A DNA stretch of 46,565 bases, taken from Flammeovirgaceae bacterium. Lineage in GTDB: Bacteria; Bacteroidota; Bacteroidia; Cytophagales; Cyclobacteriaceae. This document shows, in pieces, positions 1-46,565 of the stretch. Made by a program: the position numbers and the translations under genes. Numbering within the stretch: the first letter of the stretch is position 1; each line of letters starts with the position of its first letter. The stretch spans positions 1 through 46,565 of the forward strand of contig JAJTGQ010000098.1 in assembly GCA_021299455.1 (NCBI GenBank), in the 5' to 3' direction. Below the pieces are notes generated by a model. That model saw only the letters and a program-made list of their open reading frames with translations. It was not told the origin of the DNA and did no database searches.

Positions 1-2
1 GA

Positions 3-149
3 CTTGAAAAACTAGAGAAGGGAATGAGTAAACTCAATCTTCAAACGGCAGAAAATTCAAGAGCAATTTTTAAGTTAGCCAATGAAATTGAAAATATTGC
101 CCACCTCCATGAACGGGTAACCAAACTAGAAAAGGCAGTGTACAAATGA
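3..149 (+). CDS. C-terminal end of an unidentified protein upstream of sufE (partial)
   Basis: An open frame enters from the left edge and stops with TGA at 147-149, giving 48 residues. They are rich in Leu, Lys, Glu and Asn with heptad-like spacing, ending VTKLEKAVYK, so a helical or coiled-coil tail is likely. The stop overlaps the sufE start as ATGA, which implies one operon and translational coupling. The start and any recognisable domain lie outside the window, so I do not name it. Confidence 0.6.
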   Translation, partial: LEKLEKGMSKLNLQTAENSRAIFKLANEIENIAHLHERVTKLEKAVYK

Positions 150-577
150 CCATCAATGAAACACAAGATCAAATTATTGGTGAATTCGCTCTGTTAGACG
201 GAGACATGGAGATGACTGTGTTTTACATTATGGAACTGGGCCAGAAACTTCCAGAAATGAAAGTTGCAGATAAATCTGAGCTGAATGAAGTAAAAGGTTG
301 TCAATCAAAAGTCTGGATGACTGCTCGTCTTGAGAATGACGGAGTCTATTTTCAGGCTGACAGCAATACAGCCATCACCAAAGGCCTTGTTAGCATTTTG
401 GTGCGTATTTTTAATGGTCAACGCCCTGAAGACATTTTGAATGCCGACCTCTATTTTATGAAGAAGATTGGCATGGAACGCTTTATTGGCACCCAGCGTT
501 CTAATGGTTTCGGAGCGATGATCAAACAAATCAAGCTTTATGCTTTGGCATTTAAAGCACAACTGGCGGCAAACTAA
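146..577 (+). CDS. sufE: SufE, sulfur acceptor for the SufS cysteine desulfurase
   Basis: SufE takes persulfide sulfur from SufS and passes it to the SufBCD scaffold during Fe-S cluster assembly in the cytoplasm. The 143 residues match the family length. The conserved block EVKGCQSKVW holds the acceptor cysteine at about residue 52, and the tail contains the usual IGMERFIGTQRSNGF segment. The ATG overlaps the previous stop (ATGA) and its own TAA overlaps the next start (TAATG), so it sits inside a tightly coupled SUF operon with the DUF59 gene after it. sufBCDS are presumably to the left, outside the window. Confidence 0.93.
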   Translation: MTINETQDQIIGEFALLDGDMEMTVFYIMELGQKLPEMKVADKSELNEVKGCQSKVWMTARLENDGVYFQADSNTAITKGLVSILVRIFNGQRPEDILNADLYFMKKIGMERFIGTQRSNGFGAMIKQIKLYALAFKAQLAAN

Positions 578-921
578 TGGACGAAGTTTCGACAAATAAT
601 GTAAGCCAAGACACCGGAGTTAACCTTCGAGATAAGGTATTAGCTGCCATTAAAACAGTCTACGATCCTGAGATTCCGGTGGATGTGTACGAACTAGGCC
701 TGATCTATGAAATCAACATCTTCCCGGTAAACAATGTCTTTATTTTAATGACGCTTACCTCACCATCCTGCCCTTCGGCAGAGGTAATACCTAGTGAGGT
801 AGAACAAAAAATAAGAGAAATAGAAGGCGTCAACGAAGTCAAGGTTGAGATCACCTTTGATCCGCCTTACTCCCAAGATATGATGAGTGAGGTAGCCAAA
901 CTGGAACTAGGTTTTATGTAA
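577..921 (+). CDS. DUF59 / MIP18-family Fe-S assembly protein (SufT-like)
   Basis: A 114-residue protein of the MIP18 (DUF59) family, which helps mature Fe-S proteins and often sits in SUF operons. Visible family signatures are YDPEIPVDVYELGLIY at about residues 29-44 and TSPSCPSAE around Cys65, the conserved reactive cysteine. The first 20 residues are a polar extension. It starts within the stop codon of sufE (TAATG), so it is translationally coupled. Its place between sufE and a bacilliredoxin supports a role in cluster assembly or carriage. The precise client proteins cannot be read from sequence. Confidence 0.9.
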   Translation: MDEVSTNNVSQDTGVNLRDKVLAAIKTVYDPEIPVDVYELGLIYEINIFPVNNVFILMTLTSPSCPSAEVIPSEVEQKIREIEGVNEVKVEITFDPPYSQDMMSEVAKLELGFM

Positions 922-963
922 TTGTGTTTATTAATTAATTTTGAATCCTAAATTTTGAATTTT

Positions 964-1380
964 ATGTATCCTGAACATTTAGTAGCCCCCATGAGAAATG
1001 ATTTGACCGTGGCCGGCTTCAAAGAATTGAAGTCATCTGAAGCGGTTGATCAAGAGCTAAAAGACCAAAAAGGCACAACGCTTTTGGTCATTAATTCAGT
1101 TTGTGGATGTGCCGCTGGTGCAGCACGCCCTGGAATCAAATGGGCTCTCGAACATTCTGAAAAGAAGCCAGCTCACTTGGCAACTGTTTTTGCTGGTGTT
1201 GACAAAGAAGCAGTTTCCAAAGCTAGAGAGTATACACTCCCCTATCCACCCTCTTCTCCTGCCATTGCACTCTTTAAAGATGGAGAACTCGTTCATTTTG
1301 TAGAACGCCATCACATTGAAGGGAGAAATGCGCAGATGATTGGAGAACATCTCGTGGAGGTGTTTGATGAGTTCTGTTAA
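964..1380 (+). CDS. BrxA/BrxB family bacilliredoxin
   Basis: A 138-residue protein matching the YphP/YqiW (DUF1094) family, thiol-disulfide proteins that in Bacillus reduce bacillithiol-mixed disulfides. The start MYPEHLVAPMRNDL and the motif NSVCGCAAG with Cys47 and Cys49 (CGC redox motif) are characteristic. I chose ATG 964 over an in-frame TTG nine bases upstream because family members begin at this Met. It follows the DUF59 gene by 42 bases, so it is probably the last gene of the SUF operon, where protection of cluster-assembly thiols would make sense. Whether this organism makes bacillithiol cannot be told here. Confidence 0.9.
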   Translation: MYPEHLVAPMRNDLTVAGFKELKSSEAVDQELKDQKGTTLLVINSVCGCAAGAARPGIKWALEHSEKKPAHLATVFAGVDKEAVSKAREYTLPYPPSSPAIALFKDGELVHFVERHHIEGRNAQMIGEHLVEVFDEFC

Positions 1381-1405
1381 TAAGGGAAAACGAAAAAGAA
1401 AAACG

Positions 1406-1432
1406 AGCTGCCCTTACAAGGCAGCTTTTTTT
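1406..1432 (+). terminator. Intrinsic terminator ending the SUF operon, possibly bidirectional
   Basis: Perfect 7-bp stem AGCTGCC/GGCAGCT (1406-1412 with 1420-1426) with a 7-base loop, followed by a T run to 1432. An A-rich stretch before the stem could act as the U tract for the converging serine hydrolase gene. Confidence 0.85.
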
Positions 1433-1433
1433 A

Positions 1434-2771
1434 TTACTTGTCTCTTACAAATTTGAAAATCCCTCCGCCCTGCCTCAAAGTCATTTCGCCTGCGGAAGGA
1501 ATGAACTCGAGAATGACGCCCGCCCTTTCAAACTTAAATTTATCCTTTTCGCTTGGCTCTAATGCAAAGGATGGCTGCCCGGTGGCTTGAGCCCTCAGCT
1601 CTGATTCATTTTTTGAAATAGTGATTTTAAGCGGGATTTGAAGGCTTGAATACACTCCCACATATTGATCCAATTCAGTAGGCACCACAGAATAACCTGA
1701 CTCCTTAAAGGTTGGAATGGAATATGGTTTATCGAAATAGATACTGAGTACTCCAATCAAAATATCGTTCATTGAATAACGCTGGCCGTTGGTGCAATAA
1801 GCAATCGATAAACTATCTTCTGGAAAAAAGGCTGTGTTGGACGAAAATCCATCGATACCTCCGTTGTGACCAAACGCACGCTTATTTCCAAAAGGAACTT
1901 GAAAAAGCCCCATTCCATAGCCATCTACAATTGTTTTCATTTTTAGCAAACTCGATTCTTTGACCAGTCTACCTGCAAACAACGCATCCATAAATTTAAC
2001 TAAATCTGTTGGCGTAGAGACAATGGCACCAGCTCCATGCGGAATGCTCATATCGGTTTCTGGTTCTCGTTTCCATTCATTGTTTGTCAACTGATAAGAA
2101 TAACAATCGTTGTTTTTCAAATCTGCTGCTTTACCGAAATATGTATCCGTGAGTCCAACCTTCTTCACAATTCGCTCATCAAGAATTTGCGCATACGATT
2201 TCTTTCTAAGTTTCTCCACGATAAACCCAAGTAGTACGAAATTTGAATTGCTGTACTGTGCCTTTGTATCAGGTGCAAAGTCGGGCTTGCTTTTGCTAAT
2301 TGTAGAAATCATTTCCTCTTTCGACTTTGGCATGGTCATCCATGTTAGATAATCCGGATCATCCGTAAAATTATGAATGCCACTACGATGACCAAGTAGA
2401 TTACTGATCGTGATAATCTTCGCATTTTGAACAGTCGGGAAAAATTTATTAAGGGTGGTAGTGAGTGATAATTTACCTTCTTCTATTAATTGAAAAATCA
2501 AGACCGTTGTGAACGTTTTGGAGATCGAGCCAATTCTATACTTTGTTTTTCCCGTGGCCAGAACTCTTGTGGCCGCCTCCAATGAACTAAAACCAATAGC
2601 CCTTGAATACAGTATCTTTCCATTTTTTGAGATCGCTACGCTTCCCATTGCCCGATCGTTATCAGCTAGGGCAGAAAAAAGACTGTCTAACTTAGGAGTA
2701 TTGAGCTTCTGAGAGCTAGCTCCAAAAACTAATAAATGAACAAATGCAATGACCAAAAAAAATTGTTTCAT
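1434..2771 (-). CDS. Secreted serine hydrolase of the beta-lactamase (class C / PBP4*) family
   Basis: A 445-residue protein with an N-terminal signal peptide (about 1-20, ending GASSQK), so it acts in the periplasm or at the surface. The active-site triad of the class C/DD-peptidase fold is present: SISK (Ser82, Lys85), YSN (173-175) and HNG (302-304). The last ~90 residues form a separate beta-rich tail often seen in this family. These enzymes include esterases, D-aminopeptidases and DD-peptidases, and the substrate cannot be fixed from sequence. It lies 94 bases downstream of the OPT transporter on the same strand, which makes a peptide substrate attractive but unproven. Confidence 0.88.
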   Translation of the reverse strand: MKQFFLVIAFVHLLVFGASSQKLNTPKLDSLFSALADNDRAMGSVAISKNGKILYSRAIGFSSLEAATRVLATGKTKYRIGSISKTFTTVLIFQLIEEGKLSLTTTLNKFFPTVQNAKIITISNLLGHRSGIHNFTDDPDYLTWMTMPKSKEEMISTISKSKPDFAPDTKAQYSNSNFVLLGFIVEKLRKKSYAQILDERIVKKVGLTDTYFGKAADLKNNDCYSYQLTNNEWKREPETDMSIPHGAGAIVSTPTDLVKFMDALFAGRLVKESSLLKMKTIVDGYGMGLFQVPFGNKRAFGHNGGIDGFSSNTAFFPEDSLSIAYCTNGQRYSMNDILIGVLSIYFDKPYSIPTFKESGYSVVPTELDQYVGVYSSLQIPLKITISKNESELRAQATGQPSFALEPSEKDKFKFERAGVILEFIPSAGEMTLRQGGGIFKFVRDK

Positions 2772-2865
2772 TGTGTTAATGTCTAGGTTTTAAGGTCACA
2801 TGGAATGGCCAGAATTATCATACCGTTGGGTGTGGACAACTTAATGGCCATTTCATATGCTAATT

Positions 2866-4959
2866 TCAAATTTCCTTCTTCACAGCGGTTCTATACAGCA
2901 CTGCACACATGGCTACAAAGAAGCCTACCCCCAACAAGTGGTAGCCACTTTCGCCTAGTGCAGCCATCATTGGCTGTTCTAGGTTCAATGACTGAAGCTG
3001 CTTTAACCAATAAAGCACTGCACGCACAATGCGGATTGGAGATCCGTCCGGTTGTTCGCTCGCCACTATTAATATGGCTACAAAAACCCCCGTCAATGCG
3101 CCTCCAGCAATCAAGCCAGTAGCAAATAAGCTTCCCTTGCCAAGGTCATCTTCTTCCTTTTTCTCGTTTTTCTTTTGAGCTCGATAGTCAACATAACCTT
3201 TAATCGCACCGCCAATAAAAATTGGCAATGTGGTGGCCAACGGTAAATACAACCCAATCGCGAAGGCAAGAGCCTTAATACCGCACAGCTCAATCATCAC
3301 GGCTATAAAAACTCCTACCATCACGAATTGCCAATCTAGATTGAAGGATAAAATACCTTTTGCCAACGTAGCCATCAAAGTCGCCTGGGGTGCTGGAAAT
3401 TTATCACTACCAACTGCATGCATGATTCCCTGTGTTAACATCTCTGGAGTTGGCGTATCCAGAATCTTCACTACAAGTCCGATGGCGATGGAGGAAACAA
3501 TGGCTCCGATAAACAAAGCCAATTGCTGATAGCGAGGTGTTGCACCAACGATGTAGCCCGTTTTTAAATCTTGCGAAGTCGCTCCCGCATTTGCAGCCGC
3601 GATACAGATCATCCCGCCTACTACCAAGGCCAAAGGTTCATACAACTTCCCACTCCATCCAACTGCAGTAAAGATCAAACAGGTACCCATCAGCGTGGCG
3701 ATAGTCATCCCAGAAATAGGGCTATTGCTGGAGCCAACCAAGCCCACTATTCGACTGGCTACCGTAACGAAGAAAAATCCAAAGATGATAATCAACACTC
3801 CGATGAATAATTTTTGCAAAATGCTGTCGCCCGGGATATTAGGCATAATGGCAAGCGTTGCAATCAAGACGATGCTTCCGATAATAACTACTTTAAAAGA
3901 CAGATCTCTCTCTGTGCGTAGCACTCCCGTAGTTCCTTTTTCCTTTAGTGAACTCACACTTTCACTGAACGAACTGACGATGGTTGGAATTGTTTTGATT
4001 AGCGTAATGAACCCACCAGCAGCTACCGCACCAGCTCCAATTTGACGGATGTAGGCTCTATATATTGCATCTGCATAGCTACCAAAAGAATGAGTAGACG
4101 GATTCCAGCTACCCGGACCTCCAGCCGTATTTATATCGACCAAATAACCTAACTTAACTAATTGCAATGCAATCGTATCTGCAGGAACCAACGTTGCTAA
4201 TAGAGGCGTCATGGCCCACCATGCAAGCACAGAACCCGCTACCAACACTCCGGAAATTTTAAACCCAATGATATACCCAACACCTAAGTACTCAGGAGTG
4301 ATTTCTCCACGAGTAGCTGCCGAAGGCCAAAACTTGTTTGCCTGACTCGTAACGTAAGCGGGTGTCTCCGCAATGACGTGCAACACTTTTTGCAAGATGG
4401 CATAGGTGAATGCAACCCCCATACCAATGAAAGCAGTCTTTGCAAAATCTCCGCCCTTTTCTCCGGCTTGTAATACAGAAGCGCAGGCAGTGCCTTCTGG
4501 ATAGGGTAATGTACCATGTTCCTTTACGATGAGTGATCTCCTAAGCGGTATCATCATCAACGTACCAAGCATACCGCCAAAAGCAGCTAAAATTAATATC
4601 GTTAAATAGTTGAAATAATTTTCCCCCACACTCACACCATCTGCCCCCGGAGATAAAAACAAAAATCCTGGTAGGGTAAACACAACACCCGCAGCAATGG
4701 ATTCTCCTGCCGAACCGGTAGTCTGTATAATATTATTCTCTAAGATTGTTGTCTTTAAAAATTTACGCCCAAGTGTTATCGCTATAACTGCTATGGGTAT
4801 CGAGGCTGAAACAGTTAGACCTGCTTTCAACGCAAGGTATACCGTAGAGCAGCCAAACAAAATTCCAAAGAAGACGCCAAAAACTACTGACTTTAAAGTA
4901 AACTCAGCGATGTTTTGCTCCGGAGCAATGTAGGGTTTGAAAATTTTAGATTCTTCCAT
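2866..4959 (-). CDS. OPT-family oligopeptide transporter
   Basis: A 697-residue integral membrane protein with about 16 hydrophobic segments. The N-terminal block with NIIQTTGSAGESIAAGVVF followed by TLPGFLFL is the signature of bacterial OPT-family proteins, which import small peptides or, in some branches, metal chelates, driven by protons. A charged cytoplasmic stretch (RAQKKNEKKEEDDLGKG) precedes the last membrane segments. It starts 6 bases after the stop of the POT-type transporter, so the two are co-transcribed. Substrate is inferred as peptide from the family and the neighbours. Confidence 0.9.
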   Translation of the reverse strand: MEESKIFKPYIAPEQNIAEFTLKSVVFGVFFGILFGCSTVYLALKAGLTVSASIPIAVIAITLGRKFLKTTILENNIIQTTGSAGESIAAGVVFTLPGFLFLSPGADGVSVGENYFNYLTILILAAFGGMLGTLMMIPLRRSLIVKEHGTLPYPEGTACASVLQAGEKGGDFAKTAFIGMGVAFTYAILQKVLHVIAETPAYVTSQANKFWPSAATRGEITPEYLGVGYIIGFKISGVLVAGSVLAWWAMTPLLATLVPADTIALQLVKLGYLVDINTAGGPGSWNPSTHSFGSYADAIYRAYIRQIGAGAVAAGGFITLIKTIPTIVSSFSESVSSLKEKGTTGVLRTERDLSFKVVIIGSIVLIATLAIMPNIPGDSILQKLFIGVLIIIFGFFFVTVASRIVGLVGSSNSPISGMTIATLMGTCLIFTAVGWSGKLYEPLALVVGGMICIAAANAGATSQDLKTGYIVGATPRYQQLALFIGAIVSSIAIGLVVKILDTPTPEMLTQGIMHAVGSDKFPAPQATLMATLAKGILSFNLDWQFVMVGVFIAVMIELCGIKALAFAIGLYLPLATTLPIFIGGAIKGYVDYRAQKKNEKKEEDDLGKGSLFATGLIAGGALTGVFVAILIVASEQPDGSPIRIVRAVLYWLKQLQSLNLEQPMMAALGESGYHLLGVGFFVAMCAVLYRTAVKKEI

Positions 4960-4965
4960 AAGAGA

Positions 4966-6210
4966 TCAATTACTTTTTTTTACAACAAGATTATAAACAA
5001 TCATTAAAGCTGTAGACGTGAGGCCAATCCCCGAAAGGGTGTACCACATCATCGCTGGATCAGTGTCAAGATAAGAACTTCGAAGCCAATCAGAAAGAAT
5101 GCCTGCAGTAAACGAACCGATGGCAACCGGTAAAAAAGCGAAGCCCATAAAGGTTCCTACTTGACCTTTTGGCGCCAGAGAACTAACATACTCATAAAAC
5201 CGGGGTGCCTGTGTCGCTTCGCCTAGTGCAAATAGCATGATCCCAATGATAGTGAATAGTATCGTTCCCCCAGCACCAATCACAATCCAAGATGCGCTGG
5301 CAATTGTGAACCCGATGATGATTGCTACCACAGGTTTCCACTTACTGACAAATGCTGTGACGGGTATGGTAATCAGAATAATCGTCCATGCATCGACCGT
5401 TTCAAGAAATTCGAAGGCTTCATAGTGCAATACTTTGGTTGCATAAAAGGGTAGCGTGTAAAACACTTGCCAAAACATCATCCAGAATCCGGAGAAAATC
5501 AAAAGGAAACTCATGAACTTGATATTGGCAAAAACCAATACCATATCGCTGAAAACTTTTGCAAATGTCTTCTTCTCCCCTACTTCGCCATCAGGTTCTT
5601 TAAAGAAAAACCATGCTCCAAAAAACAACAAAAATGAGGTGATGGATGACATGACCAACACAAACTCAATACCTAAATCTTGACGAACATAAAAAGCAAT
5701 GATAGGTCCAATGGCACCTCCTAAATTGACGAGTGTATAGTAAATCGAAAAACCCAATGCCTGAGCGCCAGGCTTGGAAGTCTTCGCGACTGTGCCCACA
5801 ATACACGGTTTAATTAACGAACCGCCAACCGCTGTCAGCAGTAAAACTCCTATCACGTAGTTTCTTTTGCCAACGGTTTCTACTATTACTTGGCCATACT
5901 CCATCCCTGCCAAGCCGATCAAAAAATAGCCAACGCAGAAAATGGCAAAGCAAACCATCAACGTACGCTTGAACCCGTACTTATCTACAAAAACTCCTGC
6001 TACAATGGGTAGCGCATAAAGTACTGCATTGAAAAGTCCTGCCAAAAAACCGGCTTCCTTTTCTAAGCCTACTTTGGTGGCCAAAAAAACTGTTAAGACC
6101 GCCTTCGAACCATAGTAAGCAAGACGCTCGAAAAGCTCTAAGGTATTAGCAATCCAAAAAGTAGAAGAAAAACCATTAACGATGGTAGAGGCGCGTTCGC
6201 GAAGACTCAT
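4966..6210 (-). CDS. POT/PTR2-type MFS transporter (proton-dependent peptide transport)
   Basis: A 414-residue protein with about 12 membrane segments. Near the N-terminus ELFERLAYYG matches the ExxERFxYYG signature of proton-dependent oligopeptide transporters, and VDKYGFKRT resembles the MFS loop 2-3 motif. It is shorter than typical POT proteins (around 460-500 residues), so it may be a divergent branch and the peptide substrate is an inference. It is the first gene of a minus-strand set with the OPT transporter and the serine hydrolase, and is divergent from purC across a 195-base gap. Confidence 0.8.
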   Translation of the reverse strand: MSLRERASTIVNGFSSTFWIANTLELFERLAYYGSKAVLTVFLATKVGLEKEAGFLAGLFNAVLYALPIVAGVFVDKYGFKRTLMVCFAIFCVGYFLIGLAGMEYGQVIVETVGKRNYVIGVLLLTAVGGSLIKPCIVGTVAKTSKPGAQALGFSIYYTLVNLGGAIGPIIAFYVRQDLGIEFVLVMSSITSFLLFFGAWFFFKEPDGEVGEKKTFAKVFSDMVLVFANIKFMSFLLIFSGFWMMFWQVFYTLPFYATKVLHYEAFEFLETVDAWTIILITIPVTAFVSKWKPVVAIIIGFTIASASWIVIGAGGTILFTIIGIMLFALGEATQAPRFYEYVSSLAPKGQVGTFMGFAFLPVAIGSFTAGILSDWLRSSYLDTDPAMMWYTLSGIGLTSTALMIVYNLVVKKSN

Positions 6211-6236
6211 TAGACTGGTAAAGGTTAAAACGTAAA

Positions 6237-6266
6237 CAAAGTAGCCTGATTAATTTGAAATAGCAA
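6237..6266 (-). promoter_or_regulatory. Possible promoter of the POT-OPT operon
   Basis: On the minus strand, TTG (6266-6264) is followed after 20 bases by TACTTTG (6243-6237), one base short of the Bacteroidota -7 consensus TAnnTTTG. It lies 26 bases before the ATG at 6210. An imperfect match, so only a candidate. I saw no clear element for purC on the other strand of this 195-base gap. Confidence 0.35.
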
Positions 6267-6405
6267 CACAAAAGACAAATGGTCAGTCTGCCAAACTTCA
6301 GCTATTAGAAAAGTTCTGCCCACTTTTTTTACAAAAGACAATCAACGAAGTCAGCCCCACAAAGTATAGAGTATTTCATTTAAATTGCAGGCATATTAAA
6401 CCGAC

Positions 6406-7341
6406 ATGCAGGCAATCAAAGAGACAGACTTTCAATTCCCAAATCAAACAGGATTTTATAAAGGCAAAGTTCGCGATGTCTATTTCTTTGGCGAGAAGAT
6501 GGCAATGGTGGCTACTGACCGTATCTCCGCTTTTGATGTTGTCTTGCCGAAAGGCATCCCCGACAAAGGAAGAATTTTAAACCAAATTGCGGCTTACAAT
6601 CTCAATGCAACCAAAGACATCGTTCCTAACTGGGTGCTAAGCACACCAGACCCAAACGTAACAGTTGGTTTCAAATGTGAACCCTTTGCCGTTGAAATGG
6701 TGATTAGGGGGTATCTAGCAGGGCATGCCTGGAGAGAATACAAACGCGGAAAACGAACTATTTGCGGGGTAGCTATGCCAGAAGGTCTACATGAGAATGA
6801 CCGACTACCCCAGCCAATTATTACACCAACGACAAAAGCTAAAGTGGGGCATGATGAAGATATTTCGCGTGAAGAAATTTTGAGTCGGGGCATTGTAGCA
6901 GAGGAAGACTATAGGATTCTGGAAGATTATACTCACAAACTTTACCAGCGAGGAACAGAGCTCGCTGCTGTACGAGGACTCATACTTGTAGATACCAAGT
7001 ATGAGTTCGGAAAACAAAACAACAAAATCTACCTCATAGATGAGGTACACACACCTGATTCATCCCGCTATTTTTATAAAGAAGGCTACGAAGCAAGACA
7101 AAAATCGGGCGAAGCCCAGAAGCAACTTTCCAAAGAGTTTGTTAGACAATGGTTGATTGAAAATGGGTTTCAAGGCAAGGATGGTCAAAAAGTGCCTGAA
7201 ATGACAGCTCAAATCGTGTCAAACATTTCCAGCCGCTACCAGGAACTTTATCAACAAATGACCGGTGAAAAATTGGCTCCGATTGATTATTCCAGCATCG
7301 AAAAACGAATTGAGCAAAGTATCGTTAAATCGTTAAATTAG
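6406..7341 (+). CDS. purC: PurC, phosphoribosylaminoimidazole-succinocarboxamide synthase
   Basis: SAICAR synthetase of purine biosynthesis, joining CAIR and aspartate with ATP. At 311 residues it belongs to the longer form that resembles the yeast enzyme rather than the ~240-residue E. coli type. Recognisable blocks are [13 protein letters not shown] (ATP-binding loop), [47 protein letters not shown] and [13 protein letters not shown]. The N-terminal ATG gives the expected family start. It is followed by a STAS-domain gene 50 bases later. No other purine genes are adjacent. Confidence 0.96.
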
Positions 7342-7391
7342 CGCCTTCATTATTGTAAAAGCCACATTTAGAATTCTATCTACCACACGAA

Positions 7392-7766
7392 ATGAAATAC
7401 ACGATCGACAAGCAAGAAAAGTACACTTTAGTACGCCTCCATGAAGAAAAACTTGATTCTACTGCCGCCCCTCAACTAAAATCAGAGATGGTTACCCTGC
7501 ATGCGGAGGGAGTACGGAATATCATTCTTGACTTAAGTGAAGTAAAATACACTGACTCTTCCGGACTAAGCGCGTTGTTAGTAGGCAATCGAATTCTACA
7601 TGAAGATGGAGGCATTTTTGTGCTGACGTCACTCTCTGACCACACGGCTAAGCTGATAAAAATTTCTCAACTAGATAGCGTTCTTAATATTCTTCCAACG
7701 GTGGAGGAAGCCATCGATGCTGTGTTTATGCATGAGATTGAAAAAGATATGAAAGGCGAAGACTAA
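7392..7766 (+). CDS. STAS-domain anti-sigma factor antagonist-like protein
   Basis: A 124-residue single STAS domain of the SpoIIAA/RsbV type. The phosphorylation loop YTDSSGLSALL at about 53-63 carries the conserved serine (Ser56/57) that an RsbW-like kinase would modify. Such proteins release sigma factors by binding anti-sigma kinases, or act in other partner-switching modules. No kinase or phosphatase partner is adjacent, so its target is unknown. Single copies of an AATTTAGAATT-like spacer sequence lie just before the start, similar to the heptamer array found near trpF. Confidence 0.88.
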   Translation: MKYTIDKQEKYTLVRLHEEKLDSTAAPQLKSEMVTLHAEGVRNIILDLSEVKYTDSSGLSALLVGNRILHEDGGIFVLTSLSDHTAKLIKISQLDSVLNILPTVEEAIDAVFMHEIEKDMKGED

Positions 7767-7778
7767 ACTGATTCGTTG

Positions 7779-7853
7779 ATGGTTTCATCCGATGATTTGA
7801 TAGGGTACATTCAAATGACCGAGGAACTAAACATCGGATTACCCATTGAATAG
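7779..7853 (+). CDS. Possible 24-codon leader ORF overlapping the rnz start
   Basis: An ATG at 7779 opens 24 codons (beginning MVSSDDLIGYIQ) that end with TAG at 7851-7853, so the stop lies just past the TTG start of rnz at 7846 in another frame. It fills most of the gap between the STAS gene and rnz. It could couple translation of rnz, or be chance. No homology is recognised. Confidence 0.25.
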   Translation: MVSSDDLIGYIQMTEELNIGLPIE

Positions 7854-8766
7854 TTTCAGTTTAACAATATTAGGTGCAAGTGGAGCGGTTCCTATTTACG
7901 GAAGGTTTCCATCCTCACAATACCTGGTTATCCAAAATAAACACTTTCTAATCGACTGTGGCGAAGGGTGTCAGCTTCAACTGGCGCGGTATGAAATACC
8001 TATCCACAAAATAGAACATATTTTTATAAGCCATCTGCATGGCGATCATTACCTTGGCCTTACCGGGCTACTGTTCTCCATGCACCTTCAAAAGCGCAAA
8101 GCAGACTTGCATTTATACAGTCCTCCAGGATTAAATGAAATCATTTTACTTCAATTGAAGTACTCCAATTCGGTTTTGAATTATGCGTTACATTTTCATT
8201 CATTCGATCCGAACAAAAAATATCAGCTACTCGAAAACGATGCGTTGACGGTAGAGACAATTCCTCTCTTTCACAAACTTCCCTGTGCAGGTTTTTTATT
8301 TAGAGAAAAAACCAAGCAAAGGCGAATTGACAAAGAAAGGCTTGTGAAAGGTATGCTGCTGCAACACATTGTAGCGTTAAAGACGGGAGTCGATGTCTTT
8401 GATGATCAGGGTAAACTACTCTACAAAAATGAGGATTTTACCCTGGCCCCCAAACGCTCGCTTTCATATGCTTACTGCTCAGACACCGCTTTTTTTGAAC
8501 CAATAATTGAACAAATTGACGAAGTTGATCTTTTATATCATGAGGCAACTTTTATGGATGAAGAAGAAGCTAAGGCAAACGAAACCAAGCACAGCACAGC
8601 CAGACAAGCTGCGGAAGTTGCAAGACGAAGCCGGGCGAAAAGGCTACTTATTGGCCACTTTTCAGCTCGGTATAAAGATCTCGAGCCTCTACTAGCAGAG
8701 GCTAAGTCGGTTTTTGAAAACTCTTCTTTAGCCATTGAAGGTCAAACTTTTACAATAGAAGCATGA
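7846..8766 (+). CDS. rnz: Ribonuclease Z (tRNA 3' processing endonuclease)
   Basis: A 306-residue metallo-beta-lactamase-fold enzyme that trims 3' trailers from tRNA precursors. The zinc motif SHLHGDH (His63, His65, Asp67, His68) and the start LTILGASGAVP identify RNase Z, and the later YCSDTAFFE and HSTARQAAE blocks fit the family. The only usable in-frame start after the upstream stop at 7828-7830 is TTG 7846, which places the conserved N-terminus correctly, so this gene uses a rare start codon. Its stop overlaps the next start as ATGA, coupling it to the queuosine-precursor transporter. Confidence 0.92.
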   Translation: MNSFSLTILGASGAVPIYGRFPSSQYLVIQNKHFLIDCGEGCQLQLARYEIPIHKIEHIFISHLHGDHYLGLTGLLFSMHLQKRKADLHLYSPPGLNEIILLQLKYSNSVLNYALHFHSFDPNKKYQLLENDALTVETIPLFHKLPCAGFLFREKTKQRRIDKERLVKGMLLQHIVALKTGVDVFDDQGKLLYKNEDFTLAPKRSLSYAYCSDTAFFEPIIEQIDEVDLLYHEATFMDEEEAKANETKHSTARQAAEVARRSRAKRLLIGHFSARYKDLEPLLAEAKSVFENSSLAIEGQTFTIEA

Positions 8767-9548
8767 CAGTTACATTAGAAGAAAAAAAGAATCGCCTCTT
8801 CGTTGTTTTAGCTGCTTTGTTTCTAACGAACGCAATCATTGCCGAGCTAATTGGTGTAAAAATATTTTCGGGTGAAGGAGCGCTAGGCCTGGCACCCGCC
8901 CACCTTCATTTGCTGGGATTTGAAATGGATTTTAACCTGACGGCCGGTGCAGTTATATGGCCAGTGGTTTTTATCACCTCTGACTTGATCAATGAATATT
9001 TTGGCAAGCCAGGCGTAAAACGAATCAGCTATTTGGCCGCATTCTTTATTGCTTATTCTTTTCTTGTCATTTTTCTAACCATGGAATTACCTCCTTCCCA
9101 GTGGTGGCTGGATGCAAACAATAAAGACGCTGCGGGCAACTATTTCAATATGGACTTTGCCTTTAACAAAATTCTGGGACAAGGTCAACGGATTATTATT
9201 GCCTCCCTGGCGGCATTTCTTATCGGCCAACTTGTTGATGTTTATGTTTTCCAAAAGTTACGCAAACTCACAGGATCAAAAATGCTTTGGTTGCGCGCTA
9301 CCGGCTCTACGTTGGTCTCACAGTTTATTGACAGCTTTGTTGTGCTTTATCTGGCTTTTGTAGGAATTTTCTCCAACCAACAGATCCTTGCAATTGGTTT
9401 CACCAATTACATCTACAAATTTTCGGTAGCCATACTCCTCACTCCTCTCATTTACCTTGGCCACTATGTAATTGACCGTTATCTAGGAAAAGAGAACGCA
9501 GCCCGACTATCTGAGGAGTCTTCCAAGCAAAGTGGATCATTTCTTTAG
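8763..9548 (+). CDS. yhhQ: Queuosine precursor transporter, YhhQ/VUT family
   Basis: A 261-residue membrane protein with about six hydrophobic segments, matching the YhhQ (DUF165) family that takes up 7-cyano-7-deazaguanine-type precursors for tRNA queuosine. Family marks are the early AELIGVKIF block and SDLINEYFGKPGVKR. A less conserved insert near residues 105-130 (PPSQWW then KDAAGNYFN) lies between membrane segments. It overlaps rnz by four bases (ATGA), placing two tRNA-related functions in one transcript. Its end overlaps the converging methyltransferase gene by 12 bases. Confidence 0.9.
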   Translation: MTVTLEEKKNRLFVVLAALFLTNAIIAELIGVKIFSGEGALGLAPAHLHLLGFEMDFNLTAGAVIWPVVFITSDLINEYFGKPGVKRISYLAAFFIAYSFLVIFLTMELPPSQWWLDANNKDAAGNYFNMDFAFNKILGQGQRIIIASLAAFLIGQLVDVYVFQKLRKLTGSKMLWLRATGSTLVSQFIDSFVVLYLAFVGIFSNQQILAIGFTNYIYKFSVAILLTPLIYLGHYVIDRYLGKENAARLSEESSKQSGSFL

Positions 9549-10280
9549 CCGCAATACGTTATCCAAGATGATGGCTGCGGCAATTGAGGCATTAAGTGAC
9601 TCTGCCTGGCCAATACGCGGAATAGTAATGTGATTGGTGATTAAGCTATGCACCGCACCTGAAATCCCCTGTGATTCATTTCCGATCACTATAAAACCCT
9701 CTCCTCCAAAGTTTGTATCATAAATGGACCTGCCAACTAATGAGGCTCCGTAAACTGGCCAATCGGTTCCTACCAAATAGTTCGTCAATTGCGTATAGTA
9801 GATGTTCATTCGACAGAACGAGCCCATCGTAGCACTTATCACTTTGGGGTTGTACAAATCGGCCGTTTCTAGTGAAGCAATGATGTGCTTTATTCCATAC
9901 CAGTCGGCTGTGCGGATAATTGTACCCAAATTGCCAGGATCTCGGATGTCATCTAACACGAGCACAAATTCTTTGTTCAAGACTGGCGGGGATATGGGTT
10001 TCAGTTTGGCAATCGCTATGGCTGAGTTATTCGTCTGAAAGCTACTTGCCCCAGACAGCTCTCTTTCTGTTGTTTCGACTACCTCTATCCTATTCCGCCT
10101 AAGCAACGCTTCGTTTTCTCGGAGAAAATTTGCCGTGCCCGCAACCCAAATCACCTCAAAATCTGAATTCAACAGTTCAACAATTCCTTTGGCTCCTTCT
10201 ACCGTAAAACATTGTTCGTCTTTTCGGTATTTCTTTAATTGCAGAGATTTGATGAATTTAACTTTTGCTTTGGAAATCAT
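9537..10280 (-). CDS. TrmH/SpoU-family RNA 2'-O-methyltransferase
   Basis: A 247-residue SPOUT methyltransferase. An N-terminal substrate-binding domain (about 1-95, starting MISKAKVKFIKSLQLKKYR) precedes the knotted catalytic domain. The SpoU motifs are visible: LDDIRDPGNLGTIIRTADW (motif 1), VIGNESQGIS (motif 2) and IPRIGQAESLNASIAAAI (motif 3). These enzymes methylate a ribose in 23S rRNA or tRNA, with RlmB-like activity the nearest guess. The start is secure from family alignment, which means its 5' end overlaps the divergently transcribed TamL-like gene. Confidence 0.9.
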   Translation of the reverse strand: MISKAKVKFIKSLQLKKYRKDEQCFTVEGAKGIVELLNSDFEVIWVAGTANFLRENEALLRRNRIEVVETTERELSGASSFQTNNSAIAIAKLKPISPPVLNKEFVLVLDDIRDPGNLGTIIRTADWYGIKHIIASLETADLYNPKVISATMGSFCRMNIYYTQLTNYLVGTDWPVYGASLVGRSIYDTNFGGEGFIVIGNESQGISGAVHSLITNHITIPRIGQAESLNASIAAAIILDNVLRLKK

Positions 10281-12759
10281 TGGCTCTTTTGGGTTTAAAC
10301 AGGTATTACGAGTGCTCTCCGTTGGCGCGCTTCTACTCCTGTTGAACAGCTGCTCGTCTACCAGGTACCTCCAAGAAAATCAAAAGTTGCTATATCGCCA
10401 AACAATAGTGGCTCCCAGGCATATCAACAAGGATAATTTACAAGATCTGTATTCTCAGAAATCCGCTCGAAAAGTATTCGGCATTCCGATGAGTCTATTG
10501 GGTTGGATGTACCATAAAGGAGAAAACCACTTTAAAGGAGAAAAAAGTTATAGCAAAAAAAGATTTATCGAACGGAAAGAAAAAAAAGAAAAAAAGTTCG
10601 ATCGGAAAATAGCAAGAGCCAAGAACCTTCGAAAGAAAGACAATCTTGAATTCAGAAAGAAGAAGAAACAAGAATCGCTTGACAATAAAATTGAGAACGG
10701 AAATCATTTCATGCAGTGGGGCGATCAAACAGCCGTTTATGATTCAGCAAAGCTCCCGATCACCCTGGCAAAGATGAATAACTATCTTTTTATCAAAGGG
10801 TACTTTAACGGAAAAGTGGAAGCATCGGTGAAAGAAAATGGCCGAAAGGTTTCTATCATTTACACGGTTTCACCGGGGAAACCATACTTCATCGACACTC
10901 TTTTGCTGCGAATACCCGATCAAAAAGTGCTAACACTTTTGACAAACGATCTGGATGAAAGCAACATCAAAGAAGGCCAGCAATACGATCAGGAGCTGTT
11001 AACGAAAGAACGAGAGAGAATTGATAATTTTCTAAAAGATCGCGGCTATTACGATTTCAGTCGCCAGTATATTGATTTCCAGATTGACACAGTATCAAAA
11101 GGAAACCATCGTATTATACTTGTCCTCGAAATTAACAACCCACAACAAAGCGATCACCATAGGCAGTTTAAGATTGATTCAATCAATTTTACAACCGATG
11201 TTGGAGTAAAATCAATTGTACCCGGATTAAAACGGATCAACGATCCATACGAGAACATCACCTTTAATTATTTCAACTACCAATTCAGCCGAAAAATTCT
11301 GGCTTCACGTGTATTTCTAAAAAAAGACAGCCTTTACAGCAGAGCTCAAACCTTCAGAACGCAACGCCAGATGGCTAATTTGGATGTTTTCAAGTTTGTA
11401 AATGTAAATTATGATACATCTGGAGGCCGATTCATTGCCAATATTTTTGCAAGCCCGTTGGAACGATATGGCTGGTCTAACGAAGCGGGTGCTACCGTAA
11501 CCCAGGGCTTTCCCGGCCCCTACATCAGTAGTAATTTGAAATGGCGCAATCTTTTTGGAGGTTTGGAAATCCTTGAACTGAACGGTCGCTATGGGTTTGA
11601 AGGCGTTGCATCAGCAACCGAAACGGGAAACTTCTATCAAAGTACAGAAGCGATTGGAGGTGCGTCTATCACATTTCCCCGTTTTTTGTTTCCGCTCAGC
11701 AAGGCGGCCGTTTTTAGATACGCCAAATACAACCCAAGAACAAGGCTTTCAGGAAGCTATACTTATACCGATCGGCCAGAATACCAACGATCCATCACCA
11801 ATGTCTCAGCTTCATTCCTCTGGGACTTTAGTCAAAAACTAAGGGTGACTTTTACGCCCACCAGTTTGAACATTATTAATTCTACATTGGACCAAGCGTT
11901 TAGAAAACAGCTGGATAGTTTACAGCGCTTCCAAGGCAACAATCTAATCAACGCATTTAATCCATCTTTTGTCGGAAGTATGATCCTATCAATTACTTGG
12001 AACAATGACTATGGCAGTACAAAACGGCATTCGAGTTTAATAAGGGGAACCATTGAAAGTGGAGGCACACTTCTTAACCTTTACACTCCTCAAATCATCA
12101 TTAACCAAGGACTAGAACCATTTCAATTTATTCGCTTAAGTCTTGATTATCGGAGAAATACACTTATCAGCAAAACCGCTTCATTCTCTTATCGGATCAA
12201 TACTGGATTTGGACTCCCCTATAGCAACAACCAAATTCTTCCCTATGAGAAAAATTTCTTTAGTGGCGGCAGTAACAGCGTACGTGCCTGGCGCCCCAGG
12301 CGTCTGGGCGTTGGATCTGAACCTCCTCCACTATCTGGTAGTCCGGTTGATAATCCGGTTGGTAATCCGGAAAAAGACGGTTACTTCAACTACCAGTTTG
12401 AAAAACCCGGAGAAATCTTAATTGAAGGAAGTATGGAATGGCGGCAAAAGCTTTTTGGATTTGTTAACTACGCACTCTTCCTGGATGCTGGCAACGTTTG
12501 GGCGAATAGGCCCGGTGCCAGCGAAGCGGCTCAATTTAAAACCAATACCTTTCTAAGTGAATTTGGAGTAGGCACCGGATTCGGCTTGCGCTTCGATTTC
12601 ACTTTCCTAATTCTTCGACTTGACATAGGAATGAAAGTATGGGATCCTGCACGCCCTTCGAATGATAGGTTCGTGCTGGGCAACACGCGATTCATTGGGC
12701 CTTACGGAAAAAATAGCGAACCCGTTATTTACAATATCGGTATCGGCTATCCTTTCTAA
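10252..12759 (+). CDS. tamL: TamL-like outer-membrane lipoprotein of the BamA/TamA (Omp85) family
   Basis: About 835 residues from ATG 10252, with a hydrophobic leader ending in a lipobox (LLLLNSCSS), so it should be a lipoprotein. POTRA-like regions follow (for example IIYTVSPGKPYFIDTLLL), then a 16-strand barrel domain with GGSNSVRAWRPRRLG and a final aromatic residue (GIGYPF). This is the architecture of Bacteroidota TamL, the lipidated TamA counterpart in outer-membrane assembly. An unusual very Lys/Glu-rich insert lies at about residues 93-150. The start is uncertain: TTG 10270 is an alternative, and both overlap the divergent methyltransferase gene. No tamB is adjacent. Confidence 0.85.
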   Translation: MNLTFALEIIGSFGFKQVLRVLSVGALLLLLNSCSSTRYLQENQKLLYRQTIVAPRHINKDNLQDLYSQKSARKVFGIPMSLLGWMYHKGENHFKGEKSYSKKRFIERKEKKEKKFDRKIARAKNLRKKDNLEFRKKKKQESLDNKIENGNHFMQWGDQTAVYDSAKLPITLAKMNNYLFIKGYFNGKVEASVKENGRKVSIIYTVSPGKPYFIDTLLLRIPDQKVLTLLTNDLDESNIKEGQQYDQELLTKERERIDNFLKDRGYYDFSRQYIDFQIDTVSKGNHRIILVLEINNPQQSDHHRQFKIDSINFTTDVGVKSIVPGLKRINDPYENITFNYFNYQFSRKILASRVFLKKDSLYSRAQTFRTQRQMANLDVFKFVNVNYDTSGGRFIANIFASPLERYGWSNEAGATVTQGFPGPYISSNLKWRNLFGGLEILELNGRYGFEGVASATETGNFYQSTEAIGGASITFPRFLFPLSKAAVFRYAKYNPRTRLSGSYTYTDRPEYQRSITNVSASFLWDFSQKLRVTFTPTSLNIINSTLDQAFRKQLDSLQRFQGNNLINAFNPSFVGSMILSITWNNDYGSTKRHSSLIRGTIESGGTLLNLYTPQIIINQGLEPFQFIRLSLDYRRNTLISKTASFSYRINTGFGLPYSNNQILPYEKNFFSGGSNSVRAWRPRRLGVGSEPPPLSGSPVDNPVGNPEKDGYFNYQFEKPGEILIEGSMEWRQKLFGFVNYALFLDAGNVWANRPGASEAAQFKTNTFLSEFGVGTGFGLRFDFTFLILRLDIGMKVWDPARPSNDRFVLGNTRFIGPYGKNSEPVIYNIGIGYPF

Positions 12760-12768
12760 TTTGGAATT

Positions 12769-14841
12769 CTAATACGACAATAATTTTCCGAGCTCGTTTT
12801 TGACTTTCTCAGCACTAGGCAACATCATTCGTTCCAATTCTACATTAAGTGGAATGGCAGGAAGGCTGACCGCCCCAAACGTCCAAACGGGTGCATCCAG
12901 GAAATGAAACAGCTCTTTTGAGATTCTTCCAGCCAACGACTCCGCAAAAGAATTTAGCAACGGTTCTTCTGTTAGCACAAACGCACGGCCATGACTTTTT
13001 ACACTTTCGATAATCATATCCCAATCAACGGGATTTAGGGTTCGCAAATCAATAATTTCAATCTGACCTTTGAATGATTGGGAAGCTTCTTTCGCCCAGT
13101 ACACGCCCATCCCGTAGGTGATCACCACTGCGCTCTCACCTGCCTTTATTTTTTCTTCGTTTGCTAGCTGGACCTGACGTGCTTTGCCTAACGGGATGAC
13201 ATAGTCCTCATCGGGCTCGATGGTTTTTGCATCTAGCGTGCCGGGAACTTTGCTCCAATACAAACCCTTGTGTTCTAACATCACAACCGGATTGGGATCA
13301 TTGAAAGATGCTTTCATCAAACCTTTCATATCAGCCGCATTGGAAGGGTATACTACTTTTATTCCGCGAATTGTTAGCAATGTTGATTCAATGCTGCCAG
13401 AATGATAAGGACCTCCCCCACCGTAAGCTCCGATGGGAACTCTGATCAGCGATTGAATGGGAAACTTTCCTTTAGAGAGATAACAACTTTTTGAAAGCTC
13501 TTCCACCAATTGATTCATAGCCGGCCAGATGTAATCGGCAAACTGGATCTCAACAATAGGTTTCACCCCAACCGCAGACATGCCGGCTGTCGATCCAACG
13601 ATATACGCCTCCTGAATGGGCGTATTAAAGACGCGATCTTCACCGTACTTCTGAGCCAACGTAGCGGCTTCTCTAAATACACCGCCCAATCGCGCACCAA
13701 CATCCTGGCCATAAAAAATTGCTTCGGGATGATATCTCAAAATTTCGTCTACTGCATGAAGGGCTGCATCCACCATCGTCACCTTTTCACCACTTTTTGG
13801 AGATCTAGTTCCCTTCTCTTCCAGAATTTCTGTGAGCGCAAATTCATGCGAGTCAAAATCCGTTGGATCAGGATCAGGCATTAACAAAGCCTGCTCATAG
13901 TCTTCTTGTACTTTTTTTCTCGAACGATCTTGAATTTTCTTGAGCGATGCCGAAGATTGACCATTCGCTAAGAGATAGGCTTCCAATTTAACAATCGGAT
14001 CGTCTTTTTCTTGTTCCAACAAATTTTCTCCGCGATACCACTCTTTCCTCACGCCTGAAGTATGATGCCCTAGCAGTGGGCATTTCGCATGAACCAATAT
14101 TGGCCTTCGCTCTTTTCTTACAAAATCGAATGCTCTCATTAGGCTATTGTAACTTTCTATAAAGTCAGAACCATCCACTCGCATCCGTTCAAGTCCTTTG
14201 AAACCAGCTGCATACTCGTAGGCATCCATCGTACGCATTTCCCTACCGGTAGCGGATATTCCCCAATCATTGTCTTGCACCAAATAGATAATTGGCAACT
14301 TTTTCAACACCGCCATTTGGAAGGCTTCTGCCACTTCGCCTTCTGTTACTGAGCCATCACCCAGTGAACAAAGGACTATGCTTTCTTTTTCGACCAACAA
14401 TCCTTGAGAATGTAAATAAGCCAGGCCATGTGCCATTCCTGTGGCAGGGATCGCCTGCATACCTGTGGCTGAGCTCTGATGTGGAATAGTAGGAAAGCCT
14501 TTTCTCTTCAATGAAGGATGGCCGTAATAAGTTCTGCCGCCTGAAAAGGGGTCATCTTTTTTGGCCAGCAGTTGTAGCATTAGTTCCAGAGGCGAGAGCC
14601 CGATGGCCAATAGCATAGATTCATCACGATAGTATGGCGAGGCGAAATCATTTGCCGTTAATAGAAACCCCGCAGCGAGTTGTATCGCTTCATGGCCTCG
14701 AGAGGTACTATGTACGTAGCGACTACATATATCTCGATTGACATCATATAGTTGCGCCATAGAACGAGCTATGCACATGAGCTCATAAGCTCTCAATGCG
14801 ACAGCATTGACTATCAGTGTCTTCTGTTTGACCTCCTCCAT
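12769..14841 (-). CDS. 2-oxoacid dehydrogenase E1, fused alpha and beta subunits (branched-chain type)
   Basis: A 690-residue fusion of the alpha (about 1-345) and beta (about 354-690) subunits of thiamine-diphosphate-dependent E1. The alpha half has the ThDP motif GDGSVTEGEVAEAF (161-174) closed by Asn191; the beta half has NTPIQEAYIVGSTAGMSAVG and GPYHSGSIES. This layout fits the branched-chain 2-oxoacid dehydrogenase E1 (2-oxoisovalerate) common in Bacteroidota, feeding branched acyl-CoA to fatty-acid synthesis. A pyruvate-type role cannot be excluded. E2 and E3 genes are not adjacent. It converges with the TamL gene and diverges from the kinase gene. Confidence 0.9.
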   Translation of the reverse strand: MEEVKQKTLIVNAVALRAYELMCIARSMAQLYDVNRDICSRYVHSTSRGHEAIQLAAGFLLTANDFASPYYRDESMLLAIGLSPLELMLQLLAKKDDPFSGGRTYYGHPSLKRKGFPTIPHQSSATGMQAIPATGMAHGLAYLHSQGLLVEKESIVLCSLGDGSVTEGEVAEAFQMAVLKKLPIIYLVQDNDWGISATGREMRTMDAYEYAAGFKGLERMRVDGSDFIESYNSLMRAFDFVRKERRPILVHAKCPLLGHHTSGVRKEWYRGENLLEQEKDDPIVKLEAYLLANGQSSASLKKIQDRSRKKVQEDYEQALLMPDPDPTDFDSHEFALTEILEEKGTRSPKSGEKVTMVDAALHAVDEILRYHPEAIFYGQDVGARLGGVFREAATLAQKYGEDRVFNTPIQEAYIVGSTAGMSAVGVKPIVEIQFADYIWPAMNQLVEELSKSCYLSKGKFPIQSLIRVPIGAYGGGGPYHSGSIESTLLTIRGIKVVYPSNAADMKGLMKASFNDPNPVVMLEHKGLYWSKVPGTLDAKTIEPDEDYVIPLGKARQVQLANEEKIKAGESAVVITYGMGVYWAKEASQSFKGQIEIIDLRTLNPVDWDMIIESVKSHGRAFVLTEEPLLNSFAESLAGRISKELFHFLDAPVWTFGAVSLPAIPLNVELERMMLPSAEKVKNELGKLLSY

Positions 14842-14863
14842 TTGAGTGACTCACTATTTTCGA

Positions 14864-14895
14864 CAAATATACATTTAGCTGGAAGTCTATTCCAA
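14864..14895 (-). promoter_or_regulatory. Bacteroidota-type promoter of the E1 gene
   Basis: On the minus strand TTG (14895-14893) is followed after 21 bases by TATATTTG (14871-14864), a full match to TAnnTTTG. The expected transcription start is 5-8 bases further on, about 15 bases before the ATG at 14841. Confidence 0.6.
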
Positions 14896-14936
14896 AACAA
14901 CAAATGAATCAAAGAAGATGCTAATTTTGTGTCCGA

Positions 14937-16826
14937 ATGAATTTGTTTGATACCATCAGTAGTATTGGTCTAGCTTCTGGAAATAGTATCGCTAACCGAT
15001 ACATAAAAATTACCAACCGGGTAAGTCTTTTGATTTCAGTTTTCGTACTGGTAGCAGCTGGTGGTGCTGTCTTGTATTTTGGTTTTACACCAACCGTACT
15101 TTTAACATTATCATTTGTCTTTGTCCCACTGTTTTCCTTAGCCTTAAATCATTTCGGTTTTACTGACATTAGCAGATTTTTTCTTTCTATTAGTATTTGC
15201 CTGGCCGCTTTGGTTCTCTCTCTTTTTGATAAAACGCATTTTGTCATTATCGAAGAAACACAGTTTTATGAATTCCGAGTTTTTATGCTGGGAGCCAGCA
15301 TTCTGCCATTTATCCTTTTTAGTTTATCAGAGACGAAGTTGTGGGTGCTGTCCTTATTAACTAACCTTTTGCTTTTACTTCTTTATGATTCTATCCACAA
15401 CTTTTTTAGCCTTGGCTACTTTCAGTTGGGTCTTAAAAATCCTGAGTACCCTTTTCAGAATTTTGTGTTCGCTTCGAGCTTTGCGATACTGGCTGGATGT
15501 ACATATTTCTTGAAAAGGAGTTTCGAAAAATATGAAGTAAAGAGTCATCTTTTAATAGATGAGTTATCTGCCAAACAGAAACAATTAGAATTTAGCAATC
15601 AAGAAATTGAAAGGCAACGAAAAACACTTGCGGAGGAAAATTCAGTATTGAACAAGGAGCTTATTGAAAAAAATAGCCAGCTGGTTCAAACCAACGAGGC
15701 GCTTATACAGCATAATCATGATTTACAGCAGTTTTCCTATACTGTTTCACACAACCTTAGAGGGCCAGTAGCCAGTTTACTTGGTCTGTTGAGTCTTACC
15801 AATCAGTCGATCCTGGACGAAGAAACAAATGAACTTTTTCATCACATCAAAAAATCTGCATCTTCGCTAGATACGATTATTAAAGACCTCGGGAGTATCA
15901 TTGATATCAGAAATTCAGTGTTCCAAGTTAAACAACATGTTACTTTTCAAGACGAGGTAAATCATATTATAAACCTGCTTCAAAACGAGATTAAAGAACA
16001 TGAAGTCACTATCATTTCTGACTTCACGGCTGTTACCGACATCTATTCTATGAAACCGATGGTCAATAGTATTTTATACAATCTCATTAGTAACTCAATC
16101 AAATATCGCTCACGAGATCGCAATGCCGTGATAAAAGTTTCTTCAGTAAAAGAAGGTTCTTCGGTAAAGATATCTGTTACTGATAACGGACTAGGTCTAG
16201 ATATTGACAAATTCAAAGAAAAACTCTTCGGCTTGTATAAAAGATTTCATTCCCATGTAGATGGAAAAGGCCTTGGTCTTTTTCTGGTAAAACTTCAAAC
16301 TGAGTCGTTAGGTGGCAAGGTGCATATTGAAAGTGTTCTTGGATCAGGAACCACCATTGATATCTTTATTCCCAACATCACCAACCCAGACCACCAAATT
16401 ATAATGGATAAAGAATGGGGGCGATTATTTTACGATGCCCTTGAAGACACCACGATAGTAGTTTGGAAAAGAGCTTTGACCGTTGCTGAGTTTTTGGAGT
16501 TCTACCAACAGTGTGTTGACTTTGCCAATTCCCAATTATGCGCTAATTGGATTGTTGAAATCAAGCGCGGTACGAAAGTCGAAGAAAACAATATCGAATT
16601 CCAACAAGCAAGGTTGAAATTTGCAAATGAACTAAAGCGAACAAGCTTAAAAAGGCTGGGTTATGTTATCTCAGAAGCTAATGAACCACCCGATTTTGAG
16701 GAATATAAAAAGCATATGATTGCATTCTACCAGGGAAAAATCAGCTTTTTTAGAACTATTCAAGATGCGCAAATTTGGATAGCCTCGGAGTTAAAAAAGG
16801 AAAAAGAAGTACGAGTACAATCTTAG
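14937..16826 (+). CDS. Membrane sensor histidine kinase with an extra C-terminal domain
   Basis: A 629-residue kinase. Residues 30-195 hold about six to seven membrane segments with no large periplasmic domain, followed by a coiled coil (200-265). The HisKA H-box SYTVSHNLRGPVAS places the phosphorylated His at 272; the N-box is near NLISNSIKY (382-390), with DNGLG (416-420) and GKGLGLFL (443-450). After the ATPase domain, residues 490-629 form an extra alpha/beta domain reminiscent of STAS-like (SpoIIAA-like) proteins, not a receiver. No response regulator is adjacent, so it is an orphan kinase. A TAATTTTG element at 14922-14929 could be its -7 box. Confidence 0.88.
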   Translation: MNLFDTISSIGLASGNSIANRYIKITNRVSLLISVFVLVAAGGAVLYFGFTPTVLLTLSFVFVPLFSLALNHFGFTDISRFFLSISICLAALVLSLFDKTHFVIIEETQFYEFRVFMLGASILPFILFSLSETKLWVLSLLTNLLLLLLYDSIHNFFSLGYFQLGLKNPEYPFQNFVFASSFAILAGCTYFLKRSFEKYEVKSHLLIDELSAKQKQLEFSNQEIERQRKTLAEENSVLNKELIEKNSQLVQTNEALIQHNHDLQQFSYTVSHNLRGPVASLLGLLSLTNQSILDEETNELFHHIKKSASSLDTIIKDLGSIIDIRNSVFQVKQHVTFQDEVNHIINLLQNEIKEHEVTIISDFTAVTDIYSMKPMVNSILYNLISNSIKYRSRDRNAVIKVSSVKEGSSVKISVTDNGLGLDIDKFKEKLFGLYKRFHSHVDGKGLGLFLVKLQTESLGGKVHIESVLGSGTTIDIFIPNITNPDHQIIMDKEWGRLFYDALEDTTIVVWKRALTVAEFLEFYQQCVDFANSQLCANWIVEIKRGTKVEENNIEFQQARLKFANELKRTSLKRLGYVISEANEPPDFEEYKKHMIAFYQGKISFFRTIQDAQIWIASELKKEKEVRVQS

Positions 16827-16828
16827 AC

Positions 16829-16960
16829 CTACCAAGATTCGCATAGTTGATAGGCCGCCCTCAGTTTTCTAATCAATCGTTCTGACTCCGAAAAACCCAG
16901 GGTCTGTTGCGCAGCTATAGGCGTCTTCTGGTCTTTGATGAGTTTCATAGATAATTCCAT
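16829..16960 (-). CDS. Small ORF of 43 codons after trpA
   Basis: ATG 16960 (alternative 16948) opens 43 codons ending TAG, starting MELSMKLIKDQKTPIAAQQ and ending YQLCESW. The frame is open upstream to just past the trpA stop, about 26 more codons without ATG. It is basic and helix-prone; the stretch AAQQTLGFSESERLIRKLR recalls a helix-turn-helix but is too short to assign. It occupies nearly all the space between trpA and the converging kinase gene, so it could be the last member of the trp operon. No family recognised. Confidence 0.35.
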   Translation of the reverse strand: MELSMKLIKDQKTPIAAQQTLGFSESERLIRKLRAAYQLCESW

Positions 16961-17047
16961 TTTGTACACTAAACTTGACACTTTTGAAACGATAGAATCC
17001 TTTTGTAACGATTGGATGGATGATGGTAGTGATCTTACTTTTTACAA

Positions 17048-17818
17048 TTATCTGAGCCCTTTTATGAATCGAGTGATATCCGAGTCCAGATCAGTGCTGT
17101 TTTTTAGAAGATTAATGAAAGCACTCCCGACAATGCCGCCTGACGAATACTTGCTCACCGCTGCAAACGTTTCATGATTAGAAACCCCAAATCCAATTAG
17201 AAAAGGGTTTTCTAACTTCATGTCTTGCAATCTTTTGAAATACGATTCTTGCTCGGTAGAAAATCCTTGCTGCGCACCCGTAGTACTAGACGAAGAAACC
17301 GCGTAAATAAATCCGTTAGAAGCTGCGTCAATTTTTCGAATCCGTTTTTCTGAAGTAGTCGGAGAGATCAAAAAGGTATTGGTCAATTCGTTTTCATCAA
17401 CAATTTTTTTATACATCAACAGGTATTCGTCTACGGGTAGGTCTGGGAGAATTAGACCATCTACACCCACTCTTGCTGCTTCCTTTACAAATTTTTCAAA
17501 CCCAAATTGTAAGACCGGATTCAGATAGCCCATCAAAATAATGGGAAGGCTTACACATTTTCGAATCCCTCTAACTTGTTCTAGTAACAGATGCAGGTTC
17601 ATTCCATTATCTAGAGCAATCTTATTACTTTCCTGAATAGTAGGCCCATCCGCAATCGGGTCAGAAAACGGAATACCAATTTCAATGATATCTACACCTG
17701 CTTTTTCGAGATGTTGAGCGATTGGAATAGTAGCTGTGAGCGTTGGAAAACCTGCTGTATAATAAACTGAAAGCAAGCTTTTCCTTTTTGATTTGAATAG
17801 TTCTTTAATTCGATTCAT
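17048..17818 (-). CDS. trpA: Tryptophan synthase alpha subunit
   Basis: A 256-residue TIM-barrel enzyme that cleaves indole-3-glycerol phosphate and channels indole to TrpB. Family signatures: YYTAGFPTL at about 19-27, the catalytic-Glu block DIIEIGIPFSDPIADGP, the catalytic Asp in VDGLILPDLPVDE, and the phosphate-binding loop GFGVSNHE. It starts six bases after the trpB stop and is the last biosynthetic gene of the E-G-D-C-F-B-A operon. Confidence 0.97.
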   Translation of the reverse strand: MNRIKELFKSKRKSLLSVYYTAGFPTLTATIPIAQHLEKAGVDIIEIGIPFSDPIADGPTIQESNKIALDNGMNLHLLLEQVRGIRKCVSLPIILMGYLNPVLQFGFEKFVKEAARVGVDGLILPDLPVDEYLLMYKKIVDENELTNTFLISPTTSEKRIRKIDAASNGFIYAVSSSSTTGAQQGFSTEQESYFKRLQDMKLENPFLIGFGVSNHETFAAVSKYSSGGIVGSAFINLLKNSTDLDSDITRFIKGLR

Positions 17819-17824
17819 CGGCTG

Positions 17825-19006
17825 TCAATATTTTCCCCATTTGATATACGTCTCCAAATCTTTATCTCCCCTGCCGCTTAAATTAATCACCACCACATCA
17901 TCTGGGGCAAAGTCCATCTTACTCAGCACGGCAATAGCGTGTGCCGTTTCAATTGCAGGAATAATTCCCTCTGTTCGGCTTAATTCAATTCCCGCATTCA
18001 TAGCTTCGTCATCTGTAACGTTCAAAAATTGAACACGCCCAGTTTCAAAAAGATGTGCGTGCATCGGACCAATGCCGGGATAATCTAATCCTGCAGAAAT
18101 AGAATATGGTTCGACCACCTGGCCATCAGCTGTCTGCATCAATAGCGATTTACTTCCATGCAATATTCCTACTTTACCCAGCACGGTTGTAGCGGCAGAC
18201 TTTCCTGTATCGACTCCTTTTCCACCTGCTTCCACTCCTATCAATTGAACATGCTCATCATTTAAAAAATGATAAAATGCCCCTGCTGCGTTGCTGCCAC
18301 CACCTACACAAGCAATCACATAATCAGGAAATGGATTACCGATTTCTTCATTCAGCTGATTTCGAATCTCTTCGCTAATGACGGATTGGAACCGGGCAAC
18401 CATATCAGGATAGGGATGTGGCCCAACTACCGAACCAATAATGTAGTGTGTATCGGTCGGATGATTGATCCAATGGCGCATAGCTTGGTTAGTGGCATCT
18501 TTTAACGTCATACTTCCGCTCAAGGCAGGCACGACCTTAGTCCCCAAAATACGCATGCGTTCGACATTAGGCTTTTGTCGCTCCATGTCATGCTTGCCCA
18601 TATACACAATACACTCCATTCCCATTAAGGCGCAAACAGTAGCGGTTGCAACACCGTGTTGTCCAGCTCCGGTCTCGGCAATTATCTTGCGCTTGCCTAA
18701 CCGTTGTGCCAGCAGAATCTGTCCAATCGTGTTGTTGATTTTATGCGCACCAGTGTGACACAAGTCTTCCCGCTTTAGATAGATCTTAGCTTTATATCGC
18801 TCAGACATACGCTTTGCGAAATACAATGGTGTCGGTCTACCAACGAAATCTTTAAGCAGCTGATCAAACTCAGCTATAAAGCCATCCTCTTGAATGATCT
18901 TCAGATAGTTGAGTCGGAGCTCTTCAATATTTGGATACAACATTTCAGGGATATAGGCTCCACCAAACTGTCCATAGTATCCTTTCTCGTCAACTGCGTA
19001 GGTCAT
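17825..19006 (-). CDS. trpB: Tryptophan synthase beta subunit
   Basis: A 393-residue PLP enzyme that condenses indole with serine. The PLP lysine is in the block [25 protein letters not shown] and the phosphate-binding [10 protein letters not shown] are present. The N-terminus [13 protein letters not shown] is typical of TrpB1. The ATG at 19006 lies only four bases downstream of an eight-copy heptamer repeat that fills the gap to trpF, so its initiation region could be influenced by repeat number. Confidence 0.97.
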
Positions 19007-19010
19007 AAAA

Positions 19011-19066
19011 AGAATTTAGAATTTAGAATTTAGAATTTAGAATTTAGAATTTAGAATTTAGAATTT
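19011..19066. repeat. Heptamer tandem repeat, eight copies of AGAATTT
   Basis: Fifty-six bases made of eight exact copies of AGAATTT (minus strand AAATTCT). On the minus strand it encodes the last residues of TrpF (LNSKF) and its TAA stop at 19046-19044, then continues through the intergenic space to four bases before trpB. Because 7 is not a multiple of 3, all three frames of the array are read in turn and each soon meets TAA, so the array carries its own stop whatever the copy number. Confidence 0.95.
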
Positions 19067-19679
19067 CCAGAATGGATTCAATTTTTACGATGCTCTTTAA
19101 CCCAGGCGAATCTTCCACTCCGCTATTGACATCAATGGCGTGTAGATTCATTGTAGAAAGATTTCTTATTCCAGAAATATTTTCTTGGGTCAAACCACCA
19201 CCCAAGAAAAAGGGAACTCGTTGATGAAAGTTAACTAATAAATTCCAATCGAAAGGAATGGCATTGCCACCGTAAAATTTGCCTTTCGTGTCGAACAGAA
19301 AATAATCTGCTGCCCCTTCATAGAGCATTGTTGTATCGAAATCAAAAGTTGTGTCAATGGAAAATACTTTGATTACCCCAACACCGAACCTTTTTAGCGT
19401 TTGACAATCTTCAACAGGTTCGCTTCCATGCAGTTGTACAAAATCCAATTTCAAATCGGTGGCAATCCTCTTGATGACTTCCACTTCCTCATTGACAAAC
19501 ACACCTACTTTTTTTACTGATTTTGGCAACTCCGTAGGCATGTTAAATCCGACACCAACGCAACGAGGTGATGGCTCATAGAAAATAAAGCCCATGTAAT
19601 CCGGATTCAACGAAGCCACTTCCGTGATGTTATCACGGTTGCCACAAACTTTAAGTGCTATAGAACGACCCTCTGCCAT
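19044..19679 (-). CDS. trpF: Phosphoribosylanthranilate isomerase
   Basis: A 211-residue TIM-barrel enzyme for the Amadori rearrangement step of Trp synthesis. KVCGNRDN near the N-terminus contains the catalytic Cys of the family KxCG motif, YMGFIFYEPSPR follows, and the catalytic Asp is in YFLFDTKGK; FFLGGGLTQEN and AIDVNSGVEDSPGLK bind phosphate. Its ATG directly follows the trpC stop (TAAATG), so the two are coupled. Its C-terminal five residues and stop are encoded inside the heptamer repeat, so the very end of the protein is set by the array. Confidence 0.96.
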   Translation of the reverse strand: MAEGRSIALKVCGNRDNITEVASLNPDYMGFIFYEPSPRCVGVGFNMPTELPKSVKKVGVFVNEEVEVIKRIATDLKLDFVQLHGSEPVEDCQTLKRFGVGVIKVFSIDTTFDFDTTMLYEGAADYFLFDTKGKFYGGNAIPFDWNLLVNFHQRVPFFLGGGLTQENISGIRNLSTMNLHAIDVNSGVEDSPGLKSIVKIESILEILNSKF

Positions 19680-20483
19680 TTATTTGGTCAGTTGGTTTAA
19701 CTCTTCAATGAAATCTTTCGCTGCTTGCTCCGGTCGACTATGCTTCATAAAAGTCTCTCCCATCAAAAAACCTTCGTACCCATGCTTTCTTAGTTCCACA
19801 ATAGCTGCGGGTGAATCAATGCCACTTTCAGAAATCAATACTTTTTCTTTCGGCATGAATGGGGCTAATTTTTTTGAAATTTCGAGTGAAACAACAAAGG
19901 TTTTCAAATCACGATTGTTAACACCAACCAAATCAACTTCCGCTTCGTGATTGGATGTTAACTCTTCTGCCGTATGTACTTCCATCAAAATCTCCAGCCC
20001 CAATGATTTCGCAAATAGCGCCAGCTCATTTAATCGTTTAACAGGCAGAGCAGCAGCAATTAACAATATAGCATCTGCACCAATCGATTTTGCTTCCACT
20101 ATCTGGTATTCATCCACTATAAAATCCTTCCGCAGAATCGGACAAAAATTGAATTTCCTCGCCATCGTCAAGTCGTCACTACTGCCTCCAAAAAATTCTT
20201 TATCTGTAAGGATCGATAGCGCGGATGCGCCTGCCTGCATGTACCCAATGGAGGTTCGCTCGATAGAAACGTTCGAATTAATCGTTCCCTTCGAGGGTGA
20301 TTTCCGTTTGATCTCTGCAATGATGCCAGATTTGTCTTTTCGTTGAACGTACTTCTTCAGGGAAACTGTGGGGGAAGAAAAGAAAATACTCTGTTCTAAA
20401 AGCTTCACTGGATAAAGACTCTTGCGCTCGGCTACTTCTTTGTGTTTATGTGCAATAATTTTATCCAGGATATTCATATTCAT
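19680..20483 (-). CDS. trpC: Indole-3-glycerol phosphate synthase
   Basis: About 267 residues, closing the indole ring in Trp synthesis. Family motifs include IIAEIKRKSPSKG (catalytic Lys), LRKDFIVDEYQI, LVGVNNRDLKTF and LISESGI. I chose ATG 20483 (MNMNILDKIIAHK); ATG 20477 is equally possible and matches the usual MNILDKI start, while an upstream in-frame TTG at 20513 adds an unlikely extension. It is a separate protein here, not fused to TrpF as in enteric bacteria. Confidence 0.95.
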   Translation of the reverse strand: MNMNILDKIIAHKHKEVAERKSLYPVKLLEQSIFFSSPTVSLKKYVQRKDKSGIIAEIKRKSPSKGTINSNVSIERTSIGYMQAGASALSILTDKEFFGGSSDDLTMARKFNFCPILRKDFIVDEYQIVEAKSIGADAILLIAAALPVKRLNELALFAKSLGLEILMEVHTAEELTSNHEAEVDLVGVNNRDLKTFVVSLEISKKLAPFMPKEKVLISESGIDSPAAIVELRKHGYEGFLMGETFMKHSRPEQAAKDFIEELNQLTK

Positions 20484-20521
20484 TTGTGTTAAAGCAGAGA
20501 AACCTTTGATCAATCTCCTGC

Positions 20522-21508
20522 TTAACTCCCTAACAACTTTTTAAAACAACCCAATGCAGCTCTTGATTCTAATGCTTGCCTGGCTTTTGCCAAAGCCGAA
20601 GCCAATCCTTCCTTTTGATGCCCACAAAATAGTGCCATCCCCGCATTTGCAATCACAGCCGAATTTTGTGCTTCTGTACCATTGCCTTCCAGAATAGCCA
20701 TAAATATTTTAGCAGATGCTTCCACCGTATCTCCTCCTTTCAATTCATCAGATCGCAAATGCGGCAAATTCAAATCTTGTGGTTCCGCCAATACTTCTCC
20801 CTCATTGTAAAAATATTTAAATGCCCCTGTAAGCGAAACCTCATCATACCCATCCAGTGAATGAAGAATCACAAAGTCTTTGTCTGTCTGCTGGTAAAGA
20901 TATCCATATTGCCTTGCCAGTTCCAGACTGAACACACCCACCAATTGTCTTTTTGGGAATGCCGGGTTTACCATTGGCCCCAGCATGTTAAAAAATGTCT
21001 TTACGCCCAACTCTCTGCGAATGGGCGCTACATTTTTCATAGCAGGATGAAACAGAGGCGCATGCATAAAGCAGATATTGGCCCGATCTAAGCTGCGTTT
21101 GAGTTCATCAATATTTTTGGTGAATTTACAACCAAAGTGTTCCAGCACATTAGACGAACCCGATACGGAACTAACGCCATAATTGCCATGCTTGGCAACA
21201 GGCTGGCCGGCTGCTGCAACAACAAAGGAACTTAGCGTGGATATGTTAAAGGTGTTCTTGCTATCGCCACCTGTGCCGCACACATCCATCACCGGTAAAT
21301 CAAGTCTCACAGGAATACAGAGTTCTAACATCGCATCTCGAAAACCCTGAAGCTCATCAATCGTGATGCTTCGCATCATATAGACGGTCATAAAGGCTGA
21401 AGTCTGACTTGCATTAAATTTACCGGAAGCAAGATCAACCAAAACCTGCTTGGCGGTTTCCTTACTCAACGAACGATGTTCAATCAATTCATTCAAAATC
21501 TCTTTCAT
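20522..21508 (-). CDS. trpD: Anthranilate phosphoribosyltransferase
   Basis: A 328-residue enzyme joining anthranilate to PRPP. The glycine-rich PRPP loop DVCGTGGDSKNTFNIST and the KHGNYGVSS motif are clear, as are the anthranilate-site segment with MHAPLFHPAMKNV and the GPMVNPA block. It starts two bases after trpG, from which it is separate rather than fused. Length is slightly shorter than the ~340 residues common in the family, with no missing motif. Confidence 0.96.
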   Translation of the reverse strand: MKEILNELIEHRSLSKETAKQVLVDLASGKFNASQTSAFMTVYMMRSITIDELQGFRDAMLELCIPVRLDLPVMDVCGTGGDSKNTFNISTLSSFVVAAAGQPVAKHGNYGVSSVSGSSNVLEHFGCKFTKNIDELKRSLDRANICFMHAPLFHPAMKNVAPIRRELGVKTFFNMLGPMVNPAFPKRQLVGVFSLELARQYGYLYQQTDKDFVILHSLDGYDEVSLTGAFKYFYNEGEVLAEPQDLNLPHLRSDELKGGDTVEASAKIFMAILEGNGTEAQNSAVIANAGMALFCGHQKEGLASALAKARQALESRAALGCFKKLLGS

Positions 21509-21510
21509 AC

Positions 21511-22077
21511 TTACAACGTCAACCAGTTTTTAATCATCAACTGTCCATGTTCCGTCAGGATTGACTCCGGATGGAATTGAACACCGCGCACATCAAATTT
21601 TTTGTGCGCAATTGCCATCACCAACCCATCTTTATTCGTGGCGGTAACCGTAAGCTCGTTTGGAATACGATTGGCCTTCACTGCCCATGAGTGATAATGA
21701 CAGGCCTGAAAAGAAGTCGGGATTCCGTGAAAAAGTTTATCCGATGGATCCACGAGTTCAATTGCAGATGTCACGCCATGCAAAACAGTTGGAATATTAA
21801 ACAGCTCTCCACCAAAAACCTCGGCAATACCCTGATGCCCCAGGCACACCCCTAAGATACTCTTCGAGGGGGCATAGGTCTTGATCACTTCCTTCATAAT
21901 CCCCGCCTCATCTGGAATACCCGGCCCGGGCGACAAAAGTATTTTGTCGTATTTTTTTACCTCACCCACCGATATCTTATCATTTCTAAAAATATCCATT
22001 GGAAATGCTAATTCACGAATGATATGCACCAGGTTGTATGTAAATGAATCGTAATTATCTAAAACAAGTATCTTCAT
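21511..22077 (-). CDS. trpG: Anthranilate synthase component II (glutamine amidotransferase)
   Basis: A 188-residue class I glutamine amidotransferase supplying ammonia to TrpE. The triad is complete: Cys78 in GVCLGHQGIAEVFGG, and His169 with Glu171 in VQFHPESI. LDNYDSFTYNLVH opens the domain. It starts two bases after the trpE stop. In some bacteria this subunit is shared with p-aminobenzoate synthase; its place in the trp operon argues for Trp synthesis here. Confidence 0.95.
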   Translation of the reverse strand: MKILVLDNYDSFTYNLVHIIRELAFPMDIFRNDKISVGEVKKYDKILLSPGPGIPDEAGIMKEVIKTYAPSKSILGVCLGHQGIAEVFGGELFNIPTVLHGVTSAIELVDPSDKLFHGIPTSFQACHYHSWAVKANRIPNELTVTATNKDGLVMAIAHKKFDVRGVQFHPESILTEHGQLMIKNWLTL

Positions 22078-22079
22078 AG

Positions 22080-23483
22080 CTAAATTTGTTCGGCCATCTT
22101 TATCGCTTTTCGCAGCGCCTCCACTTTATTGTTTACTTCTTGCAATTCACTTTCAGGCTTCGACTTGGCCACCGCTCCCGCGCCCGCTTGAAAAATCAAT
22201 TTATTCTCTTTACTCAAAAACGTGCGGATCATAATGGCCATGTTCACGTCTCCCGTAAAGCCGATAAATCCGATGGCTCCTCCGTAAAAGCTGCGATTGA
22301 CATTTTCATATTGATCGATCAGCTTCATCGCCATCGGTTTGGGTGCACCCGACAACGTACCAGCAGGGAACGTATCAGTAGCCAGTTGAATGGACGATAC
22401 ATCTGAATGAAGTTTGCCAGACACCTTGGAAACCAGGTGAATGACATGGGAATAATACTGTATTTCTTTGAAGACCTCCACCGTCACCCCGTTTGCGCTC
22501 CGGCTTAGATCGTTGCGCGCCAAATCCACCAACATCACATGCTCTGCATTTTCTTTTTCATCTTTCGATAGCCTCTCAGCGAGTAGGGCATCTTCGTGGT
22601 CATTGCCGGATCGCTTAAATGTTCCTGCAATGGGATATATACTGGCTTCGTTATTTTTTATTTGAATCTGCGCTTCAGGTGACGAACCAAATAGCTTAAC
22701 GCTTCCATAGTCGAAGTAAAAAAGATACGGAGATGGGTTGATGGACCGCAAGGCGCGATAAACGTTGAATTCATCCCCCACAAACTGTTGCTCAAATCGC
22801 CTCGAAAAAACGATTTGAAAAACATCGCCTCGCTGGCAATGGTGAATGCCCGATTGCACCATTGACAAATAGTCCTTGTCTGTAAGATTGGAGACCTCGC
22901 CATCCCGAGACCGGAAGCTGAACGTAGCAAAACGGTTGCTGTAGATTATTTTCTCTAGCCTTTCCAATCCCAATTTCTGGTGCGGGTCACCTTCCACACT
23001 ATTTTCAAATAATATCAATTCATTGCTGAAATGATCGATAACGATCACGTAGCGGTATACTTTGTATAGAAGATCGGGCAGCAAATCCTCTTTCTTTCGA
23101 ATTTCTATATCTTCAAAGAACCGTACGGTATCATAGGTCATGTAGCCGAATAATCCTGCGTAGGGATACTTTGAAATAGCAGAGCCGACCTCAAACGAAT
23201 CTCGAAAGTTTTCCAGGCTTTGTACAACCAATTTATCAGAGGTGATCGGTAGGCTTGATTTCCTCCCATCCGGAAAAACAGTGTCAACGGTGGTGCCTTT
23301 AAGTTGAATAGATGCGATGGGATCACAACAAATAAAAGACAAACTGTTTTCATGGCCATGATAATCTGAACTCTCCAATAAAATACTGCCAGCAAAGATG
23401 TCTCTCACTTTCAGATAGATGTTAACTGGCGTGAGTGTATCGGCTAGCATTTTCTTGGATTGGGTAGTTACTTTGTATCGCAT
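22080..23483 (-). CDS. trpE: Anthranilate synthase component I
   Basis: A 467-residue chorismate-utilising enzyme and first committed step of Trp synthesis. The N-terminal domain has SILLESSD at about 33-40, the LLES element that binds Trp in feedback-inhibited TrpE. The catalytic half contains GDVFQIVFSRRFE, SPYLFYFDYG, PIAGTFKR, DLARNDLSR and GTLSGAPKPMAM. It is the first enzyme gene of the operon, and its ATG is about 41 bases after an intrinsic terminator preceded by a Trp-rich leader, so both feedback inhibition and attenuation are indicated. Confidence 0.97.
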   Translation of the reverse strand: MRYKVTTQSKKMLADTLTPVNIYLKVRDIFAGSILLESSDYHGHENSLSFICCDPIASIQLKGTTVDTVFPDGRKSSLPITSDKLVVQSLENFRDSFEVGSAISKYPYAGLFGYMTYDTVRFFEDIEIRKKEDLLPDLLYKVYRYVIVIDHFSNELILFENSVEGDPHQKLGLERLEKIIYSNRFATFSFRSRDGEVSNLTDKDYLSMVQSGIHHCQRGDVFQIVFSRRFEQQFVGDEFNVYRALRSINPSPYLFYFDYGSVKLFGSSPEAQIQIKNNEASIYPIAGTFKRSGNDHEDALLAERLSKDEKENAEHVMLVDLARNDLSRSANGVTVEVFKEIQYYSHVIHLVSKVSGKLHSDVSSIQLATDTFPAGTLSGAPKPMAMKLIDQYENVNRSFYGGAIGFIGFTGDVNMAIMIRTFLSKENKLIFQAGAGAVAKSKPESELQEVNNKVEALRKAIKMAEQI

Positions 23484-23519
23484 ACACTGCCGTTATTCAT
23501 GTTTATCCGTTTCCTTACC

Positions 23520-23558
23520 AAATAAAAAGCCCGCCCCGATGGATCGGGGCGGGCTTTT
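23520..23558 (-). terminator. Trp attenuator: intrinsic terminator in the trpE leader
   Basis: On the minus strand a perfect GC-rich stem (GCCCGCCCCGAT pairs with ATCGGGGCGGGC, extended by A-T pairs) with a short loop is followed by five T. It stands between the leader peptide and trpE, about 41 bases before the trpE ATG, so any transcript entering trp from upstream must pass it. Its 5' arm can instead pair with 23600-23586, giving an antiterminator. Confidence 0.9.
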
Positions 23559-23576
23559 ACAAGAATTATCTTAAAA

Positions 23577-23648
23577 CTAAAACGCAGCCATGCACCGATC
23601 GAAATTCGATTTGTGCCACCACCACATCATAGTATTTACATTTTTCAT
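23577..23648 (-). CDS. trpL: Trp operon leader peptide with three consecutive Trp codons
   Basis: A 23-codon ORF starting MKNVNTMMWWWHKS and ending MAAF with TAG at 23579-23577. Residues 9-11 are TGG TGG TGG; Trp is rare, so a triple run 19 bases upstream of an intrinsic terminator and ahead of trpE is hard to explain except as a Trp sensor. Its ATG follows the THX stop with no gap (TAAATG), the same junction used between trpC and trpF, suggesting coupled translation. A ribosome stalled on the Trp codons would cover the first hairpin's left arm and free the antiterminator segment; one reaching the stop would mask it and let the terminator form. Confidence 0.9.
   Translation of the reverse strand: MKNVNTMMWWWHKSNFDRCMAAF
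23586..23616 (-). promoter_or_regulatory. Competing pairing segments of the trp attenuator
   Basis: First alternative: GCAC (23616-23613) pairs with GTGC (23595-23592) and ATCGA (23610-23606) pairs with TCGAT (23602-23598), a hairpin starting in the last Trp codon. Second alternative: GATCGGTGCATGGCT (23600-23586) pairs with AGCCCGCCCCGATC (23555-23542) of the terminator 5' arm, about 12 pairs with a U-C mismatch and a small internal loop. The two are exclusive, as needed for ribosome-controlled attenuation. Confidence 0.75.
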
Positions 23649-23837
23649 TTATTCTGCCGCCTCTTTCTTTTTAACAACTCGTTTTACTTTTGGCTTTGCA
23701 TCTGTTTCCGCGATCACTGCCTTCTTGACACTGGAAACACGCTTCAATCGGGCTTTAATCTTTTTCTTTGATCTACTTACCCCAAAAGAACCAATTGTTC
23801 TTTTTCCTTTAGCCGATTTTTTATCTCCTCTTCCCAT
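23649..23837 (-). CDS. 30S ribosomal protein THX family
   Basis: A 62-residue, highly basic protein starting MGRGDKKSAKGKRTIGSFG, which matches the small THX ribosomal protein found on the 30S head in Thermus and Bacteroidota. The Lys-rich tail (VKRVVKKKEAAE) is a longer extension than in Thermus. I chose ATG 23837; an upstream in-frame extension is non-coding in character. Its TAA abuts the trp leader ATG, and I see no clear promoter between the THX start and the leader, so it may share its transcript with the trp operon. A near-match -7 box TATACTTG lies upstream of its start. Confidence 0.85.
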   Translation of the reverse strand: MGRGDKKSAKGKRTIGSFGVSRSKKKIKARLKRVSSVKKAVIAETDAKPKVKRVVKKKEAAE

Positions 23838-23945
23838 TAGTAATTTGTTGATTATGCCGCAAGTATAACCACTCTTTGTTAAATAAAAAAAGGCACTGAA
23901 CAATTTATTGAGTTATGAGTTAATTTTATACCAAACAACAAACAA

Positions 23946-24416
23946 ATGGCAAACGTCAGTATAGCAGTCATTGATACATTAAGAGCAACAGCCTCTAAAA
24001 TTGAATCCGACACAAGATACCAATGGGGCCATATGGGATTGTGCAACTGTGGATTCCTGGCACAGGAAATTACAAAACTGTCCAAATCAGAAATTCATAC
24101 TCGTGCCATGCAACGGCATGGTGACTGGACAGAGCAACTCAACGACTACTGCCCTACCAGTGGCCTGCCAATGGATCAATTAATTGACGAGTTAATCGCT
24201 TTTGGCTTCACAGGCGATGACTTGCGTCACCTTGAAAAACTTTCTGACGGACAAATCCTGAGGTCACTGCCAATCCATGAAAGAAACCTTCATTATAATA
24301 TCAAAAAGGATGTCGTCAAGTATCTTAGAACTTGGGCCAACCTTGTAGAAGATCAGCTACTTGGGCAAATCACGCTTTTGCTAAATGAGGAAAGACCAGA
24401 ATTAGTTGAGGCATAG
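23946..24416 (+). CDS. Conserved-looking hypothetical protein with a CNCG motif
   Basis: A 156-residue soluble protein of unknown function. It has an N-terminal helix, then RYQWGHMGLCNCGFLAQE with Cys33 and Cys35, and a further Cys69 in NDYCPTSG; these with nearby His residues could bind a metal, though this is only suggested by spacing. The rest is helical (LIDELIAFGFTGDDLRHLEKLSDG). It diverges from the THX-trp transcript and its stop is two bases from the converging acetyltransferase stop. No signal peptide or membrane segment. I do not recognise a named family. Confidence 0.75.
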   Translation: MANVSIAVIDTLRATASKIESDTRYQWGHMGLCNCGFLAQEITKLSKSEIHTRAMQRHGDWTEQLNDYCPTSGLPMDQLIDELIAFGFTGDDLRHLEKLSDGQILRSLPIHERNLHYNIKKDVVKYLRTWANLVEDQLLGQITLLLNEERPELVEA

Positions 24417-24418
24417 AC

Positions 24419-24952
24419 TCACATTGGCAATTTGAATAAGACACAGTCTTTCGGTTGATTGCCTTGGTTAACAAAGCGATACCATTTTACCAAATGCGCC
24501 TCCTCTGTTAATCCACATTTATACAGCACTTTTGCGGAAGCAATGTTCTCGGCATCCACAAATGTTCCAATACGATAAACATCTGGGTTTGCCCTAAGAA
24601 CCTCCAAAAGTTTCCGGCAAGTCTCCGTTGCATAACCCTTACCCCAATGAAGCGGCCCAAACACATAGCCGAAATGCGCTTTCCCACTGTCGTTGACAAC
24701 ACCAATACTTCCTACCAACCGACCGGACTCTTTGACACGGATCGAGTACGAAAAATCTGTGCCCGCTTGCCAGGCCGCTCGAGCATATTGCAAAAATTGT
24801 CGTGTGTCTGCTATCACCTCATGGGTTGCCCAAGACAAGTATCGTGTTGCTTCAGGCTTACTGGCGTAGGTATAAAAAATCTCAGACGCATCTTCGTACC
24901 TTAGCCGCTGTATCAGTAACCGGGGTGTTTCAAATAGGTCGGGCATTTTCAT
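24419..24952 (-). CDS. GNAT-family N-acetyltransferase (RimJ/RimL-like)
   Basis: A 177-residue acetyltransferase from ATG 24952 (24946 also possible), starting MKMPDLFETPRLLIQRL, which is the usual beginning of RimJ/RimL-type proteins. The acetyl-CoA loop is in HWGKGYATETCRKLLE (Q/RxxGxG/A pattern), followed by the helix and FVDAENIASAKVLYKCGL. Substrate unknown; candidates are ribosomal protein N-termini or small amines. The frame stays open about 50 codons further upstream, but that part runs antisense to a neighbouring ORF and lacks family similarity, so I excluded it. Confidence 0.87.
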   Translation of the reverse strand: MKMPDLFETPRLLIQRLRYEDASEIFYTYASKPEATRYLSWATHEVIADTRQFLQYARAAWQAGTDFSYSIRVKESGRLVGSIGVVNDSGKAHFGYVFGPLHWGKGYATETCRKLLEVLRANPDVYRIGTFVDAENIASAKVLYKCGLTEEAHLVKWYRFVNQGNQPKDCVLFKLPM

Positions 24953-24955
24953 CAG

Positions 24956-25192
24956 ATGGCGAAAAACAGCAATATCGTTCACCAATACTTCAAAAAAGAA
25001 CAGAACGGGACAAAAATAATTGTACGCGTTAACCCCATTCACTGGACTGGCGCTGAATTGACTATTACAGAAGCCGTGGCAGAAATGCGCGAACTCGAAC
25101 TGGATAGCCAAGTAATCGATGACCTTAAAGTAGATGGCTTTGAAGAAGTAAATGCAATAGAGTTTAATCTTTATTTGGCTGGGTTATTATGA
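24956..25192 (+). CDS. Small hypothetical protein (78 residues)
   Basis: Starts MAKNSNIVHQYFKKEQNG and ends FNLYLAGLL. Basic at the N-terminus and acidic after residue 38, with ELTITEAVAEMRELELD likely helical; no signal peptide or cysteines. Its ATG is only three bases from the divergent acetyltransferase ATG, so the promoters of the two must lie inside each other's genes or one start is wrong. Its end carries the promoter of the SRP RNA. No family recognised; composition looks coding. Confidence 0.6.
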   Translation: MAKNSNIVHQYFKKEQNGTKIIVRVNPIHWTGAELTITEAVAEMRELELDSQVIDDLKVDGFEEVNAIEFNLYLAGLL

Positions 25193-25206
25193 AACTGCTA
25201 TCTTTG
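25175..25206 (+). promoter_or_regulatory. Promoter of the SRP RNA gene
   Basis: TTG at 25175-25177 and, 21 bases later, TATCTTTG at 25199-25206, a full match to the Bacteroidota -7 box. Position fits transcription starting at about 25211, the first base of the SRP RNA stem. The -35-like part lies inside the end of the 78-residue gene. Confidence 0.7.
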
Positions 25207-25210
25207 CAGC

Positions 25211-25311
25211 GGCAAACTGGCACGACCAGCTCCTGCTGAACTCCCCCAGGATCGGAAGGTAGCAAGGGTAGGCGGTTGTAGCGGTGCGATGTTCAGTTTG
25301 CCACTTTTTTT
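25211..25311 (+). ncRNA. ffs: Signal recognition particle RNA (4.5S type)
   Basis: About 92 bases of RNA (25211-25302). The ends pair as GGCAAACTG with CAGTTTGCC. The centre holds the universally conserved apical region CCAGGATCGGAAGGTAGCAA (SRP domain IV), with the GGAA tetraloop and the asymmetric loop that bind Ffh. A T run at 25305-25311 directly after the closing stem serves as terminator. Together with Ffh it targets membrane and secreted proteins. The exact 3' end is uncertain by a few bases. Confidence 0.93.
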
Positions 25312-25359
25312 CTCCCACCCTATCTTGAAGATTCTTCAGGGTTAAAATCTTAGAAATCT

Positions 25360-25959
25360 CTATTGAATTTCCGGAAGGAAAACCTCCGATAGATCTATAA
25401 AAATACCTGCCAGAACAGTTGACCTTACCTTGTCAGTGCAAATGTACGGCTGCAAAATTCCGTCATATTTACCCTCTTTGTTAAGTGTGTAAACTAAAAC
25501 TGTTTGCTCTTGTGGATGTATCACCCAATATTCTTTTACACCCGCTTCTTCATAAATTGAAAACTTCTCCCGCAGATCTTTTGAGGTCGTGTTGGGAGAA
25601 AGTACCTCAATAATCCAATCAGGAGCTCCGATGCAACCTCGTTCATCAATTTTCGCTGGATCGCACACCACACAAACATCTGGCTGAACCACCGTAGTAA
25701 TATCTTTATCACCTTTCATTTTTGGCGATATGGGCAAACGAACATCAAAGGGAGCCGTGAATACTTGACAACGATCACCGCGCAGACTGCTCCACAACAA
25801 ACCAAATAAATTACCCACTACTTTTTGATGTTTACTGGTAGGTGCTGGCGACATCTTATAAATCTTGCCTCTTATAAGCTCCGCCATCTCGCCCCATTGC
25901 CAGCCAAAGTAGTCAGCATAAGTATAGCTCCCGCTGAGGTCTGGCTCGTTTATCTTCAT
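25360..25959 (-). CDS. Uma2-family (DUF820) PD-(D/E)xK nuclease-fold protein
   Basis: A 199-residue protein of the Uma2 family, a restriction-endonuclease-like fold abundant in cyanobacteria and present in Bacteroidota, function mostly unknown. The N-terminal ELIRGKIYKMSPAPTSKHQ block is typical. Putative catalytic residues are Asp in VQPDVCVV and Glu in PDWIIEVLSPNTTSKD, followed by a Lys in DLREKFSIYEEAGVKEYWVI. It converges with the SRP RNA and diverges from the transaldolase-like gene. Stand-alone context gives no hint of its DNA target. Confidence 0.88.
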   Translation of the reverse strand: MKINEPDLSGSYTYADYFGWQWGEMAELIRGKIYKMSPAPTSKHQKVVGNLFGLLWSSLRGDRCQVFTAPFDVRLPISPKMKGDKDITTVVQPDVCVVCDPAKIDERGCIGAPDWIIEVLSPNTTSKDLREKFSIYEEAGVKEYWVIHPQEQTVLVYTLNKEGKYDGILQPYICTDKVRSTVLAGIFIDLSEVFLPEIQ

Positions 25960-25964
25960 CTAGT

Positions 25965-25972
25965 CAAAGATA
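25965..25972 (-). promoter_or_regulatory. Possible -7 box of the Uma2 gene
   Basis: TATCTTTG on the minus strand, only five bases before the ATG at 25959; a TTG lies about 23 bases further upstream. If used, transcription would begin at or near the start codon, giving a nearly leaderless mRNA. Confidence 0.4.
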
Positions 25973-26027
25973 AAAATTAAGGCCGAATTTAGCATCAATA
26001 GCCAATCAATCTTTGATGGCTTTTAGT

Positions 26028-26035
26028 TAGTTTTG
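26028..26035 (+). promoter_or_regulatory. Possible -7 box of the transaldolase-like gene
   Basis: TAGTTTTG, full match to TAnnTTTG, 28 bases before the ATG. No well-spaced TTG -33 element was seen, so this is tentative. Confidence 0.4.
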
Positions 26036-26063
26036 CTACACAAACCACTATCAAATACATCAC

Positions 26064-26720
26064 ATGAAATTCTTCATTGACACTGCCAATCTAAACGAAA
26101 TAAAAGAAGCTTACGATCTAGGCGTCCTGGATGGAGTAACTACCAATCCATCATTGATGGCTAAAGAGGGCATTGCCGGAAAGGAAAAAGTGATGGCACA
26201 CTACAAAGCCATTTGTAACATTGTTGACAATAATGTGAGTGCGGAAGTGATCGCAACTGATTTTGAGGGTATTATTCGAGAGGGAATGGAGTTGGCAAAA
26301 ATTGACGATAAGATTGTGGTGAAAGTGCCCATGATAAAAGATGGCGTGAAAGCAATTAAGAAGTTCAGCAGCGAGGGAATCCGCACCAATTGCACCCTGG
26401 TATTCTCGGCAGGCCAGGCGTTGTTAACGGCCAAAGCAGGAGCAAGTTATGTTTCCCCATTCATCGGCCGCCTAGATGATATCTCACAATACGGCTTAGA
26501 GTTGATTGCGCAGATCAGATTAATCTATGATAACTACGGCTACCAAACCGAGATACTTGCAGCAAGTATTCGTCACACAATCCATCTAATCAAATGTGCG
26601 GAAATTGGCGCGGATGTAGCTACTTGCCCACTGAACGTAATCATGGCTTTACTAAAGCATCCTTTGACTGATAGTGGCTTAGAGAAATTCTTAGCAGATC
26701 ACAAAAAAGCAAATGGCTAA
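26064..26720 (+). CDS. Transaldolase / fructose-6-phosphate aldolase family
   Basis: A 218-residue short transaldolase of the FSA/TalC type. It begins [16 protein letters not shown], and has [13 protein letters not shown], the Schiff-base lysine in KIVVKVPM (about residue 88) and the later [12 protein letters not shown] and ILAASIRH blocks. Short members can be true transaldolases of the pentose phosphate pathway or fructose-6-phosphate aldolases; the length alone does not decide. It is followed 29 bases later by the ftsE-like gene, with an AT-rich spacer between them. Confidence 0.92.
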
Positions 26721-26749
26721 TCTTAAATTTTGAACATTGAATTAGCTAC

Positions 26750-27460
26750 ATGTTTTCCACAGACCCCGTCCTTCGCGTAAAAGAAGCTACCATCTTTCAG
26801 GAGCAAAACCCTGTGCTTAGCAACATCAGTTTTGAAATGGAAAAGGGCGAATTCGTTTTTATCATTGGGCGAACTGGCTCAGGTAAATCATCTCTTTTAA
26901 AAACTTTTTATGCTGACCTTCCCCTTCGTCTGGGAGATATCAGCGTGGCTGGCTTTAGCATCCGGGAAATCAAAAATCACCAGATCCCTTTGTTGCGCAG
27001 AAAAGTAGGTATCATCTTTCAGGATTTTCAGTTATTGCCAGATAGAACCGTTGCTGAAAATCTTCTTTTTGTAATGCGTGCGACAGGTTGGAAAGAAAAC
27101 GCAAAAATGAAAAATCGGCTGGCTGATGTACTCATGCAAGTCGGCCTCGGTGCAGTAGAGAAAAAATTACCTCATCAACTTTCAGGAGGAGAACAACAAA
27201 GGGTCGTGATAGCGCGGGCGTTGATCAACGAACCTGTAATGTTGATAGCCGATGAACCTACAGGTAATTTGGATCCAGAGGTCTCACACGGTATCCTCAA
27301 AATATTTCAACAAATTAACAAAAGCGGTACGGCTGTTTTAATGGCTACACATAGCTATGGCCTTATCAAAAAATTTCCAGCTCGTGTGCTCAAGTGTGAA
27401 GAAGGCAGAATCTTAGACTCGAGTATTGAGCAATTTGAATTGAGTCCAGAAATGTTTTGA
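26750..27460 (+). CDS. ftsE: FtsE-like ABC transporter ATP-binding protein
   Basis: A 236-residue ABC ATPase with Walker A GRTGSGKSS, Q-loop IIFQDFQLLPDRTVAEN, signature [15 protein letters not shown], Walker B MLIADEPTGNLDPE and H-loop MATHSY. The DFQLLPDRTV region and DEPTGNLDP fit FtsE, which with FtsX controls peptidoglycan hydrolases at division. FtsX is not adjacent, so assignment rests on sequence resemblance, with the related LolD/MacB-type ATPases as alternatives. It converges with the anti-sigma gene across 13 bases. Confidence 0.82.
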   Translation: MFSTDPVLRVKEATIFQEQNPVLSNISFEMEKGEFVFIIGRTGSGKSSLLKTFYADLPLRLGDISVAGFSIREIKNHQIPLLRRKVGIIFQDFQLLPDRTVAENLLFVMRATGWKENAKMKNRLADVLMQVGLGAVEKKLPHQLSGGEQQRVVIARALINEPVMLIADEPTGNLDPEVSHGILKIFQQINKSGTAVLMATHSYGLIKKFPARVLKCEEGRILDSSIEQFELSPEMF

Positions 27461-27473
27461 TTCCACTAAAATA

Positions 27474-27998
27474 CTAAGAGCGAACCGGCACTTTTTTCTC
27501 GGGTTGCTTATCCAGTTTATTCAATTGCTGATTCAACAAATCTATTCGAACGAGTAGGTTTAAAACAAGTGCGTCTTTTACGTCTGTTGATGGCCTTTTA
27601 TCCATCTCTAGCTTTAAAACCTGATACATGGCCTCCAATTTTTGAAGGTTTTGCGTTACCTCGTCTTCTGTTAACCCTGTATCGGATTGAAATTGAGTCA
27701 CCAATAGTTTTTTTTCTGTGATCTGACTGCTATAGTAAGATTCTAGATCGATAAACTCTCCCTTTAACTTTGCGCGATCACCCCTATCAGTTGGGAGATC
27801 ACGGCTTGAAAAAACGGTAAACAAGGATACCCCTAAAAGAATGATAGCAGCGGCACGCCACAAGATCACTGAGTTCCATAGGGAAACAGATTTTGAAGGC
27901 AGCTGGCCTTCAATTCCTTCCCATGTTCCCCGAGGAGGCACTTGCGAATCAAAGTCGTCTCGGTGCTGACTAACAAAATCTTTTAGTGCATCTTTCAT
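27474..27998 (-). CDS. Putative membrane anti-sigma factor
   Basis: A 174-residue protein with a single membrane segment (about 47-63, ILWRAAAIILLGVSLFTVF) between a cytoplasmic N-terminal region with RGTWEGIEGQL and a helical C-terminal region (VTQNLQKLEAMYQVLKLEM). This layout, directly after an ECF sigma gene, is that of a Bacteroidota anti-sigma factor, although no zinc-binding motif is seen. Its ATG lies so that a -1 shifted sigma frame would end in the overlapping TGA (ATGA), the standard coupling of sigma/anti-sigma pairs. Confidence 0.75.
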   Translation of the reverse strand: MKDALKDFVSQHRDDFDSQVPPRGTWEGIEGQLPSKSVSLWNSVILWRAAAIILLGVSLFTVFSSRDLPTDRGDRAKLKGEFIDLESYYSSQITEKKLLVTQFQSDTGLTEDEVTQNLQKLEAMYQVLKLEMDKRPSTDVKDALVLNLLVRIDLLNQQLNKLDKQPEKKVPVRS

Positions 27999-28023
27999 AT
28001 CATGCTAAGTTCAAGTAATTCCT

Positions 28024-28545
28024 TCAATTTTTTTTTGAACGATTAAACTGGGATTTGGACGTGGACTCGCTGATTCCCATTATTTCAGCAATCTCTCCGT
28101 GGTCATAACCCTCCAATAAATAGAGCGACAGAACGGTTCTGTATCCGTCTGGCAAAGCGTGGATAGCGGTCTTAACCTTGTCAACAGTGAATGGAAAACC
28201 TTCAAAAAGATCCTGAGGTTCTTCTTCCTTTACATCAAAATCTTCGTGATCCGGAAATCGCTCAAACCGTTTTTTCGTAGCATGTGTAATCGCTTTATTG
28301 ATCACGATTCGTTTTAACCAGGCACCAAAAGCTGAATCACCTCGGTAACTATCGAGGTTGTTAAACGCGCTAATAAAGGCTTCTTGTAGAACATCCTGGG
28401 CTTCGTCTTCATTATTGACAATTCGATAGCCCACATTGTACATGCTTCTGCTATACAACTTATACAGTTGATAATAGGATTTCCTGTCGCCTTTCCGGCA
28501 ACGATCGATTAGCTCCTGATGGATGTGTGGTATCGATAGTTCCAA
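28024..28545 (-). CDS. ECF-type RNA polymerase sigma factor, possibly extended by frameshift
   Basis: A 173-residue sigma-70 family ECF factor. Region 2 (NNEDEAQDVLQEAFISAF with SYRGDSAFGAWLKRI) and region 4 (HALPDGYRTVLSLYLLEG and GEIAEIMGISESTSKSQ) are intact. The literal frame stops abruptly after NRSKKN, within an A9 run. Shifting -1 there (or one extra A) gives NRSKKKLKELLELSMI, the usual type of region 4 ending, and stops at 27997-27995 overlapping the anti-sigma ATG. So the functional product may be about 183 residues made by slippage, or the tract may be variable or miscalled. Confidence 0.88.
   Translation of the reverse strand: MELSIPHIHQELIDRCRKGDRKSYYQLYKLYSRSMYNVGYRIVNNEDEAQDVLQEAFISAFNNLDSYRGDSAFGAWLKRIVINKAITHATKKRFERFPDHEDFDVKEEEPQDLFEGFPFTVDKVKTAIHALPDGYRTVLSLYLLEGYDHGEIAEIMGISESTSKSQFNRSKKN
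28028..28036 (-). other. A9 slippery tract at the 3' end of the sigma gene
   Basis: Nine consecutive A on the minus strand, read TCA AAA AAA AAT TGA in the zero frame. A -1 slip on A-AAA-AAA restores AAA TTG AAG GAA and a frame that ends in the ATGA overlap with the anti-sigma gene. Runs of this length also promote transcriptional slippage. Confidence 0.7.
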
Positions 28546-28553
28546 CGAATAAC

Positions 28554-28581
28554 CTTTACTTGGTCAAAAGACCAAGTAAAG
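28554..28581 (-). promoter_or_regulatory. Perfect 12-bp inverted repeat just upstream of the sigma gene
   Basis: CTTTACTTGGTC and GACCAAGTAAAG (28554-28565 with 28570-28581) around a four-base loop, between the TPR gene stop and the sigma ATG, eight bases before the latter. No long T run follows on the minus strand, so it is not a standard terminator. It could be a protein-binding operator or an mRNA hairpin affecting sigma translation. Confidence 0.6.
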
Positions 28582-28597
28582 ATAACAAGGTTGCATA

Positions 28598-29380
28598 CTA
28601 CTTGATCTTCGCCAGGTTTTCTTTTGCCAACGCAAAGTCCGGGGCAATTACAAGCGCTTCCTGAAAGTACTTTTTCGCATTTATTTTGTCTCCTTGATCG
28701 AGTGCAAGCATGCCCTTCAAATTGACGACCGCCACTTTTACCGGAAACTCCTTGGCTTTTCCTTTCGAATCATTATAAGAAGCTTTTACGCCATCAAGGT
28801 CTTTCCTGGCAAGCAAAATTTCCGCAGAGTTCGCACTCTCTTTAAACCGTTTCATTTGATACTGAAGAAACGCCATTTTATAAAGCGCGGTAATGTTGTC
28901 AGTCAACAAGTAGAGGCTCTCATAGCTTTGAATAGACTTATCAAGAACACCCAACGCCTCGTATCCTCCGGCTGCCACTTCCAGCGCACCGGTATTCTTT
29001 GGATTCCTTTTTAATAACTCACTCGCAACCAATACAGCAGAGGCTGATTTCTGGTTTTGAAAGTAATAAACAGCCAAATCAAAAATGATTGAATCATTGC
29101 CCGGGTTTTCAATGATAAGGTCGTACAAAGCGTCTTTGGCAACTTCGTAGTCATTCCACTGAAGTGCAGCCGCATATTTGCGAGCAAAATGCTGAGTTAA
29201 CGGGTTGATTCTGGGAAGTGTGTCATTCTTCACAGGTTCTACCTTTGGTGCCGGAGCTGTTATTACTGCCGCTGGTTCCGGATCCATCTTTCGCTGCTCC
29301 TCTCCTTTCTTCTTTCTTTGGGCAAAAGAAGCAGATGCGATTCCTACCAATACGATCAAGAAGTAAATTCGAATTTTCAT
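28598..29380 (-). CDS. Exported TPR-repeat protein
   Basis: A 260-residue protein with a signal peptide (MKIRIYFLIVLVGIASASFAQ), a basic then Pro/Ala-rich linker (about 22-55) and several TPR-like helical repeats to the C-terminus, the last being AKKYFQEALVIAPDFALAKENL. I chose ATG 29380 over an in-frame TTG two codons earlier. Such periplasmic TPR proteins usually mediate protein contacts. It lies between the CCA-adding enzyme gene and the sigma/anti-sigma pair on the same strand; a functional link to the sigma factor is possible but not shown. Confidence 0.82.
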   Translation of the reverse strand: MKIRIYFLIVLVGIASASFAQRKKKGEEQRKMDPEPAAVITAPAPKVEPVKNDTLPRINPLTQHFARKYAAALQWNDYEVAKDALYDLIIENPGNDSIIFDLAVYYFQNQKSASAVLVASELLKRNPKNTGALEVAAGGYEALGVLDKSIQSYESLYLLTDNITALYKMAFLQYQMKRFKESANSAEILLARKDLDGVKASYNDSKGKAKEFPVKVAVVNLKGMLALDQGDKINAKKYFQEALVIAPDFALAKENLAKIK

Positions 29381-29397
29381 AAACAAGTTTTATTTTT

Positions 29398-30819
29398 TCA
29401 GGGTGTATTTATTTTCAAGTGAATGCCTTTTTCAGAAGCGATTTTAAGCATCAGTGCGTATGCTTCTTGCCGATCATTTTTAATTTGCCCGTCTAAGATG
29501 GCCTCTTTTATCTGATCTTTAATGTCTCCAATTATCCTGCCGGGCTCAATGTCAAAAATAGTCATGATTTCATCGCCATCAATAGGTGGCTGAAAATTTC
29601 TCACCTGATCTTTTTCTTCTACCTCAATCATCTTCTGCTGAACTTTCTCAAAGTTCTTGAGGTACTTTGCCACTTTCTCGCTATTCTTTGAGGTAATATC
29701 GGCACGACACAGAATCATCAACGCATCTGCATCGTTTCCGGCTTCAAAAAGTAATCTGCGAATGGCGGAATCTGTAACCTCCTTTACCAAGGCAATTGGT
29801 CTTAGGTGAAGTCGGACTAACTTCTGAACAAAATCCATCTTTTCATTCATGGGCAACTTCATGCGCCTGAAAATGCCCGGTACCATGCGCGCGCCTTTGT
29901 CTTCGTGCCCGTGAAAAGTCCAGCCCACTTCTTTATCAAATCGCTTGGTTACCGGCTTCGCAATGTCATGCAAAATGGCTGCCCATCGAAGCCATAGATC
30001 GGGTGATACTTTTGAAACATTGTCCAACACCTGAAGGGTATGGTAAAAATTGTCTTTGTGGGCTTTATTGTCCTGATACTCCACACCGTGGAGTGCCACC
30101 ATTTCCGGAAAAATGAGTTTAAGAATTCCCGACTGAAAAAGGAGCTTAAATCCATAGGAAGGAACAGGAGACAGGATGATCTTATTGAGTTCATCTGAAA
30201 TGCGCTCCATGGAAACAATTTTCAAACGCTCTTTATTTCTACCGATAGCCTCAAATGTATCTGCTTCAATGTCAAAATTCAATTGAGAAGCAAATCGAAT
30301 CGCACGCATCATGCGAAGTGGGTCGTCAGAAAACGTGATATCAGGGCTAAGCGGAGTTTTAATCAAACTTTCTTTTAAGTGGCCAACACCACCAAATGGA
30401 TCGAGCAGTTCGCCATAGTTTTTTCGCACGAGACTAATAGCCAGTGCATTGATGGTGAAATCTCTGCGGCATTGGTCGTCTTCTAGTGTGCCATCTTCCA
30501 CGATTGGCTTTCTCGACTCACTGCGATAGGATTCCTTCCGGGCACCTACGAATTCCAATTCCAGATCACCATGCCTGATGTTCGCAGTTCCAAAATTTTT
30601 AAAAATAGTAACCTGCTTTTCACCCAGCATAGCGGCCACTTCTTTCGCAAGCTCGATGCCACTGCCAACACATACAAAATCTACATCTTTACTCGGTCGT
30701 TGAAGAATCAAATCGCGTACATAGCCACCGACCGCATACGCCTCAACGCCCAGCCTTTCAGCAGCTTGAGCTACAGCCTTAAAGGCAAGATTTGTGTTTA
30801 ATTGAACGGAAAAGTTCAC
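29398..30819 (-). CDS. cca: CCA-adding tRNA nucleotidyltransferase with HD domain
   Basis: About 473 residues. The nucleotidyltransferase head has GGYVRDLIL and the metal site PSKDVDFVCVG (DxD), then CRRDFTINALA; an RNA-binding middle follows (IRFASQLNFDIEADTFEAI), and an HD domain (YHTLQVLDNVS, AAILHDIAK) completes it. It adds or repairs the 3' CCA of tRNA. No ATG lies ahead of the conserved head; GTG 30819 (VNFSVQLNTN) matches the usual family start, while a TTG at 30903 would add 28 unusual residues. Confidence 0.92.
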   Translation of the reverse strand: MNFSVQLNTNLAFKAVAQAAERLGVEAYAVGGYVRDLILQRPSKDVDFVCVGSGIELAKEVAAMLGEKQVTIFKNFGTANIRHGDLELEFVGARKESYRSESRKPIVEDGTLEDDQCRRDFTINALAISLVRKNYGELLDPFGGVGHLKESLIKTPLSPDITFSDDPLRMMRAIRFASQLNFDIEADTFEAIGRNKERLKIVSMERISDELNKIILSPVPSYGFKLLFQSGILKLIFPEMVALHGVEYQDNKAHKDNFYHTLQVLDNVSKVSPDLWLRWAAILHDIAKPVTKRFDKEVGWTFHGHEDKGARMVPGIFRRMKLPMNEKMDFVQKLVRLHLRPIALVKEVTDSAIRRLLFEAGNDADALMILCRADITSKNSEKVAKYLKNFEKVQQKMIEVEEKDQVRNFQPPIDGDEIMTIFDIEPGRIIGDIKDQIKEAILDGQIKNDRQEAYALMLKIASEKGIHLKINTP

Positions 30820-30920
30820 CGAAGAATTGTTTTGTAGCAACAGGTTGGCAAAGGTAAGACGAAATAGGGAATAGTTTTCCGCATCGACACAGCGGATTTC
30901 CAAATCTAACGGATATCAAT

Positions 30921-31328
30921 TCACTTTGAGCCCCACACCAAACGCTGTTGCTCTTGCCCAATATTCAAGACGACTCGGAGCGGGTTAGGAATCATCACCA
31001 ATTTCGTTTCCTTGCCGGGAAGTGAATCTACTTCCACGTAGACGCCTTCAGACTGGCCTACTGAAAACTCATTGCTTTGATCAATCGTGTATGTTTTGGC
31101 CATGTAGGCAATGGGCAAAAGAACATCTGTATCGGGGCAGTACTTGTCATGAATTTCTTGAAACACCCCTTCGAGGTAGTTGCCAAACTCGTCAAGCAAC
31201 GAGTCTTCCAAATCATGCAATTCTTCTTCCAGATCGTCATATTTGGGATTATTGTAGTCAAGCTTCTTTAACTCATTTCTTCTAAGTGCGATTGTCTGAA
31301 CGGCCAGATCCAATTTTTTCAAATCCAT
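30921..31328 (-). CDS. Hypothetical protein with N-terminal coiled coil
   Basis: A 135-residue cytoplasmic protein from ATG 31328 (an in-frame TTG lies six codons earlier). The first ~60 residues are helical and highly charged (LKKLDYNNPKYDDLEEELHD), then a beta-rich half with VLLPIAYMAKTYTI and KLVMIPNPLRVVLNI. No signal peptide or catalytic motif. It lies upstream of cca on the same strand with about 100 bases between, so it may be in its operon. Function unknown; divergent from hppD. Confidence 0.75.
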   Translation of the reverse strand: MDLKKLDLAVQTIALRRNELKKLDYNNPKYDDLEEELHDLEDSLLDEFGNYLEGVFQEIHDKYCPDTDVLLPIAYMAKTYTIDQSNEFSVGQSEGVYVEVDSLPGKETKLVMIPNPLRVVLNIGQEQQRLVWGSK

Positions 31329-31412
31329 AATCCAATTTTTTGCCAAGATTGCCCAAAGTCAAAATAAAAACAAGCGGAATGTTTAAATTTACCACACTAA
31401 ATTAACATTCCA

Positions 31413-32507
31413 ATGGAACCTGACTTTCTACCCATCAACGGCACCGACTACATTGAGTTTTATGTGGGAAACGCCAAACAGGCCTCGCTGTTTTATCAGC
31501 ATTGCTTCGGCTTCGAACTGGTGGCTTACGCTGGCCCTGAAACAGGAGTAAAAGACAGAGCTAGTTATGTGCTGCAACAACACAAAATACGCTTTGTTGT
31601 AACTACTTCGCTTCAGCCTGATTCTGAAATTTCTGAACATCTAAGAAAACATGGGGACGGTGTCAAGGTGCTAGCGCTCTGGGTAGATGACGCCACAAAA
31701 TCTTTTCAAGAAACGGTACTACGTGGAGCAGAAGTTGCTTTTGAACCTAAGACGTTAAAAGACGAACAAGGAGAAATTGTTTTATCTGGTATTAAAACCT
31801 ATGGAGAAACCATTCACACTTTTGTTGAAAGAAAGAACTACAAGGGAGCCTTTATGCCGGGTTTCAAAGCTGTAAAAAGCAGTTTTGCGCCTACCTCCAT
31901 TGGATTAAAACATGTTGACCATTGCGTGGGCAATGTGGAACTTGGACATATGAATAAGTGGGTTAAGTTTTATGAAGATGTCATGGGCTTCAAATTGTTG
32001 ATCACTTTCGATGACAAAGACATCTCCACCGAATACAGTGCGCTAATGAGCAAAGTGGTTTCAAATGGAAACGGATACATCAAATTTCCTATCAACGAAC
32101 CTGCCAAGGGCAAAAAGAAATCACAGATAGAAGAGTACCTTGATTTTTATAAGGGAGCAGGCGTGCAACATATTGCCATTGCCACCGATGACATTATTCA
32201 AACTGTGGGAGAACTGAAGAAGCGCGGTGTTGAATTTCTTCATGTACCTGATTCTTACTATGCAGAAGTCATCGAACGTGTAGGAAAAATCAATGAAGAC
32301 TATAAAGAGCTACAAAAACTGAATATCCTCATCGATCGAGATGAAGAAGGCTATCTCTTGCAAATATTTTCGAAACCACTCCAGGATCGACCAACTTTAT
32401 TTTTCGAGATCATCGAACGCAATGGAGCCAAGTCTTTTGGTAAAGGGAATTTCAAAGCATTGTTTGAAGCCATTGAGCACGAACAGGAGTTAAGAGGAAA
32501 CCTATAG
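31413..32507 (+). CDS. hppD: 4-hydroxyphenylpyruvate dioxygenase
   Basis: A 364-residue Fe(II) dioxygenase of tyrosine catabolism, producing homogentisate. Two vicinal-oxygen-chelate halves are present. The iron ligands are identifiable: His170 in LKHVDHCVGNVELG, His253 in GVQHIAIATDDI and Glu332 in FFEIIER. The C-terminal gate helix (GKGNFKALFEAIEHEQELRG) is intact. It is followed nine bases later by a cupin gene. Homogentisate dioxygenase is not in the window. Confidence 0.96.
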   Translation: MEPDFLPINGTDYIEFYVGNAKQASLFYQHCFGFELVAYAGPETGVKDRASYVLQQHKIRFVVTTSLQPDSEISEHLRKHGDGVKVLALWVDDATKSFQETVLRGAEVAFEPKTLKDEQGEIVLSGIKTYGETIHTFVERKNYKGAFMPGFKAVKSSFAPTSIGLKHVDHCVGNVELGHMNKWVKFYEDVMGFKLLITFDDKDISTEYSALMSKVVSNGNGYIKFPINEPAKGKKKSQIEEYLDFYKGAGVQHIAIATDDIIQTVGELKKRGVEFLHVPDSYYAEVIERVGKINEDYKELQKLNILIDRDEEGYLLQIFSKPLQDRPTLFFEIIERNGAKSFGKGNFKALFEAIEHEQELRGNL

Positions 32508-32516
32508 AAATTAACA

Positions 32517-32837
32517 ATGATTGAAGAGCTAAAAAAGATAGAACCTCGCGAGATCATGCCCGGTTTTTCAGGACGATTCATTCACACCGATAACATGACG
32601 TTCGCCTATTGGGAGATTAAACAGGGAAGTTCATTGCCCGAACACTCTCATATGCATGAACAGGTTGTCAATATGCTTGAAGGAGAATTTGAACTTGTTC
32701 TCCAGGGCATATCGAATCACCTACAAGCAGGAATGGTGTTACCTATTCCGTCACATGCCAAGCATTCAGGAAGGGCCATAACAGACTGCAAAATTTTAGA
32801 TGTGTTTTACCCCGTCCGTGAGGACTACAAGAAATAA
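32517..32837 (+). CDS. Single-domain cupin protein
   Basis: A 106-residue cupin. Motif 1 is visible as EHSHMHEQVVNMLEGEFEL with metal ligands His43, His45 and Glu48, and motif 2 as AGMVLPIPSHAKHSG with His80 or His83. Small cupins bind a metal and act as isomerases, dioxygenases or sensors; no substrate can be inferred firmly. It sits between hppD (9 bases) and the phosphohexomutase (5 bases), so it is co-transcribed with both and could serve aromatic degradation. Confidence 0.85.
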   Translation: MIEELKKIEPREIMPGFSGRFIHTDNMTFAYWEIKQGSSLPEHSHMHEQVVNMLEGEFELVLQGISNHLQAGMVLPIPSHAKHSGRAITDCKILDVFYPVREDYKK

Positions 32838-32842
32838 AAAGA

Positions 32843-34567
32843 ATGGATTTACTTGCGCAATCAAAAGAGAAAGCAGCGAAATGGCTTAACAGTTCCGCCA
32901 TAGACGATGCCACAAAACAAGAAATAAATAAACTTCTGGCAGATAGCAACACAAAAAACCTGATTGATAGTTTTTACAAAGAACTAGAATTTGGCACCGG
33001 TGGCTTGCGTGGCATCATGGGTGTTGGAGCCAATTGCATTAATAAATATACGATCGGTGCAGCTACACAAGGGCTCGCCAACTATCTTAAGAAAAGTTTC
33101 CCTACTAACGAGATTCGAGTAGCTATTGCCTACGATAGCCGCAACAATAGTAAATCATTTGCGGGCATTGTTGCCGATGTATTTTCCGCTAATGGAATTA
33201 CGGTTCATTTGTTCCCCGAACTACGACCAACTCCCCTACTCTCTTTCGCTATTCGGTACTTGAAATGTCAATCGGGTGTGGTTATTACAGCTTCACACAA
33301 TCCAAAAGAATACAATGGCTATAAAGCGTATTGGATCGATGGCGCTCAGTTAGTGCCGCCCCACGACAAAAATGTGATTGAAGAAGTGAACAAGGTCACC
33401 GATTTTGGGCAGATCAAGTTCACTGCTGATCCATCGAAAATCAAAATCATTGGAAGTGATGTGGAAGACGCATACTACGAGGAAGTCAAAAAATTGATTC
33501 CTAAACAGGATAGTATCAGACTTCAAAAAAATATTCCCATCGTGTATTCCAGTCTTCATGGGGCGGGCATTACCATGGTACCCGAATGTTTGAAACGCCT
33601 TGGCTTTGAGAATGTGCAAGTCGTGGAAGAACAAAAAATACCGGATGGCAATTTCTCAACAGTTCAATCACCCAATCCGGAGGAAAAATCGGCTATGACA
33701 TTGGCTCTTGACAAAGCGAAAAAACTAAACGCTGAATTGGTAATGGCCACCGACCCCGATACTGATCGAGTCGGAATTGGTATCAAAGACAATAAGGGTG
33801 AATTCTTCTTGCTGAATGGTAATCAGGCATTTAGTTTGATGATGTGGTTTATTCTTAAAAACTTGAGAGATAAAACTGATGCGTATATCGCCAAAACAAT
33901 AGTTACCACGGAGTTGATTGATGACATGGCTCGCCAGGCTGGCGTAACGTGCTTCAATACATTAACCGGGTTCAAATACATTGCCGAATTAATGCGTGAA
34001 CAAGAAGGCAAGATGAAATTTATTGCCGCGGGTGAAGAAAGTTACGGATACATGGTGGGGGACTTCGTTCGTGATAAAGATGCCGTTTCTGCGTGTGCCT
34101 TTTTTGCTGCGATGGCCGCTGCCGCCAGGGAAGAAGGACAAACGCTCTACGATTGGCTGCTCCAAATGTATATTGAAAACAGCTTCTACAAAGAAGGACT
34201 CTTCACGTTGGTGCGCAAGGGAGCAGAAGGTGAACAGCAAATCAAAGACATGATGAAAACGTTTCGTGAAAACCCACCTTCGAAATTAGGTGGGGAACGG
34301 GTAATCCGAAAATTAGATTACAAACTAAGGGAAGAAACAAATTTGGTTTCCGGTGAAAAGAAATCCATTGATCTGTCTTCCTCTGATGTTCTTCAATTCT
34401 ATACCGAAACAGGAAACAAAATTTCAGTACGACCTTCGGGCACAGAACCTAAAATCAAATTCTATGTGAGTGTGAAGACAAAATTGGGTTCAAAAAATGA
34501 GTTCGATGCAGTCTCCCAACAATTAGATACAATCATCAATGTCATCGAAAAAGAATTGATCCCATGA
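32843..34567 (+). CDS. Phosphohexomutase (phosphoglucomutase/phosphomannomutase family)
   Basis: A 574-residue alpha-D-phosphohexomutase of the long PGM2-like type. The phosphoserine loop is VVITASHNPKEYNGYKAYW with Ser151; the metal loop is MATDPDTDRVGIG; the sugar loop is GEESYGYMVGD and the phosphate loop RPSGTEPKIKF. GTGGLRGIMG near the N-terminus is typical. It interconverts hexose 1- and 6-phosphates or possibly phosphopentoses; sequence alone does not fix the sugar. Its stop overlaps the following DinB gene as ATGA. Confidence 0.92.
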   Translation: MDLLAQSKEKAAKWLNSSAIDDATKQEINKLLADSNTKNLIDSFYKELEFGTGGLRGIMGVGANCINKYTIGAATQGLANYLKKSFPTNEIRVAIAYDSRNNSKSFAGIVADVFSANGITVHLFPELRPTPLLSFAIRYLKCQSGVVITASHNPKEYNGYKAYWIDGAQLVPPHDKNVIEEVNKVTDFGQIKFTADPSKIKIIGSDVEDAYYEEVKKLIPKQDSIRLQKNIPIVYSSLHGAGITMVPECLKRLGFENVQVVEEQKIPDGNFSTVQSPNPEEKSAMTLALDKAKKLNAELVMATDPDTDRVGIGIKDNKGEFFLLNGNQAFSLMMWFILKNLRDKTDAYIAKTIVTTELIDDMARQAGVTCFNTLTGFKYIAELMREQEGKMKFIAAGEESYGYMVGDFVRDKDAVSACAFFAAMAAAAREEGQTLYDWLLQMYIENSFYKEGLFTLVRKGAEGEQQIKDMMKTFRENPPSKLGGERVIRKLDYKLREETNLVSGEKKSIDLSSSDVLQFYTETGNKISVRPSGTEPKIKFYVSVKTKLGSKNEFDAVSQQLDTIINVIEKELIP

Positions 34568-35025
34568 ATTCTTTCATTCAATCCATTCAAAAAATTATTG
34601 AAAGAGATCTCATAGTATTAGAAAAAGAACTTACATTCTATTCATCTGAGGATCTCATTTGGGCAGTAAGGGGAGATATCAAAAACTCAGCCGGCAACTT
34701 AAGCCTTCACCTGTGTGGAAACCTACAGCACTACATTGGAGCTGTTTTAGGCAATTCAGGTTATACTCGAAATCGTGACAATGAATTTGCGGCACACGGC
34801 ATGCCCAGAATTGAGTTATTGAACGAAATTGGTAAAACGAAAAATTCAGTAGCGCTTGCACTAGGCAGCTTACAGCAAAACGTGCTTTCCATGCCCTTTC
34901 CGGAAGAAGTGTTCAAGGTTCCCATGACCACCGAGTATTTTCTGATTCACCTGATAGCCCATCTCGGCTATCACTTGGGCCAGATCAACTACCACAGACG
35001 GATGATTCAAAACCCTTCCATCTGA
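34564..35025 (+). CDS. DinB-family four-helix protein
   Basis: A 153-residue protein of the DinB/YfiT-like superfamily (DUF1572 type). It is helical with histidines positioned for a metal site: His49 (LSLHLCGNLQHYIG) and His133/His137 (HLIAHLGYHLGQINYHRR). Members in other bacteria are thiol-S-transferases or metal-dependent hydrolases; the activity here is unknown. It overlaps the phosphohexomutase gene by four bases. Confidence 0.85.
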   Translation: MNSFIQSIQKIIERDLIVLEKELTFYSSEDLIWAVRGDIKNSAGNLSLHLCGNLQHYIGAVLGNSGYTRNRDNEFAAHGMPRIELLNEIGKTKNSVALALGSLQQNVLSMPFPEEVFKVPMTTEYFLIHLIAHLGYHLGQINYHRRMIQNPSI

Positions 35026-35061
35026 ACTTCGCATCCTTTTTAGTTCTTGAATTCTCTTCCT

Positions 35062-35069
35062 TACCTTTG
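35062..35069 (+). promoter_or_regulatory. Possible -7 box of mtaB
   Basis: TACCTTTG, full match to TAnnTTTG, 11 bases before the mtaB ATG. No correctly spaced TTG element upstream, so tentative; it would give a very short leader. Confidence 0.4.
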
Positions 35070-35080
35070 CGCTCACGCAC

Positions 35081-36403
35081 ATGAAGAAAGTCGCTTTTTA
35101 TACTCTTGGCTGCAAACTAAACTTTTCGGAGACATCAACGATCGCCCGAAAATTTGAGGAGAAAGGCTATGGAAAAGTAGATTTCACCGATCGTCCGGAC
35201 ATCTTTATTATAAATACTTGCTCGGTTACTGAAAATGCGGACAAGAAATGCCACAAGGTAGTTCGCGAAGCGAGGGCTATTTCACCCAATGCCTATGTCG
35301 CTATCATCGGCTGTTATGCACAGCTCAAACCGAAAGAGATATCGGAAATACCGGGCGTTGATGCGGTACTAGGTGCAGCAGAGAAATTTCAGTTAGTAGA
35401 CCTTTTAGACGGGTTTGTTCGGCCGAGCCAGCCAATTGTTATTTCTTCAGATATCGAAAAGGCTTCCAGCTTCAACACCTCCTATTCATTGAACGACCGC
35501 ACCCGCACCTTTTTGAAGGTGCAAGACGGTTGCGATTACTCGTGCTCATTCTGCACCATTCCGCTCGCGAGGGGGGCAAGTCGAAGCGATAGTATTGATC
35601 ACATCGTTGCTACTGCCAAATCTATCGCGCTAACGAATGTGAAGGAGATTGTATTAACGGGAGTCAACACCGGTGACTTTGGAATTCAAGAGGGCGAACG
35701 AAAAGAACGTTTCATCGATCTGATCAAAGCACTGGATGAAGTGGAAGGAATAGATCGCTTCAGAATTTCCTCCATTGAACCGAATCTTCTCACAGACGAA
35801 ATCATCGAATTTGTAGCAACCTCAAAAAAATTCGTTCCACACTTTCACATCCCATTGCAATCGGGTTCAAATAAGATCTTGAAGTTGATGCGGAGACGCT
35901 ACCAACGCGAGTTGTATACAGCACGCGTTGAGAAGATAAAAAAATCTATGCCAGATTGCTGCATTGGCGTAGATGTTATAGTTGGATTTCCGGGCGAAAC
36001 ACATGAAGATTTTCTTGAAACCTACCAGTTTCTGAATGAGCTTGACATCTCCTACTTACATGTTTTTACCTACTCAGAACGGAACGACACATTAGCCTCT
36101 ACGCTTCCAAAACGCATTCTTCCCCATATCAGAAGCGATCGGTCTAAAATGCTTCACGGCTTGTCGGACAAGAAGAGGAGAGCTTTCTATGAGCAGAATT
36201 TACAAAAGGAGTATACCGTGCTCTTCGAAAATGACATCGAGAATGGAAAAATGCACGGATTTACCCAAAATTACATTCGAGTCAATGCCGTTTATGACCC
36301 ATTATTGATCAGCGAGCTCAAAAAAGTGAAGCTTTTGTCAATCGATTCTAATGGCACCGTAGAGGTGGAAGACGCGGAAAATGAAGTTTTCGTCCATTCT
36401 TAG
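35081..36403 (+). CDS. mtaB: MtaB-type tRNA methylthiotransferase
   Basis: A 440-residue radical-SAM methylthiotransferase. N-terminal cluster ligands Cys11 (TLGCKLNFSE), Cys47 (NTCSVTENAD) and Cys78 (IGCYAQ), and the radical SAM motif CDYSCSFC (Cys151, 155, 158) are all present, followed by a TRAM-like tail. The CKLNFSET start and CTIPLARG distinguish the MtaB group, which converts t6A37 to ms2t6A37 in tRNA, from MiaB and RimO. Confidence 0.93.
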   Translation: MKKVAFYTLGCKLNFSETSTIARKFEEKGYGKVDFTDRPDIFIINTCSVTENADKKCHKVVREARAISPNAYVAIIGCYAQLKPKEISEIPGVDAVLGAAEKFQLVDLLDGFVRPSQPIVISSDIEKASSFNTSYSLNDRTRTFLKVQDGCDYSCSFCTIPLARGASRSDSIDHIVATAKSIALTNVKEIVLTGVNTGDFGIQEGERKERFIDLIKALDEVEGIDRFRISSIEPNLLTDEIIEFVATSKKFVPHFHIPLQSGSNKILKLMRRRYQRELYTARVEKIKKSMPDCCIGVDVIVGFPGETHEDFLETYQFLNELDISYLHVFTYSERNDTLASTLPKRILPHIRSDRSKMLHGLSDKKRRAFYEQNLQKEYTVLFENDIENGKMHGFTQNYIRVNAVYDPLLISELKKVKLLSIDSNGTVEVEDAENEVFVHS

Positions 36404-36570
36404 CTTAAAGTATTCCTTTAGTTAGTCGTTCAAAGTACAGAAGTCTGTAAGATTTCCATCGAACCGCGCACTATTCGGCTGTTTTTTGCGATTTTCTACA
36501 ATACTCGCAATTCTGCTTACTCTCATTTAATTCGACCAATCATCGAGAAATGCCGCCCAACAGCATGCCC

Positions 36571-36578
36571 TACTTTTG
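36571..36578 (+). promoter_or_regulatory. Possible -7 box of the small lipoprotein gene
   Basis: TACTTTTG, full match to TAnnTTTG, 25 bases before the ATG at 36604. The rest of the 200-base gap after mtaB holds no other signal I recognise. Confidence 0.45.
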
Positions 36579-36603
36579 TATCAACAAAAAGAAAAAAAAC
36601 AAA

Positions 36604-36753
36604 ATGAAAAAGTTGATCCTGTTCCTACTAGTTGCTGCTACCCTCTCGTCATGTGCGTTTGAAAGCTATCAGTGCCATTCTTATGGCAATACTAACGGCC
36701 ATACAAAACATGGTCAAAAAGCACAAAAGAGTTACGGCAAGCGTAGAATCTAG
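36604..36753 (+). CDS. Small lipoprotein (49 residues)
   Basis: From ATG 36604: a lipoprotein signal [17 protein letters not shown] with lipobox LSSC, then about 32 residues rich in His, Gly, Ser, Lys and Asn ([15 protein letters not shown]). Tiny lipoproteins of this kind are frequent in Cytophagia; function unknown. The frame is open 18 codons further upstream but the signal peptide fixes the start. Its end overlaps the converging LolD-like gene by four bases. Confidence 0.7.
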
Positions 36754-37403
36754 TTTGCCATCATCCCATCTTTGATTTCTAGTCTTCGATCGGTAATAGT
36801 GGCCAACTCCTGGTTGTGTGTAACAATCACAAAGGTTTGCCCAAACTGATCGCGAAGACGAAAAAAGAGTTGATGCAATTCTGCGGCATTTTTTGAATCC
36901 AAGTTTCCACTAGGCTCATCCGCCAGCACCAACAGGGGTGAATTAATCAACGATCGAGCGACCGCCACCCGCTGCTGCTCCCCACCCGACAACTCAGAAG
37001 GTTTATGATTTTGCCTATCTGCCAATCCGAGAAGTTCAAGTAACTCGGCAGCTCGCTTCTTCACCTTGTCTTGGCTAGTCTTGGCAATTAAGCCGGGTAT
37101 CATCACATTTTCGATGGCCGAAAATTCTGGCAATAGATTATGAAATTGAAAAACAAAACCAATACTGCTATTTCGGAATGCAGCCAATCCATTCGCGGTT
37201 TGGCTAAACACATCCCTCCCATCTATTTCCAAGGACCCAGCATCGGGTACGTCCAGTGTTCCTAAAATATGCAAGAGTGTGCTCTTTCCGGCACCGGAGG
37301 CACCAACGATGGACACTACTTCGCCTTTATTAATTTGAATATCAACACCCTTTAGGACTCTTAGATCGCCATAAGACTTTTGAAGTCCTCTTCCTTTCAG
37401 CAT
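36750..37403 (-). CDS. LolD-like ABC transporter ATP-binding protein
   Basis: A 217-residue ABC ATPase: Walker [11 protein letters not shown]-loop [18 protein letters not shown], signature [15 protein letters not shown], Walker [14 protein letters not shown] and H-loop VTHNQE. The [19 protein letters not shown] block is characteristic of LolD, the ATPase that releases lipoproteins from the inner membrane. LolC/E is not adjacent, and MacB-type ATPases look similar, so the symbol is left blank. Confidence 0.88.
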
Positions 37404-37570
37404 ACTACTTCTTTTTTGATTTCATAAAATCCTGTAGCAAAGTAATGATAATAAGGCTGCCGGAAAGTTATGACGAAAAATAAATGTATAGGCCACAAGG
37501 GTTAAAAAATACGGTTGGGGTAGTGAATTAAAGCATTAAAAAAAGTAGCTTGCTTGCAAAACTGATTGTT

Positions 37571-38785
37571 ATGAATATTCATGAGTACCAGGCCAAGGAC
37601 ATTCTTAAGAAATATGGCGTTGCCGTTCAACGAGGCATTGTTGCAGATACCCCGGATAAAGCGGTGGCGGCTGCCAAAGAAATCCAAACTGAAACAGGAT
37701 CTAAGTGGTTCGTGGTGAAATCTCAAATCCATGCTGGCGGCCGTGGAAAGGGTACCGTAAAAGAAACGGGATCAAAAGGCGTTGTGCTCGCAAAAAGTAT
37801 AGATGAGGTTTTTGAGAAATCTAAGGCAATATTGGGCGGGACCTTGGTGACTATTCAGACCGGTGCTGCCGGTAAAAAAGTGAATAAAGTATTGATTGCG
37901 GAAGACGTGTATTATCCCGGTGCGACAGAGCCGAAAGAGTATTACATGAGCATCCTGCTGGATCGCTCAACGAGCAAACCGGTGATTATGGCCTCTACCG
38001 AGGGTGGTATGAATATCGAAGAGGTGGCTGCCACACATCCTGAAAAAATAGTGAAGGAATGGATCGATCCAACCATTGGGCTTCAAGCATTTCAGGCTCG
38101 TAAAATTGCCTTTTCACTTGGCTTAGAGGGGAATGCATTCAAGGAGATGGTCAAGTTTGTGAATTCTCTTTACACTGCCTACATGGGTTTAGATGCATCC
38201 ATGTTTGAGATTAATCCTGTTTTAAAAACCTCTGACAGCAAAATATTGGCAGTTGACGGAAAAGTAAACTTAGACGACAATGCTCTATACAGACATAAAG
38301 ATCTGGAAGAACTGAGAGATATCAGTGAAGAAGATCCATTAGAAGTAGAAGCGGGCAAGTCCGGCTTAAACTATGTGAAGTTAGATGGAAATGTAGGCTG
38401 TATGGTCAACGGAGCAGGCCTTGCTATGGCAACAATGGATATTATTAAACTCTCTGGTGGCGATCCGGCCAATTTCCTGGATGTGGGTGGTGGTGCCAAT
38501 GCAGAAACCGTAGAGGCTGGGTTTAGGATCATTTTAAAAGACCCTAACGTAAAAGCAATTTTGATCAATATTTTCGGTGGCATTGTTCGGTGCGATCGGG
38601 TAGCTTCCGGAGTGGTTGAGGCCTACAAAAAAGTGGGAGATATCCCTGTGCCTATTATTGTTCGCTTGCAAGGCACCAATGCCGAAGAAGGGGCAAAAAT
38701 TATCAAAGAATCGGGGTTAAAGGTTTTCTCAGCCATTCAGCTTAAAGAGGCAGCCGAGAAGATCAAGGAAGTTTTAGCTAAGTAG
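37571..38785 (+). CDS. sucC: Succinyl-CoA synthetase (ADP-forming) beta subunit
   Basis: A 404-residue TCA-cycle enzyme subunit. ATG 37571 gives the family start [16 protein letters not shown]; a TTG-type extension upstream was rejected. The ATP-grasp domain has [14 protein letters not shown] and [20 protein letters not shown], and the C-terminal CoA-ligase domain has [14 protein letters not shown] and [13 protein letters not shown]. sucD is not adjacent, so the two subunits are encoded apart. Confidence 0.96.
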
Positions 38786-38838
38786 TTGGTTTCCTTATTG
38801 ATAGAAATTCTATAAATTAACGTTTTAAACTTTGGCAA

Positions 38839-39714
38839 ATGGGTAAAGTAGTCGGGACAATTATTTTATTAGTGTCTTGCTCATTCCTCGCAAAGTCACA
38901 GAGTTTCTACGCAGCAAAAAGACAAAGATCGCTAATACTTTCAGGTGGCGTTGGAACCTCTACTTATTACGGTGATCTGGCAAATAAAAGCACCTATATC
39001 AAAGCTGAGCCTAATTTAAACGTAGGCCTTCAGGCATTCATTTCGGATCGAATTGGTGCACGAATTGAGTTAAATTGGTTCAAATTAGCTGGTGACGACA
39101 AGAATGCAGATGGTGGAGGCCGAGAATCCAGAAATTTGTCATTTCAATCTAGCAATTTTGAACTAAGCGCGGTAGGAATAGTGAATCTGTATCGGAGTGG
39201 AAACAGATTTTATAGACGACCAGGTTTTAACGTCTATGGCTTTGCAGGGTTAGGATTACTATATTTCAACCCTGTGGCCGAAGATCCATCTACTGGTGAG
39301 TTGGTCTCTTTGCAGCCTTTGATGACTGAGGGTGTTAGTTACTCTCTTGTCAGCCTCTCCATTCCTTATGGACTTGGTATGAGGGTTAAACTCACCCCTC
39401 AATTGAATCTCGCTATAGAGGGCGGATGGAGAAAGTTGTTCACTGACTATTTGGATGATGTGAGTACCACCTATCCGGGTAGTGCCGCTTTGACCCCCGA
39501 AGCTTTCAGATTATCAGACAAACGCCCTGGTTCATCCGGAGCCCCAGGTGGAATTCGAGGTGACTCAAATAACAACGATGGGTATATGTTGTTGAATGCC
39601 AAGATAGAATACTACTTACCCATCGATTTCGATAGAAGTGGAAACACGAAGTATTCGAAAAAGCGAAAAGCAAATAACCGGTACAAAAACAGAGGACGGT
39701 CAAGGAGACGATAA
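38839..39714 (+). CDS. Outer-membrane beta-barrel protein (DUF6089-like)
   Basis: A 291-residue protein with a signal peptide (about 1-20, ending AKSQS), then alternating strands of a small outer-membrane barrel (SLILSGGVGTSTYYGDLAN; FNVYGFAGLGLLYFNP; LNLAIEGGWRKLFTDYLDD). This resembles DUF6089, a Bacteroidota barrel family of unknown function. The last ~25 residues after the final strand are strongly basic (KKRKANNRYKNRGRSRRR), an unusual tail for a barrel. It converges with the dehydratase gene. Confidence 0.82.
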   Translation: MGKVVGTIILLVSCSFLAKSQSFYAAKRQRSLILSGGVGTSTYYGDLANKSTYIKAEPNLNVGLQAFISDRIGARIELNWFKLAGDDKNADGGGRESRNLSFQSSNFELSAVGIVNLYRSGNRFYRRPGFNVYGFAGLGLLYFNPVAEDPSTGELVSLQPLMTEGVSYSLVSLSIPYGLGMRVKLTPQLNLAIEGGWRKLFTDYLDDVSTTYPGSAALTPEAFRLSDKRPGSSGAPGGIRGDSNNNDGYMLLNAKIEYYLPIDFDRSGNTKYSKKRKANNRYKNRGRSRRR

Positions 39715-39724
39715 GTTGTCATTG

Positions 39725-41626
39725 CTAAGCCAACTTGTCCAGCACTTCGTATCTCGAATAGTTACTTTTGTACTCCGGCACCAGTTCCTTCATTAATGCA
39801 ACCATCTTTAGTTCATTCTTATCATAAACAAGGTCGTTGAACAAATCGACATAGCGATTTATCTCTTCGTAGGGATACTCTTTCACTTTGGCAATCATGA
39901 TTTTCGCATGATGGGTTGCCACCGTATTCTCGCTCTTGGTGAGTAGTTCTTCGTATAATTTCTCTCCTTCCCGAAGACCCGTAAAAATAATGTCTATATC
40001 TCGACCTGGTTCTAATCCGGATAAGTAAACCATTTTCTTAGCTAGGTCAACGATTTTGATGGCCTTACCCATATCAAAAATAAATATCTCTCCCCCATTT
40101 CCCATCGTACCTGCCTCTAGCACGAGTTGACAAGCCTCGGGTATAGTCATAAAGTAACGGGTCACTTCCGGATGAGTAACGGTAATAGGCCCACCCGCCT
40201 GGATCTGCTTTTTAAATATGGGAATGACCGATCCGCTTGAACCCAACACATTTCCAAAACGGGTGGTCACAAAAGAGGTTGAAATTGCGGCAGCACCACT
40301 TAAGAATTTATTGTACGACTGAACATAAATTTCCGCAATTCGCTTCGAGCAGCCCATAACATTTGTGGGATTAACTGCCTTGTCGGTGGAAACCATAACG
40401 AATTTGGAAACACCATATTCAACCGAAAGATCAGCCAGCAACTTGGTGCCCAGTATGTTACAAAGCACCGCCTCTGAAGGATTGCTCTCCATCATGGGCA
40501 CATGCTTGTATGCAGCCGCGTGATAAACAATCTCAGGCTTATGGTAGTCAAAAATGGCCTTCATCCGCTCGCGATTAGTGATATCAGCGAGATATAGGGT
40601 GATGTTAGCTCTTGAGTCTATTGCTTTGATTTCTCGTTCAATGGCATACAGATCGGATTCCGCCTGATCAATTAAAACCAAACTTGCAGGATCGTACTGA
40701 ATAATCTGCCTTACCAACTCACTACCGATCGAGCCCGCTGCACCTGTTATCAGGATTCGTTTTGCCCGCAAGTCATCCTTCACATTCTGGCGGTCCAGCC
40801 TGATCGACTCTCGTCCCAACAAATCTTCGATGTTTATTTCCTTTATCTGGTTGAAGCTGAGCTCCCCTTTTACCCATTTATCGACCGGTGGAACAGTTCG
40901 AATCTTCACCTGATTTTGGATACAGATATCAACCAGTTCGTTCTTTTTCTCGAGTGACATATCGCGAACCGTAATGACGAGTTCATCAACACCGATTTCC
41001 CTGATCAGCCGTTCGATATCATCCGTATCTGCTTTGTAAATCTTTACTCCATCAAGCAGTTTTCCGGCTTTATTTTTATCATTCTCAAAAAAGCCAACCG
41101 TTTGCATGCGCGGTGAAGAATCAATGACATGTCTCGTGATAATACCTGTCTGTCCTGCCCCATAAATAACAACTCGGGATTTTTTAACTACTGCATTTTT
41201 GTAATAGGCGAAAAAATACTTGACAAGTAGTCGGTAATTAAAAAGTAATAGTGATGACGAAAGGAACGTGATAACAATGACCGAATAAGGAATGAGGTTG
41301 ATCTCAAAATTATAATGAGTGACCAAATTAGCCACAGACGCGAGTAGCGCATTTAAGAAAACCATCGTGATGATCCGCGCACCATCTTGCAAGCCAGTAT
41401 ACCTAATGATACCCTTGTAGCTACTGGTTGCAAAAACCGTGATTGCACCTAAAACGGTGTATGCAAAAATACCTTTAACAAAACCGCTATGATCGAGCTC
41501 AGGAAGTGAGAAATTAAACCGAAGTAAATACCCAAGAAAACAGGAAAAAGAAATAATAGAAAGGTCAATAAAAACAATGACCCAACGGGGCAGGATTTTG
41601 ATCGTTCGAATTAAGCTGACAAACAA
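39725..41626 (-). CDS. Membrane nucleotide-sugar 4,6-dehydratase, CapD/FlaA1/WbpM family
   Basis: A 633-residue protein with four N-terminal membrane segments (about 12-130), a first Rossmann domain (VVIYGAGQTG) and a catalytic short-chain dehydrogenase domain with ITGAAGSIGSELV and VSTDKAVNPTNVMGCSKR. The Met in place of the usual Tyr before CSKR, with the TDK triad, is typical of FlaA1/PglF/WbpM UDP-GlcNAc 4,6-dehydratases that start surface polysaccharide or glycoprotein sugar synthesis. It is the third gene of an operon behind a T9SS cargo protein and a small sorting-tail protein (7-base gap). Confidence 0.9.
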   Translation of the reverse strand: MFVSLIRTIKILPRWVIVFIDLSIISFSCFLGYLLRFNFSLPELDHSGFVKGIFAYTVLGAITVFATSSYKGIIRYTGLQDGARIITMVFLNALLASVANLVTHYNFEINLIPYSVIVITFLSSSLLLFNYRLLVKYFFAYYKNAVVKKSRVVIYGAGQTGIITRHVIDSSPRMQTVGFFENDKNKAGKLLDGVKIYKADTDDIERLIREIGVDELVITVRDMSLEKKNELVDICIQNQVKIRTVPPVDKWVKGELSFNQIKEINIEDLLGRESIRLDRQNVKDDLRAKRILITGAAGSIGSELVRQIIQYDPASLVLIDQAESDLYAIEREIKAIDSRANITLYLADITNRERMKAIFDYHKPEIVYHAAAYKHVPMMESNPSEAVLCNILGTKLLADLSVEYGVSKFVMVSTDKAVNPTNVMGCSKRIAEIYVQSYNKFLSGAAAISTSFVTTRFGNVLGSSGSVIPIFKKQIQAGGPITVTHPEVTRYFMTIPEACQLVLEAGTMGNGGEIFIFDMGKAIKIVDLAKKMVYLSGLEPGRDIDIIFTGLREGEKLYEELLTKSENTVATHHAKIMIAKVKEYPYEEINRYVDLFNDLVYDKNELKMVALMKELVPEYKSNYSRYEVLDKLA

Positions 41627-41633
41627 TTACAGA

Positions 41634-41831
41634 CTATTTTTTTTTTTTTGACATCATCTTTTTCAAGCCCAAAGCACCACCTAAGCCGATCAAGACTTCA
41701 ATGCCGGTAATGGGCACATCAGGATCACCACCCGGATCACCCGGTTGAGCTTGTACAGCAACCGTAGTCAAACAGACAAGAAAGGAAAGCGTAAAAATTC
41801 TTTTAAAGCAAACCATAGACAATCCTTTCAT
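41634..41831 (-). CDS. Tiny exported protein resembling PID-CTERM sorting proteins
   Basis: A 65-residue protein: signal peptide ending VQAQ, a Pro/Gly/Asp linker (PGDPGGDPDVPITG), a hydrophobic helix (IEVLIGLGGALGLKK) and a basic end (MMSKKKK). This tripartite layout resembles the short PID-CTERM-type proteins of Bacteroidota, thought to be handled by a sorting system; here the motif reads PIT rather than PID. The ATG overlaps the stop of the large T9SS gene (ATGA), so it is translationally coupled to it. A start at the sixth residue is also possible. Confidence 0.65.
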   Translation of the reverse strand: MKGLSMVCFKRIFTLSFLVCLTTVAVQAQPGDPGGDPDVPITGIEVLIGLGGALGLKKMMSKKKK

Positions 41832-44800
41832 CTCTTTATTACTTTTTTAGCGTATACTTTCGTTCCCTCAACAACCCGAATAAAATAAAACCCGGCTGCC
41901 TGCGAACTTAGGTCAAAACTTCCCTTCAGAAGCTCTCCATTATTTTCCAACGCGATTGCACCAAGCTCCTGCCCGATGCTACTCAATACTTTCACAGAAC
42001 CGGCAAAATCTTTTGACACCTCTATCTGAACTGCTCCATTAGTAGGGTTAGGATAAATACTAATTCGATCACTTGGGAAGGCATCTTCCACAGCGGTAGT
42101 TATAGAAGGTCGAGCTATGATCAATTCAAATCTGTCACCGTACGTTTTAGGGTCGGCCGTAACACTAAAAGTGAGTTCTTTTGATTGACCCGTTATCTGA
42201 ACAGAATCCTTCATCAGATTATCCTTAACAATGATGTTAACATCACCGCCAAAGGTTTCCATTTCGCTAAAACTAAATTTATAGCTTCCGGCAGCTATCA
42301 CTCCAGCAGCATTACCTTCAACACGCAAAGGGAAAACCTTTCTTTCTGTAGTACTGTTGACGCTGTTGAACAGAGACGCAGCGTTAATGGCCATTTTCAC
42401 ACCATCAGTTGAAACCGAAGAGAAATTGAGAAAATCATTTGTTAATTTAAAGGCGTCAAAAAGGTTATCTGACTGATCTTTGGCTTTATCTACCAACCTA
42501 ATAATTAGTTCATCAGCTCGCCCTGCACCTGTTAAATGCACTCTTAACATATTATCAATTGTCGCTTTTCTGATAAACTGAGGGCTGCGAACAGCCTCTT
42601 TATCCGCTTCTTTAAATACAATACTTGTGTTTGAAGTTGCCCGTACAAAGAAAGCTTGTCCCATCGAAATTGTGCCCGTGTAAGAAGCTGGAATTCCTGC
42701 ACCCCCCTGTGTGTAATAAACATATTGTCCGGCTCCAAGGCCAATGTTATTGGTATTGTCCCTGAACGAGATTTGTGTGCCCACACCACCCGGTATTGTG
42801 ACACTGCCCCAGTTAATAGGCGCTGGAAAAGGATTGCCAATTAAATTCCAGCCATCGTTTCCGCCACCTGACTGAGCAGTTACCGGAACTGGTACGCTAT
42901 TACCTTGTGCTATCGGACCAGAAACACTGAGCGTAATTGGGATTGTTTGACGAACATAAGCAGCATATCCAATGCCGTTGGTAATAGCCGCAGCCGATGA
43001 GTTTGTTCCAATCAACGGATACGAATCATATCGACCATCCACAGTGCCACCTTTGGGTTCATTGTAAAAAAACATGGACGGAGAAGATTGAACTAACGAA
43101 GGAAACGCACCACCGAAATCCGCAGGCGTTGAAGGATCATTAAATGTGCCCGTAATTGGAAAGGAGGATTTCCAAGAAGAAACAAACGCTCCAGTCACTG
43201 GTGAAGCTAAAAACCGATATGCCCTAGCACCGCTAGTATTTGGCAAATATCGTTGAGCAATTACACTCCCCGATAGAGATGCACCACCTGCAATTGCACC
43301 TACGCGTGCGTCACCGGCAGCATTAGAGATCAATGTTAGATTCCCGTTTGCATTAAACGTACCGTTGTTAATAGTTAATACTCCAGTGATATTTTGAGAA
43401 GTGGTAACCGTAACTGTAGATGGGTTATTGCATGTTATGTCATAAAAACTAGTTGCTGTTGAACCCCCAATTGATTGACCTGTTGAGCCATTGAGCACAA
43501 GCACTCCGGTGGAAGCATTGAAAGTACCGTTGTTAGTAAAATTACGAGCCACATTTAACGTGGCAGGCGAAGTAAGAGTACCCGAGACGGTAACCCCACC
43601 AAAATTAGTGGCGCCTGTGATCGAAGAGGTGCCGTTGAATAAAACTGTGCCTCCGTTGTTCGTAAATGCTCCATTGTTCGTCCAGGTGCCCGCCACATTT
43701 ATAGTGCCATTTAAAGGACCTGTCAACGAGCTAGCGGGGCTAATCACCAAGTTATTGAAAGAGCATATACTCGTTCCCGAAATAACAGTGGTTCCACCAA
43801 AAGTAACGGTGGCCGAACCTGAATTAAGTGTGCCATTATTGACCAAATTACCATTGATATTGAGACTTGTCGTTGGTGTTAATGACCCTGTAATGGTTAT
43901 GTTGCCAAAAACCGGGGCTGTGCTGCCTGTAACGGATGTAGTGCCTGAAAACGTAATCGCGCTTGATGTCAAAGAAGATGAGTTGTTGCTCAATAAATCC
44001 CCCTTTAAGTCTATTGAATTGCTGCCGGCATTGAAAACACCTGACGTGAATGTTAATGTCCCATTTATTGTGACTGCCGCGTTGAGATTGATAGGGTCGG
44101 TACTGTTGATTGTTAGATTTCTAAGGTCAGACGCGTTAGTTGGTAGTTCAGAACCGGTTGCAATGGCCGAACCGCTTGAATTAGTATAGGTTACATCAAA
44201 TGAAGTGGCAGCTACCACCGGGTTCAGTAGCGATCCAGCATTTCTGGTAAGAACAGCACCCCCAGAAGCCATGGTAATAGTACCACCATTATTGAACGTT
44301 CCATTGAGCAAATTCAAGTTTGTAACGGTAAACGCAGACCCTGTATTGATAGTAACACCAGTTCTATTTATTGTTAAAGTATTTAACTGGCTTGTAATTC
44401 CGAGGATTCCGGTGAATGAGCCCGACCCATCGACAATGATTGACGAAGTAGAAGACCCGACTTTGTTACCTGCAGTTCGATTATATATACCGCTAATTCT
44501 AAGTGTATTACCGTTTAAATTGATATCTCCATTGCTTTGAGTAAAAGTACCATTTACTGTCAAGTCGCTAACCAATGTGATCGAACCACTAGAACCTCTG
44601 TTCAGCGTAAAATTGTTAATAGTTGGCCCACCCGAAAGAGCCAAATTGCCAAAAGAGCTCGAGCCGCCAATTGACAAGCTAGAAGAGGAGTTAACAGCCA
44701 AAAAATTCGAATTGGGTGTAAAGTTTGCACCAAGCGTCAATGTACTCGATGATACGCTAAGATTGCCTGCAGTAAGTATCAAATTTCCATTTATGGTAAC

Positions 44801-46150
44801 ATCACTCGCAAGGGTGACGCTATTTGAGTTGTTGATTGTTGTATTAGAATTTGCCGGATGCCCCGAACCGATAAACTGGGCAGAAACACCGTTGTAAATC
44901 ACTGTACTGCCCGTAGCGTATGTTCTCGTGCCACTGACACGAATATTGCCGTTTGTTGTACCAGTCTGAATTGCTCCAGCTGCATCTACTGACCCTACTC
45001 GAAGCGTACCGTTTAAAACAAAGCTTCCGGAACCTGTAATTGCTGACGTACCAACATCTAACGTAGCTCCGCTTGCAACCGAATAGTTAATTTGTGTTCC
45101 AATTGGAAGCCCAGAATACGAATAAGTTTGGACTGCACTTCCATTGAAGTTGAACGTTGAAAGCACTGAAGTACTACTTGCCGAACCTCGTGAAATCGTT
45201 CCAGCCGTTCTTGCAAAGCCACCAGCGATGTTAATAGTTGCATCAAAAGCATTCGAGGCTGCAAAGAAAATGAAGGAGGGTACTGAACCAGTTGGTTGAG
45301 ATTGGGTGTATGTTCCACCAACATTGACAACAACCGCTGACGATAAATTATCCGCCAATATCAAAGGTGCTCCTTGATTATCAAAATTTCCAGTAATGTT
45401 AAGTGTATAACCACCACCGGCTCTATTAAACCTAATAGCCCTTGTGTTTGAAGAAACAAAAATCAAGTTACCTGCAACACTTGTCAATTGGCCACCTAAG
45501 CTAAACGTTGTGGTAGTTCCCATAGACGGAGTATTCCATCTAAAATTACCAAATGGCTGATTTAAGTTTGACGGAGCAGATGGGCTTGCAGCGGTTAGAT
45601 TGGTAATTTCACAAGTGGAATTTGAATCCCATGTTGCAAGGGGTATTGATCCGCCTGATGAAAAATTATGGAAATAATTAGAACCACTATTGAATTGAAG
45701 TAGAGAACCGTCAAAAATTGAAATGACGTTGCCGTTAGTAATACTACCATTCACCACGCAGGGTGAGATTATCAGAAAAGTTGCTAAATCTAATGCTCCA
45801 TTATTAGTCAACGAGCCACCGCTATCTATCGTCAAGGGGGTTGAACTGAAATCTTCGTCTAGTGTTAATGTTATCCCTGGGTCAATAATTATCGAACCTC
45901 CACTTTGGATAGTTGTTTCATCAATAGTAACATCCGCAGTCGCAGTTACAGTGTGTAGGTTTCGGATGGTAATTACTCCAGAAGCTGAAGTTGGAATGTT
46001 TAGTGTAACGTTAAAACCACCGCCAGTATCTTCTTCCCAGGTATTAGGGTCATTCCAATTGCCCGATTGCCTTGTTCTAAAAGGGTTTTGAGCAAAGGCC
46101 AATTGACCTATCAAAACAATAAACCCTACAGAAAGTAAAAATCTCCTCAT
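41828..46150 (-). CDS. Large repetitive surface protein with T9SS type A sorting domain
   Basis: About 1440 residues from ATG 46150: signal peptide (MRRFLLSVGFIVLIGQLAFA), an N-terminal SGNWNDPNTWEE block, then ~900 residues of degenerate beta-strand repeats rich in Thr, Ser, Asn and Gly (forms like TINGNLTLTSGN and GTFNANGNLTLISN), predicted beta-solenoid. A distinct region with YLPNTSGARAYRFLASPV follows, and the last ~83 residues form the type A T9SS sorting domain (YPNPTNG to KVYAKKVIKR). It should be exported and anchored to surface polysaccharide or released. It heads an operon with the small sorting-tail protein and the sugar dehydratase. Likely an adhesin, but no binding target is visible. 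Confidence 0.9.
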   Translation of the reverse strand: MRRFLLSVGFIVLIGQLAFAQNPFRTRQSGNWNDPNTWEEDTGGGFNVTLNIPTSASGVITIRNLHTVTATADVTIDETTIQSGGSIIIDPGITLTLDEDFSSTPLTIDSGGSLTNNGALDLATFLIISPCVVNGSITNGNVISIFDGSLLQFNSGSNYFHNFSSGGSIPLATWDSNSTCEITNLTAASPSAPSNLNQPFGNFRWNTPSMGTTTTFSLGGQLTSVAGNLIFVSSNTRAIRFNRAGGGYTLNITGNFDNQGAPLILADNLSSAVVVNVGGTYTQSQPTGSVPSFIFFAASNAFDATINIAGGFARTAGTISRGSASSTSVLSTFNFNGSAVQTYSYSGLPIGTQINYSVASGATLDVGTSAITGSGSFVLNGTLRVGSVDAAGAIQTGTTNGNIRVSGTRTYATGSTVIYNGVSAQFIGSGHPANSNTTINNSNSVTLASDVTINGNLILTAGNLSVSSSTLTLGANFTPNSNFLAVNSSSSLSIGGSSSFGNLALSGGPTINNFTLNRGSSGSITLVSDLTVNGTFTQSNGDINLNGNTLRISGIYNRTAGNKVGSSTSSIIVDGSGSFTGILGITSQLNTLTINRTGVTINTGSAFTVTNLNLLNGTFNNGGTITMASGGAVLTRNAGSLLNPVVAATSFDVTYTNSSGSAIATGSELPTNASDLRNLTINSTDPINLNAAVTINGTLTFTSGVFNAGSNSIDLKGDLLSNNSSSLTSSAITFSGTTSVTGSTAPVFGNITITGSLTPTTSLNINGNLVNNGTLNSGSATVTFGGTTVISGTSICSFNNLVISPASSLTGPLNGTINVAGTWTNNGAFTNNGGTVLFNGTSSITGATNFGGVTVSGTLTSPATLNVARNFTNNGTFNASTGVLVLNGSTGQSIGGSTATSFYDITCNNPSTVTVTTSQNITGVLTINNGTFNANGNLTLISNAAGDARVGAIAGGASLSGSVIAQRYLPNTSGARAYRFLASPVTGAFVSSWKSSFPITGTFNDPSTPADFGGAFPSLVQSSPSMFFYNEPKGGTVDGRYDSYPLIGTNSSAAAITNGIGYAAYVRQTIPITLSVSGPIAQGNSVPVPVTAQSGGGNDGWNLIGNPFPAPINWGSVTIPGGVGTQISFRDNTNNIGLGAGQYVYYTQGGAGIPASYTGTISMGQAFFVRATSNTSIVFKEADKEAVRSPQFIRKATIDNMLRVHLTGAGRADELIIRLVDKAKDQSDNLFDAFKLTNDFLNFSSVSTDGVKMAINAASLFNSVNSTTERKVFPLRVEGNAAGVIAAGSYKFSFSEMETFGGDVNIIVKDNLMKDSVQITGQSKELTFSVTADPKTYGDRFELIIARPSITTAVEDAFPSDRISIYPNPTNGAVQIEVSKDFAGSVKVLSSIGQELGAIALENNGELLKGSFDLSSQAAGFYFIRVVEGTKVYAKKVIKR

Positions 46151-46179
46151 GGCAACGGTTATAATGTCTTCATTAAAAG

Positions 46180-46187
46180 CAAAAATA
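46180..46187 (-). promoter_or_regulatory. Possible -7 box of the T9SS protein operon
   Basis: TATTTTTG on the minus strand, full match to TAnnTTTG, 29 bases before the ATG at 46150. No well-spaced TTG element seen. Confidence 0.4.
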
Positions 46188-46334
46188 AGCAAATAATTGT
46201 GAATGTTAATACATTTCCTTACAGGCTAGTAACCACTTTATCGATCTTCCTATGCCTTGCAAGTTAGTTATGAAAAGTAATCCCAAACCAGTCAAGAGGG
46301 ATCCGTTTCGGTTGCCTTATTCCTCTCCGCCCTC

Positions 46335-46565
46335 CGCCCTTGTTGGTGTTGCGCGTGAGCAAAGGCGCGTAGGCTCACCAACAAGCGAGATGAACCCGCC
46401 CTTGTTGGTGTTGCGTGTTAGCAAATGGCGTGTGGCTCACCAACAAGCGAGATGAACCCCACCCTTGTTGGTGTTGCGGGTTAGCAAATGGCGTATGGCT
46501 CCGCCCTTGTTGGTGTTGCGCGTGAGCAAAGGCGCGTAGGCTCACCAACAAGCGAGATGAACCCC
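46335..46565. repeat. Tandem array of about 62-bp palindromic repeats, running off the window
   Basis: Four copies begin at 46335, 46397, 46460 and 46502. Each opens with CTTGTTGGTG and closes with its perfect inverse CACCAACAAG around a 27-base centre, followed by CGAGATGAACC. Copies 1 and 4 are identical over 62 bases; copies 2 and 3 carry a related but different centre. Copy 3 lacks 21 bases including its right arm. The array fills most of the 46193-46565 stretch, which has no gene; 46193-46334 otherwise shows only the promoter region of the T9SS gene. Confidence 0.9.

Follow-up and report, generated by a model that had tools for sequence, protein, structure and literature searches.

The trpEGDCFBA operon in the window, the stretch of 46,565 nucleotides analysed here, is very probably controlled by a classical ribosome-mediated transcription attenuator embedded behind the ribosomal protein gene thx, a reading to which we assign, from the comparison of sequences, a probability of about 0.85. 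The locus combines a leader peptide with three adjacent tryptophan codons (WWW), three competing helices, covariation and a thx-leader-trpE order that is kept in relatives. The sequence-only reading, made before the present analysis, had recognized the logic of classical trp attenuation at this place, and the leader, the competing helices and their conservation bear it out.

All elements of the unit are encoded on the minus strand, and the records nearest to the window carry the labels Bacteroidia, Cytophagales and Cyclobacteriaceae. The gene thx (23649..23837) encodes the 62-residue 30S ribosomal protein THX (TIGR04560, 31.8 bits, cut-off 26), the one THX match in its own genome, and its UAA is immediately followed by the AUG of the 23-codon leader ORF trpL (MKNVNTMMWWWHKSNFDRCMAAF*, 23577..23648). 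The three regulatory Trp codons, TGG TGG TGG, occupy 23616..23624, and a 1:2 (protector/pause) hairpin identified by folding (23592..23616), GCAC/GTGC around ATCGA/TCGAT, begins inside the last of them. Segment 2, the 5' side of the antiterminator (23586..23600), is paired in the computed duplex with segment 3, its 3' side (23542..23555), which is also part of the 5' arm and loop of a 3:4 intrinsic terminator hairpin (23525..23558, -29.3 kcal/mol) followed by a T-rich tract. From the end of this hairpin, 41 nt remain to the ATG of trpE at 23483. The trpE gene (22080..23483; Pfam PF00425 and PF04715 above cutoff) encodes anthranilate synthase component I, and each gene of the operon remainder, trpG, trpD, trpC, trpF, trpB and trpA (17048..22077), has NCBIfam matches, those of trpF being under every curated NCBIfam cutoff shown (best E 1.1e-46).

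The 23-codon ORF with its three TGG codons and a terminator about 41 bases before trpE had both been described in the sequence-only reading and were recovered here, and the second pairing it proposed, of 23600-23586 with 23555-23542, was returned with the same coordinates by the duplex computation. Three features that define this class of attenuator are present at the locus: a short ORF in which codons for the operon's own amino acid form a run, an intrinsic terminator that separates the leader from the first gene, and an antiterminator using the terminator 5' arm (here with modest covariation). Elsewhere in the window, a small SRP RNA (RF04183, 77 bits) lies on the plus strand at 25204-25306.

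Conservation of the leader and of the terminator

Sequence upstream of trpE was examined at 190 loci, of which 110 belong to the window's own family and 80 come from across Bacteroidota. For the own-family set 118 genomes were searched and trpE was found in 111; the 80-locus set consists of genome_contigs records, many of them metagenome-assembled, and the two sets were used without de-duplication against each other. Two TrpE paralogues (L002 and L003) were removed before all 190-locus counts, trpE pieces in G087 and at a second place in G115 were left out of the upstream set, and the shuffle comparison of 186 loci leaves out L052, L084, L088 and L116, whose upstream regions are short.

In 178 of the 190 loci, the 420 nt before trpE contain an ORF in which two or more Trp codons are adjacent (WW); the Trp run on which the sequence-only reading relied is conserved in relatives. 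Within the same distance, WWW occurred in an ATG-started ORF in 153/186 loci, against zero in every one of ten shuffling rounds and zero on the antisense strand, and WW in such an ORF in 174/186 loci, against 0 to 4 in shuffles. Outside the Trp run the leader peptides vary widely among loci; in the same-genus genome G284 (L222), MMWWWHKSNLDRCMAAI is retained in the leader. The WW leader was missed in 12 of the 190 loci (L016, L040, L056, L058, L084, L124, L139, L141, L144, L168, L172 and L190): in L056 and L058 a Trp leader lies farther upstream, L016 has a WHW peptide instead, and L190 (G014) has a sub-threshold match to the Rfam family RF01692 before trpE. Other WWW leaders were also sought in the window's own genome, where TGGTGGTGGCAY occurs at 7 sites, of which only the trp site was found by eye to present a short ATG-led ORF with a GC-rich hairpin and a T tract; the plain TGGTGGTGG pattern occurs there at 55 + 46 sites.

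A hairpin with a T tract was present 3' of the Trp codons in all 178 WW-leader loci, at a distance of 42-81 nt (median 62) from the last Trp codon. Some hairpin with a T tract was also present in 118 of 178 shuffles, and its presence alone carries little information; a hairpin of -11 kcal/mol or stronger with a T tract, in turn, was found in 177/178 native loci versus 12/178 shuffles, and no shuffle equalled the hairpin strength of its native partner (n = 178). The folding energy of the 165-nt leader is 5.6 sd lower than that of its shuffles, none of 200 being as low, and much of this difference is due to the terminator.

Two modules of Trp leader and terminator in series, apparently tandem attenuators, precede trpE in 13 of the 190 loci (L015, L017, L039, L059, L100, L105, L157, L161, L176, L177, L184, L187 and L188); a script had returned 14 loci, of which L152 was dropped by eye. 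RF01692 matches both modules, below its cutoff, in G075 (L015) and G116 (L188), and swapping segments between tandem modules did not always weaken the pairing (e.g., L015, L039, L059, L100 and L157).

Pairing, covariation and the position of the ribosome

The native 2:3 pairing of each locus was compared with pairings between species, relatedness and shared ancestry being uncorrected in this and in all the other pairing, shuffle and covariation tests. Native pairing was the stronger (mean -11.9 vs -9.3 kcal/mol), none of 2000 permutations being as low (n = 178), and the same was observed within the thx-embedded loci (-15.2 vs -12.6 kcal/mol; 0/2000; n = 19). For individual loci, the native antiterminator partner had a median rank of 21% and was among the best 5% in 37/178 cases (2/19 in the thx group). 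Pairs tying segment 2 to the stretch just 3' of the Trp codons numbered 5.2 per locus versus 1.8 in shuffles, and the 1:2 region folded on average 1.0 sd below shuffles, with 79/178 loci below -1 sd.

Covariation was evaluated by aligning ten close relatives, among them the window's locus. In the 1:2 hairpin, 3/9 pairs were doubly changed in at least one relative, and in the 1:2 and 3:4 helices together seven pairs were changed on both sides (shuffle mean 4.1; 14/500 shuffles reach 7). A slide by -1 also yields seven doubly changed pairs, but with fewer paired cells, and the covariation score of these two helices was above all 500 shuffles and all slides. In the 2:3 helix, 3/12 pairs were doubly changed, a number reached by 66/500 shuffles; its covariation score was reached by 9/500, and further pair types showed no excess over shuffles (381/500 reach the observed value). 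Base 23600, in segment 2, is a G with C at both of its partners in 7/10 aligned loci; L011 and L057 have A at this position and U at both partners, and L175 keeps the G with a broken 2:3 pair. The helices covary, and the compensatory changes by which the sequence-only reading was to be judged are clear in 1:2 and 3:4 and modest in 2:3.

Two antiterminator types were recognized among 19 embedded loci: in nine of them GUGAACAG pairs with the terminator arm and loop, and the remaining ten have GAUCGG or close variants paired with CCGAUC or variants. By eye, L227 (G336, from the window's genus and not used in model building) has the 1:2 stem of the window together with an antiterminator and terminator of the GUGAACAG type, and is seemingly intermediate between the two.

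The nascent RNA was folded as it stands before the terminator 3' arm emerges, with the ribosome modelled simply as a blocked stretch. For the window, the predicted number of terminator-arm bases held upstream is 11.3 when a ribosome sits on the last Trp codon, 8.9 when there is no ribosome and 1.0 when it has reached the leader stop, the corresponding means over 178 loci being 7.8, 6.8 and 2.5. More bases are held by the stalled state than with the ribosome at the stop in 168/178 loci, and in L007, L008, L036 and L037 more than 5 are still held with the ribosome at the stop. The ribosome-free fold contains nearly as much antiterminator as the stalled one; in this fold model the main switch is the position of the ribosome, and the 1:2 hairpin alone protects weakly at equilibrium. 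On the exclusion of the 2:3 pairing by the 1:2 hairpin, as claimed in the sequence-only reading, the evidence is mixed: the hairpin does start in the last Trp codon, overlaps the antiterminator and covaries, but the exclusion it gives in ribosome-free RNA is weak, and a ribosome at the leader stop is computed to remove far more of the antiterminator than the hairpin does.

Embedding behind thx and rival readings

In 32/190 loci, the 1 kb upstream of trpE contains a thx-like ORF (MG[KR]GD start). THX was matched in 68/118 family genomes. Of the 66 with both thx and a trpE call, 26 have thx on the strand of trpE and no more than 1 kb upstream of it; in the other 40, thx is 1-6 kb upstream (9), on the same contig but the opposite strand (5), far away (3) or on another contig (23). 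The genes thx and trpE are commonly linked in the family, and the embedded arrangement is one version of this linkage. The embedded loci total 22, the window included, namely 19 hand-picked from the 32 with thx because their gap does not exceed 15 nt, and another three from the covariance-model follow-up; the last Trp codon lies 30-45 nt downstream of the thx stop in these 22, a spacing partly set by the selection. Leader and thx share a reading frame in 16/22 embedded loci, an agreement that may come from shared ancestry.

The window has a promoter-like -7 box, TATACTTG (23860..23867, minus strand), 30 nt 5' of the thx start codon, with an imperfect -33 element. A -7 consensus of TAnnTTTG is given in the part of the Flavobacterium psychrophilum transcriptome study covered here (PMC9723704). 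In all 19 embedded loci a TAnnnTTG box stands 25-32 nt before thx and outscores every site within thx or the leader, on a score whose weights were set ad hoc by us after viewing the sequences. Because the leader abuts thx, a feature not noticed in the sequence-only reading, its promoter is probably the thx promoter.

RNA polymerase would start at this promoter and transcribe thx and the leader, and a ribosome finishing thx would reinitiate at the adjoining leader AUG. With charged tRNA-Trp present, the ribosome would reach the leader stop and cover segment 2, and the terminator would end the RNA, so that the attenuator would double as the thx terminator. With Trp-tRNA scarce, the ribosome would stall on WWW and mask segment 1, and segments 2 and 3 would pair, letting transcription run into trpE. 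The sequence-only reading had put forward the same course from stalling to a freed segment 2, antitermination and read-through into trpE, with which conservation, spacing and covariation are consistent. Promoter-like boxes, spacing and gene order indirectly favour a single thx-trpL-trp unit, likely a ribosomal-protein mRNA that is prolonged into the trp genes under Trp shortage. For this Cytophagales branch, we lean towards a trp operon without its own promoter, formed as a conditional extension of a ribosomal-protein mRNA, with the attenuator serving as thx terminator and the leader being read by ribosomes coming from thx.

The attenuator could instead be served by a promoter of its own inside thx, with thx as a neighbour without regulatory role, in the way that an internal promoter feeds the attenuator of E. 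coli pheST behind rplT. Weak promoter matches do occur inside thx, the best of them in L175 (6.9 vs 7.6 upstream), but the best-scoring site was upstream of thx at every one of the 19 loci (ad hoc score) and, among the 66 genomes, thx stands no farther than 1 kb upstream of trpE in 26 cases and at 1-6 kb in 9, which makes this arrangement rather unlikely. We consider it very improbable that the leader senses free tryptophan by arrest of the nascent peptide, in the manner of TnaC, and not Trp-tRNA: although the TnaC arrest peptide includes a Trp residue, the peptides studied here diverge between loci outside the Trp run, the Trp codons adjoin the 5' arm of the 1:2 hairpin, and the operon is biosynthetic.

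The hairpin might be a mere thx terminator and the WWW ORF a chance frame; the hairpin would end the thx transcript anyway, and terminators after short genes are common. This explanation is extremely unlikely, as WWW is present in 153/186 loci and absent from the shuffles, mostly at loci without a nearby thx-like ORF, the spacing between Trp codons and hairpin is narrow, and segment 2 matches the terminator arm within species; the conservation of WWW, the native pairing and the hairpin shuffle control led us to reject it.

Relation to known leaders

Rfam names RF01692 the Bacteroidete tryptophan peptide leader RNA; the sequence-only reading could not say whether such a leader had been described for this lineage, and a trp leader of Bacteroidetes is thereby on record. 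Table 1 of Weinberg et al. (2010; PMC2864571) has a row for this Bacteroid-trp RNA, and the part of that source considered here does not mention thx. The window resembles RF01692 in belonging to the same phylum and in having a Trp-codon peptide leader before trp genes, but reaches 22.8 bits against a gathering cutoff of 49. None of the 118 family genomes passes this cutoff, with no match in the window's genome; sub-cutoff matches occur in 40 of the 118, 33 of them just upstream of trpE. Scores above the cutoff were obtained in 4/20 loci tested, L043, L053, L085 and L099 (Aquimarina, Spongiivirga, Flavobacterium and Gillisia, respectively), which we take to be Flavobacteriaceae.

The window shares with the proteobacterial trp leader (RF00513, Trp_leader) and E. 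coli trpL the Trp-codon leader, the 1:2, 2:3 and 3:4 helices and a T tract before trpE, but scores 27.9 bits against a gathering cutoff of 41; its leader has three Trp codons, where E. coli trpL has two, and follows a ribosomal protein gene. Membership in either Rfam family by score was rejected, both values being below cutoff. In E. coli rplT-pheM-pheST, a leader-peptide attenuator is likewise located downstream of a ribosomal protein gene, but a different one, and it senses Phe and controls a tRNA synthetase. Comparative surveys were reportedly carried out by Vitreschak in 2004 and Lopatovskaya in 2010.

In a covariance-model search, model R1 had a match in 192/291 genomes at E 0.01, which is not a count of attenuators: among seven R1 loci inspected, L222, L224, L227 and L232 are trp leaders, and in L228 (45.7 bits), L229 and L230 a Trp leader was absent at the match. 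The weak R1 matches are presumably ordinary hairpins.

The F. psychrophilum transcriptome gave strong clues that leader-peptide attenuation acts ahead of amino-acid operons; neither trp nor tryptophan occurs as a term in the main text of that study (PMC9723704). A Bacteroidetes trp leader was not found in the parts of PMC4833913, PMC2965389 and PMC6429828 covered here, and within the open-access literature we found no paper on ribosomal protein THX together with Bacteroidetes or with an operon. The switch is of a known kind and has a divergent form in this lineage; its embedding behind thx is a variant that we did not find in print.

In the parts of the literature covered here, codon-stall attenuation of trp in this phylum is represented by a computed motif (PMC2864571) or by clues (PMC9723704). 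The comparative and covariation evidence points to codon-stall trp attenuation that is widespread in Bacteroidota, and in the embedded loci an amino-acid operon appears to borrow the promoter of a ribosomal protein gene and its ribosomes. If the trp genes are an extension of the thx mRNA, Trp synthesis would be tied both to translation capacity and to the charging of Trp-tRNA and, if this holds phylum-wide, the coupling of a leader to its upstream gene would offer a testable route to prompt leader translation.
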